A stretch of DNA of 64,000 bases from Woeseiaceae bacterium (lineage in GTDB: Bacteria > Pseudomonadota > Gammaproteobacteria > Steroidobacterales > Woeseiaceae): assembly GCA_021773095.1 (NCBI GenBank), contig JAJFKR010000028.1:154905-218904 (forward strand), read 5' to 3'. The notes below the pieces were generated by a model, which saw nothing but the letters and a program-made list of their open reading frames with translations, had not been told where the DNA came from and made no database searches. Shown in pieces: positions 1-64,000 of the stretch; positions within the stretch are counted from its first letter, which is position 1, and each line of letters begins with the position of its first letter. Position numbers and translations under genes: made by a program.

Positions 1-404
1 ATACCGTAAACGCCACCAAGGCAGGCGTGTTTGAACTCCGGAACTTCACAACTGCGGGAGATCGGTATCTTGCCGCGTGCGACAAGCGCCTGGTCAACCA
101 TGCCTTTTACGATGATCGCACCCGCTGAATTATCGGTGCTCGACTCGGTGCCGAGTCCTAGGAACTTCACGCGGCCAGGATCGACATCGTACTGGTCGAT
201 CAGGCGGATAACAGCGTTAGCTGCCATCGTGTATACACTGTGATCTGGCCCACGAACACGGAAGCTGCGCCCGACAATTTCACGAATTTTCGGCCACTGA
301 TTATCTGTCCAGTCGCACCAATCTTCCAGCCACACGCGATACGGCGGGACGTAGGCCGCGAGACCGCTGATTCCGATTGGTTTTTTTTGCTTGGATTGAT
401 TCAT
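1..404 (-). CDS. Hydroxymethylglutaryl-CoA synthase family protein (partial, runs off window start)
   Basis: Minus-strand translation from 404: MNQSKQKKPIGISGLAAYVPPYRVWLEDWCDWTDNQWPKIREIVGRSFRVRGPDHSVYTMAANAVIRLI...EFKHACLGGVYG; HMGS/thiolase-fold N-terminus with the catalytic-Cys region (HACLGG). Confidence 0.75.
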   Translation of the reverse strand, partial: MNQSKQKKPIGISGLAAYVPPYRVWLEDWCDWTDNQWPKIREIVGRSFRVRGPDHSVYTMAANAVIRLIDQYDVDPGRVKFLGLGTESSTDNSAGAIIVKGMVDQALVARGKIPISRSCEVPEFKHACLGGVYG

Positions 405-461
405 AAATGGTGTCTGCTTAACCCGCCGATTCTAGTGTCCCCGGGCGTTTCGCTCAACTGT

Positions 462-968
462 TTATTCTACCGTGATGGTGATGGTTTCCGATATCAGAGG
501 TGGATCATGCGGGATGTGGAGATGATCGCCGAGCAACATCTGCAAAGTGTGCTCCCCCGGCGGTAACGTAATTTCGGTCGTGGTGCTGCCATCCCCGAAG
601 TGTACGTGGTATTCATCAGCCGGGATCGGCATCCCCATATCCGGCAATTCGGTATCGATCAGCAGGTGATGGTGTCCGGAATTGGGTTGGTCGTTGCCAG
701 CTTTGACGACATCCATGCCCGCGATGCCGAACTCGATATTGATCGGATTTGACACAGTGGCACCGTCCGCGGGCGTTATGAAAAACACACCGGCGCCATC
801 GGGCGATGCGGTTCGTGCCAGGGCAGCCGGTATATGGGCAGACTCGTCGCTCATCGCCTCGTCTGGCGTTGCATCCGTTTGCTCGGCCAAAGGTGCCTCG
901 GTGGGTTCCTGGCTACACGCGGCCAGAATAATAAAGGTGGTGCTCAAAACCAGAAGTCGTAATGTCAT
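462..968 (-). CDS. DUF4399 domain-containing lipoprotein
   Basis: Lipobox (LAAC) followed by FITPADGATVSNPINIEFGIAGMDV...GHHHLLID...HFGDGSTTTEITLPPGEHTLQMLLGDHLHIPHDPP, typical of DUF4399. Confidence 0.8.
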   Translation of the reverse strand: MTLRLLVLSTTFIILAACSQEPTEAPLAEQTDATPDEAMSDESAHIPAALARTASPDGAGVFFITPADGATVSNPINIEFGIAGMDVVKAGNDQPNSGHHHLLIDTELPDMGMPIPADEYHVHFGDGSTTTEITLPPGEHTLQMLLGDHLHIPHDPPLISETITITVE

Positions 969-986
969 TGTCTAATCCTCATATTG

Positions 987-2231
987 TCAGGCGGATAGCA
1001 GGGCGACAAAAACCACGCCGACCATCGTGAGTGTGGCGCCAGCGAAATAGGCCATCGATAACATCGCATACTTCGGTAATGTAACAAGATGTGCCTGGCC
1101 GTAAACGTGGCGCATGGCTTTGTATAAATACACGGGTATATAAAACGACGCCACGACCAGGACGAGCGTGCTGATGCTGTCAACAGTGCCGTCCTCCGGC
1201 CCGAGCAGGCCCGTCGCGCGCGAAAAAAGAATTTGCAGAATCAGCATCAGGAAGAAAAACGCGTGAAAATGCACAAAAAACAGCAGGTGCTCGACGAAAT
1301 AACGTCGCGATAACGGATACAGGACCTTTAGTACCAGCGCCATGAAAGGCAGAAGTACGATAAGTGCGACGGGAATATTATCCAGCATCGCGCCGGCAAA
1401 GTTATCGATGCCCCGAGCCTTGTTGCGCTCGCAAATTTGCCTGACCCGATCATCCGGGAAGCGCTTCTTTACCCATTCCGGTAAGTCTTCCTCGTCAGCA
1501 ATTGACGCGGTCTCGCAGTTCTCGAACAGGTTGTTGTCGTCGTCGGATTCGTTTGTCTCTTCGCCGCTTGTTTGTTGTGGTTCGGGCTCGAAAAACAGGC
1601 CGAGCTCATCCTGAGGATCGAAGAACGCCACCACGAAGAAAATGACACTGAGAACCAGATAGGTGCGAAACGGCGGCATGTAGCGTGCGCGCCGGCCCTC
1701 AAGATAGTCACGCGTCAGTTGCCCCGGCCTGGTCAGCAACGGCAGCACGGTACGCCATAGTCGTGAGTCGAGTTCCAACAAGTCGCCGAAAGCTTCTCTC
1801 AGGAGCTGCCAGATGCTAATCAGCCGAGTCCGCGATCGTTGACCGCAATGACCGCAATACTGCCCACGAAGGTGAGTGCCGCAGTTCAGGCAAGTGGGGC
1901 TTTCGCCCGGGGTCAGTTCAAGCGAATGGTCGGCACGCAGTGTCCGGCTCTCGATTGATACCTGACTGCCAAACCGCTCCAAAGCCTCGGCTTCGACATC
2001 CGAAAAGTAGCCATCCAGAAGCTCATCCAGCGAATTGTCATCAAGGGCCTGAAACAGGCAGGATCGGACCGCGCCGCCTTCAATCTCGGATTCGAAAACA
2101 CGGGCACTATCGATGCCGTCAAGCTGCAGCGAGGCGCGTGCTTTGTCCTGGAGCCAGCTATCGACATCTGAAAGAACTTCGTCAGTTGCGACGAAGTTCA
2201 TTTCATACAGGGGGCTGGCGTAGTTGGTCAT
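987..2231 (-). CDS. DUF3667 domain-containing membrane protein with an N-terminal DUF4286-like domain
   Basis: CLNCGTHLRGQYCGHCGQRSRTRLI zinc-ribbon plus membrane segments; ~110-aa N-terminal extension MTNYASPLYEMNFVATDEVLSDVDSWL... Confidence 0.7.
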   Translation of the reverse strand: MTNYASPLYEMNFVATDEVLSDVDSWLQDKARASLQLDGIDSARVFESEIEGGAVRSCLFQALDDNSLDELLDGYFSDVEAEALERFGSQVSIESRTLRADHSLELTPGESPTCLNCGTHLRGQYCGHCGQRSRTRLISIWQLLREAFGDLLELDSRLWRTVLPLLTRPGQLTRDYLEGRRARYMPPFRTYLVLSVIFFVVAFFDPQDELGLFFEPEPQQTSGEETNESDDDNNLFENCETASIADEEDLPEWVKKRFPDDRVRQICERNKARGIDNFAGAMLDNIPVALIVLLPFMALVLKVLYPLSRRYFVEHLLFFVHFHAFFFLMLILQILFSRATGLLGPEDGTVDSISTLVLVVASFYIPVYLYKAMRHVYGQAHLVTLPKYAMLSMAYFAGATLTMVGVVFVALLSA

Positions 2232-2248
2232 GTCTTACCGCCGCGCGA

Positions 2249-4786
2249 TCAGGCCTTCTTGCTGCTCTTGGAAGCCTTCCTGGTAGCTTTTTTCCGGGTG
2301 GCGGCTTTCTTCGTCTTCTTCTTTGCGGGCAGCGGCTTTTTTGCCGGATTGCGAACAAGCTCATCCGCCGCGAAATCGTCCACGTTGAGTAGCGCGAGGA
2401 CTTTCTCATGGTATGAGCGCATGTTGCGCGCTTCGGCTTTGCTGATGACCTGGGCTTTCTCCGCTTCGGGAATTTGATTGCCCAGGTAATCTGACGACAA
2501 GAGACCTTCCTTGCGAGCTTGTCGCAAGCGCCTCTCTATCGGTTCGTATTCCCTGGCAAGTTCCAGTGCCTCCTGTAGCAAGCCGAACGGATTACCAGGT
2601 TCGATGGTTGTATACGCCAGCTGGCTCAATCGCTCACGGGATTCGCCCGGTGTCGTAATAAGATCGACTACCTTGCCCGATATTTCGTCGGACGGTGCAG
2701 AGTAAGTCCTGCCGCGCGGGAATATGAATACGCGTAACAGCGCCGCGACCCAACGATTGGGGAAATTGCGGAGGAATGAATGCAATGCTTCCTGTGCCCG
2801 ATACATCAAGGTCCGCACCGACCATTCAACCAGCGGTAAATCGGTTGCCCGACGTCCCTGATCCTCGAAATGCTTGAGCACTGTCGAAGCCAGGTACATC
2901 GAGCTCAGAATGTCGCCGAGGCGTGCGGAGAGCAGTTCACGCTTTTTAAGATCGCCGCCCAGCGTAAGCATCGCAAAGTCAGACGCCAGTGCGAACGCGG
3001 CACTGTAACGATTGATGTTCTGGTAGTAACGTCTCGTCGGCGTATTGAGTGGCACACGACTGAACTTGGCGTGCGTCAGCGCAAGGAAAAATGATCGAGC
3101 CATATTACTGATCGCGTAACCGACATGGCCGAACAATGCGTCATCGAATTCGATCAGACCACGATCCTGGTCAACATCGCCTGCTGCCTGCAATTCTCTC
3201 AATACAAAAGGATGACAACGGATCGCACCCTGGCCATAAATGATCAGGCTGCGAGTGAGAATATTTGCACCTTCAACCGTAATGGCAATCGGAGTTGCCA
3301 TGAACGCTCGGCCCAGATAATTGTTGGGCCCCAACATGACACCCTTGCCGCCATGAATATCCATAGCATCGTTTGCGACCTTGCGAGCGAATTCGGTGCA
3401 GTGGTATTTCAGGATCGCTGAGGGTACGGCTGGTTTTTCCCCCTGGTCTATTGCGCCGGCGGTGACGGCGACCGCCGCATTCATAATGTATGTGTGGCCG
3501 GCGATGCGCGTGAGGGCTTCCCCGACCCCTTCAAAATTGGCGATCGATGTATTGAATTGTTTGCGTATGATGGCATAGGCACCGGACGCGTAACTCGCCG
3601 ATTGTCCGCCACCTGAAGAAGTCGATGGCAATGTAATGGCGCGACCGACTGCCAGTAATTCGACCAGCATCTTCCAGCCCTTGCCGGCCATCTCGGGGCC
3701 ACCGATGATGAAGTCGAGTGGCACGAATACGTCCTTGCCCGATGTCGGTCCGTTTTGGAATGCGATGGTCAGCGGGTAATGGCGGCGCCCCACCTCAACA
3801 CCCTTTATGTCCGTCGGGATTAGCGCGGCGGTTATGCCGTGCTCATCTTTATCGCCGATAAGATGGTCCGGGTCATACAGTTTGAAGGCGAGGCCGAGCA
3901 CAGTCGCGACCGGCGCCAGCGTGATATAGCGCTTGTTCCAGTTGAGGCGAATTCCTGTAATGGTTTTGCCCTTCCATTTGCCCTTGCAGACGATACCGCT
4001 GTCGATCAATGCCGCAGCGTCCGACCCGGCTTGCGGTGATGTCAGCGCGAAGCAGGGGATTTCGGTGCCCGCGGCCAGACCCGGAAGATAATGTTGTTTT
4101 TGTTCTTCGGTACCGTAGTGCAGCAACAATTCTGCCGGGCCCAGAGAGTTCGGTACGCCTATCGTCGATGAGGCAGTTGGACTGCGGCTCGCAAGCTTCG
4201 TAATGACGGCCGCGTTCGCGTAGGCGGAAAATTCCAGTCCACCATATTGCTTGGGAATAATCATCGCGAAGAAGCGTTTCTCGATAATGTAGTCCCAGGC
4301 CTGCTGCGGCAAATCTGCACGTACGTGGCAAATCTCCCAGTCATCGAGCATCTGGCAGAGTTCCTCACAGGGGCCGTCGAGAAACGCCTGTTCTTCATCA
4401 GACAGTTTTGGTGCCGGATAGGACATCAGGCGGTCCCATTCAGGCATCCCGGAAAACAGTTCGCCATCCCACCAGACGCTACCGGCCTCAAGTGCCTCAC
4501 GTTCGGTATCTGACATGGACGGCAGCATGTTGCGATAAATGGCCAGCAGCGGTTTGGTGAGTTTTTCACGCCTGAACTCGATCAGGTTCGGAATGACCAT
4601 GACACCGAATGCAGCCAGCAGCGTTAACTTCCAGAGCCAGTGGCCCTCGCCAAGGAAAACGTAGGCCGCCACAGCAATTCCAGAGGCGACAGTTGATGTG
4701 AGAAGATCAATTCGCCGGTAGGCGAGAAAAAGTCCGCCGCCAAAAAGCAATACGAACCAAAATAACCCTACGGTGAATCCAGACAA
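2249..4786 (-). CDS. fadE: Acyl-CoA dehydrogenase (FadE-like), long form with Lys/Ala-rich C-terminal tail
   Basis: 845 aa; N-terminal membrane segments, then CFALTSPQAGSDAA, DIHGGKGVMLGPNNYLGR and GANILTRSLIIYGQGAIRCHP signatures. Confidence 0.88.
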   Translation of the reverse strand: MSGFTVGLFWFVLLFGGGLFLAYRRIDLLTSTVASGIAVAAYVFLGEGHWLWKLTLLAAFGVMVIPNLIEFRREKLTKPLLAIYRNMLPSMSDTEREALEAGSVWWDGELFSGMPEWDRLMSYPAPKLSDEEQAFLDGPCEELCQMLDDWEICHVRADLPQQAWDYIIEKRFFAMIIPKQYGGLEFSAYANAAVITKLASRSPTASSTIGVPNSLGPAELLLHYGTEEQKQHYLPGLAAGTEIPCFALTSPQAGSDAAALIDSGIVCKGKWKGKTITGIRLNWNKRYITLAPVATVLGLAFKLYDPDHLIGDKDEHGITAALIPTDIKGVEVGRRHYPLTIAFQNGPTSGKDVFVPLDFIIGGPEMAGKGWKMLVELLAVGRAITLPSTSSGGGQSASYASGAYAIIRKQFNTSIANFEGVGEALTRIAGHTYIMNAAVAVTAGAIDQGEKPAVPSAILKYHCTEFARKVANDAMDIHGGKGVMLGPNNYLGRAFMATPIAITVEGANILTRSLIIYGQGAIRCHPFVLRELQAAGDVDQDRGLIEFDDALFGHVGYAISNMARSFFLALTHAKFSRVPLNTPTRRYYQNINRYSAAFALASDFAMLTLGGDLKKRELLSARLGDILSSMYLASTVLKHFEDQGRRATDLPLVEWSVRTLMYRAQEALHSFLRNFPNRWVAALLRVFIFPRGRTYSAPSDEISGKVVDLITTPGESRERLSQLAYTTIEPGNPFGLLQEALELAREYEPIERRLRQARKEGLLSSDYLGNQIPEAEKAQVISKAEARNMRSYHEKVLALLNVDDFAADELVRNPAKKPLPAKKKTKKAATRKKATRKASKSSKKA

Positions 4787-4853
4787 GTCTTAACCCTCTT
4801 TCATTTAGATGGCCGCGCGAAAGACCGCGTAAGCACTCATTTTATAGCAGTTC

Positions 4854-5831
4854 CTATAACAGTTCTTCTATCGCGGCGCGTTCTTCACGGAGCTCGGCCT
4901 CCGTCGCGTCCATCCGTCCGCGACTAAAGTCATTAATCGCAAGCCCCTGAACGATTTCATATTGACCACCGCTGCAACGGACCGGATAGGAGTAGATGAT
5001 ACCGGGCTCTACGCCATAACTGCCATCGGCGGGTATGGCCATGCTCACCCAGTCGCCATCGGCGGTGCCCAGAGCCCAGTCATGCATGTGGTCAATAGCG
5101 GCAGACGCGGCAGATGCCGCCGATGATGCGCCGCGTGCTGCGATAATCGCGGCACCACGTTGTTGCACAACCGGTATGAATTCTTCCGCAAGCCATTCCT
5201 GGGTCACAAGGTCCGTTGCCTTGTTGCCAGAGACGCTCGCGTTGCTCACGTCAGGGTACTGCGTCGCGGAGTGATTGCCCCAGATTGTCATGCAGGTGAT
5301 GTCATTAACGTGGCTGTCGGTTCTGGTCGCAAGTTGCGCCATCGCCCGATTGTGGTCGAGGCGAGTCATCGCAGTGAAATTGCCGGCATCAATATCCGGT
5401 GCATTGCTACTGGCGATCAGTGCGTTGGTGTTGGCGGGATTGCCGACGACGAGCACTTTGATGTCACGGCTGGCGTGATCATTCATCGCTTTACCCTGTA
5501 CCGAGAAAATCGCTGCGTTAGCTTCAAGTAGATCCTTGCGTTCCATACCCGGTCCCCGCGGGCGAGCGCCGACGAGTAATGCGTAGTCGCTGTCTTTGAA
5601 AGCAACGTTTGGATCGTCAGTACCTGAAATGCCAGCCAGAGTGCTGAATGCGCAATCGTCGAGTTCCATTATGACACCTTGCAATGCAGGCAAAGCGGGT
5701 GGAATTTCGAGCATCTGCAATATTACGGGCTGGTCCTGGCCGAGCATCTGACCAGAGGCGATGCGGAATGCCAGCTGATAGCCGATTTGGCCAGCAGCAC
5801 CAGTGATGGTGACGCGAACGGGTGCTTTCAT
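4854..5831 (-). CDS. mdh: Malate dehydrogenase (NAD)
   Basis: From internal Met [27 protein letters not shown]...; [42 protein letters not shown]. The 5' part of the ORF call (5832-6098) is not MDH-like. Confidence 0.93.
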
Positions 5832-5928
5832 CGTAGTAGTTCCTGCGCGTGATTTTCTGTGTTTAGGGGTCGGCGATTTTAGCACCGGCCGCCGCTTCAG
5901 ACACTGGTGTTGACTACTTATTCGACGC

Positions 5929-6630
5929 CTAGTTTGCCGATTCGGCCGGGTATTTGAGAATAAATGCCTCGTATTCACGGTCGGCGTCCAGGACGGCCCC
6001 CGATTCACGCAGTTTGGCGATACATTCCATCCAGCTTGCCGCCGATTGCCGTGCCTCTGCATCGCAGGCAGACGCAGAGTCAGACTCTTTTTTCTCAAGT
6101 GAAGCCGCCGTGGGGGACACGGGTTCTGTGGTGACCTGTCGTTCTAAAGCGGGTCGAATCGAGTTGTCCGGGCCTGAGTCCGGCTGATCCGTGGCGAGCG
6201 CATCAGCGGCAAGCTTTCTCGCGGCGGGTCTGGCGGCGGCAGGCGACGATGCAGCAAATGAGTTGTGCTTACCCTTGGCTTCGCTTTTCATCGGGCTGGC
6301 ATCTTCGAGAATCATTTCTTCAAGGACCGCACCTGTCGGGGCAAATTCATCTCGGATCGACTCACCCACCGGTGCGATGTCTATCGCTATGGGCGTTGTT
6401 GGTACCTCGGAATACTCAATTACGATGGCCAAACTGAGCGCGATTGTTGCCGCCCAGGCGACGGGCTTCATCCATGCTGCGAACAACAATCCTTTTTTGC
6501 CGCCTTCCCGGCCGGCCGCCATACGCAGAACGCTCTGATTCAGATGCTCGGGAGTTTTCGGCGCGGAAAGCTCACGATACGTATCGGACACGAGTTCGTC
6601 CGTGTCCGCTTTGTCTCGTTCACTAGTCAT
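5929..6630 (-). CDS. Putative anti-sigma factor / membrane-anchored partner of the adjacent ECF sigma
   Basis: 233 aa with one TM ([16 protein letters not shown]); start overlaps the stop of the upstream sigma gene, suggesting translational coupling. Confidence 0.55.
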
Positions 6631-7175
6631 TGTGGCTCCTCGATGGCGGCACGGAGTTTGTTGACGGCATAACGCAGACGGCTCTTGGCTGTTTCGCGGT
6701 TGCTGCCCGTTACCGAAGCTATCTGATCAATAGTGAGCCCTGCTTCTTCGTACAACAAAAACGCGTCGCGTTGTTCGTCGGGCAAATCCCGTAGCGCAAG
6801 TGTCAGGCGTTCTTTAGCCAGGCTGCGTTCTGTAATCGTGTCCGGCGATTCCGATGTATCGGCGTGAAACCCGGGCTCGAATTCCACGTTATTGGAATGG
6901 CGTTTGTTGCGGCGCACGTGGTCGATAAAGCAATTATGAGCGACCCGGTACATGAAGGTAGTGAATTTGGCGGTTGCGCGATATTTAGAGCGCGCCTTGA
7001 TGATCTTGCCCCATACATCCTGAAAGATATCCTCAGCCGTCGCCTGATGCCGGCACAGCCTGAGCAAATAGCGATACAACGCGTCATTGTGACGCTTGTA
7101 CAGCGTTTCGAAAGCGGCCGTGTCGCCGTCCTTGTATCTGAGCATCAGTGCGCTGTCTTCAGGTATGTGCTCCAT
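6627..7175 (-). CDS. RNA polymerase sigma factor, sigma-70 (ECF) family
   Basis: MEHIPEDSALMLRYKDGDTAAFETLYKRHNDALYRYLLRLCR...AEDIFQDVW...; sigma-4 region LTIDQIASVTGSNRETAKSRLRYAVNKLR; start chosen at internal Met 7175. Confidence 0.88.
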   Translation of the reverse strand: MEHIPEDSALMLRYKDGDTAAFETLYKRHNDALYRYLLRLCRHQATAEDIFQDVWGKIIKARSKYRATAKFTTFMYRVAHNCFIDHVRRNKRHSNNVEFEPGFHADTSESPDTITERSLAKERLTLALRDLPDEQRDAFLLYEEAGLTIDQIASVTGSNRETAKSRLRYAVNKLRAAIEEPQ

Positions 7176-7341
7176 CGGGTGAGCATAGGCGAGCGGAGCC
7201 GCGCTGCAAAGGCCCGCGGAGGCCGTTGCCAGCTTGTGTGCCATGGTTTCGATGCTCGCAACCATTAGAAATCCCCGGTAATGATGCTTGTATAAACGAC
7301 GGGCAGGGCAGTCACGGGTTAGAAAATTCTGTAGAAAAGGC

Positions 7342-7369
7342 TTGCAATCAGCCAATCTAGTGTTATAGT
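7342..7369 (+). promoter_or_regulatory. Predicted sigma70-type promoter (-35 TTGCAA, 16-bp spacer, -10 TATAGT)
   Basis: TTGCAA at 7342-7347, TATAGT at 7364-7369; the -10 lies inside the palindrome at 7360-7381. Confidence 0.6.
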
Positions 7370-7381
7370 CAACTATAACAC
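7360..7381. promoter_or_regulatory. Palindromic operator candidate GTGTTATAGT-CA-ACTATAACAC
   Basis: Perfect 10-bp inverted repeat with 2-bp centre upstream of the GntR/ABC operon; related copy at 49631-49652. Confidence 0.7.
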
Positions 7382-7420
7382 CCACTCACTATGAGGCCGG
7401 GATCGTTCCGGGAGAAGAAA

Positions 7421-7672
7421 ATGTCCAAACCAACCGTACATTTTGGCGACTATGTCAGCCTGGCCGTAATGCTGCTGATGTTTGTGGCGTTGGTGGCCGG
7501 ACAGGCAGGTGCGAGTAGCCATGCGAATGACGAGGCAATGCCTGTTAGCCCGATAGCCGTCGAAGACAGTCGATTGCATCTCGATCTTGATGGCCACCTG
7601 AGCGACAAGGCACTGAAAATCAGTATCGCTATTGTCAAAGATTTGCGTCATTTCCGTGGCGAAGACGAGTAA
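7421..7672 (+). CDS. Small secreted or membrane protein, first gene of the GntR/ABC locus
   Basis: 83 aa MSKPTVHFGDYVSLAVMLLMFVALVAGQAGASSHA...; signal/TM segment; downstream of promoter/operator and upstream of a terminator. Confidence 0.55.
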   Translation: MSKPTVHFGDYVSLAVMLLMFVALVAGQAGASSHANDEAMPVSPIAVEDSRLHLDLDGHLSDKALKISIAIVKDLRHFRGEDE

Positions 7673-7690
7673 AGTAGCGACGGAATCTTC

Positions 7691-7725
7691 GCGCCGGTCC
7701 GGTTTAAACGGACCGGCGCCTTTTT
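7691..7725 (+). terminator. Rho-independent terminator
   Basis: GCGCCGGTCCG / CGGACCGGCGC 11-bp stem, 7-nt loop, followed by C then TTTTT. Confidence 0.85.
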
Positions 7726-7772
7726 ACGTGCTCAAGCGCGCCTATCCTGTGAATACAGGGGAAATATAGAGA

Positions 7773-8165
7773 ATGGATCCGAAGTGGAATGAAGATCAGC
7801 CGATTTATCGGCAGTTGCGAGACCGGGTCGTTGCAATGATTCTGGAGGAGGTGCTGGTTGAAGGCGACGCATTGCCCTCGGTCAGAAACGTTGCCGCCGA
7901 ATACCGACTGAATCCGCTCACGGTACTCAAGGGCTACCAGGAACTGGTAGACGAAGGGCTGGTTGAGAAAAAACGCGGCAGGGGAATGTTCGTCAATGAA
8001 GGCGCGCGAATCATGCTTCTCAAGGCCGAGCGAGAACGGTTTCTCGAAAAAGAATGGCCTGCGGTCGTCGCAACCATAGTGCGTCTGAAGCTGAACGCAG
8101 CAGATTTACTGAAGCAAGCGGAATCAATTAATTCGAAGAAGGATTCTGGAGGGGAGAATGACTAG
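7773..8165 (+). CDS. GntR family transcriptional regulator (short, YtrA-like)
   Basis: [74 protein letters not shown], GntR wHTH with no large effector domain. Confidence 0.9.
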
Positions 8166-9015
8166 TCTGGTCAGCGCGAAGAGTGTATCCAAACATTTTG
8201 GCTCATTTACAGCCGTCGACGATGTTAGTTTCGAAATTGAAAGCGGCAAAATTCTCGGTCTGATCGGTCCGAATGGTGCTGGCAAAACGACATTGCTCAA
8301 GGCTTTACTGGGTTTAACCGATTGCGAGGGTCAGCTGTCGGTGATGGGTCTGGATCCGTTCCGGCAACGCAAGGAATTGATGCAAAACATCTGTTTCATT
8401 GCGGACGTCGCAGTACTTCCAAGGTGGATCAGGGTTACTCAATTACTCGATTACGTCGAAGCGATACATCCTAACTTCTCGCGTGCTCGTGCCGAAGAGC
8501 TGCTGCAACAAACCAAAATCATGGCTAAGTCCAAAGTTAAGGAATTATCGAAGGGCATGGTGACGCAGTTGCATCTTTCGATAATTATGTCGATCGACGC
8601 GAAACTCCTGGTTCTCGACGAGCCAACACTGGGTCTGGACATCCTGTTCCGAAAGGAATTCTACGCGAATCTGCTGAACGACTACTTCGACGAAGAACGC
8701 ACAATATTGGTGACGACGCATCAGGTCGAAGAGATCGAAAACCTGCTGACAGACATCATGTTTATCAATGACGGCAGGATCATCCTGAGCTCCTCGATGG
8801 AGGCGCTTCCGGGCACCTACATTGAGGTCGCTGCCTCCGGAGCGGATGCCGACAAAGCGAGAGGGCTGGCACCCATCGCGGAGGGTCAGATGTTCGGAAA
8901 GTCCGTGATGTTGTTTGAAGGCGTTAGTCGCGAGCATTTGGAAGGGCTCGGTGACCTGCGTACACCCTCGGTAGCTGATCTCTTCGTTGCGAAGGTCAAG
9001 GGAGCCAGAACATGA
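8158..9015 (+). CDS. ABC transporter ATP-binding protein
   Basis: Walker [15 protein letters not shown] signature, [11 protein letters not shown] Walker B; overlaps the GntR 3' end by 8 nt. Confidence 0.92.
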
Positions 9016-9929
9016 TCACTCATCAACTGGCACTCGTAAAGCGTGAAATCTGGGAGCATCGCTCCATTTTTGTCACACCGATAGCCATCGCGATAATCGT
9101 CACGCTCGGTGTGTTGGCGATGGTGGTGTTTGTGTCCGGCTTTGCAGAAGAACTCCACCTGGCGATCTTTGGTGTGCAAAATATCGCTGGTGACGCAGAG
9201 CGCAAAGCCGCCCTGACAGGGTTCTTTCTGGGAACGTCATGGGTATTCCTTATTGCACTGGCGATTCTGACGGTCTTCTATTCACTCGATTCCCTGTACT
9301 CCGAACGCAAGGACAAAAGCATATTGTTCTGGCGCTCACTACCGGTGACCGATGCCGAAACTGTTATTTCCAAATTAATCATAGCAATTATCGTAATTCC
9401 GGTGGTTACCGTTATAGGAATTATCGGAACCCACATCATCAACCTGATCATTACGAGTATCTGGGTCTCGATGAAGGGTGGCGATGGCTGGATGTTGATC
9501 TGGGGCTCCGTGTCACTCGTCGATAACTGGCTTGCGGCATTCATAATCGTAATTACGAGTGGCATCTGGATGTCACCGTTTATCGGCTGGTTTCTGCTTG
9601 TATCGGCCTACACGAAACGCGCGCCACTATTAATGGCATTCATGCCCCTAATCCTGATCGGCTTGCTGGAAGGCATTATTCTACGAACGCACGTGTTCGC
9701 CGAGAATGTACTCGCACGCGGTGATGGCATACCGATTTTCCGTACCGTAGACATTGAAAAATTCTTCAACGAAGAACAATGGCGTCTTGGGGACGGAGCC
9801 ACCCGCCTGCTGGTGCACCTTGATATTGTGCAGTTTCTGACAAGTCCCGCTATGTGGGCTGGCGTGCTTGTATGTGGACTGCTTTCGACAGGCGCCATTT
9901 ACGTTCGCCGTTACCGCGACGAAAGTTAG
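9012..9929 (+). CDS. ABC transporter permease
   Basis: 305 aa, multiple TM segments, SLYSERKDKSILFWRSLPVTD; ATGA overlap with the ATPase gene. Confidence 0.85.
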   Translation: MITHQLALVKREIWEHRSIFVTPIAIAIIVTLGVLAMVVFVSGFAEELHLAIFGVQNIAGDAERKAALTGFFLGTSWVFLIALAILTVFYSLDSLYSERKDKSILFWRSLPVTDAETVISKLIIAIIVIPVVTVIGIIGTHIINLIITSIWVSMKGGDGWMLIWGSVSLVDNWLAAFIIVITSGIWMSPFIGWFLLVSAYTKRAPLLMAFMPLILIGLLEGIILRTHVFAENVLARGDGIPIFRTVDIEKFFNEEQWRLGDGATRLLVHLDIVQFLTSPAMWAGVLVCGLLSTGAIYVRRYRDES

Positions 9930-9959
9930 AAGTCAGGTCGAATCCCTTAGTCAGCAATT

Positions 9960-10970
9960 TCAGGGCTTGCTGCGAATATCGAATTTTCGAAGCTTACCTC
10001 GAAACTGGTGATAACTAAGTCCTAACAAATCGGCCGCCAGGCGCTGGTTGAAGTGAGCTTTCGCAAGAGCAGCGTGCAACAAATTTACTTCGGTATCGAT
10101 CAGTCTCTGCGTCAGGTCAGCTGGTAACAACGGCGCACGCGGTGGCGTGGAAGGACGGTCTGCTACGGTCTTTGGCTCACTGATTTTGAAAGCCGTCTCA
10201 AATGGATCGAGTGCAAGTGTAGCGATGGGCTCATCCTGATCTTCTGACCTGTAAACAGATCTTTCGATCGTGAACTTGAGTTCACGCACATTGCCGGGCC
10301 ACCTATTACGCAGCAACGTAGAGGATGCCCGAGAACTAAATCCCGGAAAATAACTCCACTTGAGCTCGCTCGCCATATTGATCGCAAAGGCATTCGCCAG
10401 TGGCATGATGTCTTCTACCCGATCTCGCAAAGGCGGTACGGTGATGACATCAAAAGCAAGGCGGTCGAGCAGGTCCTCACGAAACCTCCCTTCAGATGCG
10501 AGTCGTTGCAGGTCGGCGTTGGTGGAGCCAACGATACGTACGTCGACGTGTAAGGTTTCGCCACCTCCTACACGCTGGACTTCGCCGTACTCAATGGTGC
10601 GCAGAATTTTTTCCTGCATGCGCAGGGAAATGGTTGCGAGCTCATCCAGAATAAGGGTGCCTCCGTCGGCACGTTCGAAATGGCCAATATGAGTCCTTGC
10701 TGCGCCAGTAAATGCGCCGGCCTCATGGCCAAATAATTCGGATTCAAGAATCGACTCGGTCAAAGCCGCGCAGTTGACCTTGACGACACGCTGTTCCCAG
10801 CGTTCAGAAAGAAAATGCAGCCGGGATGCGATGAGTTCCTTACCGGTGCCGCGCTCACCAACCACCAGTACCGGCTTGGAAAGCGGTGCGGCGCGCGAGA
10901 CGTGCTCCAGCATTTCCAGGAATACGGGCGCCTCGCCAATGATGGGTTGTGACTGCGGCGTTGAAGGCAT
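9960..10970 (-). CDS. pspF: Sigma54-dependent activator, phage shock protein operon regulator
   Basis: AAA+ domain with GERGTGKELIA, ESELFGHEAGAFTGA; no receiver domain; C-terminal Fis-type HTH; divergent from pspA. Confidence 0.9.
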   Translation of the reverse strand: MPSTPQSQPIIGEAPVFLEMLEHVSRAAPLSKPVLVVGERGTGKELIASRLHFLSERWEQRVVKVNCAALTESILESELFGHEAGAFTGAARTHIGHFERADGGTLILDELATISLRMQEKILRTIEYGEVQRVGGGETLHVDVRIVGSTNADLQRLASEGRFREDLLDRLAFDVITVPPLRDRVEDIMPLANAFAINMASELKWSYFPGFSSRASSTLLRNRWPGNVRELKFTIERSVYRSEDQDEPIATLALDPFETAFKISEPKTVADRPSTPPRAPLLPADLTQRLIDTEVNLLHAALAKAHFNQRLAADLLGLSYHQFRGKLRKFDIRSKP

Positions 10971-11103
10971 TGGTGTATTTAGCCAAATAATAAGCAAAAT
11001 AGCGAATCATTAGCGTAATTCGCCAAACCTTGGGCGTCTGGCTGCAAGACCAAATCGTCATTTTAACGATTACAAACAACGACTTATATACAAGTCGAAC
11101 GAT

Positions 11104-11119
11104 TGGCACGAATGCTGCA
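11104..11119 (+). promoter_or_regulatory. Sigma54 (-24/-12) promoter of the psp operon
   Basis: TTGGCACGAATGCTGCA: GG (11105-6), 10 bp, GC (11117-8); matches the TGGCAC-N5-TTGC class. Confidence 0.85.
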
Positions 11120-11159
11120 GTTATACAGACAGGTTTTACACACTATGAGAGGAACAGCC

Positions 11160-11846
11160 ATGGGCATTTTCACGAGATTCAGCGACATCGTGAACTCCAA
11201 TATCAACGCAATTTTGGATAAAGCGGAGGATCCGGAAAAGATCGTCCGTCTGATGATTCAGGAAATGGAGGACACGCTGGTCGAGGTTCGATCCGCAGCC
11301 GCTCGTTCCATTGCAGATAAAAAGGATCTTAATCGAAAGATAGAAATTTTCGATCGCGATCTGAATGACTGGGACCTAAAGGCAGAACTTGCGTTGCGCA
11401 AGGGACGCGAAGACCTGGCGAAAGCGGCTCTGGTCGAGAAATCGCGAGTTGCTGCCGCAGTTGACGTACTCAAGCAGGACTACCTGGCTGTAGACGAGGG
11501 TCTTGCAAAGCTTAACGAAGACATCGCGAGGCTGGAAGGCAAACTGCAGGACGCGAAGACGCGGCAGAAAGCGCTGCTGGCCAGGCACAAAACGGCAAAC
11601 AGCCGCTTAGCGGCAAGAAAAAAGATTCACGACTACAAAATCGATGACGCGATGGTGCGCTTTGAACAATACACAAGACGAATCGACGATGTAGAAGGCC
11701 GGGTCGAGGCCTATGATCTCGGCCTGCCGAAAGACCTGAATCACGAGTTCGCGAGTCTCGAAGCAGAAGAGTCTGTCAAAGAGGAGCTTGACGCACTAAA
11801 GCAACGCGTCGCGGCGAACCAAGCAGCACCTACGGAGGCTGAGTAG
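11160..11846 (+). CDS. pspA: Phage shock protein A
   Basis: MGIFTRFSDIVNSNINAILDKAEDPEKIVRLMIQEMEDTLVEVRSAAARSIADKK, PspA/IM30 coiled coil. Confidence 0.93.
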   Translation: MGIFTRFSDIVNSNINAILDKAEDPEKIVRLMIQEMEDTLVEVRSAAARSIADKKDLNRKIEIFDRDLNDWDLKAELALRKGREDLAKAALVEKSRVAAAVDVLKQDYLAVDEGLAKLNEDIARLEGKLQDAKTRQKALLARHKTANSRLAARKKIHDYKIDDAMVRFEQYTRRIDDVEGRVEAYDLGLPKDLNHEFASLEAEESVKEELDALKQRVAANQAAPTEAE

Positions 11847-11882
11847 TCCAGTTGTGAAGGAGCAAACCTTGGAGGGACGAGA

Positions 11883-12176
11883 ATGAGTCGAGAAAACTGG
11901 AATATCAATTACGGACCGATGCGTGGCTTCTATCGCGACCGTGAGAATGGCTGGGTATTCGGTGTTTGCGCGGGAATCGCGGATCGCTTTAATTTCCGGG
12001 TCGGAACCGTCCGGGTCATTGCGATAATATCGTTGTTGTTGTTTTTCTGGTTGACTGCGGCACTCTATTTGGGTGCAACCGTACTGATCAGGGAAAAGCC
12101 TTTGGTTTACGCCGGACGCCATAGTGAGAACGAATTCTGGCATCGCTACAAGCGAGATCACTGGAGGCACTTATGA
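11883..12176 (+). CDS. PspC domain-containing protein (first copy)
   Basis: MRGFYRDRENGWVFGVCAGIADRFNFRVGTVRVIAIISLL... Confidence 0.8.
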   Translation: MSRENWNINYGPMRGFYRDRENGWVFGVCAGIADRFNFRVGTVRVIAIISLLLFFWLTAALYLGATVLIREKPLVYAGRHSENEFWHRYKRDHWRHL

Positions 12177-12586
12177 CTACCATGGACGAATGGTCGGGCA
12201 AGCGTTTCTACAGGGACAGAGATCGTGCGGTCCTCGGCGGTGTTTGTGCCGGCCTCGCCGGTTATCTGGGATTCAATTTGAAGGTAACTCGAATCCTGGC
12301 TTTTATTGCATTTCTGACTGCGATGCCGGTTGCGGTGATCGCTTATTTGGCAGCGGTATTTTTGATACCGTCGGTATCACGCGGTGAGGATTACGTCGCG
12401 AAAGAACGGCCTTGCCGCAGACGGCGTAAGGAAGGTAAAAAGAAAGCGGAGGATTTGCAGCGAAAATCAACAATCGCTGATGATGTTAACCGGCGTTGTC
12501 AGTCGCTCGATGAGCGACTACGACAGCTGGAAAAACAGGTGACATCGAAACGCTTCCAACTCGATCAGGAACTGAGCAGGCTTTAA
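12173..12586 (+). CDS. pspC: Phage shock protein C (second PspC-domain copy, with C-terminal coiled coil)
   Basis: KRFYRDRDRAVLGGVCAGLAGYLGFNLKVTRILAFIAFLTAMPVAVIAYLAAVFLIP...RLRQLEKQVTSKRFQLDQELSRL. Confidence 0.85.
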   Translation: MTTMDEWSGKRFYRDRDRAVLGGVCAGLAGYLGFNLKVTRILAFIAFLTAMPVAVIAYLAAVFLIPSVSRGEDYVAKERPCRRRRKEGKKKAEDLQRKSTIADDVNRRCQSLDERLRQLEKQVTSKRFQLDQELSRL

Positions 12587-12614
12587 GCAAAAGAATTAAT
12601 AAAGGGATACGTCA

Positions 12615-12833
12615 ATGAACACCATGTTTTGGGTCGTATGTATTGTTGCCATAGCAATTGGCGCTGACACCTATCAAAAGTACCTTAAGATGAAACACGA
12701 AAAAGAGAAACACGATCCGGAGCTCGAAGAGTCACTGGCAAAAATTGACAGGCTGGAGGAACGCATCCGGGTTCTCGAAAGAATTGTTACGGAGAGCAAA
12801 CATGACCTTGGTCGGGAGATCGATAATCTGTAG
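12615..12833 (+). CDS. PspB-like small membrane protein
   Basis: 72 aa: one N-terminal TM plus coiled coil RLEERIRVLERIVTESKHDLGREIDNL, similar to PspB/PspC C-termini. Confidence 0.6.
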   Translation: MNTMFWVVCIVAIAIGADTYQKYLKMKHEKEKHDPELEESLAKIDRLEERIRVLERIVTESKHDLGREIDNL

Positions 12834-12859
12834 GCCGCTCTGTAGGCGACCTTGTCAGG

Positions 12860-13216
12860 TTACTTCGAACGGTCCCTGAATGCGCGAATCTCAATATTGA
12901 ATTGCTCTACTACTCGAGTTTGCTCTTCGACAGCAGCATTGTATTTCTTTTCGAACATGTCCTCGCGCTGTTTCTTGGCATCATCATCTGCGAGTGCCTG
13001 CAGCGCAACAACTTCGTCTGCCTCGATGCACGCCAGGTATTCCGTCATCTTTTCCTGATAGGCAGAAATTTTCTTTACGCCTTCCAGCATTTCCTGCTTC
13101 TCGGAGGAAGCGCCGTCCGGCATGTCTCCCGGTGGTGCCGGGTAATCGCAGGCTAGCGCAAGCGGCGCCACGAACATCAGAGCGGCGGAGAACAATATTC
13201 TTGTCATCGTAGTCAT
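12860..13216 (-). CDS. Secreted protein of unknown function
   Basis: Signal peptide MTTMTRILFSAALMFVAPLALACDYP...; coiled-coil body. Confidence 0.6.
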   Translation of the reverse strand: MTTMTRILFSAALMFVAPLALACDYPAPPGDMPDGASSEKQEMLEGVKKISAYQEKMTEYLACIEADEVVALQALADDDAKKQREDMFEKKYNAAVEEQTRVVEQFNIEIRAFRDRSK

Positions 13217-13303
13217 CGAGTCAACTTCTTCAGGTTTTACAGCAACGCTGTAGTTGGTAATTGTGTTTTGCCAATTTAAGCACGTTATTGAGCTTCAGAA
13301 AAG

Positions 13304-15754
13304 TCAGGCGAAGAGTGCGCGGTAGGTGTCTGTGCCCTCAGCCTGCGCCAGTAGCAGTTCAAGGTAGTTGTCAGAGTTCATTGGATCTCCGAACAACAGG
13401 CCTTGCACATACGTACAGTCCAGTTTCTGCAGAAAATTCAGCTGGGCCTCGTCTTCAACGCCTTCGGCCACCACGTCCATATTCATATTGCGGCCCATTT
13501 GTATGATCGTGTCGACAATCGTCGCATCGTCCGGATTATTTGCGATATTTCGGACGAACGACTGGTCGATTTTCAAGGTGCTTATCGGGAATTGCTGTAA
13601 CGCGCTGAGCGAAGAGTATCCAGTGCCGAAGTCATCAATAGCGAGATGTAAGCCGAGGCCGTACAGCTGATCGAGCATCTTAATCGTTCGCTCGGGGTTC
13701 TCCATCAGCGTTGTTTCGGTAATCTCCAATTCGAGTGATGTGGGTGACAGCTCGTGGCTCCGAAGTATGGAGCTGATACGGCTGATGAAATTACGCTGTC
13801 GTAATTGTCGTAGCGACAGATTCACCGAAACCCGACCTGGTGAGGCAACTGATCGTTGCCACAAACGGAAGTCTTCGCATACCTTGTCCAAAACCCATTC
13901 ACCAATATCAATGATGAGGCTGGAATCCTCCGCGATCGGAATAAAGTCAGCAGGCAGAATCAGGCCGCGCTCAGGGAGTTCCCAGCGGACCAGTGCCTCG
14001 GCCCCAAAAACTTCCCCGGTCTCCAGATTGTATTTTGGCTGATAGTGGACGAGCAGCTCATCACGTTCGAAAGCACGTTTCAACTTGCTCTTCGTCATCA
14101 GCCTTTCTACAGAAGCCTCGTTCATTTTAGGTGCGTAGAAAGAGAAAACATTGCCACCCGATTTTTTTGCGTGGTAAAGAGCAGCGTCGGCATTTCGGAT
14201 CAGGTCGATGACATTGGGTGCATCCTTTGGGTAGTAAGCAATACCCATGCTCGCGGTCATGAAAACTTCGTGACCTTGTACAAAAAACGGGTCAGCAAGG
14301 CGATCCAGCAGCTCTTGAGCGAGTTCACTGGTCTCTACAATACCGGTTTCGTCAGGCCGTAATTCACTGATTATGACAGCGAACTCATCGCCGGCCAGGC
14401 GGCCAATAGTCGAACGTTGTGGAAGTGCGTCTTTCAAGCGTTCCGCAACTGTTTCCAGAGTAGTGTCACCAGCCAGATGACCGAATGTATCGTTAATTTC
14501 TTTGAATTGATCGACGTCGATATAGAACAGACACAAGGACTTGCCAGCGCGCCGTGCGCGCGCGATTCCGCGTTGCAGTAAATGCTGAAATTGCATCCGG
14601 TTTGGTATTTTTGTCAACGGATCAATACGAGCAAGATAACGGATGCGTTTCTCTGCACGTTGTCGCTCGGTGATATTCTGCGCTGCGTATATTCGACTGG
14701 TCGGTACCTCGTCTTTATCTTCAACGACAGAGCACGTATACGAGACAGGGATCGACTCGCCGTACTTGCTCTCGAAAGATGCTTCTCTAGGCAGACCCGA
14801 GGGCGAGTCATCGGCCAAAGGTTGGCTCTTGTCGGTATCGACAATGTAGTCAATATTCGTGTCGAGCAACTCCACTTGCTCGTACCCAAGTAAACGAGTA
14901 GTTGCTGCGTTGATGCGAGTTATGATGCCGTCGTTATTGGTAACGATTACCGCTTCATTCATACTCGAAAGTATGCTGTCGACATAATCGCGCGAATGAG
15001 TTGTCTTGCGCAACCGATGGCGCATGTCGTTGAAAACTGCCGCCAGATCGCCGAGTTCATCCTGTCGCGACAAAAGTACGGGTTCTCCGAAGTCAGCGTC
15101 GCGCAGTCTTTCCGCCTGCACTTTGAGTTGACGTATGCGCCGTGTTTGATTGCGAACAACAAGCCATACAACAACACCGAGTAACAGCAAGGCAGCTAGC
15201 GTTCCCGCACCAGCCCATAAATAGCTGGCATGTCGGCTGGCAACCTCCGTGGTGGTTATCTCTTCCGTGAATTGGGCCGTTTCCGCATGTAGATCCGAAA
15301 GATCGAAAGCACCGCTCAGGACACCCGCTCGAACCTGATCAATAACCACGGGTTGTACGACAACCAGGCGCTGTGTAAACCAGCTCGTAACCGCCGCATC
15401 GGATAACGGCGGAATACTGCCCGCTTCGAACGATTGTTGGCTCGCGTTGACAAATCGCACACCGGCCAGATTTTCGTTCTCAATCAGAATGGTGTTCAGC
15501 GCCAGAAAAATGTCACCTACCTGGTCGCTGCTTGCGGCATCGTGAAGCGTATTCGCGGCTATCTGCAGCTGAGATTGCGCCTGTTGCTCGAAACTCGCTT
15601 CGGCCCGACTGATGTACCTGGACGAACTCGCATCGATGATTTGATTTGCGAGCCATTGATATTGGCCGTAAAAGACTGACAACATGACGCCGAACACGGC
15701 GATGCCAAGTACGACCGCAAGCAAAAACAAGCGAGGAGTTCTGTTGCCGATCAT
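13304..15754 (-). CDS. Membrane GGDEF/EAL protein with periplasmic sensor, HAMP and PAS domains
   Basis: HAMP (RRIRQLKVQAERLRDADFGEPV...), PAS, GGDEF (GRLAGDEFAVI), EAL (FGAEALVRWE...DDFGTGYSSLSAL). Confidence 0.92.
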   Translation of the reverse strand: MIGNRTPRLFLLAVVLGIAVFGVMLSVFYGQYQWLANQIIDASSSRYISRAEASFEQQAQSQLQIAANTLHDAASSDQVGDIFLALNTILIENENLAGVRFVNASQQSFEAGSIPPLSDAAVTSWFTQRLVVVQPVVIDQVRAGVLSGAFDLSDLHAETAQFTEEITTTEVASRHASYLWAGAGTLAALLLLGVVVWLVVRNQTRRIRQLKVQAERLRDADFGEPVLLSRQDELGDLAAVFNDMRHRLRKTTHSRDYVDSILSSMNEAVIVTNNDGIITRINAATTRLLGYEQVELLDTNIDYIVDTDKSQPLADDSPSGLPREASFESKYGESIPVSYTCSVVEDKDEVPTSRIYAAQNITERQRAEKRIRYLARIDPLTKIPNRMQFQHLLQRGIARARRAGKSLCLFYIDVDQFKEINDTFGHLAGDTTLETVAERLKDALPQRSTIGRLAGDEFAVIISELRPDETGIVETSELAQELLDRLADPFFVQGHEVFMTASMGIAYYPKDAPNVIDLIRNADAALYHAKKSGGNVFSFYAPKMNEASVERLMTKSKLKRAFERDELLVHYQPKYNLETGEVFGAEALVRWELPERGLILPADFIPIAEDSSLIIDIGEWVLDKVCEDFRLWQRSVASPGRVSVNLSLRQLRQRNFISRISSILRSHELSPTSLELEITETTLMENPERTIKMLDQLYGLGLHLAIDDFGTGYSSLSALQQFPISTLKIDQSFVRNIANNPDDATIVDTIIQMGRNMNMDVVAEGVEDEAQLNFLQKLDCTYVQGLLFGDPMNSDNYLELLLAQAEGTDTYRALFA

Positions 15755-15846
15755 GTCGTCTTATTATTCGGCTGTAAGTCAGTGCTCAGTGTAGCACCTG
15801 AGGCACAGCCGGAAAGAATAGTGTCCGGATTGGACCAAATGCCGCT

Positions 15847-16242
15847 CTATTTGTCGCGTTTTTCAACGAATTCAAGGGGTTCGGACTGGCCGGTAGTTTT
15901 CATAACGCCTTCGACGACGGCGCCTTCAGCGACGGCGATAGCCTCACCGGTAACCGTCCCTGTGATTTTTGCTGTGTTGGTTATTTCGACCTTGCCTCTC
16001 GCGGTTATATCACCCTCGATGTGGCCGGCCACACTGACATTATCCGCCTGGATACTGCCCCGCCAGTAGCCGCTCTCCGCCAGTTGGACAGTGCCGTTGA
16101 TGTCACAGTCACCGGCGACTTCGCCATTGATCTGAAAGTGACCGCTACCGCTGATTTCACCATCGATTTTGCAACCTTCGTTGATCAGTGTTGCTTTGCC
16201 CGTCGATCGGTCGCGCATACGTCTTAGTTTGGATTCGCTCAT
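15847..16242 (-). CDS. Bactofilin family polymer-forming protein
   Basis: TLINEGCKIDGEISGSGHFQINGEVAGDCDINGTVQLAESGYWRGSIQADNVSVAGHIEGDITARGKVEI. Confidence 0.85.
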   Translation of the reverse strand: MSESKLRRMRDRSTGKATLINEGCKIDGEISGSGHFQINGEVAGDCDINGTVQLAESGYWRGSIQADNVSVAGHIEGDITARGKVEITNTAKITGTVTGEAIAVAEGAVVEGVMKTTGQSEPLEFVEKRDK

Positions 16243-16438
16243 AGAGCCACAAGCTCCGCAGGTTATGGTTGGGTGATTACGGGCGAATATACCCTATTTC
16301 GAATTTTTCTCCCGATAACCGTAGCCGGGAAAGTGCTCCGTCGCGGTTCCGAACGATCGGCGTAGCGAAAATACACTTATTCGGCGCAGTTATGGTAAAA
16401 CAGAGCGCGAATCTGGCGGCGGCGTTCGGGAAAATAAT

Positions 16439-18001
16439 TTGATACACGAATTCGAAAAGCGACTAAGCGCGGTATCCGCGGCTGGCGGCGATCTCTTGTA
16501 TGGCGGCTTGAAAGGTATCGAAAAGGAGTCGCTACGGGTAGCGCCGGACGGTAGTTTGTCGATGCTGGATCATCCGACCGGTCTCGGATCCGCACTAACC
16601 AACCACTACATAACAACTGATTTCTCAGAGGCGTTGCTGGAATTTGTCACGCCCGCATTCGAGACAACCTGGGAAACATTGCATTGTATTTGCGATATTC
16701 ACCAATTTACGTATGCAAATCTTGGCGATGAAATGTTGTGGCCGGCCAGCATGCCGTGTTTGATACCGGATGACGACAAGATTCCGCTGGCAAGATATGG
16801 ATCGTCAAACGTCGCTCAAATGAAGACGATTTATCGACGCGGGCTCGGCTACCGATATAGTCGGCAGATGCAAACAATCGCCGGTGTGCATTTCAACTAT
16901 TCCGTGCCGCAGGACTTCTGGGAGTCCTATCAGGCCATCGTTGGCGACCACGCCCGCATCGACGTTTTTCGCTCCGAACAATACCTCGGACTGATTCGAA
17001 ACTTTAAACGCATGGGTTGGCTGGTGCTTTACCTGTTCGGGGCGTCGCCCGCCTTGTGCAAGTCATTTGCAGGCGGCAACGCCGCAGCGATGAAGTCACT
17101 CGATGATGAAACCTATTTCGAGCCTTATGGCACGTCGTTGCGAATGAGTGACCTTGGTTACAGCAATCAAAATCAGTCTCGCATAAACATTTCTCTGAAT
17201 AGCCTCGACGAGTACGTGCGAGGTTTGGGCGACGCCATAGCGACGCCGGAACCAATGTACGAAGAAATTGGTGTAAAAATTGACGGCCGCTACCGGCAGC
17301 TAAATGCGAATTTATTGCAGATCGAGAATGAGTTCTATTCGCCCGTCCGACCGAAGCGAGTTGCGGAGTCCGGTGAGAGGCCAACGGCAGCGCTGCAACG
17401 TGGCGGAATCGAATACGTTGAAATTCGGTCTATGGATATCAATCTGTTTGATCCATGCGGCATCAACCAAAATGCCATGAGATTCATGGAGGCGTTCTTG
17501 CTCTACTGCCTGTTACTGGATAGTCCGAAGTTCGACGAAGATGAGCTTCAGGAAACCGCTCAAAATCAGGCACAAACTGCAAAGTACGGTCGCGACCCTG
17601 ATCTTGATTTGTTTCGAAACGCCAAGGCGGTGTCGCTCAAAGACTGGGCAAACGAAATCATCGAGGGTGTGTTGGCGGTTGCAGTAGAAATAGATCGGCA
17701 CGACGGCAATAACAGTTATTTTGACGCAGTTAAATTGATGCTTGATCTGGTTGATGATCCCGGCTTAACACCATCAGCGCGGATTATTGCCGAGCTTGAA
17801 AAAGCGCAAACGGGCTTCTTCCGTTTTACGCTGGCAATGGCCGAAAGTCATCGCGACTATTTTGCGTCGATCGCACAGCCGGACGCGGCCGCTAGCGAGC
17901 AGTTCCGGCAGGAGGCCCTTGAGTCGGTGCAACGTCAAAATGAAATCGAAGCGGCGGACACTATAGATCTGGACGAATACCTCGCGCAGTATTTCGCCTG
18001 A
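16439..18001 (+). CDS. gshA: Glutamate-cysteine ligase (TTG start)
   Basis: LKGIEKESLRVAPDGSLS..HPTGLGSALTNHYITTDFSEALLEFVTP; IAGVHFNYS; proteobacterial GshA type. Confidence 0.92.
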   Translation: MIHEFEKRLSAVSAAGGDLLYGGLKGIEKESLRVAPDGSLSMLDHPTGLGSALTNHYITTDFSEALLEFVTPAFETTWETLHCICDIHQFTYANLGDEMLWPASMPCLIPDDDKIPLARYGSSNVAQMKTIYRRGLGYRYSRQMQTIAGVHFNYSVPQDFWESYQAIVGDHARIDVFRSEQYLGLIRNFKRMGWLVLYLFGASPALCKSFAGGNAAAMKSLDDETYFEPYGTSLRMSDLGYSNQNQSRINISLNSLDEYVRGLGDAIATPEPMYEEIGVKIDGRYRQLNANLLQIENEFYSPVRPKRVAESGERPTAALQRGGIEYVEIRSMDINLFDPCGINQNAMRFMEAFLLYCLLLDSPKFDEDELQETAQNQAQTAKYGRDPDLDLFRNAKAVSLKDWANEIIEGVLAVAVEIDRHDGNNSYFDAVKLMLDLVDDPGLTPSARIIAELEKAQTGFFRFTLAMAESHRDYFASIAQPDAAASEQFRQEALESVQRQNEIEAADTIDLDEYLAQYFA

Positions 18002-18116
18002 TTCGTGTGCGGTCTGTCACAAAAATGCCCGCATTCGTTGTTGCAAGCGATGCAATTTAACTAAACTTGCTGCCAGAGCCTGAATTGGCGCTTAGAAATT
18101 ACGCGGTGTTATTGTT

Positions 18117-18689
18117 TTGCTAAAGACTTTCTTAATCGGGATATTGCTGGGTATTGTAGCCGCGGCCGGTGCGTTGTATGCGATTCCGGTCGTGGACCAG
18201 CATCGGGAGGTATCACTCATCACGGTCGCACCCAACGGCGGCAATAGCGAGAGCTTCCACATAAACATCCCGGTCGATCGAATCATGGCCGGCACCGCAG
18301 GCCGGAGGTCAGGGTTACCGACCGGACTGGAGTGGCCACAAGATGAAATTCTGGCAGGCGTTAGTGCAGAATTATTCAAGATTCGCAATGAACGCGACGT
18401 GGTTATCGGGGTGGGCGCCAGGACTGTGGCGGACGAAGAAGACGCGGATATCATCGACTGGATGCTCCACCTGCCAGCTCGTGGAACGTTTTTTGTGAAG
18501 ATGAAAACTGAAACCGAGGAAAGCGGTCAGCGAATCGGTTGGCTGCAGGCCGGGTCTCAGGAATTTGCGGCACTGACCGGAATTATCGAGGAGCAGTGGG
18601 TAGCCGATACGTCCGGCGAAGAAGATGCACCTGCCGGTAGAATTGAATTGCATGCAACGTACGTGGGTGCACCGGAGTTGCTGGAATGA
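18117..18689 (+). CDS. Membrane-anchored protein of unknown function (related to next gene)
   Basis: N-terminal TM; segment HLPARGTFFVKMKTE resembles LPGRGSLYIEQTE of the downstream protein. Confidence 0.5.
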   Translation: MLKTFLIGILLGIVAAAGALYAIPVVDQHREVSLITVAPNGGNSESFHINIPVDRIMAGTAGRRSGLPTGLEWPQDEILAGVSAELFKIRNERDVVIGVGARTVADEEDADIIDWMLHLPARGTFFVKMKTETEESGQRIGWLQAGSQEFAALTGIIEEQWVADTSGEEDAPAGRIELHATYVGAPELLE

Positions 18690-19423
18690 AATACTTGATC
18701 GCATTGAGTATCGGGCTTCTGACGGGGGCGATGCTGTTTGCCGTTGGCCTGACCATCAATCCGTTTATCAGCAAGCCACGGCTGTCCCCGTTGGCGGTGA
18801 CAGACTATCAGACCGTGACACTCACCTACTCCGGGATTGCATCGGACGGCATTGTTTTTACGAATGATGGCGAATCGCGAGTGCACCCGTATCCGGAAAA
18901 AATACTGCAGCTTTGGGAGGCACCGGTCCGCCAGACATCGGCGGCAGTAAAGGTACTGCGAGACGGACGTAATCAGGTTGCCGGTCTGGGCATTAAGATT
19001 TCATCGCTATCGGAGACGACGCGCTTATTCGAAGGCAAGGCGCTGGTCGACAGCGTTTGGTACGTGTATCTGCCAGGAAGAGGCAGCTTGTACATCGAGC
19101 AGACGGAAAACTATTGGGCTTATATGCGCGAGATCGTTCTTCCAGCGTATCGCAGTTCGGCGAATATCTGGAAAGGAACCTGGCTTGGGAATATGACGGC
19201 CGGGCCCGGCGCACTGGGCATTGCCAAGGTAACCGGCGGTTCAGGTGAATTCGCGGGCAAAGACATGTTGGGTGTGGAGTCTCTGTCAGTACGCGCCTGG
19301 CGTGTGGACGGCGGTCCGGTAGCAGCCGAAGGTCAATTGCTAATCGAATTGCCGCCCGATGTTATGGACGAGCCGGCGATCGATGACGCTTCAGATGAAG
19401 AGGTGTTCGCCGAAGAAGAATAA
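18686..19423 (+). CDS. Membrane-anchored protein of unknown function (related to previous gene)
   Basis: ATGA overlap with previous gene; N-terminal TM; acidic C-terminus DDASDEEVFAEEE. Confidence 0.55.
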   Translation: MKYLIALSIGLLTGAMLFAVGLTINPFISKPRLSPLAVTDYQTVTLTYSGIASDGIVFTNDGESRVHPYPEKILQLWEAPVRQTSAAVKVLRDGRNQVAGLGIKISSLSETTRLFEGKALVDSVWYVYLPGRGSLYIEQTENYWAYMREIVLPAYRSSANIWKGTWLGNMTAGPGALGIAKVTGGSGEFAGKDMLGVESLSVRAWRVDGGPVAAEGQLLIELPPDVMDEPAIDDASDEEVFAEEE

Positions 19424-19435
19424 TTCTTCTGTCGA

Positions 19436-20644
19436 TCACATTTCCTTAAGTTGCACCCCGGTATCAGCGAGCTCATCGCGATCGACAACGGTGTGTGCTG
19501 CAATCAAGGCTTTCGACTGCACAAATTCCTTCGGTGAATTGATAGCATCTGTTGCGATCAGCTTGTTATCTTTTAGATACATACAGGCGAATGATCGGTC
19601 GGCTGGATTTCCGCGTATGACGAAGTCGTCGAAACCCGTTGATAAGCCCGCGATCTGCAACTTCAGGTCATACTGATCGGACCAGAACCACGGCACCTGA
19701 GAGTAATGCGTTTCCTTGCCGCAGATATTATTAACGGCGGTCTTTGCCTGTTCGAGAGCGTTGTGTACGGATTCCAGTCGTAGCCGGCGGCCGAAGATCG
19801 AATTTGGGTGCGATGTGCAGTCACCGACGGCGTAAATGCTCGAGTCGGCTGTCTGGCACTGGTCGTCAACTACAATGCCGTTGTCGATGGCGAGACCAGC
19901 GTCTGCAGCCAGTTCGATATTTGGCACGATTCCGATACCAACCACAACAAAATCGGCAGAAATCAGGTCACCGTCCGCTGTTTCGACCGCGTTCGCTCGT
20001 TCGTCACCGTGGATCGCGGTGATGGCGGTCGAGAGGCGTAGTTTTACGCCCTGGCCGGTGTGTTCGATCTGGTAAAAATCCGAAGTTTCCGGCGAGACGA
20101 CGCGGCTCATCACGCGATCGGTCATTTCTACGACAGTAACTTCAAGGCCGGCTTGTCGAAGTACGGCAGCGACCTCAAGGCCGATGTAGCCGGCACCAAT
20201 AATCACGGCATTTTTCCTGGTTTGCAGCTCCGCCCGAATTTTGTCGACGTCTTCTATGCGTCGTAAATAATGCACGCCTTCGAGACCATCACCATCGATA
20301 CCCAGACGCCGAACTCTTGATCCGAGCGCGAGGATAAGTTTGTCGTAGGTAATATCGCCGCCGTCTGTATTCAGCATCTTGCGCTCGCGATCGATCGACG
20401 TGATATTCGTTTCGAGTCGCAGTTCTATTTGCGGATCGTCGTAAAAGCTCTCCGGTTTCAGATACAGACGCTCCAATGCGAGATCTCCCGCCAGAAATTT
20501 CTTCGACAACGGTGGCCGCTGGTAGGGCAAGTGGGCTTCGTCACCAACCAGAACAATTTGCCCGGCAAACTTCTGTTGTTTGAGTGATGCGACCAATTGT
20601 CCGGCGGCATGTCCGGCGCCTGCAATGACGATTCTTTCAGTCAC
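19436..20644 (-). CDS. NAD(P)/FAD-dependent ferredoxin reductase-like oxidoreductase
   Basis: IVIAGAGHAAGQLVASLKQQKFAGQIVLVGDEAHLPYQRPPLSKKFLAG..., rhodocoxin/putidaredoxin reductase type. Confidence 0.9.
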   Translation of the reverse strand: MTERIVIAGAGHAAGQLVASLKQQKFAGQIVLVGDEAHLPYQRPPLSKKFLAGDLALERLYLKPESFYDDPQIELRLETNITSIDRERKMLNTDGGDITYDKLILALGSRVRRLGIDGDGLEGVHYLRRIEDVDKIRAELQTRKNAVIIGAGYIGLEVAAVLRQAGLEVTVVEMTDRVMSRVVSPETSDFYQIEHTGQGVKLRLSTAITAIHGDERANAVETADGDLISADFVVVGIGIVPNIELAADAGLAIDNGIVVDDQCQTADSSIYAVGDCTSHPNSIFGRRLRLESVHNALEQAKTAVNNICGKETHYSQVPWFWSDQYDLKLQIAGLSTGFDDFVIRGNPADRSFACMYLKDNKLIATDAINSPKEFVQSKALIAAHTVVDRDELADTGVQLKEM

Positions 20645-20678
20645 GTAATATCTCCAGAACTTACAAAGTGGCGGCTGA

Positions 20679-23039
20679 CTAAGCGGGTACCAGCGGCCAG
20701 AGAATGGGCAGCAATACCATCACCGTAATAAACACGACGATTGTCAACGGCACGCCAACCTTCAGATAATCAACAAATCGATAGCCGCCCGGGCCCATTA
20801 CGAGAATATTGGCCGGGTGTGATATCGGGCTAGTGAAACTTGCCGAAGCCGCCATGGCAACCGCCATCATTGCGGTTTCCGGTTGTACTCCCATGTCTGA
20901 CATTGCGGACAAAACAATGGGTGACATGAGAACGACGAGGGCGGCGGTCGGGATTATCATGGTTGCCATCGCCGTCAAGATATACAGACCCATAATGACT
21001 GGCCACGGGCCGGCGTCGCCGAGCAATTCCATTACCTGATTGGCGAGAAAAGTCGCAGCGCCACTCTCCTGCATGGCGGTACCGAGCGGTAGCATTCCGG
21101 CTATCAGAAAAATGGCTCGCCAGTCGATTGCCCGGTAAGCCTGTTCCATATTCAGACAACCCGTCAGAACCATGATTGTGCCGCCGATTACCGCGGCGAC
21201 GGAAATTGGCGCATAGCCTGCCATCACTGCGCCGATAACGGCCGTCATGATGAACGCAGCTAACGGCGCTCGTCGCGTGTCTGGCGGTTCCTGCCCCAGC
21301 GGCGTCAGCACCAGGAAATCTGAATCGGACGACAGTAGTTGCAGGCGATAACGGGGGCCCAGGAGCAGTAGCGCATCGCCGATCTGCAATCGCTCGTCAG
21401 CGAGTTCAGTGCCGATTGTCTCGCCCTCACGCCAAATGCCTGCCAGTTCGATGCCGTAACGTTCGCGAAAATTCAACTCGCCGACCGTCCTGCCGGCCAA
21501 AGAAGTACGGGGGTCCAGTGTGGCATCCATGAGAGTCAGACGTTCGGATTCGAGTGTGCCGAGGTTGCCGGGCACTTTCGTATCTATTTCAAGTTCCTGC
21601 ATACCGCGCAACACGTCGAGATCGCTTTGCTGGCCTTCGATGAGCAACAAGTCTCCGCCGAGCAAAACCTCATCGCCGCGTGGCATGACCCTGAGCTCTC
21701 CATCACGGAATACTGCGATGAGGCGAAAATCAAAGACATCCGCGAGCCGGCTCTTGTTGAGTGTCTCCTGCACCAGATCACTTTCTTTCGGTACCCGGAC
21801 AACGAACATGCGCTCGTCGGTTTGATAGGTTTTTCGAAGCTCGTCGGGTGTGTAGATCGTGACGTCCTGAAAGTCCGAAAACTTTTCGAGATGCGATATG
21901 GCGTCAACTTCACCCTGAACGAGAATCTGGTCTCCTGCTCGGATAGGCACGTAGGCAAGATTCGTCAGACGATAGCCGTCTTTGCGCAGGATACCGACAA
22001 CAGCCACGTCGAAACGCGATCTGAACGATGCATGACGGATCAATTCGGACACAACCGGTGATCCTTCCGTCACTACTACAGACGCATAGACAACCTTCGA
22101 AGCGACCATGGATTTGAGGACGGACGATTCGCGCTCGATAACGAGGTCGCTCCAGCGTTGCAGCTCACGAAACTGATCGAGTCGACCCTGCACCAGTAAA
22201 CCATCACCGCCGCGAATTACCGTTTGACGTCCGGGCAAGGTCTCGTTTCGGCCGCTCCGAAACAGCGATAATATGATCAGCCCGGTCGACGCTCCGATGC
22301 GAGATTCGGCCAGCGTCTTCCCGACCAGAACCGAGTTCCTCGGTACGTGCATGACAAAGGTGCGTTCTTGTAATTTGTATAATGATCGCAAGCTGCGCTG
22401 GCTGACGTGTTTGTCGCTTTTGGCGCCTCCTTTAGGCAACATGAAACGTCCACCCACAACAACGAATAACACGCCGATTACCATGACGATGCCGCCGAGC
22501 GGTGTGAAATCGAACAGTGCGAACGGCTCGTAGCCGCCCAGTACCAGCGACTCGCTGATCAGCAGGTTTGGTGGCGTACCAATCAGGGTCATGAGACCGC
22601 CTAACAACGTCGAATACGCCAGCGGCATTAACAATCTGGACGCGGCTACGCCAGTTCTTCTCGCTACTTCAACGACGACGGGAAGCATGAGCGCCGCGAC
22701 ACCGATATTATTCATGAACGCTGACAAGACTGCGCCGGTCACCATTATCACAAAGATCAAAGTGACTTCGCGATGGCCGCCAATACGCATGACCTGTCTG
22801 CCAATGATGTCGGCAATACCCGTCCGCGTGAGCCCCTCGCTGAGAATGAACATGGCCCAGACGGTGATGACTGCGCTATTGCTGAAGCCCGCGAACGCCT
22901 GATTTGAGTCAACCAGACCGGTGATGGCCAGTGATCCGAGAACCAGCATTGCGACGAGGTCCATACGGATGATCTCACTGATAAAAAGTATCAGCGAAAT
23001 AACCAAAATGCCGAGGACCAGCGAGATCTCGAACGTCAT
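20679..23039 (-). CDS. SLC13 family permease with central RCK_C (TrkA_C) repeats
   Basis: TM-rich ends (CitMHS/SLC13 fold: TPPNLLISESLVLGGYEPFALFDFTPLG) and a soluble insert of TrkA_C-like repeats. Confidence 0.88.
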   Translation of the reverse strand: MTFEISLVLGILVISLILFISEIIRMDLVAMLVLGSLAITGLVDSNQAFAGFSNSAVITVWAMFILSEGLTRTGIADIIGRQVMRIGGHREVTLIFVIMVTGAVLSAFMNNIGVAALMLPVVVEVARRTGVAASRLLMPLAYSTLLGGLMTLIGTPPNLLISESLVLGGYEPFALFDFTPLGGIVMVIGVLFVVVGGRFMLPKGGAKSDKHVSQRSLRSLYKLQERTFVMHVPRNSVLVGKTLAESRIGASTGLIILSLFRSGRNETLPGRQTVIRGGDGLLVQGRLDQFRELQRWSDLVIERESSVLKSMVASKVVYASVVVTEGSPVVSELIRHASFRSRFDVAVVGILRKDGYRLTNLAYVPIRAGDQILVQGEVDAISHLEKFSDFQDVTIYTPDELRKTYQTDERMFVVRVPKESDLVQETLNKSRLADVFDFRLIAVFRDGELRVMPRGDEVLLGGDLLLIEGQQSDLDVLRGMQELEIDTKVPGNLGTLESERLTLMDATLDPRTSLAGRTVGELNFRERYGIELAGIWREGETIGTELADERLQIGDALLLLGPRYRLQLLSSDSDFLVLTPLGQEPPDTRRAPLAAFIMTAVIGAVMAGYAPISVAAVIGGTIMVLTGCLNMEQAYRAIDWRAIFLIAGMLPLGTAMQESGAATFLANQVMELLGDAGPWPVIMGLYILTAMATMIIPTAALVVLMSPIVLSAMSDMGVQPETAMMAVAMAASASFTSPISHPANILVMGPGGYRFVDYLKVGVPLTIVVFITVMVLLPILWPLVPA

Positions 23040-23150
23040 GCGTTTATTCTTCGGTGCTTTGCAGGTTCAAAACGGGGATTCACCTTGTTTATACACGACA
23101 TGGCGTAACATAGTAATGTGTGCTTTGAAGACAATCCTGCGCAGCAAGCC

Positions 23151-24029
23151 ATGGCCGACATCGGCAAATACAAAACCACCGTAACGAAAAAGAGACGTTC
23201 GATGTCTGTTCGGGGCATCGACTATTGCATTCATGAGTGGGGTGACGAGGAAGCGCCGCTTTTTTTTTACCTGCATGGATTGGGCGATACGGGTGCGACA
23301 TTTCAGTTTGTGGTTGACGCGCTCAAGTCCGACTGGCGGGTCCTTGCACCGGACTGGCGAGGCTTCGGACGCACATTACACCGCACTCACGCATACTGGT
23401 TTCCGGATTACCTGGCCGACCTGCACGAATTGTTGAATAGCCACTCACCGGACAGGCCTGCAGTCCTTGTGGGCCATAGCATGGGCGCCAATATTGCTTC
23501 ACTGTACGCGGGGGCGATGCCGGAGCGCGTGAGCGCGATCGTCAATATTGAGGGCTTTGGACTGGCCGACTCCGATCCGCACGATGCGCCGCGAAGATAT
23601 CGCGACTGGCTTGAGGCCGGTCAAACGACGCCGGTTTTTTCAACCTATCCGGATTACGCGAAGCTGGCGGGTAAAATACGAAAACGAAGTCCGGCCCTCA
23701 GTGCGGCGCAGGCAGATTTTGTGGCCCGGGAATGGGCTGTGGAAGACAAGGGAGTAATTCGACTACGCGCGGATCCGATCCACAAGTTGCCGAACGCCGT
23801 TCTGTACCGGCGCGCCGAGGCAGAGGCTTGCTGGCGGGATATCAGCGCCGCAATGCTGTTCGTCAGTGGTGAAATCAGTCCATTTGCCAGCCAGTTAGGC
23901 AATGTGGATGCGCTGCCGTTTCCTCGGGCCCGGACGTGCACCATTCCAAAGGTGGGTCACATGATTCATTTCGAAGCGCCGGTAACTCTGGCAACGCAAA
24001 TCGAGCGATTCCTGCAACAAACCTTGTAA
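23151..24029 (+). CDS. Alpha/beta hydrolase
   Basis: HGLGDTGATF, VGHSMGANIA nucleophile elbow, terminal KVGHMIHFEAP. Confidence 0.88.
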   Translation: MADIGKYKTTVTKKRRSMSVRGIDYCIHEWGDEEAPLFFYLHGLGDTGATFQFVVDALKSDWRVLAPDWRGFGRTLHRTHAYWFPDYLADLHELLNSHSPDRPAVLVGHSMGANIASLYAGAMPERVSAIVNIEGFGLADSDPHDAPRRYRDWLEAGQTTPVFSTYPDYAKLAGKIRKRSPALSAAQADFVAREWAVEDKGVIRLRADPIHKLPNAVLYRRAEAEACWRDISAAMLFVSGEISPFASQLGNVDALPFPRARTCTIPKVGHMIHFEAPVTLATQIERFLQQTL

Positions 24030-24041
24030 ATACATACAGTA

Positions 24042-24057
24042 CTGTATAAAAATACAG
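24042..24057. promoter_or_regulatory. LexA (SOS) box CTGTATAAAAATACAG
   Basis: CTGT-N8-ACAG in context TACTGTATAAAAATACAGAT, 14 nt upstream of the helicase ATG. Confidence 0.8.
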
Positions 24058-24070
24058 ATTTTTGCGAGGA

Positions 24071-26176
24071 ATGTCCGTGCAGGTTGTAACGCAGACTTTC
24101 GATCACCTGGGAATGCTGAATTCGGCGCAAAGGCAGGCTGCGGAATACGGCAGGGCCTCGGCAGGTGGCGGTTTTACATCGGGGCCGCTGCTGGTTATCG
24201 CCGGAGCCGGTACCGGCAAAACCATGACGCTCGCACATCGCGTTGCGCATCTCGTGATTTCGGGTGTGGATCCGGAACGCATATTGCTACTGACTTTTAC
24301 GCGCCGGGCTTCTGACGAGATGACCCGCCGGGTGGAGTCGATCGTGCGTGTGGCTACGAAAGGTCAGCCGACGGTAGCACTGCCCGCGTCCGGCCTGCCC
24401 TGGTCCGGAACATTTCACTCGGTGGCCAATCGTCTGTTGCGAAGGTTTGCACAAAATATGGGACTCGATCCCGGATTTTCGGTGCTGGATCGTGGCGATG
24501 CGGCGGACACCCTGGACGTCGTACGCCACGAACTGAAACTGACGCGTACCTCGCGGCGCTTTCCGAAGAAAGATACCTGTCTGGCGATTTACTCGCGCTG
24601 CGTTAACACCGAGAAACCATTGGCGGAAACATTGCACACCACCTATCCGTGGTGCGCTGACTGGGCCGATGAGCTAGCCGAGCTGTTTCGGCATTACGTG
24701 TTGCGCAAGCAGCAAACCCAGACCCTGGATTACGACGATCTGCTGTTGTACTGGAGTCACCTTGTTGCGGAGCGGGAGTTTGCAGAGGAGATTGGATCGT
24801 CGTTTGACCATGTGCTGGTGGATGAGTATCAGGATACAAATCTTGTGCAAGCGAAAATCCTTAACGCCCTGAAGCCCGATGGAAATGGGATGACGGTAGT
24901 CGGTGATGACGCGCAATCCATTTATTCCTTTCGCGCTGCCGATGTGGAGAATATTCTTTGTTTTCCTGAGCAGTACATACCCGCAGCACAGGTCATTACG
25001 TTGGAGCAGAACTATCGCTCCACACAACCCGTTCTCGACAGTGCAAATTGTCTGATCGCCGAAAGCGAGCGACACTATCGGAAGAATCTTTATTCCGAGC
25101 GCCAGGATGGCGCCAAGCCGCGCTACGTTACCGTGGAGGACAGTGATGCCGAAGCGGAATACGTCGTTGAGTCGATTCTCGAAAATCGTGAACTGGGCAT
25201 GCAACTAAAAGAGCAGGCCGTATTATTCCGCGGCTCTCATCACAGCGATCGGCTCGAACTCGAACTCGTACGGCGAAATATTCCCTATGTTAAATACGGC
25301 GGCCTAAAGTTTCTTGAGGCAGCGCACGTCAAGGATTTGTTGTCGGTTCTGAAGTGGGCTGAGAACCCAAAGAATGAAGTCGCGGCTTTTCGAGTATTGA
25401 AATTATTGCCCGGTATGGGGCCCGCAAACGCGACGCGGTGCTTTGAGTATCTGACCGCCGGTGATTATATATTTTCGACCTTAGTTGAGTTTCGTGCGCC
25501 CGCTGCGGCCAGTAACGACTGGTTGGCGTTTTGCGAGTTACTGGAATTATTATCGGATGCGAAGTTTGATGAGCAACAGTGGCAGTCGCAACTGGCCGCT
25601 GTACGCCGCTGGTACCAGCCGCATCTCGAGCGAATCTACGATGGACTGGATACCCGCGAAGCAGATCTCGAACAGCTTGAACAGATTTCGGGTCGCTATC
25701 CAACCCGCGAACGATTTCTGACCGAGCTCACGTTGAATCCACCTTCCGCGGCGGGAGACCTCGCCGGAGACCCGTTACTCGACGAGGATTACCTTATCCT
25801 GTCGACGGTGCACTCCGCAAAAGGACAGGAATGGGAATCGGTTTTCGTGCTGAATGTATCGGATGGTAATTTTCCATCGGAGTTTGCAGCCGGCAAATCG
25901 GAAATGATCGAAGAAGAACGTCGCTTATTGTACGTTGCAATGACTCGGGCGAAACAGTCGCTGTCACTGATTGCACCGTTGCGTTATCACGTTACTCAGC
26001 AAAAAAGGGGCGGGGACAAACACGTTTACGGTGCGCGCAGCCGCTTTATGTCGGAGTCGCTGCTTGCAACTATGGACAAGTGTTTTGCGGGGCGCCCCGA
26101 GGATTGTGCCGGTCAATTCAGGATTCGAGGCGACAAACAGATTGATGTTGCTGCCCGGATGCGGGAGATGTGGTAA
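24071..26176 (+). CDS. UvrD/Rep-type ATP-dependent DNA helicase
   Basis: LNSAQRQAAEY, AGAGTGKTMTLAHRVAHL, VDEYQDTNLVQAKIL, VVGDDAQSIYSFRAA, TVHSAKGQEWESVFV. Confidence 0.92.
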   Translation: MSVQVVTQTFDHLGMLNSAQRQAAEYGRASAGGGFTSGPLLVIAGAGTGKTMTLAHRVAHLVISGVDPERILLLTFTRRASDEMTRRVESIVRVATKGQPTVALPASGLPWSGTFHSVANRLLRRFAQNMGLDPGFSVLDRGDAADTLDVVRHELKLTRTSRRFPKKDTCLAIYSRCVNTEKPLAETLHTTYPWCADWADELAELFRHYVLRKQQTQTLDYDDLLLYWSHLVAEREFAEEIGSSFDHVLVDEYQDTNLVQAKILNALKPDGNGMTVVGDDAQSIYSFRAADVENILCFPEQYIPAAQVITLEQNYRSTQPVLDSANCLIAESERHYRKNLYSERQDGAKPRYVTVEDSDAEAEYVVESILENRELGMQLKEQAVLFRGSHHSDRLELELVRRNIPYVKYGGLKFLEAAHVKDLLSVLKWAENPKNEVAAFRVLKLLPGMGPANATRCFEYLTAGDYIFSTLVEFRAPAAASNDWLAFCELLELLSDAKFDEQQWQSQLAAVRRWYQPHLERIYDGLDTREADLEQLEQISGRYPTRERFLTELTLNPPSAAGDLAGDPLLDEDYLILSTVHSAKGQEWESVFVLNVSDGNFPSEFAAGKSEMIEEERRLLYVAMTRAKQSLSLIAPLRYHVTQQKRGGDKHVYGARSRFMSESLLATMDKCFAGRPEDCAGQFRIRGDKQIDVAARMREMW

Positions 26177-26207
26177 AAAAATGGCGGTGGCCGGGGCCAC
26201 CGCCATT
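26175..26207 (-). terminator. Rho-independent terminator for the minus strand (ilvA), overlapping the helicase stop codon
   Basis: AATGGCGGTGGCC / GGCCACCGCCATT 13-bp stem; on the minus strand followed by TTTTTT. Confidence 0.8.
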
Positions 26208-26312
26208 CAGGTACGAAACAAACAGCATAAGGGATAGTTTGTTTGTTACGTTTTACATGATCATAAGATGCTCAAAGTGCCAAAAAGGTTGCAATCAAAA
26301 TGGCATAAGGCA

Positions 26313-27884
26313 TTACGACAAGAACATCTTGTAAGCCGGGTTGTCACTTTCTTCCCAGTACATGTATCCAAGCCTGGCCAGATGGGCTTCGAGTTTGTCG
26401 GTTTCCGTCGCTGGTACGTCGATGCCGGCGAGCACACGGCCGTGATCAGATCCATGATTGCGGTAGTGAAACAAACTGATATTCCAGTCAGTACCGACCG
26501 CATTCAGGAATTCGAGCAATGCGCCGGGTCGTTCCGGAAATTCAAACCGAAAAAGACGTTCGTTTTGTACCTTTACCGATCGCCCGCCCACCATGTGTCG
26601 AACATGTAGCTTGGCCATCTCGTTGTTACTGAGATCAACGACTGGAAAACCCGCACTCGAAAGATCTGTCAGTAGTGCGCTGGCTTCTGGCTGACCACCG
26701 GACAATTGCACCCCAACAAAAATATGCGCCTTTTTCATGTCAGCGTAGCGATAATTAAACTCAGTGATACTGCGACGGCCGAGGACCTCGCAAAAATGAC
26801 GGAAGCTGCCTGGCTTCTCCGGTATTTCGACAGCGATCAGCATCTCGGTTTGATCACCGACGGCGGCACGCTCTGCAATATGCCGCAGACGATCGAAGTT
26901 AACGTTGGCTCCGCAACTAATGGTGACCAGCGTCTGGCCGCTGAGCTTGTTCTCGGCGACATACTTTTTTACCCCGGCGACAGCCAGTCCACCGGCGGGC
27001 TCAACGATGGATCGCGTGTCTTCGAATATATCGCGAATGGCCGCACAGCATTGATCGGTGTCGACTGTGATGATCTCGTCCACGAACTCCTGACACAGCC
27101 GGAATGTCTCGTCGCCAACACGGCGCACAGCGACACCGTCCGCGAAAATACCGACATGATCTAACGATACCGGTTCACCGGCAGCCAGAGAGTCCCTCAT
27201 CGCCGCGGAGTCGTCGGGCTCGACGCCAATAATACGGATATTCGGGTGCTGCAGTTTGATGCAGGTGGCGATGCCCGCGATCAGACCACCGCCACCGATC
27301 GGAACAAAAATGGCATCTATTTCGCTGCCGGTCTGTTTGAGTATTTCTGCACCGATCGTACCCTGACCCGCTATCACGGCCGGATCGTCGAAGGGGTGAA
27401 TGAAGGTCAATTGTTGTTCGGCCTCAAGCAGGCGCGCGTGCGCATAGGCATCGTCGTAGGCATCACCGCTAAGAACCACTTCGCCACCCAACGCCCGTAC
27501 GGCATCGACTTTAATCGATTGTGTGGTGATCGGCATTACGATAACGGCGCGAACACCCCTTTTCCTGGCGGCCAGCGCCACTCCTTGCGCGTGATTACCC
27601 GCTGAGCTACAAATTACGCCGTTGCCGAGTTCCGTATCAGTCAGCCCGGCGATTTTGTTGTAAGCACCACGTAGCTTGAATGAGAACACAGGTTGCAGGT
27701 CTTCGCGCTTCATCAGAACACGGTTTCCCAGCCGCGCCGAGAGATTGTTCGCGACCTCGAGTGGCGTCTCGATCGCGACCTCGTAAACGCTCGCGTCGCG
27801 GATTAGGTCCAGGTAGTTGATGGCGTCCATCTCGCGGTTATCGCATACCGTGCCCGCTACCGCAAAGGTAGCATTGGTAATCAT
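26313..27884 (-). CDS. ilvA: Threonine ammonia-lyase, biosynthetic (true start may be 27830)
   Basis: TPLEVANNLSARLGNRVLMKREDLQPVFSFKLRGAYNKI, SSAGNHAQGVA, C-terminal ACT-like domains. Confidence 0.92.
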   Translation of the reverse strand: MITNATFAVAGTVCDNREMDAINYLDLIRDASVYEVAIETPLEVANNLSARLGNRVLMKREDLQPVFSFKLRGAYNKIAGLTDTELGNGVICSSAGNHAQGVALAARKRGVRAVIVMPITTQSIKVDAVRALGGEVVLSGDAYDDAYAHARLLEAEQQLTFIHPFDDPAVIAGQGTIGAEILKQTGSEIDAIFVPIGGGGLIAGIATCIKLQHPNIRIIGVEPDDSAAMRDSLAAGEPVSLDHVGIFADGVAVRRVGDETFRLCQEFVDEIITVDTDQCCAAIRDIFEDTRSIVEPAGGLAVAGVKKYVAENKLSGQTLVTISCGANVNFDRLRHIAERAAVGDQTEMLIAVEIPEKPGSFRHFCEVLGRRSITEFNYRYADMKKAHIFVGVQLSGGQPEASALLTDLSSAGFPVVDLSNNEMAKLHVRHMVGGRSVKVQNERLFRFEFPERPGALLEFLNAVGTDWNISLFHYRNHGSDHGRVLAGIDVPATETDKLEAHLARLGYMYWEESDNPAYKMFLS

Positions 27885-27932
27885 TAATAGACCCTTTCAT
27901 AATGTGGCTTCCGAGCAACCAGGATCGACCTT

Positions 27933-29273
27933 TTGAGCAAGCTTCTCCTAAAGAACGCCCGACTCGTTAATGAAGGCGAAATCCGGGATGCGGATGTGCT
28001 GTTAGACGGCGACCGTATCGTCAATATCGCGGTATCGATCGCAGCACCGGATGGAGCGAGTGTCATCGACGTTGCCGGCAAGTACCTGTTGCCGGGCATG
28101 ATCGACGATCAGGTTCATTTCCGTGAGCCCGGTATGACCCATAAGGGCGACCTCGCGTCGGAGTCTGCTGCCGCTGCTGCCGGCGGCATAACCAGCTTCA
28201 TGGATATGCCCAACGTTGATCCGCAGACGACAACCCGCGCCGCATTGCGCAATAAGTACGGGATCGCAGAAAATCGCTGCACGGCCAACTACGGCTTTTA
28301 TCTGGGTGCGACCAATAACAACATCGAGGAGATCAAGGCGCTGCAGGTTGGTGAGGGTGCCGGCATTAAGGCATTCATGGGTGCATCGACGGGAGATATG
28401 CTCGTCGATAATCCGGAGGCGCTGGAGAAGCTGTTCCAGCATGCGCCGACTATCGTTCTCACTCATTGTGAGGATTCGCCCATGATCTGGGCCAACGAAG
28501 CGGCAGCACGTGAGAAGTTTGGCGACGATGTACCATTTCGTGAACACCCGGCGATTCGATCGGCAGAGGCCTGTATTAAGTCCTCAAGGCTGGCCGTCGA
28601 TCTGGCGTCCAGACACGCAGCGCTGTTGCATGTCCTGCACCTGACGACCGCGATTGAAATGGATTTATTTTCCAAAGCCCATCGATCGGAGAAGAGAATC
28701 ACCGCCGAAGTTTGTGTACACCACTTGTGGTTTGACGATTCTCGTTACGACGAGCTGGGCGCCAAAATAAAGTGCAATCCGGCCATCAAAACTGCGGCTG
28801 ATCGCGAAGCACTGATCAGGGCGCTCAATGATCGACGCATCGACATAATCGCCACGGACCATGCGCCGCACACTACGGCCGAAAAATCGGAAAGCTATTT
28901 CAAGGCGCCAGCGGGGTTGCCACTGGTGCAACACGCGTTGCTGACATTATTCGATCTCGCTGCGGACAAACAGATTAGCGTCGAACTTATTGCCGACAGG
29001 GCCTGCCATGCGGTGGCAGATATATTTGGCGTTAAGGACAGGGGCTATATCCGGGAGGGCTGGTTTGCGGACCTCGTGATTGTTGATGCAGACAAACCCT
29101 GCCGTATTGTTCCATCGACTCTGCTGAGCAAATGCCAGTGGTCACCATTCGAGGCGCACGAATTTTCGGCCACCATCGACACGACGATTGTAAATGGGGA
29201 AGTTGTATATCGTGATGGCGGCCTCACAGGTGTTGTTGCTGGCCAGAAGCTCGAATTTGGGCGAGCGCGCTGA
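27933..29273 (+). CDS. Dihydroorotase family amidohydrolase (TTG start)
   Basis: GKYLLPGMIDDQVHFREPGMTHKGDLASESAAAAAGGITSFMDMPN; IATDHAPHTTAEK. Confidence 0.88.
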   Translation: MSKLLLKNARLVNEGEIRDADVLLDGDRIVNIAVSIAAPDGASVIDVAGKYLLPGMIDDQVHFREPGMTHKGDLASESAAAAAGGITSFMDMPNVDPQTTTRAALRNKYGIAENRCTANYGFYLGATNNNIEEIKALQVGEGAGIKAFMGASTGDMLVDNPEALEKLFQHAPTIVLTHCEDSPMIWANEAAAREKFGDDVPFREHPAIRSAEACIKSSRLAVDLASRHAALLHVLHLTTAIEMDLFSKAHRSEKRITAEVCVHHLWFDDSRYDELGAKIKCNPAIKTAADREALIRALNDRRIDIIATDHAPHTTAEKSESYFKAPAGLPLVQHALLTLFDLAADKQISVELIADRACHAVADIFGVKDRGYIREGWFADLVIVDADKPCRIVPSTLLSKCQWSPFEAHEFSATIDTTIVNGEVVYRDGGLTGVVAGQKLEFGRAR

Positions 29274-29377
29274 GTCGCTGGAAACAGTTTACTTTCCCTG
29301 CGATGTCGCTATGCTAGCGCCAAATCAATGACCGTAACCAATTGCCGGGCCAGGGGTGGCCGGGTGTGAACATCTGA

Positions 29378-31192
29378 ATGAAGCCAACAGATACTTCCAG
29401 GCCTGAGTACTTCCACAAGGTCGTCGATTGCCAGTGGGGCTGTCCTGCCCACACTGATGTTCCTGCGTATATCCGCATGATCGCGCAAGGCGATTTCTCC
29501 GGCGCGTATATGGAGAATCGCAAATCCAATGTTTTTCCCGGCATTCTTGGACGCGTCTGTGATCGTCCTTGTGAGCCGGCCTGCCGACGCGGTCGGGTCG
29601 AAGACAGCCCCGTCGCGATTTGCCGACTAAAGCGCGTTGCAGCTGATCATCGTGATGATATTAGCGGTCGACTACCAAGAGCCCCGGATTCGAGCAATGG
29701 AAAAAAAGTCGCGTTGATTGGCGCTGGTTGTGCATCATTAACCGTTGCGAACGACCTGGCGCCACTGGGCTATGAAGTCACCATTTTTGAAGCTTTGCAG
29801 ACAACAGGTGGCCTCATGCGGACAAACATTCCGCAGTTTCGTTTGCCTCCGAAGGTTCTTGATGAGGAGATCGGCTACATCCTTGACATGAATGTCGATC
29901 TTAAATTGAATCATCCGATTGAAAGTCTGCGGGGATTGCTCGAGGAAAACTTCGACGCGGTATTCGTGGGCACGGGCGCACCGCATGGCAAGAACCTTGA
30001 GATTCCGGGTCGCTATGATTCTGATCGCATCCATATCGGTATTGAGTGGCTCGAGTCCGTGGCCTTCGGGCACATTAAAGAGGTTGGCGAGAAGGTGCTG
30101 ATCATCGGCGTCGGCAATACGGCGATGGATTGCTGCCGAACGTCGCTCAGAATCGGAGCGAAGGCAGTCAAGGTGATGGCCAGAAAGCCGCGCGAATTCT
30201 TTAAGGCATCGGACTGGGAACTCGAAGATGCCGAAGAGGAAAACATTGAAATACTGGTTAATCATTCGCCCAAAGAGTTTGTAATCGAAGACGGAAAGCT
30301 CGTGGGTATGAAGTTCGAATTGATGGAATACAAGATTGACGAAAATGGCGGCATCGATCGCGGCACGGTTACGGGTGAAAAAATAATTCTGTGCGACGAT
30401 GTCGTTCTCGCGATCGGCCAGGACAATGCATTTCCGTGGATCGAACGTGATATTGGCATCGAGTTTGACGACTGGGATTGTCCGATCGTCGACGACAGCA
30501 CGATGATGTGCGGTCATGACGGTGTATTCTTTGGTGGCGATTCAGCATTCGGTCCGAAGAATATTATCTGGGCCGTAGAGCATGGCCATCAGGCCGCGAT
30601 ATCGATACATCGATATTGCCAGGGTGAAAGCATTGCGGACCGTCCTCCCTATGGCCTGAACCTCGCCAGCCAGAAGATGGGCATGCACGAGTGGAGTTTC
30701 TCAAATTACTACGATGATGCATCACGCGGATTGATGCCGCATGTCGATCTAAAAGAACGCTTCAAGAAAATCGATATCGAGGTTGAGCTTGGTTTCACCG
30801 CAGAGCAGGCCGTGCAGGAGGTCGAACGCTGTCTCAATTGCGACATACAAACGGCCTTTAGCGCTGATCTTTGTATTGAATGCGACGCCTGCATCGACGT
30901 TTGCCCGGTGAAATGTTTGACGATCACCGCAAATGGCGAAGAAGACGAACTTCGAACTCGTTTGTCGGCACCGGCGGAGAATCACGACCAGGCTTTATAT
31001 GTGTCAACCGAGCTTCCTCATACCGGAAGGGTAATGATCAAGGATGAAGATATCTGTGTTCACTGCAGCCTTTGTGCCGAGCGCTGCCCAACCGGTGCGT
31101 GGGATATGCAAAAATCAAGAATTCTTGTTCCCTACGCAAAAGATGAACTACCGGATGATCAGGTACTGCCAGCGACTGGATCCGGGTCCTAG
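29378..31192 (+). CDS. GltD-like FAD/NAD(P) oxidoreductase with C-terminal 2x[4Fe-4S] ferredoxin domain
   Basis: VIDCQWGCPAHTDVPAYIRMIA, CDRPCEPACRR, two GxGxxG nucleotide sites, CIECDACIDVCPVKC and CVHCSLCAERCP. Confidence 0.9.
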   Translation: MKPTDTSRPEYFHKVVDCQWGCPAHTDVPAYIRMIAQGDFSGAYMENRKSNVFPGILGRVCDRPCEPACRRGRVEDSPVAICRLKRVAADHRDDISGRLPRAPDSSNGKKVALIGAGCASLTVANDLAPLGYEVTIFEALQTTGGLMRTNIPQFRLPPKVLDEEIGYILDMNVDLKLNHPIESLRGLLEENFDAVFVGTGAPHGKNLEIPGRYDSDRIHIGIEWLESVAFGHIKEVGEKVLIIGVGNTAMDCCRTSLRIGAKAVKVMARKPREFFKASDWELEDAEEENIEILVNHSPKEFVIEDGKLVGMKFELMEYKIDENGGIDRGTVTGEKIILCDDVVLAIGQDNAFPWIERDIGIEFDDWDCPIVDDSTMMCGHDGVFFGGDSAFGPKNIIWAVEHGHQAAISIHRYCQGESIADRPPYGLNLASQKMGMHEWSFSNYYDDASRGLMPHVDLKERFKKIDIEVELGFTAEQAVQEVERCLNCDIQTAFSADLCIECDACIDVCPVKCLTITANGEEDELRTRLSAPAENHDQALYVSTELPHTGRVMIKDEDICVHCSLCAERCPTGAWDMQKSRILVPYAKDELPDDQVLPATGSGS

Positions 31193-31201
31193 AGAATTTA
31201 A

Positions 31202-33004
31202 GTGGCCACAGTAAACGACGTCGTAATCAAGATCGCCACAGTAAACGGCACCGGTTCCGCCAGCGCGAACAGCCTGTTGATGAAGTCCATTTTTCGCATG
31301 GGCATTCCGGTGGTTGGCAAGAATTACTTTCCCTCCAATATTCAGGGCCTGCCAACCTGGTACGAAATACGCGTGACCGGTGATGGCTATCAATCACGCT
31401 CGAACCGCGTCGACGTCATGGTGGCGATGAACGCGCAAACCTACGCTCGAGACATGGCCGACGTCAAAGCGGGTGGGTGGTTGATTTACGATTCAACCTG
31501 GCCGCGGGGTCAGCAGCTGGATCGTGATGATATTACTGTCATCGGAATCCCGTTTTCCAGACTGTGTAACGAAAACTTCGACGGTGCGCGGGCGCGTATC
31601 CTTATGAAAAATATTGCCTATGTCGGGGCGGTCGCCGCTTTGCTTGGTATTGATCTCGACGTAATCACGAAGTTGCTCGAGGAAACATTCGCGGCGAAAG
31701 CACACCTTATCGAGTCCAACATGACGGCTATTCAGCTCGGTTTTGATGCGGCGCGGGAGACCATTTCCTGCCCACTGCCGATGAGCGTCGCAGCGATGGA
31801 CGAAACGTCGGGCAGCATAATCATGGACGGCAACACAGCGGCAGGTCTTGGCTGCATGTATGCCGGCGCGACAGTTGGAGCCTGGTATCCGATCACGCCA
31901 TCCACCTCGCTGATGGACGCATTCCGGGATTTCTGTCTGCAATATCGGATTGATCCGGAGTCGGGCAAGCGTACCTACTGCATCATTCAGGCGGAAGACG
32001 AACTCGCCGCCATTGGCATGGTGCTCGGTGCTGCATGGAATGGCGCGCGATCATTTACACCGACCAGCGGGCCGGGTATCTCATTGATGAGTGAATTCAT
32101 CGGCTATGCCTACTACGCAGAAATACCGACGGTAATTTTCAACGTGCAGCGTACCGGCCCCTCGACCGGAATGCCCACACGGACGCAGCAATGCGACATT
32201 ATTAGCTGCGCTTTTGCTTCGCACGGCGATACCAGGCATGTGTTGCTGTTTCCGGCCGATCCGGGCGAGTGTTTCTACATGGCAGTCGAGGCGTTCGATA
32301 TGGCCGAACGGCTGCAGACGCCGGTCATTGTAATGTCAGACCTCGATATCGGCATGAATGACTGGATGATTCCCGAGCTTGAGTGGGATGAAAACTACGT
32401 GCCGGATCGCGGCAAGGTATTGAACGCCGAACAACTTGAGGAAATGGACAAGTTCTATCGCTATCTTGACGTTGATGGCGACGGAATTCCGTATCGTTCG
32501 TTGCCCGGCGTGCACCCGAAAGGGGCGTACTTCACGCGCGGCTCCGGTCACACCAAGTTCGGTGCCTATACCGAGGATTCAGCGGCCTATCAGGAAGTTA
32601 TAGACCGATTGCTGATCAAGTGGGAAACGGCACGCACTATTTTGCCGAAGCCCGTTATTCGATTTTCGAAATCGAACAAGGCCGGTATCATCACGATTGG
32701 CAGCGGCGACGGTGCCTGCGAAGAGGCGCTGAATCGGCTGGCGAAGCAGGATGTCAATCTGAACTACTGCAGGATCAAGGCATTTCCATTCAGTGAAGAG
32801 GTCAGTGATTTCATCAGACAACACGACGTCGTCTATGTGGTGGAACAAAATCGAGATGCCCAGCTTCGCACATTGCTGATCAACGATATCGAGGCGGACC
32901 AGAGCAAACTTGTTCCATTGCTGCACTACGATGGCATGCCGATCACCGCCGGATTTGTTGTAGACGGAGTGCTTCTGGAAATCGCAAAAGGCCAGGCTGC
33001 CTGA
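31202..33004 (+). CDS. 2-oxoacid:acceptor oxidoreductase, fused gamma/alpha subunit (GTG start)
   Basis: Gamma-domain N-terminus (KIATVNGTGSASANSLLMKSIFRMGIPV) plus alpha domain (AGATVGAWYPITPSTSLMDAF...TSGPGISLMSEFIGYAYYAEIP). Confidence 0.9.
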   Translation: MATVNDVVIKIATVNGTGSASANSLLMKSIFRMGIPVVGKNYFPSNIQGLPTWYEIRVTGDGYQSRSNRVDVMVAMNAQTYARDMADVKAGGWLIYDSTWPRGQQLDRDDITVIGIPFSRLCNENFDGARARILMKNIAYVGAVAALLGIDLDVITKLLEETFAAKAHLIESNMTAIQLGFDAARETISCPLPMSVAAMDETSGSIIMDGNTAAGLGCMYAGATVGAWYPITPSTSLMDAFRDFCLQYRIDPESGKRTYCIIQAEDELAAIGMVLGAAWNGARSFTPTSGPGISLMSEFIGYAYYAEIPTVIFNVQRTGPSTGMPTRTQQCDIISCAFASHGDTRHVLLFPADPGECFYMAVEAFDMAERLQTPVIVMSDLDIGMNDWMIPELEWDENYVPDRGKVLNAEQLEEMDKFYRYLDVDGDGIPYRSLPGVHPKGAYFTRGSGHTKFGAYTEDSAAYQEVIDRLLIKWETARTILPKPVIRFSKSNKAGIITIGSGDGACEEALNRLAKQDVNLNYCRIKAFPFSEEVSDFIRQHDVVYVVEQNRDAQLRTLLINDIEADQSKLVPLLHYDGMPITAGFVVDGVLLEIAKGQAA

Positions 33005-33019
33005 GCGGGGAATTCGATA

Positions 33020-34075
33020 ATGAGTTACATAGCGAAACCAAAAGTCTCACATCCGGGCATGCCGAAAAACAAGCTCGGACTGACCTCGCGTGATTATGAA
33101 GGCACGGTATCGACTCTATGTGCAGGCTGTGGTCATGACTCTGTAACCGCAGCTATCATTCAGGCCGTGTTTGAGCTGGGTATCGAGCCGCATATGCTGG
33201 CGAAAATGAGCGGCATTGGATGTTCATCCAAAACACCCGCGTACTTCGTCAGTCAGGCGCACGGCTTCAATTCAGTTCATGGCCGTATGCCATCGGTGAC
33301 GACGGGCGCCAATGCGGCGAATCGGGACATGAAATACATTGGTGTGTCCGGTGACGGCGATTCGTTATCTATCGGCGTTGGCCAGTTCGTACACGCTATC
33401 AGACGCAACCTTAATATGTGTTACGTCATTGAGAATAACGGCGTTTACGGTCTCACCAAGGGGCAGTTTTCGGCATCGGCCGATATCGGCAGCCTACCCA
33501 AGAAGGGATTACCAAATACGCAGGAACCGATTGACCCGGCGAGCACGGCATTGAGTCTGGGCGCCACCTACATTGCTCGAAGCTTCTCCGGGGATAAAGA
33601 GCAGCTGGTGCCGTTGCTAAAGGGCGCGCTAATGCATCGCGGTTTCGCGTTGGTAGATATTGTGAGTCCCTGTGTTACGTTCAATGACCACGAAGGCTCG
33701 ACCAAGAGTTATGCGCACACACGGCAATTTTATCATCATGTTGCCGATATCGATTACATTCCGCCGACTGAGGAAATCAAGGCATCCTATGATTTGGGCG
33801 AAGCGATGCCGATCAAACTGCATGACGGCAGCACGATTATTCTTCGCAAGGTCGACAAGGAATATGATCTGACGAGCAGGGCGTCCGCATTCAAGTTTTT
33901 GCGCGAGCGTTTCAATGCGGGTGAAATTACCACGGGCCTGTTGTACCTCGACGAGTCTCGAGTCGAAATGCACGAACTGCTGGGCAATGTTGATACGCCA
34001 TTATCGCAATTACCACTTGAAGATCTGATCCCGGGTGCGGAAGAGTTGAAAAAGCTGCAAGCTCGCTACCGATAA
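33020..34075 (+). CDS. 2-oxoacid:acceptor oxidoreductase, TPP-binding beta subunit
   Basis: LCAGCGHDSVTAAII, SGIGCSSKTPAYFV, GVSGDGDSLSIGVGQFVHAIRRNLNM..VIENNGVYGLTKGQ. Confidence 0.92.
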   Translation: MSYIAKPKVSHPGMPKNKLGLTSRDYEGTVSTLCAGCGHDSVTAAIIQAVFELGIEPHMLAKMSGIGCSSKTPAYFVSQAHGFNSVHGRMPSVTTGANAANRDMKYIGVSGDGDSLSIGVGQFVHAIRRNLNMCYVIENNGVYGLTKGQFSASADIGSLPKKGLPNTQEPIDPASTALSLGATYIARSFSGDKEQLVPLLKGALMHRGFALVDIVSPCVTFNDHEGSTKSYAHTRQFYHHVADIDYIPPTEEIKASYDLGEAMPIKLHDGSTIILRKVDKEYDLTSRASAFKFLRERFNAGEITTGLLYLDESRVEMHELLGNVDTPLSQLPLEDLIPGAEELKKLQARYR

Positions 34076-34096
34076 TCGCCGGGTTTCTGAGTGCTG

Positions 34097-35428
34097 TTAG
34101 CCCCAGATCCGTTTCCACCAGGGCTCTTTGTCCTTTGCTGGTCCCTCGGGGAACGGAATTTTCCTGCGGATATCCTCGATGTCCCAGCCAGTCAGGTTGG
34201 CAAGCTGCTGGGCTTCGCGTTCCTGTCGTTCACGAACGGAGGCCCGATACTCGCTGATGTCGCACGATGCTTCACCTTTAAAGGGTCGGCGAATGACGTA
34301 GCGACCCTGATAGTTCTGGCGATCACCGGTTTCCTGAAAAACGAGATCTTCGGGAAAGTGCTCACTGTCGTAACGTACGTGCAGGCGGGTGACAAACACA
34401 TCTTGTACAGGCATCGGTGCGATCTTGCTGCCGCCCTGACCGCCAACCCAGAAGACACCAAGCTTACGCAGGTCTTGTGCGCTTAGTGGATCGGCGGCAC
34501 AGGGATCACACCAGGCCATGTCCCAGGCGTACTCAAGGAAAACGGCGCGCTCGTTCTCCGCATCGACCTGTTTCGTAAACATGTCGCGGTAGAACTCGGC
34601 GAATTCGGCCTGTACAAATTCCGGCACATCCATGTTGCTCGGGAGTTTCACAGTACGATAATTCGTGGTCTCAACTCTTCCAGAGCGTGTCAAGGCGTAA
34701 ATGTATAGCTCTTGTTTACCCTTTGCATTCAGCGTACCGAGCCGTATCGGCAGCATGAATTTATTGCTCTCATAAGCAACCTGCAGCGGGCGTAAGTATT
34801 GATAACCGAGCTTCGACTGTTCCTCGAGATTGACCTTCGCAACGAAGAATCGCATGTCCTGCTTCAGGTAACTGTCGACAACTTTTTCGGCACCACGCGG
34901 CAGACGATACTCGTTTTTCTTCAGCCATTGGATAAGGCCGCCGCTGTCTTTTGCAGACAGGATCAAAATATCGTACTCACCAACGGTGTAACTCGCCTCA
35001 ATCGTGACACCCAAAGAGCGAGCCGCCTTGCTGGATGCCTCGAGGACGGCTGATTGCGGGAAAGCCTGGTCGGCGGACATCTTGTGGCGCTCGTAGCGCA
35101 TGCAGGGGTCGGGATCATGATACTCGACAAGCCTTGGCGCGGTGTAAGCGTCGAGATGCTGAACAATGCTTCGGTCGCCGACATTAATCTGCTCGCGCTC
35201 GATTTTCGTTGGTACCGGAATGACGACGGCAAAGTCTTCAACATCACCCTCGAAATCATTGGCCATCGTAATGACCGTGCGGTTTTCGTCGCGCACCAGC
35301 ACGACTTGTGATGCCTTGTTAAACAGACTGGTGTCCGCACGAGCGACGTAAAAGCCACAAAAAGCCTCGGCGGTTGTACCCACAATGACGGTCACGGCCG
35401 CCGCGATAATAGTTGCGATAATTCGCAT
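34097..35428 (-). CDS. DUF2330 domain-containing protein
   Basis: From internal start MRIIATIIAAAVTVIVGTTAEAFCGFYVARADTSLFNKASQVVLVRDENRTVITMANDFEGDVEDFAVVIPVPT, secreted DUF2330. Confidence 0.85.
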   Translation of the reverse strand: MRIIATIIAAAVTVIVGTTAEAFCGFYVARADTSLFNKASQVVLVRDENRTVITMANDFEGDVEDFAVVIPVPTKIEREQINVGDRSIVQHLDAYTAPRLVEYHDPDPCMRYERHKMSADQAFPQSAVLEASSKAARSLGVTIEASYTVGEYDILILSAKDSGGLIQWLKKNEYRLPRGAEKVVDSYLKQDMRFFVAKVNLEEQSKLGYQYLRPLQVAYESNKFMLPIRLGTLNAKGKQELYIYALTRSGRVETTNYRTVKLPSNMDVPEFVQAEFAEFYRDMFTKQVDAENERAVFLEYAWDMAWCDPCAADPLSAQDLRKLGVFWVGGQGGSKIAPMPVQDVFVTRLHVRYDSEHFPEDLVFQETGDRQNYQGRYVIRRPFKGEASCDISEYRASVRERQEREAQQLANLTGWDIEDIRRKIPFPEGPAKDKEPWWKRIWG

Positions 35429-36273
35429 TAGAACACTCCTTTGATCGAGCCAGCCCCATGGCCAGCCGGTTTTTCCCACCGATAAATTCGGCCGCGCAAC
35501 AACTTGTCGATCAATGGCACCGCAGGGGCACACATAATCAAGGCGAAGATCGGACCGTTAGGTTGGTAGTAAATAAATTGAATGGTGAAGGCGATGCCGG
35601 CGACCAGCGCCGCAAACAAAGTACGACCAAGTGCCGTATTCGGCGTTGTTTTCGGGTCGGAAATCATGAAGAAGGCAAAGATGAGTAATGCGCCGTTGCG
35701 CATTTGGTGCAGGGGGATACTGAACGGATCGTCCAGCCAAATAGCGCGACCGAGCAGCAATGCGGCATAGATAATGATGAAAGCGATAGTCGTCTCAGCA
35801 CGGCGAGCACGCGTGAGTACCAGGAAGCCCAGGCAAGCGAGTGCGAAGGCTGAGGTCGCCGTGCTGCCCCACTGTCCGGATGATACCCAGGCGTGATCAC
35901 TGACCAGCAACAACGTTACGAGCGCGAAGTTTGCCGGGTTGAAAATGTGTTTACCTCGATACCGTAAGAGAAACTTGCTGCCGATCGCGAGGGCTGCAGC
36001 GATCATTGCTAACCACATCGTGTCGGTGCGCAGCAACAGCGTCAGGGACATCGACGTAATCAGTGGGCTCAGTGGATCAAAGCGCAGCAGTCCCGCGTAA
36101 CGAGTGCCGAGAAACTGCACCGCAAGCGCTGTACTTACGATCAGCAGCGCGTGTTGCCAGCGAATGCCGAAATCAAGTTCGGTAATGCCGTAGGTCAACA
36201 GCAGGCTGAGTACAATGATCTGGTAGTAGCGCGGATCACTGAGTGTGGACAGGAGGCGATTTGCTATGTTCAT
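35428..36273 (-). CDS. RnfD-like (NqrB/RnfD family) membrane protein
   Basis: Multiple TM segments; RYRGKHIFNPANFALVTLLL and SDPKTTPNTALGRTLFA motifs of the RnfD/NqrB family. Confidence 0.8.
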   Translation of the reverse strand: MNIANRLLSTLSDPRYYQIIVLSLLLTYGITELDFGIRWQHALLIVSTALAVQFLGTRYAGLLRFDPLSPLITSMSLTLLLRTDTMWLAMIAAALAIGSKFLLRYRGKHIFNPANFALVTLLLVSDHAWVSSGQWGSTATSAFALACLGFLVLTRARRAETTIAFIIIYAALLLGRAIWLDDPFSIPLHQMRNGALLIFAFFMISDPKTTPNTALGRTLFAALVAGIAFTIQFIYYQPNGPIFALIMCAPAVPLIDKLLRGRIYRWEKPAGHGAGSIKGVF

Positions 36274-36447
36274 GCCCGATATAAACGCGGCTCCGGCGCT
36301 TTCGGGTTTAGCGGAACCTGTAATTCACTGAAGAAGGCGAAATAAACATTTTAAAAACAATAGTTTATAATTTAATGCATCCAAAGACATCAGACCAAGC
36401 ATCTGACCAGTGAAGAAACACCAAACGAATTGAATGGAGTAAGAACA

Positions 36448-36807
36448 GTGGAAAATGTTGAGTGGGTACCAATCATTATGTTTTTGGGCATGACTGTCGT
36501 ATTGAGTATGGTGGTCTGGTTTCGCTTCCGGTCTCGCGGAGAAGTTCAGACGACTATTCGTGCGGCTCTGGATAAGGGACACGAACTGAGCCCTGAGATT
36601 ATTGATCGACTGGGTCACCCCAAGCCGTCGAAAGACAAGGACATGCGACTCGGTATTATCTGGCTTTCTTTGGCAGTGGCGCTCGTAATGATCGGATTTG
36701 CGGTTCCAGATCCTGAAGCGTTAAGAGGCACTCTGGCCGGCGCGGCTTTTCCATTTTGTATTGGTACCGCCTACCTGATCCTTCATAGATTTACCGATAA
36801 AGACTAG
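36448..36807 (+). CDS. DUF6249-like small membrane protein (GTG start after GGAG)
   Basis: VENVEWVPIIMFLGMTVVLSMVVWFRFRSRGEVQTTIRAALDKGHELSPEIIDRLG; upstream of an ECF sigma gene. Confidence 0.6.
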   Translation: MENVEWVPIIMFLGMTVVLSMVVWFRFRSRGEVQTTIRAALDKGHELSPEIIDRLGHPKPSKDKDMRLGIIWLSLAVALVMIGFAVPDPEALRGTLAGAAFPFCIGTAYLILHRFTDKD

Positions 36808-36820
36808 CGGGCAAAAAGAC

Positions 36821-37372
36821 TTGTCCGCTAGTGCTGATAACGAGCTTGTCGCGAGGGCGGTGTCCGGTCAGGATACCGCCGCTTTCGGCGAGCTGGTCCG
36901 GCGACACCAGTCGCATGTGCGAAATTTCCTGAGGAAACTGGCCGGAGATTACGCTCTGGCAGACGATTTGGCGCAAGATTGCTTCATGCATGCCTGGGAC
37001 AAGCTGCAGACGTACTCAGGACGTGGATCGTTTATCGGCTGGTTGCTCAAAGTTGCCTATACGACGTTTCTGCAATCGAAGCGAAAATCCAGGCGCTACG
37101 CCCAGATTCTTGAATCGGCAGGGCACGTTGCAGATCAGGAGTCGCGTAGCACGGTGTTACCGACTGAAGAAGTGACGGATCTGGATAAATATCTGGCCGT
37201 TCTTAGCGAAGAGGAGCGCGCCATTATGGTTATGTCTTATGCGTGCGGTTTGTCCCATCGAGAGATTGGCGATGCAACGGACATGCCAGTGGGCACAGTG
37301 AAATCTGTGATATTTCGTGGTAAACAGAAGATCAGGAACAGTTTTGACATCAAAGATCATAAACATGGCTGA
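36821..37372 (+). CDS. RNA polymerase sigma factor, sigma-70 (ECF) family (TTG start)
   Basis: ELVARAVSGQDTAAFGELVRRHQSHVRNFLRKLAGDYALADDLAQDCFMHAWD...LSHREIGDATDMPVGTVKSVIFRGKQKIR. Confidence 0.9.
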   Translation: MSASADNELVARAVSGQDTAAFGELVRRHQSHVRNFLRKLAGDYALADDLAQDCFMHAWDKLQTYSGRGSFIGWLLKVAYTTFLQSKRKSRRYAQILESAGHVADQESRSTVLPTEEVTDLDKYLAVLSEEERAIMVMSYACGLSHREIGDATDMPVGTVKSVIFRGKQKIRNSFDIKDHKHG

Positions 37373-37703
37373 GAAAATCAAAGACGCAGAGGACCGGCTG
37401 CTCGAGGCGATGTTCGACTCGAAGCCGCTGGCTGACGACGGCTTCAGTGCCAGGGTTGTCCAAAAGGTAAATCGGCAAATATGGTTTCGGAGGCTAACGC
37501 TTCCAGTTGCCGCGCTTATCGGCGGAGCTATTGCCTTTAAGCCATTGGCCGGGCTGGTAACGGCGCTGGCGAACTTTTCATCGCTGATTCCCCAGGACCT
37601 TGTTAGCGGTGCGGCCAGCTCTATTCCGCAATTTCAGACGGTGGTGCTTGGCGCAATTTTGCTGGCCGTCGGCTTGTTGAGCATGCGCTTACTGGAAGAA
37701 TAG
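37365..37703 (+). CDS. Small membrane protein, putative partner of the ECF sigma factor
   Basis: MAEKIKDAEDRLLEAMFDSKPLADDGFSARVVQKV... plus hydrophobic segments; start overlaps sigma gene stop. Confidence 0.5.
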   Translation: MAEKIKDAEDRLLEAMFDSKPLADDGFSARVVQKVNRQIWFRRLTLPVAALIGGAIAFKPLAGLVTALANFSSLIPQDLVSGAASSIPQFQTVVLGAILLAVGLLSMRLLEE

Positions 37704-37758
37704 CCGCAGTCGGCAAGACGTCGTTGTCTTGTGGTTGTCGCTCAGTTACATTGCGGCA

Positions 37759-37965
37759 ATGAGCCTTCGCGACAAAGTTGACGCACTACTCCCTAACTGG
37801 GAGCGCTGGTATCCGAGCCTGTTCGATGCGGCCAGCGATCTGGGTATCATCAGAGCCGAAGTGTGTGACCCGGATTCGCTCAATCTGAATCGTCGACACG
37901 CGAAGGTTCGCCAGCGTGCAAAAGACGCGCACCTGGAGAAATGGGGCGGCAAACCAACGGATTAA
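37759..37965 (+). CDS. Small protein of unknown function
   Basis: MSLRDKVDALLPNWERWYPSLFDAASDLGIIRAEVCDPDSLNLNRRHAKVRQRAKDAHLEKWGGKPTD. Confidence 0.45.
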   Translation: MSLRDKVDALLPNWERWYPSLFDAASDLGIIRAEVCDPDSLNLNRRHAKVRQRAKDAHLEKWGGKPTD

Positions 37966-37968
37966 TTC

Positions 37969-39240
37969 ATGTCTTTCGACCTCGAAGCGATACGCTCGCA
38001 GTATCCTGCGCTGGCGCTAACTGATAACGGCACTCGCCGAATTTACTTTGACAACCCGGCCGGCACACAGGTACCTGTGTGTGTCGCTGCGGCGGTAGCG
38101 GATTGTCTGATGACGAAGAGCGCGAACCTCGGCGGCTACTTTGGATCATCTTTGGATGCTGACAGAGTCGTTCAATCCGCTCGCGACGCGATGGCTGATT
38201 TTCTGAACGCGCCGGAACCCGACGAGATCGTTTTCGGTCAGAACATGACAACCATCACCCTGCACTTATCGCGTTCAATCGGCCGCTTATTTCGAGCGGG
38301 CGATGAGATTATTCTGTCGCAAATGGATCACGACGCTAACGTCTGGCCGTGGGTACTACTGGCACGGGACCTGGAGCTTGAGATTCGCTGGTTGCCGTTC
38401 AGTAAGGATACCTTCGAGTTTGATCTTGCGGCCCTCGATAACCTTATTACGGACCGGACACGGCTGCTTTGTGTCGGTGGTGCGAGCAATCTTACCGGTA
38501 CTCTTAACGACGTAAAGACCATTTGTGCAAAGGCTCGTGCGGCCGGGGCGCTGTCTTTTATTGACGGTGTTCAGTCGGCACCGCATGTTGCGACCGACGT
38601 ACAGGATCTTGGTTGCGATTTCTTCGTCTGCTCGTCATACAAATTTTTCGGGCCGCACCAGGGAATTCTATGGGGACGCCGCGAAGTACTCGAGCAACTG
38701 GAACCCTACAAAGTCCGACCCGCTCCGGCAGAACTGCCCTGGTGTTTCGAGACCGGCACCCAAAGCCATGAGGGATTGGCGGGCATCGTCGCGGTTGTCG
38801 ACTATTTTGCGTTGATAGGGCAGTCGATGGCACAGGAACACTTAGCTGGCTGGGCACAGTTTTCGGGCCAGCGGCAGCAGGTACACGCCGCAATGGATCT
38901 GCTCCTGGATTACGAAAATACGCTGACCAATCATTTGATCGATGGATTGACCGGTATTGATGGCCTTACTGTTCAAGGCATCACTGAGAAGAGTGCGATG
39001 GATCGCCGAGTTCCAACAGTCTCATTTACGCATGAAACCATCGCATCGGCCACAATCGCCGCAGCGCTGGCGAAGCAAAACATATTCGTGTGGAGCGGGC
39101 ACAACTATGCCCTTGAAGCGGCCAAGTCGCTGGGTATTTACGAGACCGGTGGTGTAGTCCGGGTTGGGCCCGTGCACTACAACAGCATCGCTGAAATCGA
39201 CGGGCTTCTCGAAGCACTGCCCGCCTTGTTATCCGGCTAA
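37969..39240 (+). CDS. Cysteine desulfurase-like (class V aminotransferase) protein
   Basis: IYFDNPAGTQVPVCVA...MTTITLHLSRSIGRL..GDEIILSQMDHDANVWPW; PLP-Lys motif SSYKFFGPHQGILWGRR. Confidence 0.88.
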   Translation: MSFDLEAIRSQYPALALTDNGTRRIYFDNPAGTQVPVCVAAAVADCLMTKSANLGGYFGSSLDADRVVQSARDAMADFLNAPEPDEIVFGQNMTTITLHLSRSIGRLFRAGDEIILSQMDHDANVWPWVLLARDLELEIRWLPFSKDTFEFDLAALDNLITDRTRLLCVGGASNLTGTLNDVKTICAKARAAGALSFIDGVQSAPHVATDVQDLGCDFFVCSSYKFFGPHQGILWGRREVLEQLEPYKVRPAPAELPWCFETGTQSHEGLAGIVAVVDYFALIGQSMAQEHLAGWAQFSGQRQQVHAAMDLLLDYENTLTNHLIDGLTGIDGLTVQGITEKSAMDRRVPTVSFTHETIASATIAAALAKQNIFVWSGHNYALEAAKSLGIYETGGVVRVGPVHYNSIAEIDGLLEALPALLSG

Positions 39241-39249
39241 CTGTGCTCT

Positions 39250-39280
39250 GCAAACAAACAAAGCCGCATCGCTGCGGCTT
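39250..39280 (-). terminator. Terminator-like hairpin, best oriented on the minus strand
   Basis: Minus strand: AAGCCGCA-GCGA-TGCGGCTT followed by TGTTTGTTTG; immediately downstream of the sORF at 39312-39392. Confidence 0.55.
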
Positions 39281-39311
39281 TGGTGTGAGACTATGTATCT
39301 GAAAAGGAGGG

Positions 39312-39392
39312 TCAACGAAGCGGTGTCTGGTGCTCCATCTTTCGCGTCAGACCCATCGGTTTTCTAGATACCTCTGTTATCCCACGAGACAT
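39312..39392 (-). CDS. Unannotated 26-aa small ORF with extended Shine-Dalgarno
   Basis: Minus strand AAAAGGAGGTGATCC-ATG; product MSRGITEVSRKPMGLTRKMEHQTPLR; terminator-like hairpin ~30 nt after the stop. Confidence 0.5.
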   Translation of the reverse strand: MSRGITEVSRKPMGLTRKMEHQTPLR

Positions 39393-39428
39393 GGATCACC
39401 TCCTTTTATTTGTTTGCCCGATGCCAGT

Positions 39429-39524
39429 ATGTCTCGTAAGCCCCGAAATTCCAAGGAAAAAATAAGATTCAAAAAGCGCTTCAATAGACCACATTTTTCG
39501 GGTTATCATTACCAGCTCAGCTAA
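39429..39524 (+). CDS. Possible 31-aa highly basic peptide
   Basis: ATG TCT CGT AAG CCC CGA... MSRKPRNSKEKIRFKKRFNRPHFSGYHYQLS; no clear ribosome binding site. Confidence 0.2.
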   Translation: MSRKPRNSKEKIRFKKRFNRPHFSGYHYQLS

Positions 39525-39546
39525 CCATCTAATAAAGAGAACATAC

Positions 39547-39993
39547 ATGGCAATTGCAGATCTCAAGAACGTGCTCAACATCTTCGGCGGGGCCGACGTC
39601 ACTGAGGACCAACAGAACGAGCTCTTCAAAGAGGTCTTGCTGATGACCCTCGCCAGAGCGGCGGATGCGGATATCAATATTCAATCGGTCGAGATTGAGC
39701 GGATTCAGGAAATACTTAAGGCAAACACCGGCGAAGATTTCAGTTCGGCTGACATTCGAGTGGCAGCGCGTGCGGAACTGTATGCGGAAGCGACATTGCG
39801 CAAGTATCTGGGGAGCGTACGCGGGAAGTTATCAGACGCGAATCGGGCAGCAACGATCCGGGCGCTTGCGGACGTATTTCGCAGTGACTGTAACGTCAGT
39901 GTTCTCGAAGTGGACTTCTTTGATCGCGTCGCGACAGCATTACAGGCGTCACCCTCGCAGATCGCAGGTCTGATCGCCGGGGATGTTTGCTAA
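39547..39993 (+). CDS. TerB family tellurite resistance-like protein
   Basis: ELFKEVLLMTLARAADADINIQSVEIERIQEILKANTGEDFSSADIRVAARAEL. Confidence 0.8.
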   Translation: MAIADLKNVLNIFGGADVTEDQQNELFKEVLLMTLARAADADINIQSVEIERIQEILKANTGEDFSSADIRVAARAELYAEATLRKYLGSVRGKLSDANRAATIRALADVFRSDCNVSVLEVDFFDRVATALQASPSQIAGLIAGDVC

Positions 39994-40001
39994 TACCGAC
40001 G

Positions 40002-40262
40002 CTAGTTCGGCGGCAGGCTTTTCAAACTGACTTCCCTGTATACGACATACAGGCCGGAAGTGATGATTATTGCCGCACCCGGTAAAACCCAGAGAGCGGG
40101 AACCTCGCCCCAAATCCGGTAGCCGGCCAACGCGCCGCCAATCGTCTTTCCCTGTTAAAACGGCCGCGATGATCAGCGTGCCGATAAATCCGACTACAAT
40201 CGCCGCCCAGCGTCGCCAACCGACATGATCTTGTTGAGCGATGCGGGTCACAGCCATTCGAA
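40002..40262 (-). pseudogene. EamA/DMT-family transporter remnant (frameshifted, internally deleted)
   Basis: One frame reads GWRRWAAIVVGFIGTLIIAAVLTG; another reads GALAGYRIWGEVPALWVLPGAAIIITSGLYVVYREVSLKSLPPN*. Both are EamA hallmarks, but the intervening sequence is missing. Confidence 0.75.
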
Positions 40263-40378
40263 TCACTCGTTTTATGAATGCCAGCTGAACATGATCTCAC
40301 GAGTTTTCCACGAAGCCTGTCGTTCAGCAGGCATTCAGCGAGGTAAGCATCTAATAGGGTCGTAGAGTGCAGGAGGAC

Positions 40379-41164
40379 ATGGAAATGAAAACTCAAACAC
40401 GAAGACTCAATTACGTTTGGTTTGTACCGGCGGCGTTATTGCTGTTAGCAGCTGCGGCGACAAGTCGGGCAGAGGAAAGCCCGGAGATACGTAGCAGCGC
40501 AAGCTCGGCAGGGCAGGGAATTCAGCGAGACGGTGTTGGTGATCGCGTGACGACTTACGACGAGCTCGATCCGCTGGTCGTCAACGGTAGCCGCGCCAAT
40601 TCGACGCGGGCAAGTGGACAAAAGAACCCGGCTGGTGGCACGTTGCAGTCAGGTGCCCAATCACCCAACGTCGATTTCTGGATTTTCGACGCTAGCGTCG
40701 TACTATTTTCCGACCTGGACCGAGACGGGTTTTACTTTGGGATTGATCTCATCTTTGATGCCGACACCATTTACGACGTAGCTGATGTCTACGCGGTACT
40801 CTATCTGAGTTACGAATTGGGTCCCTGGAACGAGTATGCGTCTACCGAAGACTTTACGATATTCGGCGCATCGGGAGGCGACGAGTATTCCATCGAGACG
40901 GAGCTGCTTTCCGGGTATGTCACCGGTAGCTACGACATTCTGATCGAGCTATTTGATGCTTCCGATGGCACGTTCGTGGCCAGCTTCGGACCAGACGAAT
41001 CATCTCAATTGTCTAACTTGCCACTGGAAGATGCGGGTCGAGATACGCCGCCAGGCACCACAATCGTAGTTAACGAAGGTGGCGGCGGGGCGTTAGGTCT
41101 GCTCGGTCTGCTGGCCTTGCTCGGTGTTGCTGGAGTGTTTCGATTACGAACGGCTGCTGTCTAG
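40379..41164 (+). CDS. Secreted protein with C-terminal GlyGly-CTERM-like sorting signal (choice-of-anchor H-like)
   Basis: Signal peptide; repetitive Asp-rich beta region; C-terminus NEGGGGALGLLGLLALLGVAGVFRLRTAAV (Gly-rich, TM, Arg). Confidence 0.7.
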   Translation: MEMKTQTRRLNYVWFVPAALLLLAAAATSRAEESPEIRSSASSAGQGIQRDGVGDRVTTYDELDPLVVNGSRANSTRASGQKNPAGGTLQSGAQSPNVDFWIFDASVVLFSDLDRDGFYFGIDLIFDADTIYDVADVYAVLYLSYELGPWNEYASTEDFTIFGASGGDEYSIETELLSGYVTGSYDILIELFDASDGTFVASFGPDESSQLSNLPLEDAGRDTPPGTTIVVNEGGGGALGLLGLLALLGVAGVFRLRTAAV

Positions 41165-44100
41165 GCTTTAACGGTCTCTGCATGGCCCTGGCGGGCCGTG
41201 CGCATGACCTTCCTGCTCCACGCAGCGAGACTGTCGAAGTAGACATACAAAGCCGGGACGACCAGCAACGAAACGACTGTTGAAAAGGCGAGACCACCGA
41301 TAATTGCTCTGGCCATCGGGTAGTACGGCGGCCCATCGCCACCGACCTGAGTCGTTCCCATCGCAAGCGGCGCAAGCCCGACAATGGTCGTAGCGACGGT
41401 CATCAGAATGGGCCGCAGACGGTCACGACCGGCAATCACGATGGCTTTGTCTCTAGCCACGCCGTCCTGCCGCAGATTGTTGATGTGATCAACAAGCACG
41501 ATACCGTTATTCACCACGACACCAATGAGAATCATTATGCCGATCATCGCCATGAAGGAAAAAGTGGTGCCGGTTGCAGCGAAGAAAAGAAATACACCGA
41601 AGATCGAAAAAACGATGGAACCAAGAATAATGGAGAACGGCAAAATCATTGATTCGAAAAGAGCGGCCATCACGAGAAAAATACAGGCGATACCCAATAG
41701 AATGTTGGTCATCATCATGCCGGCGGTCTCATCCTGTCGCTCAAAACCCCGTCCTTCCTTCCAGCTGTAGCCCGGTGGCAATTCGAATTGTTCCATCAGG
41801 CTGTTCACCCGGGGACGCACCTCATCAATGCTGGCATCATCTTCCAGGTTCGCCGATAAAATGACGGCTGTCTGTCGATCGGTACGCCTTATGTTGTCCG
41901 GGGATCGGCCGACCTGCAGTGACGCAACGGTGCCGAGGGTGATGCGGCGGCCTTCGGGTGTGTACAACGGCAAGTTGGCAAGCTGCTCAATGCTTTGTCG
42001 GTCGTCTTCGCGGAACGCCAGGCGTACGGCGACTTCGCCATTCTTGTCACGAAATTCCCGAAGGTTCTCGCCACGCATTGCGATACCGACCGCCTGAGCG
42101 ATCGCCTGGGTCGTCAGTCCGACATTTGCGGCGCGCGTGCGATCGATATTGACTCGAACCTCCTTGTTGCCTGATTCGCCATCGCTGATGACGTCTTTGA
42201 GGCCTTCGACGCTCGCAAGAGATCGGGCGATTTCGCTCGCCAGGTCATTCAAAACCTCAGTGGAATCACCGCTAATCTGCAGAGTGAAGCCGTCACCACC
42301 GCCCTGTTGATCAAATGAAAAGCTTGGCTTGCCGATCGCGAGCTGTGGGAGATCTGCCTCGATTAACGCGATAATTTCCTTGGTCGACAGAGTCGCATCG
42401 TCCTTGTCCGTGAGCAGGATCGTAGATTCCGCACGTTCCTGATCGTAATAGCTGTACACCGAGCGAATATTGAATTCCTCCTGGCGTGAGTACAAATACT
42501 CTTCAATCCTGTCAACAGACTGTTCAATACGCTCGAGAGAGTGCTGGCCCTCGACGTGGTAGGGCATGTACAAACGACGTCCGACATCCTGTGGAAACAT
42601 GTCAAATTTTACGAGCTCCAGCGCCAAAGGTAATACACCAATCACACAGACCAGACCGATACCCAGCGCCGTCCACCAACGGTGGCCAAGAATCCAATCG
42701 AGGCTGGCGGCATAGCGGGTAGTGAGGCGCGACATCCATGCTCCGGCCTTCGGTTGTGGTGGCACAGCTATTCGCGAGGCCAGCATCGGCACCAAAGTCT
42801 GAGCGATGAATAATGACGCGATCAATGCGACGATAATCGTTACTGCGACGTGCGACAGGAAAATCGATGTGTCGGTTTTCGCGCCGACAATCATCGGCGC
42901 GAACACAATAATGGTCGTCGCTGTACCGGCTATAACCGCCAGTCCGACTTCACTGACGCCCTTAATTGTCGCCTCGACAGGCTTGTCCGGATTGTCCGTC
43001 CGATGGCGAAAAATACTTTCCGTAACGACGACGGCGTTATCGACCAGCATACCGACCGCCAGCATCAAGCCCATCATCGTCAATATATTCAGAGTCAGGC
43101 CCGCAAAGTACAACGCCCCGAGCGTGATCATCAGTGAAAAGGGTACAGACGCGGTGACGATTAATGTTGTCGTTACCTGGCGCAGAAACAGGTACAGCAC
43201 GAAAATAGCCAGCAGGCCACCGAGTGCTCCTGCGCCCAGCAAGTCACCGAGTGATTCCCGTACGGCCTCACCCTGATTATCCAGCGAGAAAATGTTGATG
43301 CCATTCATCTCTGGCAACTTGCCGATTTTTTCGACTTCGGCGATCACACGGTCGGTCACGTCAACCATATTTGCGCCAGTCGCTTTGCTAATAGCAACAC
43401 CGATCGCATATTGTTTGTCCAAATGCCGGCCGTAATTTCGATCCGGCGTTCGCAATTCAATATCGGCGATGTCGCGCAGGCGCAAGCCGCTGTCGTTCAG
43501 TGTCAGGTCTCTTATCTCATCGACAGAACCGAATTCTCCACTCGGCCGTACGCTAAAGCGCTGATCACTTGCGGTGATCTTGCCGGCACTTACGGAGAAG
43601 TTGCTATTCATCAAAAGGTCGCGAACAGAGGCGACATCGACGCCGTGTGCCGCAAGTTGGTCCGGCTTCAGAAGGATTCTGATTTCCCGTGGATCGACGC
43701 CCTGCAACTCAACGCGCGACACGCCCTCAATGCGCTCAAGACGACGCGTCAGGAGGCGATTGAGTATCTCGTAACTGCCCGACAAATCTCGTGCAGACGA
43801 AATTCTCAGTTGCAAAACGGGTTGATCACCCAGTGACCCTGTGAAAACGAGGATCCGTCGCACGTCATTAGGTAACAGGTGGCGAATGCTGTCGACTTTC
43901 GCACGAGCTTCGATGCCTTTGGCGCCCATGCTTTGATCCCAACCGAATTGCAGGAAAATTTGCGCCTGGTTTTCATCGGAGCTGGAGAACATCCGTTCAA
44001 CACCGGATAACGTCGCCAGCGCTTCCTCGACTGGACGAGTGATTAGCCGTTCGACCTCTTCGGGCGTGGAGCCATCGTAGGGCACCAGCACGAATATTCC

Positions 44101-44229
44101 GGGGAACTCTATATCCGGAAACTTCTCCAGCGGTAACAGCTTGGACGCGAGCACGCCGACCAGGGATAAAGCTACGAATACGACGACTGTCGTAACCGGG
44201 CGACGTAGCGCAACTTCGGTGTGTTTCAT
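41161..44229 (-). CDS. Efflux RND transporter permease subunit (second pump of operon)
   Basis: 1022 aa; RRPVTTVVVFVALSLVGVLA; VDNAVVVTESIFRH; IGVVVNNGIVLVDHINNLR; AcrB/HAE1 type. Confidence 0.95.
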   Translation of the reverse strand: MKHTEVALRRPVTTVVVFVALSLVGVLASKLLPLEKFPDIEFPGIFVLVPYDGSTPEEVERLITRPVEEALATLSGVERMFSSSDENQAQIFLQFGWDQSMGAKGIEARAKVDSIRHLLPNDVRRILVFTGSLGDQPVLQLRISSARDLSGSYEILNRLLTRRLERIEGVSRVELQGVDPREIRILLKPDQLAAHGVDVASVRDLLMNSNFSVSAGKITASDQRFSVRPSGEFGSVDEIRDLTLNDSGLRLRDIADIELRTPDRNYGRHLDKQYAIGVAISKATGANMVDVTDRVIAEVEKIGKLPEMNGINIFSLDNQGEAVRESLGDLLGAGALGGLLAIFVLYLFLRQVTTTLIVTASVPFSLMITLGALYFAGLTLNILTMMGLMLAVGMLVDNAVVVTESIFRHRTDNPDKPVEATIKGVSEVGLAVIAGTATTIIVFAPMIVGAKTDTSIFLSHVAVTIIVALIASLFIAQTLVPMLASRIAVPPQPKAGAWMSRLTTRYAASLDWILGHRWWTALGIGLVCVIGVLPLALELVKFDMFPQDVGRRLYMPYHVEGQHSLERIEQSVDRIEEYLYSRQEEFNIRSVYSYYDQERAESTILLTDKDDATLSTKEIIALIEADLPQLAIGKPSFSFDQQGGGDGFTLQISGDSTEVLNDLASEIARSLASVEGLKDVISDGESGNKEVRVNIDRTRAANVGLTTQAIAQAVGIAMRGENLREFRDKNGEVAVRLAFREDDRQSIEQLANLPLYTPEGRRITLGTVASLQVGRSPDNIRRTDRQTAVILSANLEDDASIDEVRPRVNSLMEQFELPPGYSWKEGRGFERQDETAGMMMTNILLGIACIFLVMAALFESMILPFSIILGSIVFSIFGVFLFFAATGTTFSFMAMIGIMILIGVVVNNGIVLVDHINNLRQDGVARDKAIVIAGRDRLRPILMTVATTIVGLAPLAMGTTQVGGDGPPYYPMARAIIGGLAFSTVVSLLVVPALYVYFDSLAAWSRKVMRTARQGHAETVKA

Positions 44230-47200
44230 CGTCTATCCATTAATGAGTAAACAACCGGAATCACGACCAGTGTCAACAGAGTGGACACGGTCAGTCCACC
44301 AATTACAGTGATCGCCATCGGCGTTCGGACCTCGGAGCCTTCACCGAATCCCATCGCCATCGGCAGCAAGCCCAATGTCGTTGTTAGTGACGTCATTAGA
44401 ATCGGACGGAGGCGCGCGGTACCGGCTTCATGAATCGCCTCGAATCGTTCTTTGCCCTGGGCGCGCAACTGATTAATCAGATCAACCAGCACAATCGCGT
44501 TGTTTACGACGATTCCGGCTAGCATGATCACACCGATGAACGCGACAATATTAATTGTCGTGCCGGTGACAAACAAAGCAAGCACTGCACCGACCAAAGC
44601 AAGCGGAATCGTAAAAAGGATCACGAAAGGATGAATCAGAGATTCGAACTGCGATGCCATGACCAGGTAGACAAGGAAAACAGCGAGTGCAAGGGCGAAC
44701 TGCATGGACTTGAACGAGTCCTGCATTTCTTCGCTCTGGCCCGACACAACTGCGCTAATACCTGCAGGCAAGGGCGTTCTGTTGACGATGTCGCCGGCTT
44801 CGGCCGCTGCCGCGCCGAGATCACCATAAGCAAGATTGGCTGAAATTATTGCTACACGGTCCTGTGCCACCCGGCGAATTTCCGCCGGCCCCTGGGATAC
44901 TGTGATATCGGCAACAGCATCCAGCGTGACCGGTCGCTCCGAGCTTGGATTAACGATCAGGCGGCGGATTTCGTCAATACTCGATTGACGGGTATCGACA
45001 CTGCGCACCAGCACATCGATTTTTTTGTCTCGCCAGGTGTATCGGGTCGCCAACTCACCTCGAACACTCGCGACTACGCTATTCGCGATATCGCGTACCG
45101 TAAGCCCAAGTTTCGCGGCGCGCTCCTGATCGAAAACAATCTGAATCTCAGGGTTGCCGATTTCGACGGTCGTCTTGATGTCCGTAAAGCGATCCGAGGT
45201 CGACATCGCCTGTTCGATAGACTGACTGACTCTCGCCAGACTGCTGAGATCGTACCCGGAAATTTCGATTTGCAGCGGGCTCGCGAATGACAGCAATGAT
45301 GGTCGCGTGAACTCGTACTGGACACCTGGAAGGGTCGCCAGTTCGCTGCGCATTGCTGCCATGGTCCGGTTTTCTGCCGCACGCCCGGAACCTTCTTTCA
45401 GTTTGATGCTGAGCGTACCGGTATTGTCGCCAGCATCAACAGGGTTTGCATCGAGCCTGTTGCCTGTTCCGGCGACTGAATAATTGAGGTCCACGACGTC
45501 AATGCCGGCTGCCACTCGCTGTGCAACCTGAATAGCGTTGTCGGTTTCGCCCAGTGGCATCCCAGGGGGTAGTCTCAAATTGGCTGTGAATTCACCCTGC
45601 GAAAATTGTGGGATAAGCTCCGAGCCGAGTCGTGGCACCAGAGCCATCGTCCCCAGGAACAACAGCAGTGAAACCAAAATAATTACGAATCGATGTTGTA
45701 AGGACCACCGCAAAATGCCGGGATAAATTGCAGCGATCGATTTATAGAAGCCTTGAAGCAGCCAGGTCGGGACCCATAATAACGCCCAGAAAATTTTGCC
45801 AATCGCGAAGAACAAATAACCGAATAACCCTACAACAAAAGCAACGGCCCGGGTAAACCAGTTGGCGGGCGTGGTGTCGCCGCCGTCGTCGTAGCGACTC
45901 TGCGCACCGAGCGATGCAAGCATCGGAATCAGCGTGAGTGCGACAACGAGAGAAAACAATAGAGCAAATGTAACGGTCAGTGCCTGATCTTTAAATAACT
46001 GCCCGGCGATGCCACTGATGAAAACCATAGGAAAAAATACGGCGATTGTCGTTAGTGTGGCGGCTACGACTGCCCCGCCGACCTCAGCCGTACCGTTTTG
46101 CGCAGCCTCGACGATGCCCTCGCCCTGCTCTTTCTTGCGCACGATGTTCTCAAGAACAACGATGGAGTTATCGACCAGCATACCGACGGCGAGTGCGATG
46201 CCACCCATTGACATGATGTTCAGAGAAATTTCATTCGTATACATCAGCAGGAACGTGCCGATAACGGAAACAGGAATCGCAATTCCAACAATCATCGTTG
46301 CTCGCGCATCCCTCAGGAAACCATAGAGCACGAATATCGCAATAAGGCCGCCCAGAATCGCCGCCAGCCGGACGTCGGCCACAGCGGACGAAATGAAGGT
46401 CGACTGGTCGTAAATGCTGATGATCTCGATATCGTCCGGCAGAGACTCGTCAAGCGCCTGCAAGCGCCGTTGAATGCGTTCGGCCACCTGTACGGTATTC
46501 GCGTCGCCCTCCTTGTAGACCGCGAGTTCGACCGACTCCTGACCTTTGACTCGAGTAATCGCCTCACGGTCCTTGTAGCCTTGCTCGACGGTGGCGACGT
46601 CGCGCAGATAGACGGGGCGGTCGGCGACGTAAGCAACAATCGCGTCGCGGAATTCATCGATGTCCTGGAATTCATTAATTGTTCTGACGAGAAAGCGCTG
46701 ATTGCCTTCCTCGAGGCGTCCGCCGGACAGATTGACGTTTTCCGCGCGAATACGTTCAGCTATTTGCCCGATACTAATACCGAGTTGTGAAAGTTTTTGC
46801 TGGTCCACCCGAATCTGAATTTCGTCTTCAAGTCCGCCACTGACTTTTACGGCAGCTGTGCCTTCCTCGGCTTCGAGCTCAGCTTTAATCCGGTCTTCCG
46901 CGAGACGGCGCAGGGCTTTCAATTGAGCCTCGGAGGAACCCGTCGCCTTACCGTCTTCGTACAGCAGACCTAACCTTACGATAGGCTCTGAGGACGGGTC
47001 GAAACGCAGTAGCAAGGGTCGACTGGCTTCCAGTGGCAGAAACAGAATATCCAGTTTTTCGCGGATATCGATACCGGCCATATCCATGTCGGTGCCCCAC
47101 AGGAACTCGACCGTGACGTCGGCCTGACCGGATCGGGAAACCGAACGTACGAGTCGGACGTTTCTAACAACCCCGACAGCCTCTTCGATCGGTTTGGTCA

Positions 47201-47390
47201 GGAGATTCTCAATTTCTACGGGTGCCGCACCCGTCAATTCTGCCCGAATAGTGAGCGTCGGATAGGAGATGTCCGGCAACAGGTTCAGACTAAGTCGTGA
47301 CAGCGACACCATGCCGAACAGTACGATAGCCGTCATCATCATGACGATCGTGACGCGGCGCTCCGTAGCGATCTCGATTAAACGACGCAT
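44226..47390 (-). CDS. Efflux RND transporter permease subunit (first pump of operon)
   Basis: 1054 aa; VDNSIVVLENIVR; VVNNAIVLVDLINQLRAQGKERFEAIHEAG; AcrB/HAE1 type. Confidence 0.95.
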   Translation of the reverse strand: MRRLIEIATERRVTIVMMMTAIVLFGMVSLSRLSLNLLPDISYPTLTIRAELTGAAPVEIENLLTKPIEEAVGVVRNVRLVRSVSRSGQADVTVEFLWGTDMDMAGIDIREKLDILFLPLEASRPLLLRFDPSSEPIVRLGLLYEDGKATGSSEAQLKALRRLAEDRIKAELEAEEGTAAVKVSGGLEDEIQIRVDQQKLSQLGISIGQIAERIRAENVNLSGGRLEEGNQRFLVRTINEFQDIDEFRDAIVAYVADRPVYLRDVATVEQGYKDREAITRVKGQESVELAVYKEGDANTVQVAERIQRRLQALDESLPDDIEIISIYDQSTFISSAVADVRLAAILGGLIAIFVLYGFLRDARATMIVGIAIPVSVIGTFLLMYTNEISLNIMSMGGIALAVGMLVDNSIVVLENIVRKKEQGEGIVEAAQNGTAEVGGAVVAATLTTIAVFFPMVFISGIAGQLFKDQALTVTFALLFSLVVALTLIPMLASLGAQSRYDDGGDTTPANWFTRAVAFVVGLFGYLFFAIGKIFWALLWVPTWLLQGFYKSIAAIYPGILRWSLQHRFVIILVSLLLFLGTMALVPRLGSELIPQFSQGEFTANLRLPPGMPLGETDNAIQVAQRVAAGIDVVDLNYSVAGTGNRLDANPVDAGDNTGTLSIKLKEGSGRAAENRTMAAMRSELATLPGVQYEFTRPSLLSFASPLQIEISGYDLSSLARVSQSIEQAMSTSDRFTDIKTTVEIGNPEIQIVFDQERAAKLGLTVRDIANSVVASVRGELATRYTWRDKKIDVLVRSVDTRQSSIDEIRRLIVNPSSERPVTLDAVADITVSQGPAEIRRVAQDRVAIISANLAYGDLGAAAAEAGDIVNRTPLPAGISAVVSGQSEEMQDSFKSMQFALALAVFLVYLVMASQFESLIHPFVILFTIPLALVGAVLALFVTGTTINIVAFIGVIMLAGIVVNNAIVLVDLINQLRAQGKERFEAIHEAGTARLRPILMTSLTTTLGLLPMAMGFGEGSEVRTPMAITVIGGLTVSTLLTLVVIPVVYSLMDRR

Positions 47391-48457
47391 TACTCGACAC
47401 CCGTGTCCGGCTCGTTAATAACAACCACTTGGGCTTCATTCTTGAGTCCAACGTGCCCAACGGTAATAACGTTTTCACCATCCGTCAGACCGGCAGTAAT
47501 TTCGACCTTGCCACTACTGCTAAAACCGGTCTCGACCAATTTGCGGATGCCAATTCCGTCCTCGACAATGAATACAGAGGTTTCGCCACCGGATTCGATG
47601 ATCGCGCTACGCGGTATCTGCAGGACATTCTCGTGCCTGTCGTAAATAATCTGCATTCGGCCAAACATCCCGGGTTTGATGCGCTGCTCTTCACCCGTCA
47701 TTTCGATCGTGATCTTGAAGGTTCCTGTTTCCGGATCCACGACCGGGCTGATACGGGTAACTGAGGCGATAACCGGCGTTCCTGGTAAAGCATCAATTTC
47801 GATTTGTACCGGTTGGCCGGCGGCTATTTGACGAAATTCCCTTTCGGGCACGTACATGTAAGCCACCAGCGGATCGAAGCTGGTTATCCGAAACACCGGG
47901 TCGCCGGTCTTAATCGTATTACCCAGCTTCAAGTAGCGTTCGGATACGACACCATCGATGGGTGCGCGAATCTGCGTGTAATCGAGTTCGAGACTGGCGA
48001 GATTGTAGGATGCTTCGAGCGCTTCGAGATCGTACCGAAGTTTCTCGAAATCTCCCTCACTAAGCAGGCCCTTGTCCTGAAGTTCCTTGTTGCGTTGAAA
48101 ATCGCGCTGCATCTTTCGGAGCCGCGCCTGCGATTCGCTGAGTTCGAGTCTCAGGCGATTGCCGTCCAGTGTCGCGAGGATCTGGTTTCTGCTGACCATG
48201 TCACCTTCCTCAACGTGCAACTCGCGAACTTCTCCGTCGACTTTGGCAATGACATCGGCCTCGGCCAGTGCCTCAATGGGTGCAGTGCCGGTATACGTCG
48301 CGTAGATGTCGCCTCGCACCGGCGCGGTTGTCTCGACCGGTATCGGTGGCGCTTCCTCTTCATCGGACTGTTCGTCTCCAACCTCGACATCCTGCTGGCA
48401 GACGCTTAATAACAACACACACGCGAGCGCGGTTGAGCCGATGCGAAATAGCCTCAT
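47390..48457 (-). CDS. Efflux RND transporter periplasmic adaptor (lipoprotein)
   Basis: Lipobox-like LLSVC; lipoyl/barrel-sandwich and coiled-coil adaptor features (LDGNRLRLELSESQARL..., APIDGVVSERYLKLGNTI). Confidence 0.92.
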   Translation of the reverse strand: MRLFRIGSTALACVLLLSVCQQDVEVGDEQSDEEEAPPIPVETTAPVRGDIYATYTGTAPIEALAEADVIAKVDGEVRELHVEEGDMVSRNQILATLDGNRLRLELSESQARLRKMQRDFQRNKELQDKGLLSEGDFEKLRYDLEALEASYNLASLELDYTQIRAPIDGVVSERYLKLGNTIKTGDPVFRITSFDPLVAYMYVPEREFRQIAAGQPVQIEIDALPGTPVIASVTRISPVVDPETGTFKITIEMTGEEQRIKPGMFGRMQIIYDRHENVLQIPRSAIIESGGETSVFIVEDGIGIRKLVETGFSSSGKVEITAGLTDGENVITVGHVGLKNEAQVVVINEPDTGVE

Positions 48458-48521
48458 TTGGAATCCCCTTATACGTCTGCCGCGGTGACCGTTGGTCTTG
48501 GAGACCGCGGCAGGAATTAGA

Positions 48522-49607
48522 TCAGCCCGTGAATCGGTCCAGATCGCTTATGCTGGCGAGCACCTTGCTGCCGTCGCGAAGACCTGAATGCCCGACTACG
48601 ACGATTTGATCGTCTTCCAGAAGTCCGGCAAGAATTTCGACACGGCCGTTGTCTTCAATGCCAACCTCGACGAGGCGGCGAACAACTTCGTCGTCTTCAA
48701 TGACATAGACGGTTGTTTCTTCGTCTTCATCCAGTAGTGCGTTGGCCGGTATGACGAGCGCGTTGCTATGTTTTTCGTAGGCGACGGTGAATCGACCAAA
48801 CATACCAGGAGCCAGATTGCCGTCTTTATTGTCTATCACGGCCGTTGCGCGGAAAGTTCCGCTGCGCGTATCAATGGTTGGGCTGATGCGAACAATTGTC
48901 GCCGCGAAATCATCGTTTGGCATGGAAGCGACCTTAACCGTCGCTTCATTACCGGCGTCAAATTTGGCCAGTTCTGCCTGTGGTATCTGCAGGTAAGCAA
49001 TCAACTCCCTGGTTTCCGTGATTCGGAACGCGACCTGACCAACAGCCAAACTCTCGCCTGCTTTTACGTCTCGCGAAGAGACTACGCCCGAGATCGTCGC
49101 ACGGATATTCGAATAATCGTAATTGAGTCGTGCGAGGTTGTAGGTCGCCTGTAGCGATGCGAGGTCGAACTTCAGTCCGTCGTACTGCGATGTACTGACA
49201 AGACCCAGCGCATGCAAGCCCGTGTTGCGTTTGTAGTCTTTCTTGGCGCGCTCAAGGTTTGCTTTCGCCGCCAGCATCTCAAGTCGCAGTCGCTCTCCGT
49301 CGAGGCGCGCGAGTAATTGTCCCACTTTGACGCGGTCGCCTTCTTCAACGAGCAGATCGACGACTTCTCCCGCGATCCTTGCGATTACCGGTGCATCCGA
49401 GTCGGATGCGATGGAGGCGCTTGCCACGTAGGTTGCGTAAATATCCGAACGAAACGGCGTCGCGGTCTCGACAGGTACCGGTGTTGCCGCCGTGATGACA
49501 TCGCCATCAGCAACGCTGGCTTCACCGACGCCGCATCCTGAAATCAGCGCGGAGCTTGCAAGCGTAACGGCGATAAGAGCGGCGGGAATCGGGTTCAGGG
49601 ATTTCAT
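48522..49607 (-). CDS. Efflux RND transporter periplasmic adaptor (lipoprotein), first gene of operon
   Basis: Lipobox ISGC; VEEGDRVKVGQLLARLDGERLRLEMLAAKANLERAKKDY...; ATISGVVSSRDVKAGESL. Confidence 0.92.
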   Translation of the reverse strand: MKSLNPIPAALIAVTLASSALISGCGVGEASVADGDVITAATPVPVETATPFRSDIYATYVASASIASDSDAPVIARIAGEVVDLLVEEGDRVKVGQLLARLDGERLRLEMLAAKANLERAKKDYKRNTGLHALGLVSTSQYDGLKFDLASLQATYNLARLNYDYSNIRATISGVVSSRDVKAGESLAVGQVAFRITETRELIAYLQIPQAELAKFDAGNEATVKVASMPNDDFAATIVRISPTIDTRSGTFRATAVIDNKDGNLAPGMFGRFTVAYEKHSNALVIPANALLDEDEETTVYVIEDDEVVRRLVEVGIEDNGRVEILAGLLEDDQIVVVGHSGLRDGSKVLASISDLDRFTG

Positions 49608-49630
49608 GGTTTTACGGTTTACCTAGTTTA

Positions 49631-49652
49631 GTGTTGTAGTGAAGTATAACAC
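49631..49652. promoter_or_regulatory. Palindromic operator candidate of the RND operon, related to 7360-7381
   Basis: GTGTTGTAGT-GA-AGTATAACAC (minus strand GTGTTATACT-TC-ACTACAACAC); minus-strand promoter TTGCGT, 16-bp spacer, TATACT with -10 inside the palindrome. Confidence 0.65.
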
Positions 49653-49853
49653 TAGCTCGGTATAACGCAACAATTGACTTCACATTTGAAGGAATATGCT
49701 GCCGTTAATAATAAAAACAATGAGTTAGGGATCTACCTCGAGTCGCCAACGCGGCTACTCGACTATTAGATGCCTGAAATCCGAATTTGGATTGATTTTC
49801 TTGCAGGAGATATCCCGGACCCTGGCAGAGCGTGAAGTCACGTTTCTAGCCAA

Positions 49854-51206
49854 TCATTGAAAGTACCGGGCGAGATAGGGATTTAGCAGTCGATTGTCCG
49901 GATCAAGTTGCCGTCTGATTTTTCGGAAAAAATCCATCCGGCCGCCGTAGGTTTGCGAAACGTACGCGTCCCGTGTCGACAATGTTTGATTGAATAAGGG
50001 CGTGCCGCCCCAGTTCTCCGCGAATTCCGAAAGGTCCAGGGCAAATCCTTCCCAGCCGCGTTTTTGTGTGGAGGTGGTTTGCAATGCGATCAAAGGCTCG
50101 TCAAACGATGGCGATAATAATGCGGAGTTGTCTCGGGCAATTCGATAGCCGACGGCTGGCAGGTCGCATCGATAGGCCGTATGTGCGAAGGTTTCGCGGC
50201 AAAATCTCGCGTAAGCCTTCACGACGACTGAAAAATCGGACGCCGGAAAACACCAGGTTGAATACAACAGATTGCCTGGCTTTCTGCGGCGGTGCCGACC
50301 ACCAGCAGCGGCGTTATTTCCGTTTCTGAGCAGTTTTGAATTCACGAGGCCGTGGGTTGTTGCTGAAAGGGTGTCCATCAACTGATACCGAACGGATGGG
50401 ATGGGCATCACCCGATTAAGCGATTTGAATACATTCGGCAGCACGGTGCTCTCACCCCAGTCCTTAATTTTCCAGGGTGTGCTGTAAGCATTCCCAGTGT
50501 TCGCGTCGTAATGGCGTAAATCAAGGTACACATGATTCCGGTAGGGCATCAAATAAAACTTGAGTCCGACATTACCGCTGGCCAGTCGATCCAGAACCGT
50601 TGCGAAGGTGTCGATATCCATGCTGCGATGGCTGGCCGTAAATGTAGTAGTTGGCCGAACTCGCATAGTCACTTCGTAGATGATCCCCAACATGCCGTAG
50701 CTCAGTCGAAATGCGCTCAGCAAATGTTGCTGGGTATTTGACACATTCATCACCTTGCCGCCGGTAGTCACTACTTTCATGCTGACGATCTGATTGGAGA
50801 GCATTGACGCTCTGCCGCCGATGCCCGGACCCATGCACGGTGCTGCGATAGCACCACCAAGCGTCCGCTCCGTCTGGTCGAAATTTCCAATCAACTCAAG
50901 GCCGTCTTCGGCCAGCGATGCAATGAGCTCACCAAGCCGAACTCCGGCTTCAACGGTCACTGTTCGATTATCGGCATCAATTCGAATTATTCGATCGAGT
51001 CCGGAAGTCTTGATCAGTGTTCCGGAAGTTGCGAGGTTGCAGTCTGTTGCCGATGACCCGGCACCCTGTGGCCGAATCGGCAGGGCAACATTTCGATTGC
51101 CGTCGAGGCAACGCATGAGGCTGGCGAGGTTGGTCGGTGCGTGGACACCGGAACGTGCAGGACGGCGAACGATCATGCCCGTGTCACGAAATCCTTGTGA
51201 CTTCAT
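49854..51206 (-). CDS. FAD-binding oxidoreductase (sugar-1,4-lactone oxidase-like, VAO family)
   Basis: FAD_binding_4 region (RPQGAGSSATDCNLATSGTLIKTSGLDRII..VEAGVRLGELIASLAEDGLELIGNFDQTERTLGGAIA) and ALO-type C-terminus. Confidence 0.82.
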   Translation of the reverse strand: MKSQGFRDTGMIVRRPARSGVHAPTNLASLMRCLDGNRNVALPIRPQGAGSSATDCNLATSGTLIKTSGLDRIIRIDADNRTVTVEAGVRLGELIASLAEDGLELIGNFDQTERTLGGAIAAPCMGPGIGGRASMLSNQIVSMKVVTTGGKVMNVSNTQQHLLSAFRLSYGMLGIIYEVTMRVRPTTTFTASHRSMDIDTFATVLDRLASGNVGLKFYLMPYRNHVYLDLRHYDANTGNAYSTPWKIKDWGESTVLPNVFKSLNRVMPIPSVRYQLMDTLSATTHGLVNSKLLRNGNNAAAGGRHRRRKPGNLLYSTWCFPASDFSVVVKAYARFCRETFAHTAYRCDLPAVGYRIARDNSALLSPSFDEPLIALQTTSTQKRGWEGFALDLSEFAENWGGTPLFNQTLSTRDAYVSQTYGGRMDFFRKIRRQLDPDNRLLNPYLARYFQ

Positions 51207-51394
51207 ATTGGTAACTCCGCTGTCTTAGGCTAGAGCCCGTAGACCGGTGGCTTTGCGACGCTGCTTTTCAGCAGCTGTGCCTTTTTCAAATGAACGTTCA
51301 TCGTTGCACAGGCGATGGGTGCTATGCAATGCAATCCCGAATTTAGTCAGTTATTGTAAAATGGCATGCTGTAACTGGTTTCAGGCGCCCTCTT

Positions 51395-52375
51395 GTGAAA
51401 ACAAACGACATCATTCAACAAACAGCGGACGCCGCGGCTGATGCGCTCGAGCGAATTGCAGGACACGTCGAGCGCACTGACCTGGTCAAGTCAGGGACAT
51501 TCGGCGCCGAGCTGGGGGCAAACGTATTTTTCAAACTCGAGAACCAGCAGGGGACCGGGTCGTTCAAGCTGCGTGGTGCGACCAATCGATTGATGACGCT
51601 CACCGTGGAAGAACGGGCAATTGGTTGCGTCGCTGCTTCGAGTGGCAATCACGGAGCGGCTGTTGCGTGTGCGATGCAAAAGCTGGGGACCGCCGGCGTA
51701 GTGTTTGTGCCGCAACAGACGTCCGACGTGAAAGTAAACAAAATCAAGAGTTACGGCGGGGAGGTAAGGTATTTCGGAACGGATGGACTGGACACAGAAC
51801 AGCATGCTCGAGACTATGCGCGGCAAAATGGCATGTTGTACCTTTCCCCGTACAACGATCCACAGGTCATCGCAGGGCAAGGCACTTGTGGTATTGAAAT
51901 AATTGAGCAGCTTCCTGACGTCGATGCGGTGTTTATTGCTGTTGGCGGCGGCGGTTTGATTGGTGGTGTTGGCAGTGTTCTCAAGGCACGCAATCCGAAC
52001 ATAAGAATATACGGTTGCCAGCCGAAGGCTTCGGCTGTCATGGCGTATTCGGTCGAGGCCGGCGAAATCATCGACATCCCCAGCGAACAAACACTGTCCG
52101 ACGGCACAGCAGGGGGCATTGAGGCCGGAGCTATTACACTGGCGTTGAACCAGGCTGTTGTTGATGAGTTTGTTATTGTCGATGAACAACAGATCAAAGA
52201 CGCAATGCGACTGTATATAGGCCGCGAGAATCACGTGATAGAGGGTGCAGCGGGGGTAGCCGTCGCCGGTCTGCGTGCGAAAAAAGACAAATTAGGCAGC
52301 CAAAACGTCGTGGTCATCGTTTGTGGTGGCAATATTGCAGACGACATACTGGATGCGGTAATGGGAGGCGCCTAG
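51395..52375 (+). CDS. Threonine/serine dehydratase-like PLP enzyme (GTG start)
   Basis: FFKLENQQGTGSFKLRGATNRLMTL; ASSGNHGAAVACA; VGGGGLIGGVGSVLK. Confidence 0.88.
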   Translation: MKTNDIIQQTADAAADALERIAGHVERTDLVKSGTFGAELGANVFFKLENQQGTGSFKLRGATNRLMTLTVEERAIGCVAASSGNHGAAVACAMQKLGTAGVVFVPQQTSDVKVNKIKSYGGEVRYFGTDGLDTEQHARDYARQNGMLYLSPYNDPQVIAGQGTCGIEIIEQLPDVDAVFIAVGGGGLIGGVGSVLKARNPNIRIYGCQPKASAVMAYSVEAGEIIDIPSEQTLSDGTAGGIEAGAITLALNQAVVDEFVIVDEQQIKDAMRLYIGRENHVIEGAAGVAVAGLRAKKDKLGSQNVVVIVCGGNIADDILDAVMGGA

Positions 52376-52430
52376 TACAAAAGCAACAACTATTTGGAAC
52401 CGGGGACGAAAAGTGGGCTCAAAGAGGTAA

Positions 52431-53789
52431 ATGAAAAAATTAATTCTGCAAAGTATCACCCCGATCATTATTGGTCTGATGGCGACTGGCAGCAGTTACG
52501 CTGACACCACTGTCTTCGTCAACGTAAACGTTGTGCCAATGACAAGTGAGGCCGTATTAGCGCAGCAGACGGTTGTTGTTGTTGGCGGCGAAATTGCCCG
52601 GATCGGTCACGTCGATTCAATACCTGTTCCGAAAGGCGCCACTGTCGTGGATGGAACGGATCGTTTCCTGATGCCAGGCCTTGCGGAGATGCATGCACAC
52701 GTGACCAGCACGGCTACTGAACGCGTAGATCGAATGTCGACGTTATTCGTCGCGAACGGCATTACCACTATTCGGGGCATGCTGGGTCGGGCGAGTCACC
52801 TGAGGTTACGACAGCAATTTGACAGTGGTGAAGTCTTCGGTCCACGTCTCATTACATCGGGTCCATCGCTAAACGGTCGATCGGTGTCGGGCGCGGCAGA
52901 CGCGGCACGTCAGGTCCGGGAGCAGAAAGCCGCCGGATACGATTTCATCAAGGTTCACCCCGGGCTTAGCGGCGATGAATTTGCGGCACTGGCGAAAACG
53001 GCGAATGAAGTCGGTATTCCATACGCCGGGCACGTCCCCGTGGCTGCCGGTGTTCGCGTTGCGCTGCAAAGTAATATGGCGACAATCGATCACCTAGACG
53101 GTTATTTTGCTGCCTTGCTTCCGGCCAGTAGCGGCGGCTCCGGTGGGTTCGGTGGTTTGTTCGGCGTCATGCTTGCCGATGAGCTGGACGCTGACGAAAT
53201 ACCTCACCTGGTCGCTGCGACGCTCGATGCCGGAACATGGAATGTACCGACAGAGGTGTTGATCGAGCAGTTGATTGACGATACTTCGGTCGTCGAACTC
53301 AAGCGGCGACTCGAAACACGCTACGTCTCCGCATCCACCGTGCGGGACTGGGTTGCCACGAAGCAAGCGCAACTGAGTGATCGGGCATTCAACCCGGAAA
53401 CCGCTGCGCGCGCCATCCGCTTGCGGCGGCAATTGATATTTGAATTGCATAAGGCCGGCGCTGGATTGCTGCTCGGATCCGACGCTCCGCAGACCTTTAA
53501 CGTGCCCGGTTTTTCGACACATCGTGAGCTCGACGCACTGGTTGCAGCGGGGCTAACGCCGTATGAGGCCTTGCGTACCGGCACCGTGGCAGTTGCTAAC
53601 TTTCTCGACTCCAATGGCGGGATGGTAGCGGAAGGCAAAAATGCGGACCTGATATTACTGGATGCCAATCCGCTCAACGACATTAAAAATGCCGAAAGGA
53701 TTCATGGAGTCATGTTGCGAGGAGACTGGTTTGCTGCAAGCGATCTTCACCGCCGCCTTGAGCGCTACATCGTGCAGGATGGTAATTAG
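52431..53789 (+). CDS. Secreted amidohydrolase family protein
   Basis: Signal peptide; DRFLMPGLAEMHAHVTS; IDHLDGYF; GSDAPQTFNVPGFSTHRELDALVAAGLTPYEAL. Confidence 0.88.
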   Translation: MKKLILQSITPIIIGLMATGSSYADTTVFVNVNVVPMTSEAVLAQQTVVVVGGEIARIGHVDSIPVPKGATVVDGTDRFLMPGLAEMHAHVTSTATERVDRMSTLFVANGITTIRGMLGRASHLRLRQQFDSGEVFGPRLITSGPSLNGRSVSGAADAARQVREQKAAGYDFIKVHPGLSGDEFAALAKTANEVGIPYAGHVPVAAGVRVALQSNMATIDHLDGYFAALLPASSGGSGGFGGLFGVMLADELDADEIPHLVAATLDAGTWNVPTEVLIEQLIDDTSVVELKRRLETRYVSASTVRDWVATKQAQLSDRAFNPETAARAIRLRRQLIFELHKAGAGLLLGSDAPQTFNVPGFSTHRELDALVAAGLTPYEALRTGTVAVANFLDSNGGMVAEGKNADLILLDANPLNDIKNAERIHGVMLRGDWFAASDLHRRLERYIVQDGN

Positions 53790-53875
53790 CGAAACGCCTA
53801 ATGCAACCAAATCCCTGCGACGGGCGTCTAATAGGTAACAAAGATGTGACAAATCGACAAAACAAGGGGATTTTC

Positions 53876-54586
53876 ATGCGCAGTTTTCTGCTAATAGCGA
53901 TGTTTGCGGCGAGTCTCGCCCACGCCGGCTGGTCGGACTACGAAGAAGTCCGAAATTTGAATCTCGCTGCTGATGGCATATCTCAGCTGACGATCAATGC
54001 TGGCGCCGGCAGTATGGATGTGACCGGCGTTGAAGGCGTTAACAACATCACGGTTACAGCGACCATCGTCGTCCCTGGCAAGAACGAAGATGATGCTGCC
54101 CGTGTGATCGAAAAGAGGATCAAGCTGAGGCTGGAAAAGAATGCCGCTGAGGCTGAGCTTGACGCCTGGTTTGAGAGCGGCCTGATGTCATTCGGATCCA
54201 GCCCATATATCGTTCTGGCAGTCAGCGTTCCGAGTGGCATGGCGGTCAGTATCGATGATGGCTCAGGTTCCATCGATGTTATCGATGTCGCCGGGGACAT
54301 CACCATTGATGACGGATCCGGATCGATCGATATCAGAAACGTCGCTCACGTAAGAATCGATGATGGCTCAGGTTCTATCGACATTGAGAACGCCACTGGA
54401 GACGTTTCAATCGTAGACGGCTCGGGCAGTATCAGCGTCAAGCATGTGGCTGGATCCGTCACCGTCGACGATGGTTCCGGCAGCATAGAGGTTTCCGATA
54501 TCGACAGTGATTTGATCATTGTTGACGATGGCAGCGGAAGTCTGAGGTTTTCGGATATCCGCGGGACCGTTGACGCAGATACCTGA
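53876..54586 (+). CDS. DUF4097-like secreted beta-solenoid protein with DDGSGS repeats
   Basis: Signal peptide MRSFLLIAMFAASLAHAG; ~18-aa repeats IDDGSGSIDV/IDDGSGSIDI/VDGSGSISV/VDDGSGSIEV. Confidence 0.8.
   Translation: MRSFLLIAMFAASLAHAGWSDYEEVRNLNLAADGISQLTINAGAGSMDVTGVEGVNNITVTATIVVPGKNEDDAARVIEKRIKLRLEKNAAEAELDAWFESGLMSFGSSPYIVLAVSVPSGMAVSIDDGSGSIDVIDVAGDITIDDGSGSIDIRNVAHVRIDDGSGSIDIENATGDVSIVDGSGSISVKHVAGSVTVDDGSGSIEVSDIDSDLIIVDDGSGSLRFSDIRGTVDADT
54249..54560 (+). repeat. Coding tandem repeats (about six ~18-codon units, DDGSGS motif)
   Basis: GATGATGGCTCAGGTTCCATCGAT / GATGATGGCTCAGGTTCTATCGAC recur within the CDS. Confidence 0.75.
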
Positions 54587-54654
54587 TGCGCCATAAATGC
54601 TAGTATCTCCCCATAAAAGCGTCCGCGATTCGGGCGCACATAAAGGGAGGCAGC

Positions 54655-55086
54655 ATGAAACTGGTACAACATCTGCTTGACTCAAAAGGCCGGAATATCA
54701 TCTCTGTCACGGCTGATACATCGGTTCTGGACGCCATCAAACTCATGGCGGAGAGGACAGTCGGTTCTCTGCTGGTCATGCACGGGGACGAGCTCAAGGG
54801 CATCATGACCGAGCGTGACTATGCGCGAAAAGTAATCATCAAAGGGCGTTCGTCAGAGTCTACCGAAGTGGGTGAAATCATGACCACCGATGTTTGCTCG
54901 GCAAAAAGTCAGAATACGGTGAACGAATGTATGGCCATGATGAATAAACTCAAAATCCGGCATTTGCCGGTTGTCGATGACGGAACGGTAGTGGGTGTGC
55001 TTTCGATCGGCGATCTGGTTCAGGCGATCATTGCCGACCAGCAGGCGGAGATCGAACAGCTCGAGCATTACATCAGTGGCTCGTAA
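54655..55086 (+). CDS. CBS domain-containing protein
   Basis: Two CBS motifs: VTADTSVLDAIKLMAERTVGSLLVMHGDELKGIMTERDYARKV and KIRHLPVVDDGTVVGVLSIGDLVQAII. Confidence 0.9.
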   Translation: MKLVQHLLDSKGRNIISVTADTSVLDAIKLMAERTVGSLLVMHGDELKGIMTERDYARKVIIKGRSSESTEVGEIMTTDVCSAKSQNTVNECMAMMNKLKIRHLPVVDDGTVVGVLSIGDLVQAIIADQQAEIEQLEHYISGS

Positions 55087-55192
55087 CGAGAAACTTAACC
55101 GTCGTGTTATGCGATTTTTTGATGGTGCGGTGGAATCGTCCTGGAAACGAACCATGGAATTCTTCGTTCAACAGCTGGATCTCGGAGACTAG
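55076..55192 (+). CDS. Possible 38-aa small protein overlapping the CBS gene stop (GTG start)
   Basis: VARNEKLNRRVMRFFDGAVESSWKRTMEFFVQQLDLGD; fills the gap between the CBS and TPR genes. Confidence 0.35.
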   Translation: MARNEKLNRRVMRFFDGAVESSWKRTMEFFVQQLDLGD

Positions 55193-55195
55193 ATC

Positions 55196-55723
55196 ATGGA
55201 GAAATACCTGCCCCTGCTCGCGATGACGCTACTCGCAGTGGCGCAGGTTTACGCTGATGACCCGGCAGACTCGAAGATTGTCATTGGGCCCAGAAATCTC
55301 TATCTGTATGACGGTGCCAATGCGCTGGAGGCCGGAGATGCTGTAGAGGGTGTATCGCTCACATTGAAGGGGCTTGAGCTGGCTATCGGCGGACGTGAAA
55401 TCAAGATCGCGCATTCCAACCTTTGTGCGGGGTTTGTGCTGCTTGACCAGGCCGAGACAGCTTTGCAACACTGCGACTGGGTACTGGAGAACGATCCGTA
55501 TCACTGGCGGACTTATAACAATCGCGCCATCGCTTATCTTCGCCTCGGGCGATTGGAAGAGTCGGACGCGGACATAGCAAAAGGTCAGACACTCAATCCG
55601 CGCTCGGAAAATCTCAAGGAAGTTAGGGGCATGTACCTTGACGAGGTCAATCCTGTCGATGAGAAGATCACGATTGACGACCGCCGCAATGAACCGAATT
55701 TGCCGCTTAAGGAACCCGAGTGA
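55196..55723 (+). CDS. Secreted tetratricopeptide-repeat protein
   Basis: Signal peptide; AHSNLCAGFVLLDQAETALQHCDWVLENDPYHWRTYNNRAIAYLRLGRLEESDADIAKGQTLNP. Confidence 0.75.
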   Translation: MEKYLPLLAMTLLAVAQVYADDPADSKIVIGPRNLYLYDGANALEAGDAVEGVSLTLKGLELAIGGREIKIAHSNLCAGFVLLDQAETALQHCDWVLENDPYHWRTYNNRAIAYLRLGRLEESDADIAKGQTLNPRSENLKEVRGMYLDEVNPVDEKITIDDRRNEPNLPLKEPE

Positions 55724-56109
55724 CGTTGCGATCACTGCTTCTTATTGCGTTTCTGCTTGGTGTTGTCGCAGCTGTGGCAGAAGAAGAGCCACCGCTGGCT
55801 CGTGTTGTTGATAGCCACACGGATCGTATCCCGTCGCAAACCGTCGCCCCCAAGTATCCGAACAAGGCCCGCCGCGATCGCATCGAGGGTGAGGTAGAAG
55901 TTTGCTTCGAAATTGACAGGAAAGGACGGCCGCGCCGAATAGCCGTTCGCAACAGCACGAACCGCGCGTTTGAGAGAGCGTCGATCAGAGCTGTGCGTGC
56001 ATCCTCATTCAGGCCACTAAGAGAAGGTGAGAGCTTGCAGTCGATCAAGTCCTGTCGCACATTTATCTTTTCTCTTGAACCGGTTGAGGAAACGAACAAT
56101 CTTCAGTAG
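55720..56109 (+). CDS. TonB C-terminal domain protein (GTG start)
   Basis: VAPKYPNKARRDRIEGEVEVCFEIDRKGRPRRIAVRNSTNRAFERASIRAVRASSFRPLREG; overlaps TPR gene by 4 nt. Confidence 0.8.
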   Translation: MTLRSLLLIAFLLGVVAAVAEEEPPLARVVDSHTDRIPSQTVAPKYPNKARRDRIEGEVEVCFEIDRKGRPRRIAVRNSTNRAFERASIRAVRASSFRPLREGESLQSIKSCRTFIFSLEPVEETNNLQ

Positions 56110-56726
56110 CCGTCTTTGGCGCTGTTTCTCGCGAGAGTAAGAATTCTTGTCGTTGCCAGGGCGAGCGATTCACCGATGCTAATGAGACCTTCACTGTGTC
56201 CGCCCATTACGGCGATACCGACCGATTCAAATTCCGACTCCCGATACAGCCGTTTAAGTTCCCGGGCCATTTCCGGCGTGCCGTACCCGACACTGGCCTC
56301 TGTCGTGGGCAGTGCGTTGAGATGCTGATGCCACAGCGGTCGGCTATGTACATGAACGATAGCGCCGATCGATGCATCCAGCTCGTAAATGGCCGCATGT
56401 GTCATTGCCTCCGATGAAGCCTGTACCGGACCGCTACAAAACACTTCGTTACGGTCAATGTCAAAACCGGTTACCTGAGCATAATGTTCGCCAGTTGTGT
56501 GCTCGACGCGGCCGGTTTGCGTGCCCGTGATCAGGAACTGTCCGGGCTCTGGATTGCGAATGCTGATATTGCCGAAGCCGATATTGAGCTCGTCATAATG
56601 ACCAATCAGACCGGCATCAAAAAGTGGCCTCCGCCATTTTTCCAGCAATCGTGTTGCCGCGATATCTGCCGCTGGGCCCGGTGACCAGTGGCTTCGGTAC
56701 TTGACATAGCCTTCATCAATCGTCAT
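56103..56726 (-). CDS. Class II aldolase/adducin family protein
   Basis: Zn-binding HVHSRP and GGHSEG motifs; overlaps mtnA by 4 nt. Confidence 0.82.
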   Translation of the reverse strand: MTIDEGYVKYRSHWSPGPAADIAATRLLEKWRRPLFDAGLIGHYDELNIGFGNISIRNPEPGQFLITGTQTGRVEHTTGEHYAQVTGFDIDRNEVFCSGPVQASSEAMTHAAIYELDASIGAIVHVHSRPLWHQHLNALPTTEASVGYGTPEMARELKRLYRESEFESVGIAVMGGHSEGLISIGESLALATTRILTLARNSAKDGY

Positions 56727-57829
56727 TCGTTGCGCATCTCCGGAAACAGGCTGAGGAGCCCCCCTTCACTGGCATCACAGATACCGCGTTCGGTGATCAA
56801 CCCGGTTATGAGGCGCGCCGGTGTTACGTCGAACGCGTAATTACTGACGGGCGTATCTATCGCTGCCGTGCGGACGCAAAATTTCTTACCATCACGGATG
56901 CCGAAAATGTCGGTCACTTCAGCAGGATCACGTTCCTCAATCGGTATTTCAACGATGCCATCCCGTCTACCCCAGTCAATTGTCGTGGAGGGCAGTGCTA
57001 CGTAAAACGGTATGTTGTTATCGACTGCCGCAAGCGCTTTCAGGTAGGTCCCAATTTTGTTGGCAACGTCTCCGCAACGCGTCGTTCGGTCGGTCCCCGT
57101 AATGACGAGATCAACCATCTCATGTTGCATTAGATGTCCGCCGGCGTTGTCGACGATCAGTGTATGTGGAACCTGATTGGCGGCGAGCTCCCAGGCGGTG
57201 AGCTGTGACCCCTGATTGCGCGGACGAGTTTCGTCGACCCAGACATGTACGTCGATCCCTTTTTGGTGAGCGAAGTAGATCGGTGCTGTTGCAGTACCCC
57301 AGTTGACCGCTGCGAGCGACCCGGCGTTGCAGTGCGTCAGGATATTGACAGGTGCGTTGTTTTTTTCTACAGCGATTTCCTCGATCAAGCGCAGACCCTG
57401 CTCGCCGATGCCACGACTGATCTCGACGTCTTCGTTGCAGATGTTTTCGGCCTCAAGGCGAGTCAAAGCGGCCAGATCTTCACCGCTGGATGCCGCACTG
57501 ATCGCGGTCAGCACACGTTTGATAGCCCAGCGCAGATTAATGGCTGTCGGCCGTGTTTGCTGCAAGGCAATGGCCGCAGTGTGTATCTCGGCTTCAGGGT
57601 CGCTCGTCTGCAGCGATGCGAGGTACAGACTCCAGGCCGCGGTGGCACCAATTAACGGCGCACCGCGCACGCACATGTCCGCGATCGCGACGACACCGTC
57701 CTGCCAGCTTCTGAGCTCGTGTATGCAATAGTCGTGTGGCAGAAGGCGCTGATCGATGACCTGTACGACAGACTCGTCGTCCGTGCAGAGCCAGATGGTG
57801 CGGAAATCCTCGGCATTGTCCGGGAGCAT
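56723..57829 (-). CDS. mtnA: S-methyl-5-thioribose-1-phosphate isomerase
   Basis: IADMCVRGAPLIGATAAWSLYL; ILTHCNAGSLAAVNWGTATAPIYFAHQKGIDVHVWVDETRPRNQGSQLTAWEL; ITGTDRTTRCGDVANKIGTYLKAL. Confidence 0.93.
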   Translation of the reverse strand: MLPDNAEDFRTIWLCTDDESVVQVIDQRLLPHDYCIHELRSWQDGVVAIADMCVRGAPLIGATAAWSLYLASLQTSDPEAEIHTAAIALQQTRPTAINLRWAIKRVLTAISAASSGEDLAALTRLEAENICNEDVEISRGIGEQGLRLIEEIAVEKNNAPVNILTHCNAGSLAAVNWGTATAPIYFAHQKGIDVHVWVDETRPRNQGSQLTAWELAANQVPHTLIVDNAGGHLMQHEMVDLVITGTDRTTRCGDVANKIGTYLKALAAVDNNIPFYVALPSTTIDWGRRDGIVEIPIEERDPAEVTDIFGIRDGKKFCVRTAAIDTPVSNYAFDVTPARLITGLITERGICDASEGGLLSLFPEMRNE

Positions 57830-57839
57830 GGTTTCGCGC

Positions 57840-58736
57840 TCAGCCTTCCAATCCAGCGGCCAGGCGCGCCGAGCGCAGTGTGTTTGCCATAAGCATTGTG
57901 ATCGTCATTGGACCAACGCCGCCCGGCACCGGCGTTACGGCAGCAGCAACGGTGGCAACGTCGTCAAAATCAACATCGCCAGTCAACCCCATTTTGGCCT
58001 CACCATCGACTATTTTCTCAACACGATTGATGCCAACGTCGATGATGATGGCACCCGGCTTGACCCAGTCAGCCTTAACCATATTTGGACGCCCGACGGC
58101 AGCAATGATGATGTCTGCTCCTGCAACTACCCGTGGCAAGTCTTTCGTACGGCTGTGCGTGATGGTCACTGTTGCATTAACTTGCAACAGCAGAGCGGCC
58201 ATCGGTTTGCCGACGATATTGGAGCGGCCGATAACCACAGCATTCATTCCGGACAGGTCCCTGCCGAGTTCGTCTTCAATCATAAGCATGCAGCCGGCGG
58301 GCGTGCAGGGCACGAATGCGTCGGCTGTATGGCCCGCAGTCAGCTTGCCAATATTCACGAAATGAAATCCGTCGACATCTTTTGATGGAACTACTGCCTG
58401 CGTGATGGCTTGCTCATCCAAATGATCGGGCAAGGGCAACTGCACGAGAATTCCGTGTATTGAATCGTCGTGATTCAGTTCATCAATCAATTGCAGCACG
58501 TCCTGCTGTGACACGTCGGCTGCGAGCGTGTGTTGAATTGAATTAAAGCCGCAAGACTCCGCGGTACGTTTCTTATTACGCACGTAAACCTGGCTGGCGG
58601 GGTCTTCGCCGATGATGACGACCGCAAGCCCTGGAGTGATGCCATGATCGACCAGCAGCGTTGCTGTGTCTTTGGTGATCGACTCTGCGATTTGTGCGGC
58701 CTTTGCTTTACCGTCAATTCTTTTTGCAAGCGTCAT
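57840..58736 (-). CDS. folD: Bifunctional methylenetetrahydrofolate dehydrogenase/cyclohydrolase
   Basis: [67 protein letters not shown]. Confidence 0.95.
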
Positions 58737-58938
58737 TATTCAATAATCCCTGGAGTTTTGAGAAACCGGCGATTACCGGCGGACGCATGGTAACGCTGTG
58801 ACGAGCGGGTTGCTACCAGGGAACAGCGCAAACGGGTGACCAGCGCTCTTCTCGCCGCGCGACCCGGCCGCCGGGTCGATCGAATATTCGTACGAGAACC
58901 CGATTGCGCCGCAATGGCAGCTGCCTGTGAACAGGTTT

Positions 58939-59688
58939 TCAGTCACGGCCACACCGTTTCATCAGGCCGTACAGAAGGCTGGCCGGGGCGAGGGAAGCAA
59001 GCAAGTGTTTTAAGGAATGGCCACTCATCACAGAGCCGAAGTCGTACAGATTGCCGTCGAGCTGCTCGGCGATTTTCGCAGCGACGTAAAAACCGATCAT
59101 CCACCAAATATAACGACCGAGATCGCTACGCGTCCGATAGAGCAAAATGATCAATGGAATAAGCAGCATCGGTAGAAACTGAACGATTGCGTAGGGCCGC
59201 AGGTCGCCGGCACCGATTGATTCGGTATAAGCCCAGTAGGCGACAGAACCGATACCCACCAGCAATAAGGGCACTAATAATTTCTGGCCGAGCTGTGGCG
59301 AGAAATACTCGGAAGTAACGAGTGACACCAGACTCATGAAGCCGATCGTCATCGGCAGCCTGTCCCAGACCAGGGTGTCGTTATTGGGCTCAAGATGAAA
59401 ATAACCGGAGCCAAAAGCAGTTAACGCAATACCGAGGAAAAACACGTTCCACGCGAGCTTCGTTGCTGGCGTTACTGATTCTTCGTTCGTGGCGATGACC
59501 CGCCACCCCAGAACGCCGACGACCAAAAATGGCAGATTTGACATGACGTTTAGAAAATTCGGAATGCCGGCTATTGATCGTCGATCAGCGAACAGATGAT
59601 AGAGTGGGTCTTGCGCAACAGGATCGGCCATTGCCACAACAACGATGACGGTGAGCGCTACGACCCACAGCAGAGCAGCCCGCATCAT
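58939..59688 (-). CDS. Ceramidase-like (CREST superfamily) membrane protein
   Basis: Multi-TM; GIPNFLNVMSNLPFLVVGVLG; GSGYFHLEPNNDTLVWDRLPMTIGFMSL. Confidence 0.8.
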   Translation of the reverse strand: MMRAALLWVVALTVIVVVAMADPVAQDPLYHLFADRRSIAGIPNFLNVMSNLPFLVVGVLGWRVIATNEESVTPATKLAWNVFFLGIALTAFGSGYFHLEPNNDTLVWDRLPMTIGFMSLVSLVTSEYFSPQLGQKLLVPLLLVGIGSVAYWAYTESIGAGDLRPYAIVQFLPMLLIPLIILLYRTRSDLGRYIWWMIGFYVAAKIAEQLDGNLYDFGSVMSGHSLKHLLASLAPASLLYGLMKRCGRD

Positions 59689-60011
59689 TCCTCATTTCCC
59701 TTTGGGCCGTAAAAAATCACCCAAGTGCCGAGGTCATCGCTAAAGTCGACGAAACGGTGTTCTACGCCTGCAGCGACGAACAGCGCGTCACCTGGTACAA
59801 ACGCGACCCTTTCATCGCCGCGGATGAGTGTGCCAGTGCCTGTTTGCACAATATAGATTTCATCCTGTTCGTGAGGTGACTGTCTATCAGGCTCTGTTGG
59901 TCGGTAATAGCCGAGTTGCATCCTGCCATTCTCGAGCACGACACCATAGAGTCCGTCGGCCGATTCTTGCACAGCTTGCAGCGCCGTTCGCAATGTCGTT
60001 CCATCAGTCAT
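59685..60011 (-). CDS. Cupin domain-containing protein
   Basis: YRPTEPDRQSPHEQDEIYIVQTGTGTLIRGDERVAFVPGDALFVAAGVEHRFVDFSDD. Confidence 0.88.
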   Translation of the reverse strand: MTDGTTLRTALQAVQESADGLYGVVLENGRMQLGYYRPTEPDRQSPHEQDEIYIVQTGTGTLIRGDERVAFVPGDALFVAAGVEHRFVDFSDDLGTWVIFYGPKGNEE

Positions 60012-60056
60012 CTGATAACCGTATCGCGATTCAGGCTAAAATACAGCCCCTGACCA

Positions 60057-60971
60057 TTGCTATGGAACACTGTGAAAGCGTTTTTTCGAAATCTCCGTGG
60101 GGTCGCCTTCTTCGGCGGGTTTACGATCAATACGATCATCTGGTTCATACCGATATTGTTGTTCGCGGGATTGAAGCTGGTGTTGCCGATTCCCGCTCTA
60201 CGGCGTGCGATTACACGAGTCTTGATGGCAATGGGAGAGAACTGGATTAGTACGAACTGGCTGATGATGAGACATGCCGGGTCATTTCATCTTGAAAGTC
60301 GCGGGCTGGAAGGACTGCGTCGTGACGGATGGTACCTCGTCATATCAAACCACCAGACGTGGGTCGACATAGTCGTTTTACAGGCGGTATTGAATCGCCA
60401 AATCCCGTTTCTGAAGTTTTTCATCAAGCAGGAGCTCATCTGGTTTCCGTTGTTAGGGATCGCATGGTGGGCACTGGATATGCCGTTCATGAAGCGATAT
60501 ACGCCGTCCTACCTGGCGAGGAATCCACACATGAAAGGTAAGGATCTTGAAACGACGCGCCACGCGTGCGAGAAGTTTCGCGATACACCCACGTCCGTGA
60601 TCAACTTCATCGAAGGAACACGTTTTTCAGAGCAAAAGCGTTTGGATCGCAAATCTCCCTACAAACATCTCTTGCAACCGCGTGCCGGCGGTCTTGCAGT
60701 TGCGCTGTCGTCAATGGGTGAACTGTTCGAAAGCGTCGTCGATGTCACGATGATTTATCCGGACGGCGCAACAAGTTTTTGGGATATGTGTTGTGGCCGC
60801 CATGTGAACGTAATTGTCGAGGTGCGCGAGCGGGAACTCGAAGACTGGTTGGTAAAGGGCAATTATGAAACCGATCGCGAGTTTAGAAAGCAGGTACATT
60901 CGTGGTTAGGCGAAATATGGGCACAAAAAGATGAGATACTCGATGAAACGAGGGATTCTCATGGTAGATAG
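60057..60971 (+). CDS. 1-acyl-sn-glycerol-3-phosphate acyltransferase-like protein (YihG type; start uncertain)
   Basis: VISNHQTWVDIVVLQ (HX4D variant); NFIEGTRFSEQKR; long N-terminal TM. Confidence 0.85.
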   Translation: MLWNTVKAFFRNLRGVAFFGGFTINTIIWFIPILLFAGLKLVLPIPALRRAITRVLMAMGENWISTNWLMMRHAGSFHLESRGLEGLRRDGWYLVISNHQTWVDIVVLQAVLNRQIPFLKFFIKQELIWFPLLGIAWWALDMPFMKRYTPSYLARNPHMKGKDLETTRHACEKFRDTPTSVINFIEGTRFSEQKRLDRKSPYKHLLQPRAGGLAVALSSMGELFESVVDVTMIYPDGATSFWDMCCGRHVNVIVEVRERELEDWLVKGNYETDREFRKQVHSWLGEIWAQKDEILDETRDSHGR

Positions 60972-61332
60972 CCGGCAATACGATACCGTCGCGTTCGATG
61001 TGCGTGACAATACGACCATGTTGTTTTTTGCAAAAACGACAGGAGAAGGCGACATTTCGGACTACCTGTTGCTCATGCGTACCGTCGATGAAGAATTCGA
61101 CGAATCAATTTACATTGAGATTAATGAGCAGCAATTTGGTGGCCATAATTTGATTCGCGAAGCAGCGTTGACAGGAAATGTTCTGACATTGCGTTTGTTC
61201 GAACCGGCTGAGGAACTTGATGGAACATCCGATATCGTATTGACCTGGGCCGACACGATGGAAAATCTTGAAAGCATCGAAGCAGGTGCGTTTCGTGTGT
61301 TTGGTGATACGCTGGTGGGTGGCAACGCCTGA
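60961..61332 (+). CDS. Protein of unknown function
   Basis: MVDSRQYDTVAFDVRDNTTMLFFAKTTGEGDISDYLLLMRTVDEEFDESIYIEIN...; overlaps acyltransferase stop. Confidence 0.55.
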   Translation: MVDSRQYDTVAFDVRDNTTMLFFAKTTGEGDISDYLLLMRTVDEEFDESIYIEINEQQFGGHNLIREAALTGNVLTLRLFEPAEELDGTSDIVLTWADTMENLESIEAGAFRVFGDTLVGGNA

Positions 61333-61337
61333 GAGCG

Positions 61338-61685
61338 ATGCCGCAAATTCGACCCGATAGTGAGCGCTGTGACGAGGACCGGCCAGCGAACACTGAATAC
61401 AGCGTCTACATCGTACGCTGTGCCGACAACACCTACTACACAGGAATTGCCGCGGACGTCACCCGACGCATCATAGAGCATGGCAGTAGTCCTCGTGGAG
61501 CGAAGTACCTCAAAGGCCGTGGACCGTTGCAGCTGGTTTACACGGCGGTGGTCGGCAACCGATCCAGCGCGTTGCAAATCGAGTATCGGATCAAGCAACT
61601 GAAGCGCAGCGACAAAGAAGCACTCATCGATGGCCGGGTGACATTGCAGGGTCTCGGCAAAGATCAGGATTCGGAAGCGGGTTGA
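61338..61685 (+). CDS. GIY-YIG nuclease family protein
   Basis: YSVYIVRCADNTYYTGIAADVTRRIIEHGSSPRGAKYLKGRGPLQLVY. Confidence 0.9.
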   Translation: MPQIRPDSERCDEDRPANTEYSVYIVRCADNTYYTGIAADVTRRIIEHGSSPRGAKYLKGRGPLQLVYTAVVGNRSSALQIEYRIKQLKRSDKEALIDGRVTLQGLGKDQDSEAG

Positions 61686-62692
61686 GAAAATATGGCAATG
61701 GGTTTGCCGAACTCCGGCATGAATAACGACGTGTCGCTGTCCCAGCGGCGTCTGAATTCTTCCAGCCATTCTGCTGTCGTTTCAAAGTTATCGATGAATT
61801 TCGGCGGCAGTACGACTTCGCCAAACGGTTGCGTAAAATCATCGAAGTGAATGGGATAGACGCTGTGACTACCAGTCGCCGTGACCGTGTGTTGCCAGTA
61901 TAGCTCGGCGTAGTTTCGGCCCAGAGAATTCAACTGCGAAACTCCCAGGAAGACAACATCGGCGGCGATGTCCTGCAACCTGTATTTCCTGTAGGCCGCA
62001 CTTCCCTGAATCAGAGCTGTGCCCTGCGGGTGTTCGATGATAACGGTGAAGCTACCGCCCATGCGCCAGGCCGAAATCGGTTGCGGTGGCGACAACGGCT
62101 CTGCAATGACTCCATCAAGCGGTACGGAACCTCTCCATCCAATGGGCGCATGGCCGACCGGTCGCAACGTGACTCGAAAGTTACCGAATTCAAAACTATC
62201 GTCGGGGCCAACAACCGTAATCTGATCTTCCGGCACGCCAGCTCCGCGTGCTACCTGCGCGGTCGACTCGGAACCCAGTATCGAGGCACTTGATCGATTT
62301 GCTATCGCGCCGACGTCCATTACGTGGTCGAAGTGACTGTGCACTGGAATGATTGCGGCGAGGCGTCGCATACGGAATTCATTCATAGCATAGTTGATTT
62401 TCGGTGCGTCGTTATCGACGGGCAGGCGCAGCAGGATATCGGCGACCGTTGGTCGGGAGAAAAATCCGTCTATGAGTATTTGCGTTTCGCCGTCGTCAAA
62501 TAGCAGTGTCGTAACACCCAGCCACGTTACTGTGACGGCGTCGGAATTTGCGGCCGACGCGATCGATGGTGCCGGCCAGTCGATAAGCCCGAGGCTGGGA
62601 CGGTCACGCCACAGCAGTACCAGGGCAATACTGACCACCACCAGAAAGACGATGACAGTCAGGGCGGCACGCTTGGCATACGTAAGCCACAC
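61664..62692 (-). CDS. MBL-fold metallo-hydrolase (membrane-anchored)
   Basis: VTWLGVTTLLFDDGETQILIDGFFSRP; IIPVHSHFDHVMDVGAIANRS. Confidence 0.88.
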   Translation of the reverse strand: MWLTYAKRAALTVIVFLVVVSIALVLLWRDRPSLGLIDWPAPSIASAANSDAVTVTWLGVTTLLFDDGETQILIDGFFSRPTVADILLRLPVDNDAPKINYAMNEFRMRRLAAIIPVHSHFDHVMDVGAIANRSSASILGSESTAQVARGAGVPEDQITVVGPDDSFEFGNFRVTLRPVGHAPIGWRGSVPLDGVIAEPLSPPQPISAWRMGGSFTVIIEHPQGTALIQGSAAYRKYRLQDIAADVVFLGVSQLNSLGRNYAELYWQHTVTATGSHSVYPIHFDDFTQPFGEVVLPPKFIDNFETTAEWLEEFRRRWDSDTSLFMPEFGKPIAIFSQPASES

Positions 62693-62694
62693 AG

Positions 62695-63912
62695 CTACTG
62701 GCCTACAGCTATTCTCGCAAGGTGACCAGTCAGCGGTGCCAGGTAGTTACCGAGTGCATAACCGAGCAAGGCCAGCAATATAGAAGCCGGTACAAGGTTT
62801 GGCCGGTGATGCGCGGCTACGATCGGCGCTGACGCAGCGGCGCCAATATTTGCAGCCGATGCGATCGCGACGCTGTGTACGTCGACGCGGAATATCCAGG
62901 CGCCGGCGAGCATGAACAGGCCGTGAATGAATATCCAAATAAATGCACCGAGCACGAAAGCTGGCGCATCTACCAGACCTGATACCTCGGCCCTCGCACC
63001 CATGCCGGCGACGAAAACGTACACCAGCGCGGTGCCGATCGCAGTCGAATTGGGCAACTCTGAAACCTTTGTCGTTGACAACAGCAAAGCCAGGGTTGTG
63101 ACAAGTAGAATTCGCGTTGTTGCCTCGGAGAAAATCCCCGAGATCCCCGGGATCGTGTCTGCAATCCACGATGCGATCGGAGGCGCGAAGCCATGACCAA
63201 TTGCTGCAACGCCGAATACCACGGCAGCAAGGTAAAGATACTGTTGCATGCTGGGTGCGAGATCGTCTTCGACGTGCATCTCGGCTGCTGCATCCATCGC
63301 TGCGAGACGGTCTGCGGGAACCCGTGCCCACTTGTTGAATTTTTCCGCATAATCACGGGACATGAGCAGCAGCGGTAGCCATACGATATAAATTATATTG
63401 TCAGCGACGACTGCGAGTCCGAGCTGAGCTTCGGAGGCATCGAGCATTTCTTTGGTCGCCAGCATGTTTGCTGTGCCGCCAATCCAGCTACCGGCGAGGG
63501 CGCCAAAGCCCTTCCAGGAATCCTCGGGTAACCAGCCATGCACAATGACGTAAGCGACGACACCGCCCACCATAACGCCCAAGGTGCCCATGAGCATCAC
63601 GAGCACGCCCTTGCCGAGCACCTTAACGACGGCAGGGACGTTTACCTTGATCAGCATCAATACGATGAACACGGGGAGGACGAACTGGCTCAGGCCGGAA
63701 TAAATAATCGAACTGTTGGGGATGACGTTATGCCCGGCCACCGTCAAATTGCTCAAAAAAACCGGCGTCGCGTAGATAAATAGCAACGGTGGCACGTAGT
63801 TGAATAGTTTTGCCTCGCTGACCTGCGCCAGCAAAAAGAAAAACGCTGCGACTATACAGAGAACTGCAAGTACGCCGATCGGTGAAGAAATCAGAACCTG
63901 GGTGGTTTCCAT
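62695..63912 (-). CDS. DUF819 family membrane protein
   Basis: 405 aa, multi-TM; LFNYVPPLLFIYATPVFLSNL; GSWIGGTANMLATKEMLDASE; SAANIGAAASAPIVAAHHRPNLVPASILLALLGYALGNYLA. Confidence 0.88.
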   Translation of the reverse strand: METTQVLISSPIGVLAVLCIVAAFFFLLAQVSEAKLFNYVPPLLFIYATPVFLSNLTVAGHNVIPNSSIIYSGLSQFVLPVFIVLMLIKVNVPAVVKVLGKGVLVMLMGTLGVMVGGVVAYVIVHGWLPEDSWKGFGALAGSWIGGTANMLATKEMLDASEAQLGLAVVADNIIYIVWLPLLLMSRDYAEKFNKWARVPADRLAAMDAAAEMHVEDDLAPSMQQYLYLAAVVFGVAAIGHGFAPPIASWIADTIPGISGIFSEATTRILLVTTLALLLSTTKVSELPNSTAIGTALVYVFVAGMGARAEVSGLVDAPAFVLGAFIWIFIHGLFMLAGAWIFRVDVHSVAIASAANIGAAASAPIVAAHHRPNLVPASILLALLGYALGNYLAPLTGHLARIAVGQ

Positions 63913-64000
63913 TCGCGATGCCTCAACATTGATGTTGCGGCTGAGTATAAATCATCGGCGGTGCCGCCGCGCATCGACGTGTGCTAGCTGAAACCCAGTT

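Follow-up and report, generated by a model that had tools for sequence, protein, structure and literature searches.

We propose that the perfect palindrome at positions 7360-7381 of this stretch of Woeseiaceae DNA is the operator of the linked GntR protein (7773-8165), which would repress its own ABC cluster together with an RND efflux operon, a tolC gene and the gene of a 158-aa exported protein. In our estimate this reading, which is drawn from sequence comparisons, has a probability of roughly 0.87. Below, the window means the whole 64,000-nucleotide stretch that was analysed, and its features are collected in Table 1.

Table 1. Features of the window, with the operator sites found elsewhere in the same genome
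Feature	Position	Strand	Remarks
Promoter of operator 1	7342..7369	+	-35 TTGCAA 7342-7347, 16-bp spacer, -10 TATAGT 7364-7369
Operator 1 (site 1)	7360..7381	+	perfect 10-bp inverted repeat, 2-bp spacer, GTG-N16-CAC; start codon 39 bp away; precedes small ORF, then gntR and two ABC genes
Small ORF	7421..7672	+	83 aa, single-TM/exported; first gene after operator 1
Intrinsic terminator	7691..7724	+	11-bp GC-rich stem, T5; between small ORF and gntR
gntR	7773..8165	+	predicted 130-aa YtrA-subfamily GntR regulator, proposed cognate repressor (Pfam, 3TQN match, structure model)
ABC transporter ATPase	8158..9015	+	start overlaps gntR end
ABC-2 type permease	9012..9929	+	after ATPase
RND permease 2	41161..44229	-	MdtB/C-like; 31% identical to permease 1
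RND permease 1	44226..47390	-	MdtB/C-like
MFP 2	47390..48457	-	periplasmic adaptor; 41% identical to MFP 1
MFP 1	48522..49607	-	periplasmic adaptor; first gene of RND operon
Operator 2 (site 2)	49631..49652	-	GTGTTATACT-TC-ACTACAACAC; in RND operon promoter; start 23 bp away; MFP-MFP-RND-RND operon
RND operon promoter	49643..49670	-	-35 TTGCGT 49670-49665, 16 bp, -10 TATACT 49648-49643
Site 3	C12:350467		start codon 39 bp away; stand-alone tolC, 469-aa TolC-family protein
Site 4	C39:29550	-	start 16 bp away; 158-aa exported protein

Operators, promoters and genomic targets

Re-reading the sequence recovered, exactly as the preliminary description had it, two palindromes with the same spacing and a common core. 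Operator 1 reads GTGTTATAGT-CA-ACTATAACAC, both 10-bp arms being perfect, and has the 2-bp spacer and CTAGTGTTATA in common with operator 2. The two promoter pairs reported with them, TTGCAA-16-TATAGT and TTGCGT-16-TATACT, are also present, and the -10 hexamer of the first falls inside the left arm of its operator. Elsewhere in the window there is a perfect 12-bp inverted repeat at 26181-26206 (ATGGCGGTGGCC-GG-GGCCACCGCCAT) that is unrelated to the operator.

The motif is rare. Allowing up to 3 mismatches, a scan of the window returns just operators 1 and 2, and 100 dinucleotide shuffles of the window return nothing. A scan of the genome with the 22-bp motif had been suggested earlier, with random occurrence outside promoters as the outcome that would speak against the idea. 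In the whole 3,414,417-base MAG genome the pattern GTGTTATAGT-NN-ACTATAACAC finds four sites at up to 3 mismatches, all of them promoter sites 16-39 bp ahead of the first start codon, so that no random scatter is seen. The reversed control pattern has no match in the 3.4-Mb genome, and a looser, differently specified pattern recovers the identical four sites and none further. All genome-wide site counts given here come from such pattern searches.

The operon behind operator 2 has, like the heteromeric pumps MdtABC and MuxABC, two different RND permeases with accompanying adaptors, and its best PDB match is MdtB. It differs from MdtABC in having two adaptors in this genome, in scoring below every NCBIfam equivalog cut-off (363-455 bits for the MdtB/MdtC models, against cut-offs of 1584-1774) and in its predicted control by a GntR protein in place of the two-component system BaeSR that governs MdtABC. 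Most families have one adaptor per RND operon; this genome, like two other families, has two. The genome holds six RND permeases, and the site is carried only by the two of this operon, in which (49607-41161) no outer-membrane channel gene was found. The site-bearing tolC lies apart from any RND gene, whereas two other channel genes adjoin other RND genes; its upstream neighbour resembles a protein-L-isoaspartate methyltransferase gene. With a pump that has no channel and a channel that has no pump, joint control would make functional sense.

The linked GntR protein had been proposed to control its own locus and the RND operon. Site placement, the rarity of the motif and the co-occurrence described below agree with this, but the list of targets was incomplete: it has to be extended by tolC, by the 158-aa protein and sometimes by macA. 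A MacA-like adaptor gene also stands behind the operator in some Woeseia-type genomes (L114, L121; G015, G019), and in the present genome no operator was found at macA. The 158-aa exported protein (L003:1008-1484, minus strand) has no match in a Pfam search. It has a conserved C-terminus, LPGxS...K.QMYRRDI, and its gene adjoins one resembling a tail-specific protease.

In the genus, an ECF sigma factor gene (window 6627-7268, minus strand) is divergent from operator 1, and one relative (G014) carries the region with operator and ECF sigma gene twice, the second copy lying at the end of a contig (L104, G014:C11). We considered the sigma factor gene as a regular target and rejected it, since its position is taken by a malate dehydrogenase-like gene in other families.

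Conservation and co-occurrence with the GntR protein

Homologues with names place the source organism among Woeseiaceae-type gammaproteobacteria. Among 60 relatives, whose genomes are mostly MAGs, the motif is found in 54 and the reversed control in none. The 158-aa protein is an extra target in Woeseia-type genomes. In the other families of the order the sites examined precede gntR, tolC or an RND adaptor gene, usually one each, and the RND operon has the operator in every order family where that operon was examined. One tolC site (G043) falls below the threshold, yet is present with 4 mismatches. Outside the order, sites occur with gntR, tolC and an RND adaptor in one genome (G221) and with gntR, tolC and a MacA-like adaptor in another (G094); in a third (G288) two adaptor genes lie near sites.

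Of 173 loci with a gntR orthologue, some of them redundant, 167 have a site in the 700 bp ahead of the gene (at most 4 mismatches). The remaining six comprise four loci where the sequence reaches just 60-321 bp upstream, and two with 5-mismatch sites. The distance from site to gntR is 22-81 bp where no ORF intervenes, and the site is kept, in degenerate form, even at 50-58% protein identity.

Aligned as 66 distinct oriented sites, the motif carries 1.57 bits per position, against 0.24 in the upstream and 0.13 in the downstream flank. The arm that faces the -35 contains TATA[GC]T in 62 of the 66, so the operator covers the -10 region; the second arm (ACTAYAACAC) is conserved as well. At most gntR, RND and exported-protein promoters a TTGC -35 lies 16 bp upstream, and the -35 and -10 hexamers are conserved across families. 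The promoters of tolC are mostly without a clear -35.

One could suspect a chance or common promoter resemblance with no dedicated regulator behind it, as the AT-rich -10 hexamer in the promoter-facing arm would be kept in any case. Against this stand the absence of matches in shuffles and controls, the unconserved flanks, the conservation of the other arm and the same three targets across the order. We give this explanation practically no weight, and a chance motif was ruled out by the shuffles, the reversed controls and the flank comparison.

The regulator and its sites are distributed together. Taking E < 1e-40 to define a GntR orthologue, all 16 order-level genomes outside the genus that have one also have sites, and none of the six order genomes that lack one does (G041, G047, G048, G050, G055 and G058). 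One further genome, a 450-contig assembly (G054), is ambiguous: it has a tolC site and no GntR orthologue was found in it. The six GntR-less genomes keep tolC and have no orthologue of RND permease 1 (E <= 1e-200). Their tolC promoters show 8-11 mismatches to the motif, no better than shuffles. Among 276 genomes of the class the motif occurs in 11 of 16 with the orthologue and in 7 of 260 without it (Fisher p = 8e-12, across many families and uncorrected for shared ancestry), the seven being single 3-mismatch hits at or below the reversed-control rate.

The recurring targets, the site upstream of gntR and the joint absence of GntR, sites and RND permease thus point to the linked GntR as the regulator, and we have high confidence in the prediction that it acts through the palindrome. 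TetR or MarR repressors often run RND operons, and one encoded elsewhere might bind the palindrome and control the gntR-ABC locus too. We think this very unlikely given the tight co-occurrence with GntR, the retention of the site by gntR at 50-58% identity and the GTG-N16-CAC architecture, which is of the YtrA type. In principle, a second regulator might also be co-distributed with GntR. The motif is not one that all GntR paralogues have in common: paralogues with 40-46% identity in three genomes (G005, G022 and G055) lack such a palindrome within 500 bp, and in G055 the motif is absent from the whole genome.

The GntR protein and its locus

The GntR protein has an N-terminal winged helix-turn-helix domain (PF00392, E = 1.2e-12, residues 12-74). 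At 130 aa it is within the 120-130 aa range of YtrA proteins and has their short C-terminal domain, with two helices only (78-104 and 109-125; AlphaFold model, pLDDT 90.5). The nearest solved structure by sequence is PDB 3TQN (E = 1e-31, residues 4-114, near full-length), a GntR protein of Coxiella burnetii that has the NPLTV recognition region in common with it. The gene lies in an ABC operon, with the ATPase and permease genes next, and an ABC homologue follows gntR in relatives too. The operator is a long palindrome with GT/AC far from its centre, GTG-N16-CAC being invariant or nearly so in the 66 sites. R38 and N47, putative DNA-contact residues, are invariant in 27 GntR orthologues and correspond in position and spacing to Arg42 and Asn51 of YtrASa. 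Judged by these anatomical features, the protein belongs to the YtrA subfamily. The regulon departs from the pattern: a YtrA regulon, as usually described, mostly consists of one ABC operon (PMC4494728), and here sites are also found at tolC, the RND operon, the exported protein and, in some relatives, macA.

The earlier description missed what lies between operator 1 and gntR: the first gene is the ORF of the 83-aa membrane protein, followed by a conserved terminator and only then by gntR. No Pfam family was found for the 83-aa protein (7421-7672). Most Woeseia-type loci have a small protein behind the operator, about 54-105 aa long and with a single TM segment at its N-terminus. Of 92 distinct regions from such loci, 46, the window included, have a GC-rich hairpin and T-run ahead of gntR, and the same search on mononucleotide shuffles gives 0. 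The gap between T-run and gntR is just 12-14 nt in several relatives, too short to hold a separate promoter; gntR would therefore be expressed by read-through of the terminator or from a start inside it. With a strong terminator ahead of gntR in the window, autoregulation would not be simple.

Mechanism and relation to known systems

We suggest that a GntR dimer binds GTG-N16-CAC where it overlaps a sigma-70-type promoter, at the -10 hexamer and the start region, and so blocks RNA polymerase, promoter occlusion being the most likely mode of repression. The same protein would sit on the matching sites of the MdtABC-like double-RND operon, the stand-alone tolC and the 158-aa gene, and on macA in some relatives. 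An inducer, probably some stress to the envelope or from antimicrobials, would free GntR from its operators, and the cell would then produce the pump and its channel along with the ABC transporter and the small envelope proteins. Once derepressed, the GntR protein's own locus would yield the small membrane protein first, and gntR with the ABC genes probably through partial read-through of the terminator. The sequences themselves show the sites with their targets, the overlap with promoters, the conservation, the co-occurrence with GntR and the GntR subfamily; physical binding, repression as the sign, the inducer, the transported substrates and the read-through are what we infer here.

Overlap with the -10 had been called a repressor geometry. 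The overlap is real, but geometry alone is no proof of repression: HpaR1, also of the YtrA subfamily, binds from -21 to +10 and activates (PMC4730234). The linked GntR could in the same way be an activator, or act with mixed sign (tolC activated, the others repressed), stabilising RNA polymerase at the -10 as HpaR1 does at gumB. The tolC promoters, mostly without a -35, would fit activated promoters, and the sign of regulation at tolC could differ. However, the gntR and RND promoters, which combine a near-consensus -10 with a TTGC -35 at a 16-bp spacer, should need no help to fire, and repression is what the characterised YtrA-type regulators encoded beside membrane proteins exert (B. subtilis YtrA, YtrASa). 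Activation is thus unlikely in our view, and repression is the sign that we favour.

A close parallel in layout is B. subtilis YtrA, also a small GntR repressor: it is encoded together with an ABC transporter, its operon opens with a small transmembrane gene, and it has a second, distant membrane-protein target (ywoBCD). In ytrGABCDEF the small transmembrane protein gene ytrG comes before the repressor gene (PMC12772383), and the 83-aa ORF would be the positional analogue of YtrG. Unlike in B. subtilis, the targets here include a tripartite RND pump and a Gram-negative TolC, and a terminator stands between the small ORF and gntR. YtrASa of Sulfolobus acidocaldarius represses the operon that encodes it, as well as a single further gene for a membrane protein, and has the conserved Arg and Asn contacts, but it has a shorter 14-bp core motif, archaeal promoters and no efflux pump. 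In operator architecture the likeness is to YtrA of X. citri, also of this subfamily and from a gammaproteobacterium, whose GTG and CAC are 16 bp apart as well (GGTG-N16-CACC; Zhou et al. 2017, as far as cited in PMC6746942).

Taken singly, the parts are familiar. In the papers searched, which did not extend to RegPrecise or the Suvorova 2015 supplement, we came across no conserved YtrA regulon of several operons that joins ABC, RND and TolC, and the predicted combination would be new relative to that literature. We know of no natural ligand for YtrA-subfamily regulators. A more tentative idea, to which we give somewhat less than even odds, is that the YtrA-type regulator serves as a dedicated co-assembly switch for a trans-envelope pump whose genes are spread along the chromosome, turning on jointly the RND pair, the orphan TolC, the ABC exporter, MacA in some lineages and two small envelope proteins, with a conserved leaky terminator after the first small gene fixing the ratio of small protein to repressor and ABC transporter.

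For the biology of this largely uncultured marine-sediment order, a precise operator would define a conserved regulon in which an ABC system is linked with an RND pump as well as with the pump's missing outer-membrane channel. A predicted regulator can be assigned to a stand-alone tolC and to a channel-less RND operon, and two small envelope-protein families are singled out for study.

Follow-up and report, generated by a model that had tools for sequence, protein, structure and literature searches.

The minus strand of the 64,000-nt stretch of Woeseiaceae DNA analysed here (hereafter the window) carries what is probably a free-standing small mRNA of ~168 nt, a gammaproteobacterial branch of the extended Shine-Dalgarno (SD) mRNAs of the rreB/rreR type, which would hold 30S ribosomal subunits in a pre-initiation state. 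Judging from sequence comparisons, it is most likely a 30S-capturing RNA for which the transit of ribosomes matters, and not the peptide. mRNAs of the rreB/rreR type are a known but little-studied kind; the new elements are the gammaproteobacterial branch itself, a covarying stem named P1, a link between the Rfam family CC2171 and the rre mRNAs, and selection on a reading frame without selection on its peptide.

The features of the locus are collected in Table 1. An initial annotation of this DNA had proposed a hidden 26-codon gene, and all the sequences it named were found on the minus strand, including AAAAGGAGGTGATCC, the ATG at 39392, MSRGITEVSRKPMGLTRKMEHQTPLR, CCTCCTTTT (39310-39302), AGATAC (39300-39295) and GTATCT (39371-39366), together with the stop codon (39314-39312), the terminator (39282-39259) and the interleaved a-b-a'-b' order of the pairing segments. 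The gene is genuine, with DNA matches to the region in 68 of 150 relatives. The predicted transcript, delimited by a conserved promoter-like site and the terminator, has a minimum free energy of -62.1 kcal/mol in folding predictions (z = -4.4). Since a strict sigma-70 consensus scan of positions 39150-39650 flagged no site on either strand, this putative minus-strand promoter included, the promoter was deduced from conservation, TTGG...ATACT being retained in the genus homologues in the alignment of relatives. The -10 region (39429-39436, minus strand) also carries CGAGACAT, an inverted repeat of the ATGTCTCG that lies at the start codon (39385-39392, minus strand); this copy precedes the predicted start of the transcript, and its conservation was seen in near relatives only.

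Table 1. Features of the small mRNA locus, in positions of the window
Feature	Positions	Strand	Content or basis
Whole unit	39419-39250	minus	promoter-like start, 16S-complementary SD, 26-codon ORF, terminator
Promoter-like site	39426..39454	minus	TTGGAA 39454-39449, 17 nt, CATACT 39431-39426
Predicted transcript start	~39419	minus	begins GGGCAAAC...
Short 5' leader GGGCAAACAAATA	39407..39419	minus	GGGCAAACAA conserved in genus alignment
Extended SD AAAGGAGGTGATCC	39393..39406	minus	complementary to 16S 3' tail, 15 nt with A of ATG
26-codon ORF, ATG start (39392), TGA stop (39314-39312)	39312..39392	minus	translation; same length in 68 homologues
P1 proximal 5' arm GTGGGAT, codons 3-5	39379..39385	minus	partner GTCTCAC 39285-39291
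P1 distal 5' arm GTATCTAGAAAA, codons 8-11	39360..39371	minus	partner TTTTCAGATAC 39295-39305
P1 distal 3' arm TTTTCAGATAC	39295..39305	minus	covariation, own-versus-swapped arm test
P1 proximal 3' arm GTCTCAC, immediately before terminator	39285..39291	minus	covariation
CCTCCTTTT, proposed anti-SD element	39302..39310	minus	shared or competing with distal P1
Intrinsic terminator, 10-bp stem 39282-39259 and T-rich tail	39250..39282	minus	terminator search; relatives

The SD is as exceptional as the initial annotation had suggested. The SD matches the entire single-stranded 3' tail of 16S rRNA. In a genome of the same genus, this rRNA terminates in ...GGCTGGATCACCTCCTTTCT; the uninterrupted complement to this end, AAAGGAGGTGATCCA, spans 15 nt and extends into the start codon, a length of complementarity (15 nt or longer) that is characteristic of rreB/rreR-type mRNAs. 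The computed SD:16S duplex reaches -23.3 kcal/mol versus -11.5 kcal/mol for a usual SD. Within the 64-kb window, AAAGGAGGTGATCC has a single exact match, with no further site at one or two mismatches, and the 17-mer that includes the ATG is unique in the genome and remains so when one mismatch is tolerated. The exact 17-mer was present in 55 of the 398 genomes covering the order, in which a reversed control pattern had 0 matches. Furthermore, AAGGAGGTGAT is invariant across 71 aligned homologues, and the SD is nearly invariant across two classes, Alpha- and Gammaproteobacteria.

Downstream of this site, the RNA is organized by P1, a single stem built from two helices. One pairs codons 3-5 (GTGRGAT) with an ATCTCAC immediately ahead of the terminator, and the other pairs codons 8-11 (GTATC...) with ...GATAC. 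The covariation set comprised 71 sequences, drawn from the genus with a few from elsewhere, in which 88% of the informative cells were paired and 80 cells showed double changes, against 35 in shuffles; sliding the partners by 1-3 columns left 22-52% paired. On a tree-aware null, the 80 double changes compared with 19 (maximum 64) and were reached in 0 of 500 replicates; the double changes alone were significant, the paired fraction by itself being non-significant on the same null (105/500). The proximal helix is paired in 95% of its cells, with an A-U to G-C change that retains pairing, and the main helix shows double changes at seven of its eight pairs. The GTATCT/AGATAC pairing noted in the initial annotation is part of this longer, strongly covarying stem. 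In addition, arms paired better with their own partners than with swapped ones, both in the genus-level set (0/2000) and across Alpha- and Gammaproteobacteria (0/3000), a comparison in which the arm sequences bear no relation to one another (for instance GUGAGAU/AUCUCAC, CAUUGUC/GACAAUG and CAUGGUUCAGC/GCUGACCAUG). RNAalifold run on a plain MAFFT alignment missed the distal part of P1. The stem reaches codon 2 (UCU with GGA) in many sequences, a last part that is lost in the window.

These comparisons indicate that P1 connects codons 2-12 with the 3' end immediately before the terminator; it begins right after the start codon and leaves the SD and the AUG outside, the SD being exposed and not hidden. 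In the fold predicted for most sequences, the SD is mostly unpaired or engaged in a weak local hairpin. Its predicted opening cost is 4.1 kcal/mol in the full-length RNA versus 6.4 in a 3'-truncated RNA, and since it opens more cheaply in the complete molecule, a lock of the SD comparable to that of hok is not indicated. In these models, the 3' end clamps the codons just past the start instead of locking the SD. Of the initial annotation's reading of the 3' UTR, pairing with the beginning of the ORF is supported and the lock on the SD is not.

The lock had been envisaged as a helix between the SD and CCTCCTTTT, by analogy with the long-range 5'-3' pairing of hok and other type I toxin mRNAs. 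We consider it highly improbable that the element is such a toxin mRNA, silenced by pairing of its 3' UTR with the SD. An SD complement does follow the stop codon in most members of the window's subclade, and a similar CACCTCC exists in a Rhodobacteraceae-like family. The complement is, however, incomplete or missing in most sequences outside this subclade. Moreover, the helix is paired in 75.8% of cells versus 75.5% in shuffles, shows no covariation, and has its central pair broken in about half of the sequences; CCTCCTTTT overlaps the distal part of P1, and the CACCTCC of the Rhodobacteraceae-like family also falls inside a predicted pairing with the ORF. The helix was rejected for lack of covariation and for this competing pairing. 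In silico truncation fails to free the SD, and the element is usually a single copy at a stable locus, with none found in the viral contigs searched. Neither an SD locked by a conserved long-range helix nor a small, hydrophobic and conserved peptide, both expected of type I toxins, was recovered; unlike in hok, it is the early ORF that is paired, and the peptide is hydrophilic. As for an antisense antitoxin RNA, also expected of such toxins, the strict sigma-70 scan, which passed over the element's own putative promoter too, flagged no site on either strand of 39150-39650. The lack of selection on the peptide sequence argues against the toxin role on which the initial annotation had speculated.

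The reading frame and the peptide indeed evolve very differently. None of the 68 homologues contains a premature stop, when 17.8 would be expected with shuffled columns; in a tree simulation, premature stops appeared in 15 leaves and the probability of observing none was 0.0025. All 68 stop at codon 27 (63 expected), though TGA, TAA and TAG alternate there, and the other frames hold 56 (+1) and 12 (+2) stops. Known indels preserve the frame (loci L086 and L098), and the ORF follows where the ATG is displaced by one base. By contrast, substitutions in codons 13-26 are spread evenly over the three codon positions (135/134/134), and the synonymous fraction of 0.26 equals the neutral expectation, compared with 0.83 for the neighbouring desulfurase gene, a positive control resting on 8 usable pairs. 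The purifying selection on amino acids expected of a small-protein gene was not detected. In the alignments, the frame thus appears to be under selection while its amino acids evolve neutrally, a pattern that could also reflect a peptide needed as a length only.

An ordinary gene with a regulated leader and 3' UTR, encoding a 26-aa product active in the cell, would account for the strong SD, the retained start and stop and the constant length of 26 in the genus. We regard this explanation as improbable: amino acids evolve neutrally under a positive control that works, the peptide has no NCBIfam or Pfam match, and ORF length ranges from 14 to 29 codons across families, with unrelated sequences in other clades. 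For instance, 29 of the 30 ORFs of the Rhodobacteraceae-like family have 18 codons and 29/29 retain their stop (23.9 expected), and ORFs of a sphingomonad-like family range between 15 and 21 codons; both family labels are our inference. Being guarded as a frame and not as a peptide, the element offers a clean case in which translation as the function becomes directly testable.

Most genomes of the genus (Woeseiaceae) have a homologue, as do many Alphaproteobacteria and members of other gammaproteobacterial families; one copy per genome is usual. The nearest DNA matches were mostly Woeseiaceae, all of them metagenome-assembled genomes, and in another order of Gammaproteobacteria a spacer-tolerant pattern recovered the element from 27 of 36 genomes, representing 8 of 10 genera. 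A combined pattern of SD, ORF and anti-SD had no match in the genome contigs searched. Within the genus, the element adjoins a desulfurase-like gene on the opposite strand and, on its other side, commonly TerB, otherwise another gene; neighbours differ outside the genus, and the element is therefore autonomous. Among individual loci, the genus member L068 holds a decayed copy (position 2431) with its SD altered to GGAATTGATCC and its downstream arms lost. A VUT-type transporter-like gene adjoins the element in L222 and L225, and an ArfB-like ribosome-rescue gene lies close to it in L225, both names coming from reading the sequence.

The rreB/rreR mRNAs offer the closest parallel. rreB, of Bradyrhizobium and Bradyrhizobiaceae, reportedly encodes 14 aa in a 165-nt transcript, and rreR, of Rhodobacter and Roseobacter, 18 aa; they are said to bind 30S subunits strongly, to be weakly translated, hampered by their long SD, and to yield a stabler transcript once the start codon is changed to a stop. 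The likeness extends to an SD complementary to 16S rRNA over ~15-17 nt and to a very short ORF in a short free-standing mRNA of ~165 nt, the transcript of the window being predicted; the window element differs in being gammaproteobacterial, with an ATG start and 26 codons. To our knowledge, neither a covarying P1 stem nor frame selection without peptide selection has been reported for rreB/rreR. Among the 30 alphaproteobacterial loci that were read, all have the same SD, nearly unchanged, followed by an ORF of 14-27 codons with a GTG or ATG start, and ORFs of 14 and 18 codons, as in rreB and rreR, were recovered among alphaproteobacterial loci. SD pairing beyond the canonical core has also been described in Staphylococcus aureus as a general feature of ordinary mRNAs, with two extra pairs (PMC13009471); no RNA of the P1 type occurs there (PMC13009471).

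A second kinship leads to Rfam. No family matched the element at the gathering cut-off, and in a permissive scan of five loci, RF01867 (CC2171) aligned over its full length (1-159) on the right strand in all five, with 21.7-33.5 bits, below its gathering cut-off of 75 bits. The layout of RF01867 is shared, with an SD/start motif (consensus GAAAGGAGGUGAUCCAGUGUCU), a stem from codon 3 (CAUUGUC) to a GACAAUG near the 3' end and a terminator directly after it. The element is a sub-threshold relative of CC2171 and not a filed member. Across the phylum, the RF01867 model had matches in 45 of 249 genomes, with most scores under the cut-off. Conversely, a model built without alphaproteobacterial sequences (R1) matched all 30 Rfam-found alphaproteobacterial loci, many over the 5' part only, and across 60 loci its sole match per locus was the element. 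A match in L203 (E = 0.28) is probably due to chance, and two weak class matches (L173 and L175) were judged likewise.

As CC2171 is filed by Rfam as an orphan sRNA of Caulobacter, the element might instead be a base-pairing regulatory sRNA whose loop or released 3' arm targets mRNAs, the SD and ORF modulating its stability or serving a second function. The autonomous promoter and terminator, the lack of conserved neighbours outside the genus and the full-length, sub-threshold matches of this annotated sRNA family at five loci are in line with this possibility, which we nevertheless consider unlikely: the 16S-complementary SD, and not a seed, is the best conserved of the single-stranded segments, the apical loop varies and the ORF is held open.

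For the preferred reading, a 30S-capturing mRNA, the following sequence of events can be proposed. The exposed SD would grip 30S subunits very tightly, and P1, lying in the mRNA entry channel, would slow their conversion to elongating ribosomes, resulting in a pre-initiation hold. An occasional starting ribosome would open P1, traverse the loop and stop just short of the 3' arm, and this transit would expose that arm and set the turnover of the RNA. By binding 30S subunits, the RNA could then serve as a sensor or buffer, its level tracking translation and the peptide being a by-product. Counting against 30S capture, codons 2-6 are predicted to cost no more energy to open in the full-length RNA than in the truncated one, and ORF length differs between families (14-29 codons) and, among sphingomonads, inside a family. 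Ribosome profiling in Caulobacter found intergenic ncRNAs to be untranslated in general, CC2171 being unmentioned (PMC4117421); this also weighs against a role in ribosome transit, yet very weak translation could be compatible with it.

More tentatively, these elements may belong to one pan-proteobacterial class, ‘ribosome-transit’ RNAs, which would span Alpha- and Gammaproteobacteria and to which CC2171 would also belong. In such mRNAs, selection would favour 30S binding combined with translation over a set distance, the output being not a peptide but ribosome occupancy or RNA refolding. An orphan Rfam sRNA, the alphaproteobacterial rreB/rreR mRNAs and unannotated genes of Gammaproteobacteria would thereby be united in a single structured RNA whose stem shows covariation; such genes escape ORF callers and fall under the Rfam cut-off.

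Elsewhere in the window, a c-di-GMP-I riboswitch (RF01051, 78 bits; 51207-51291, minus strand) lies directly upstream of a FAD-linked oxidase-like ORF (49854-51206), and a gene for an ECF-type sigma factor, with a possible anti-sigma partner behind it (36821-37703, plus strand), is located near the desulfurase-like gene.
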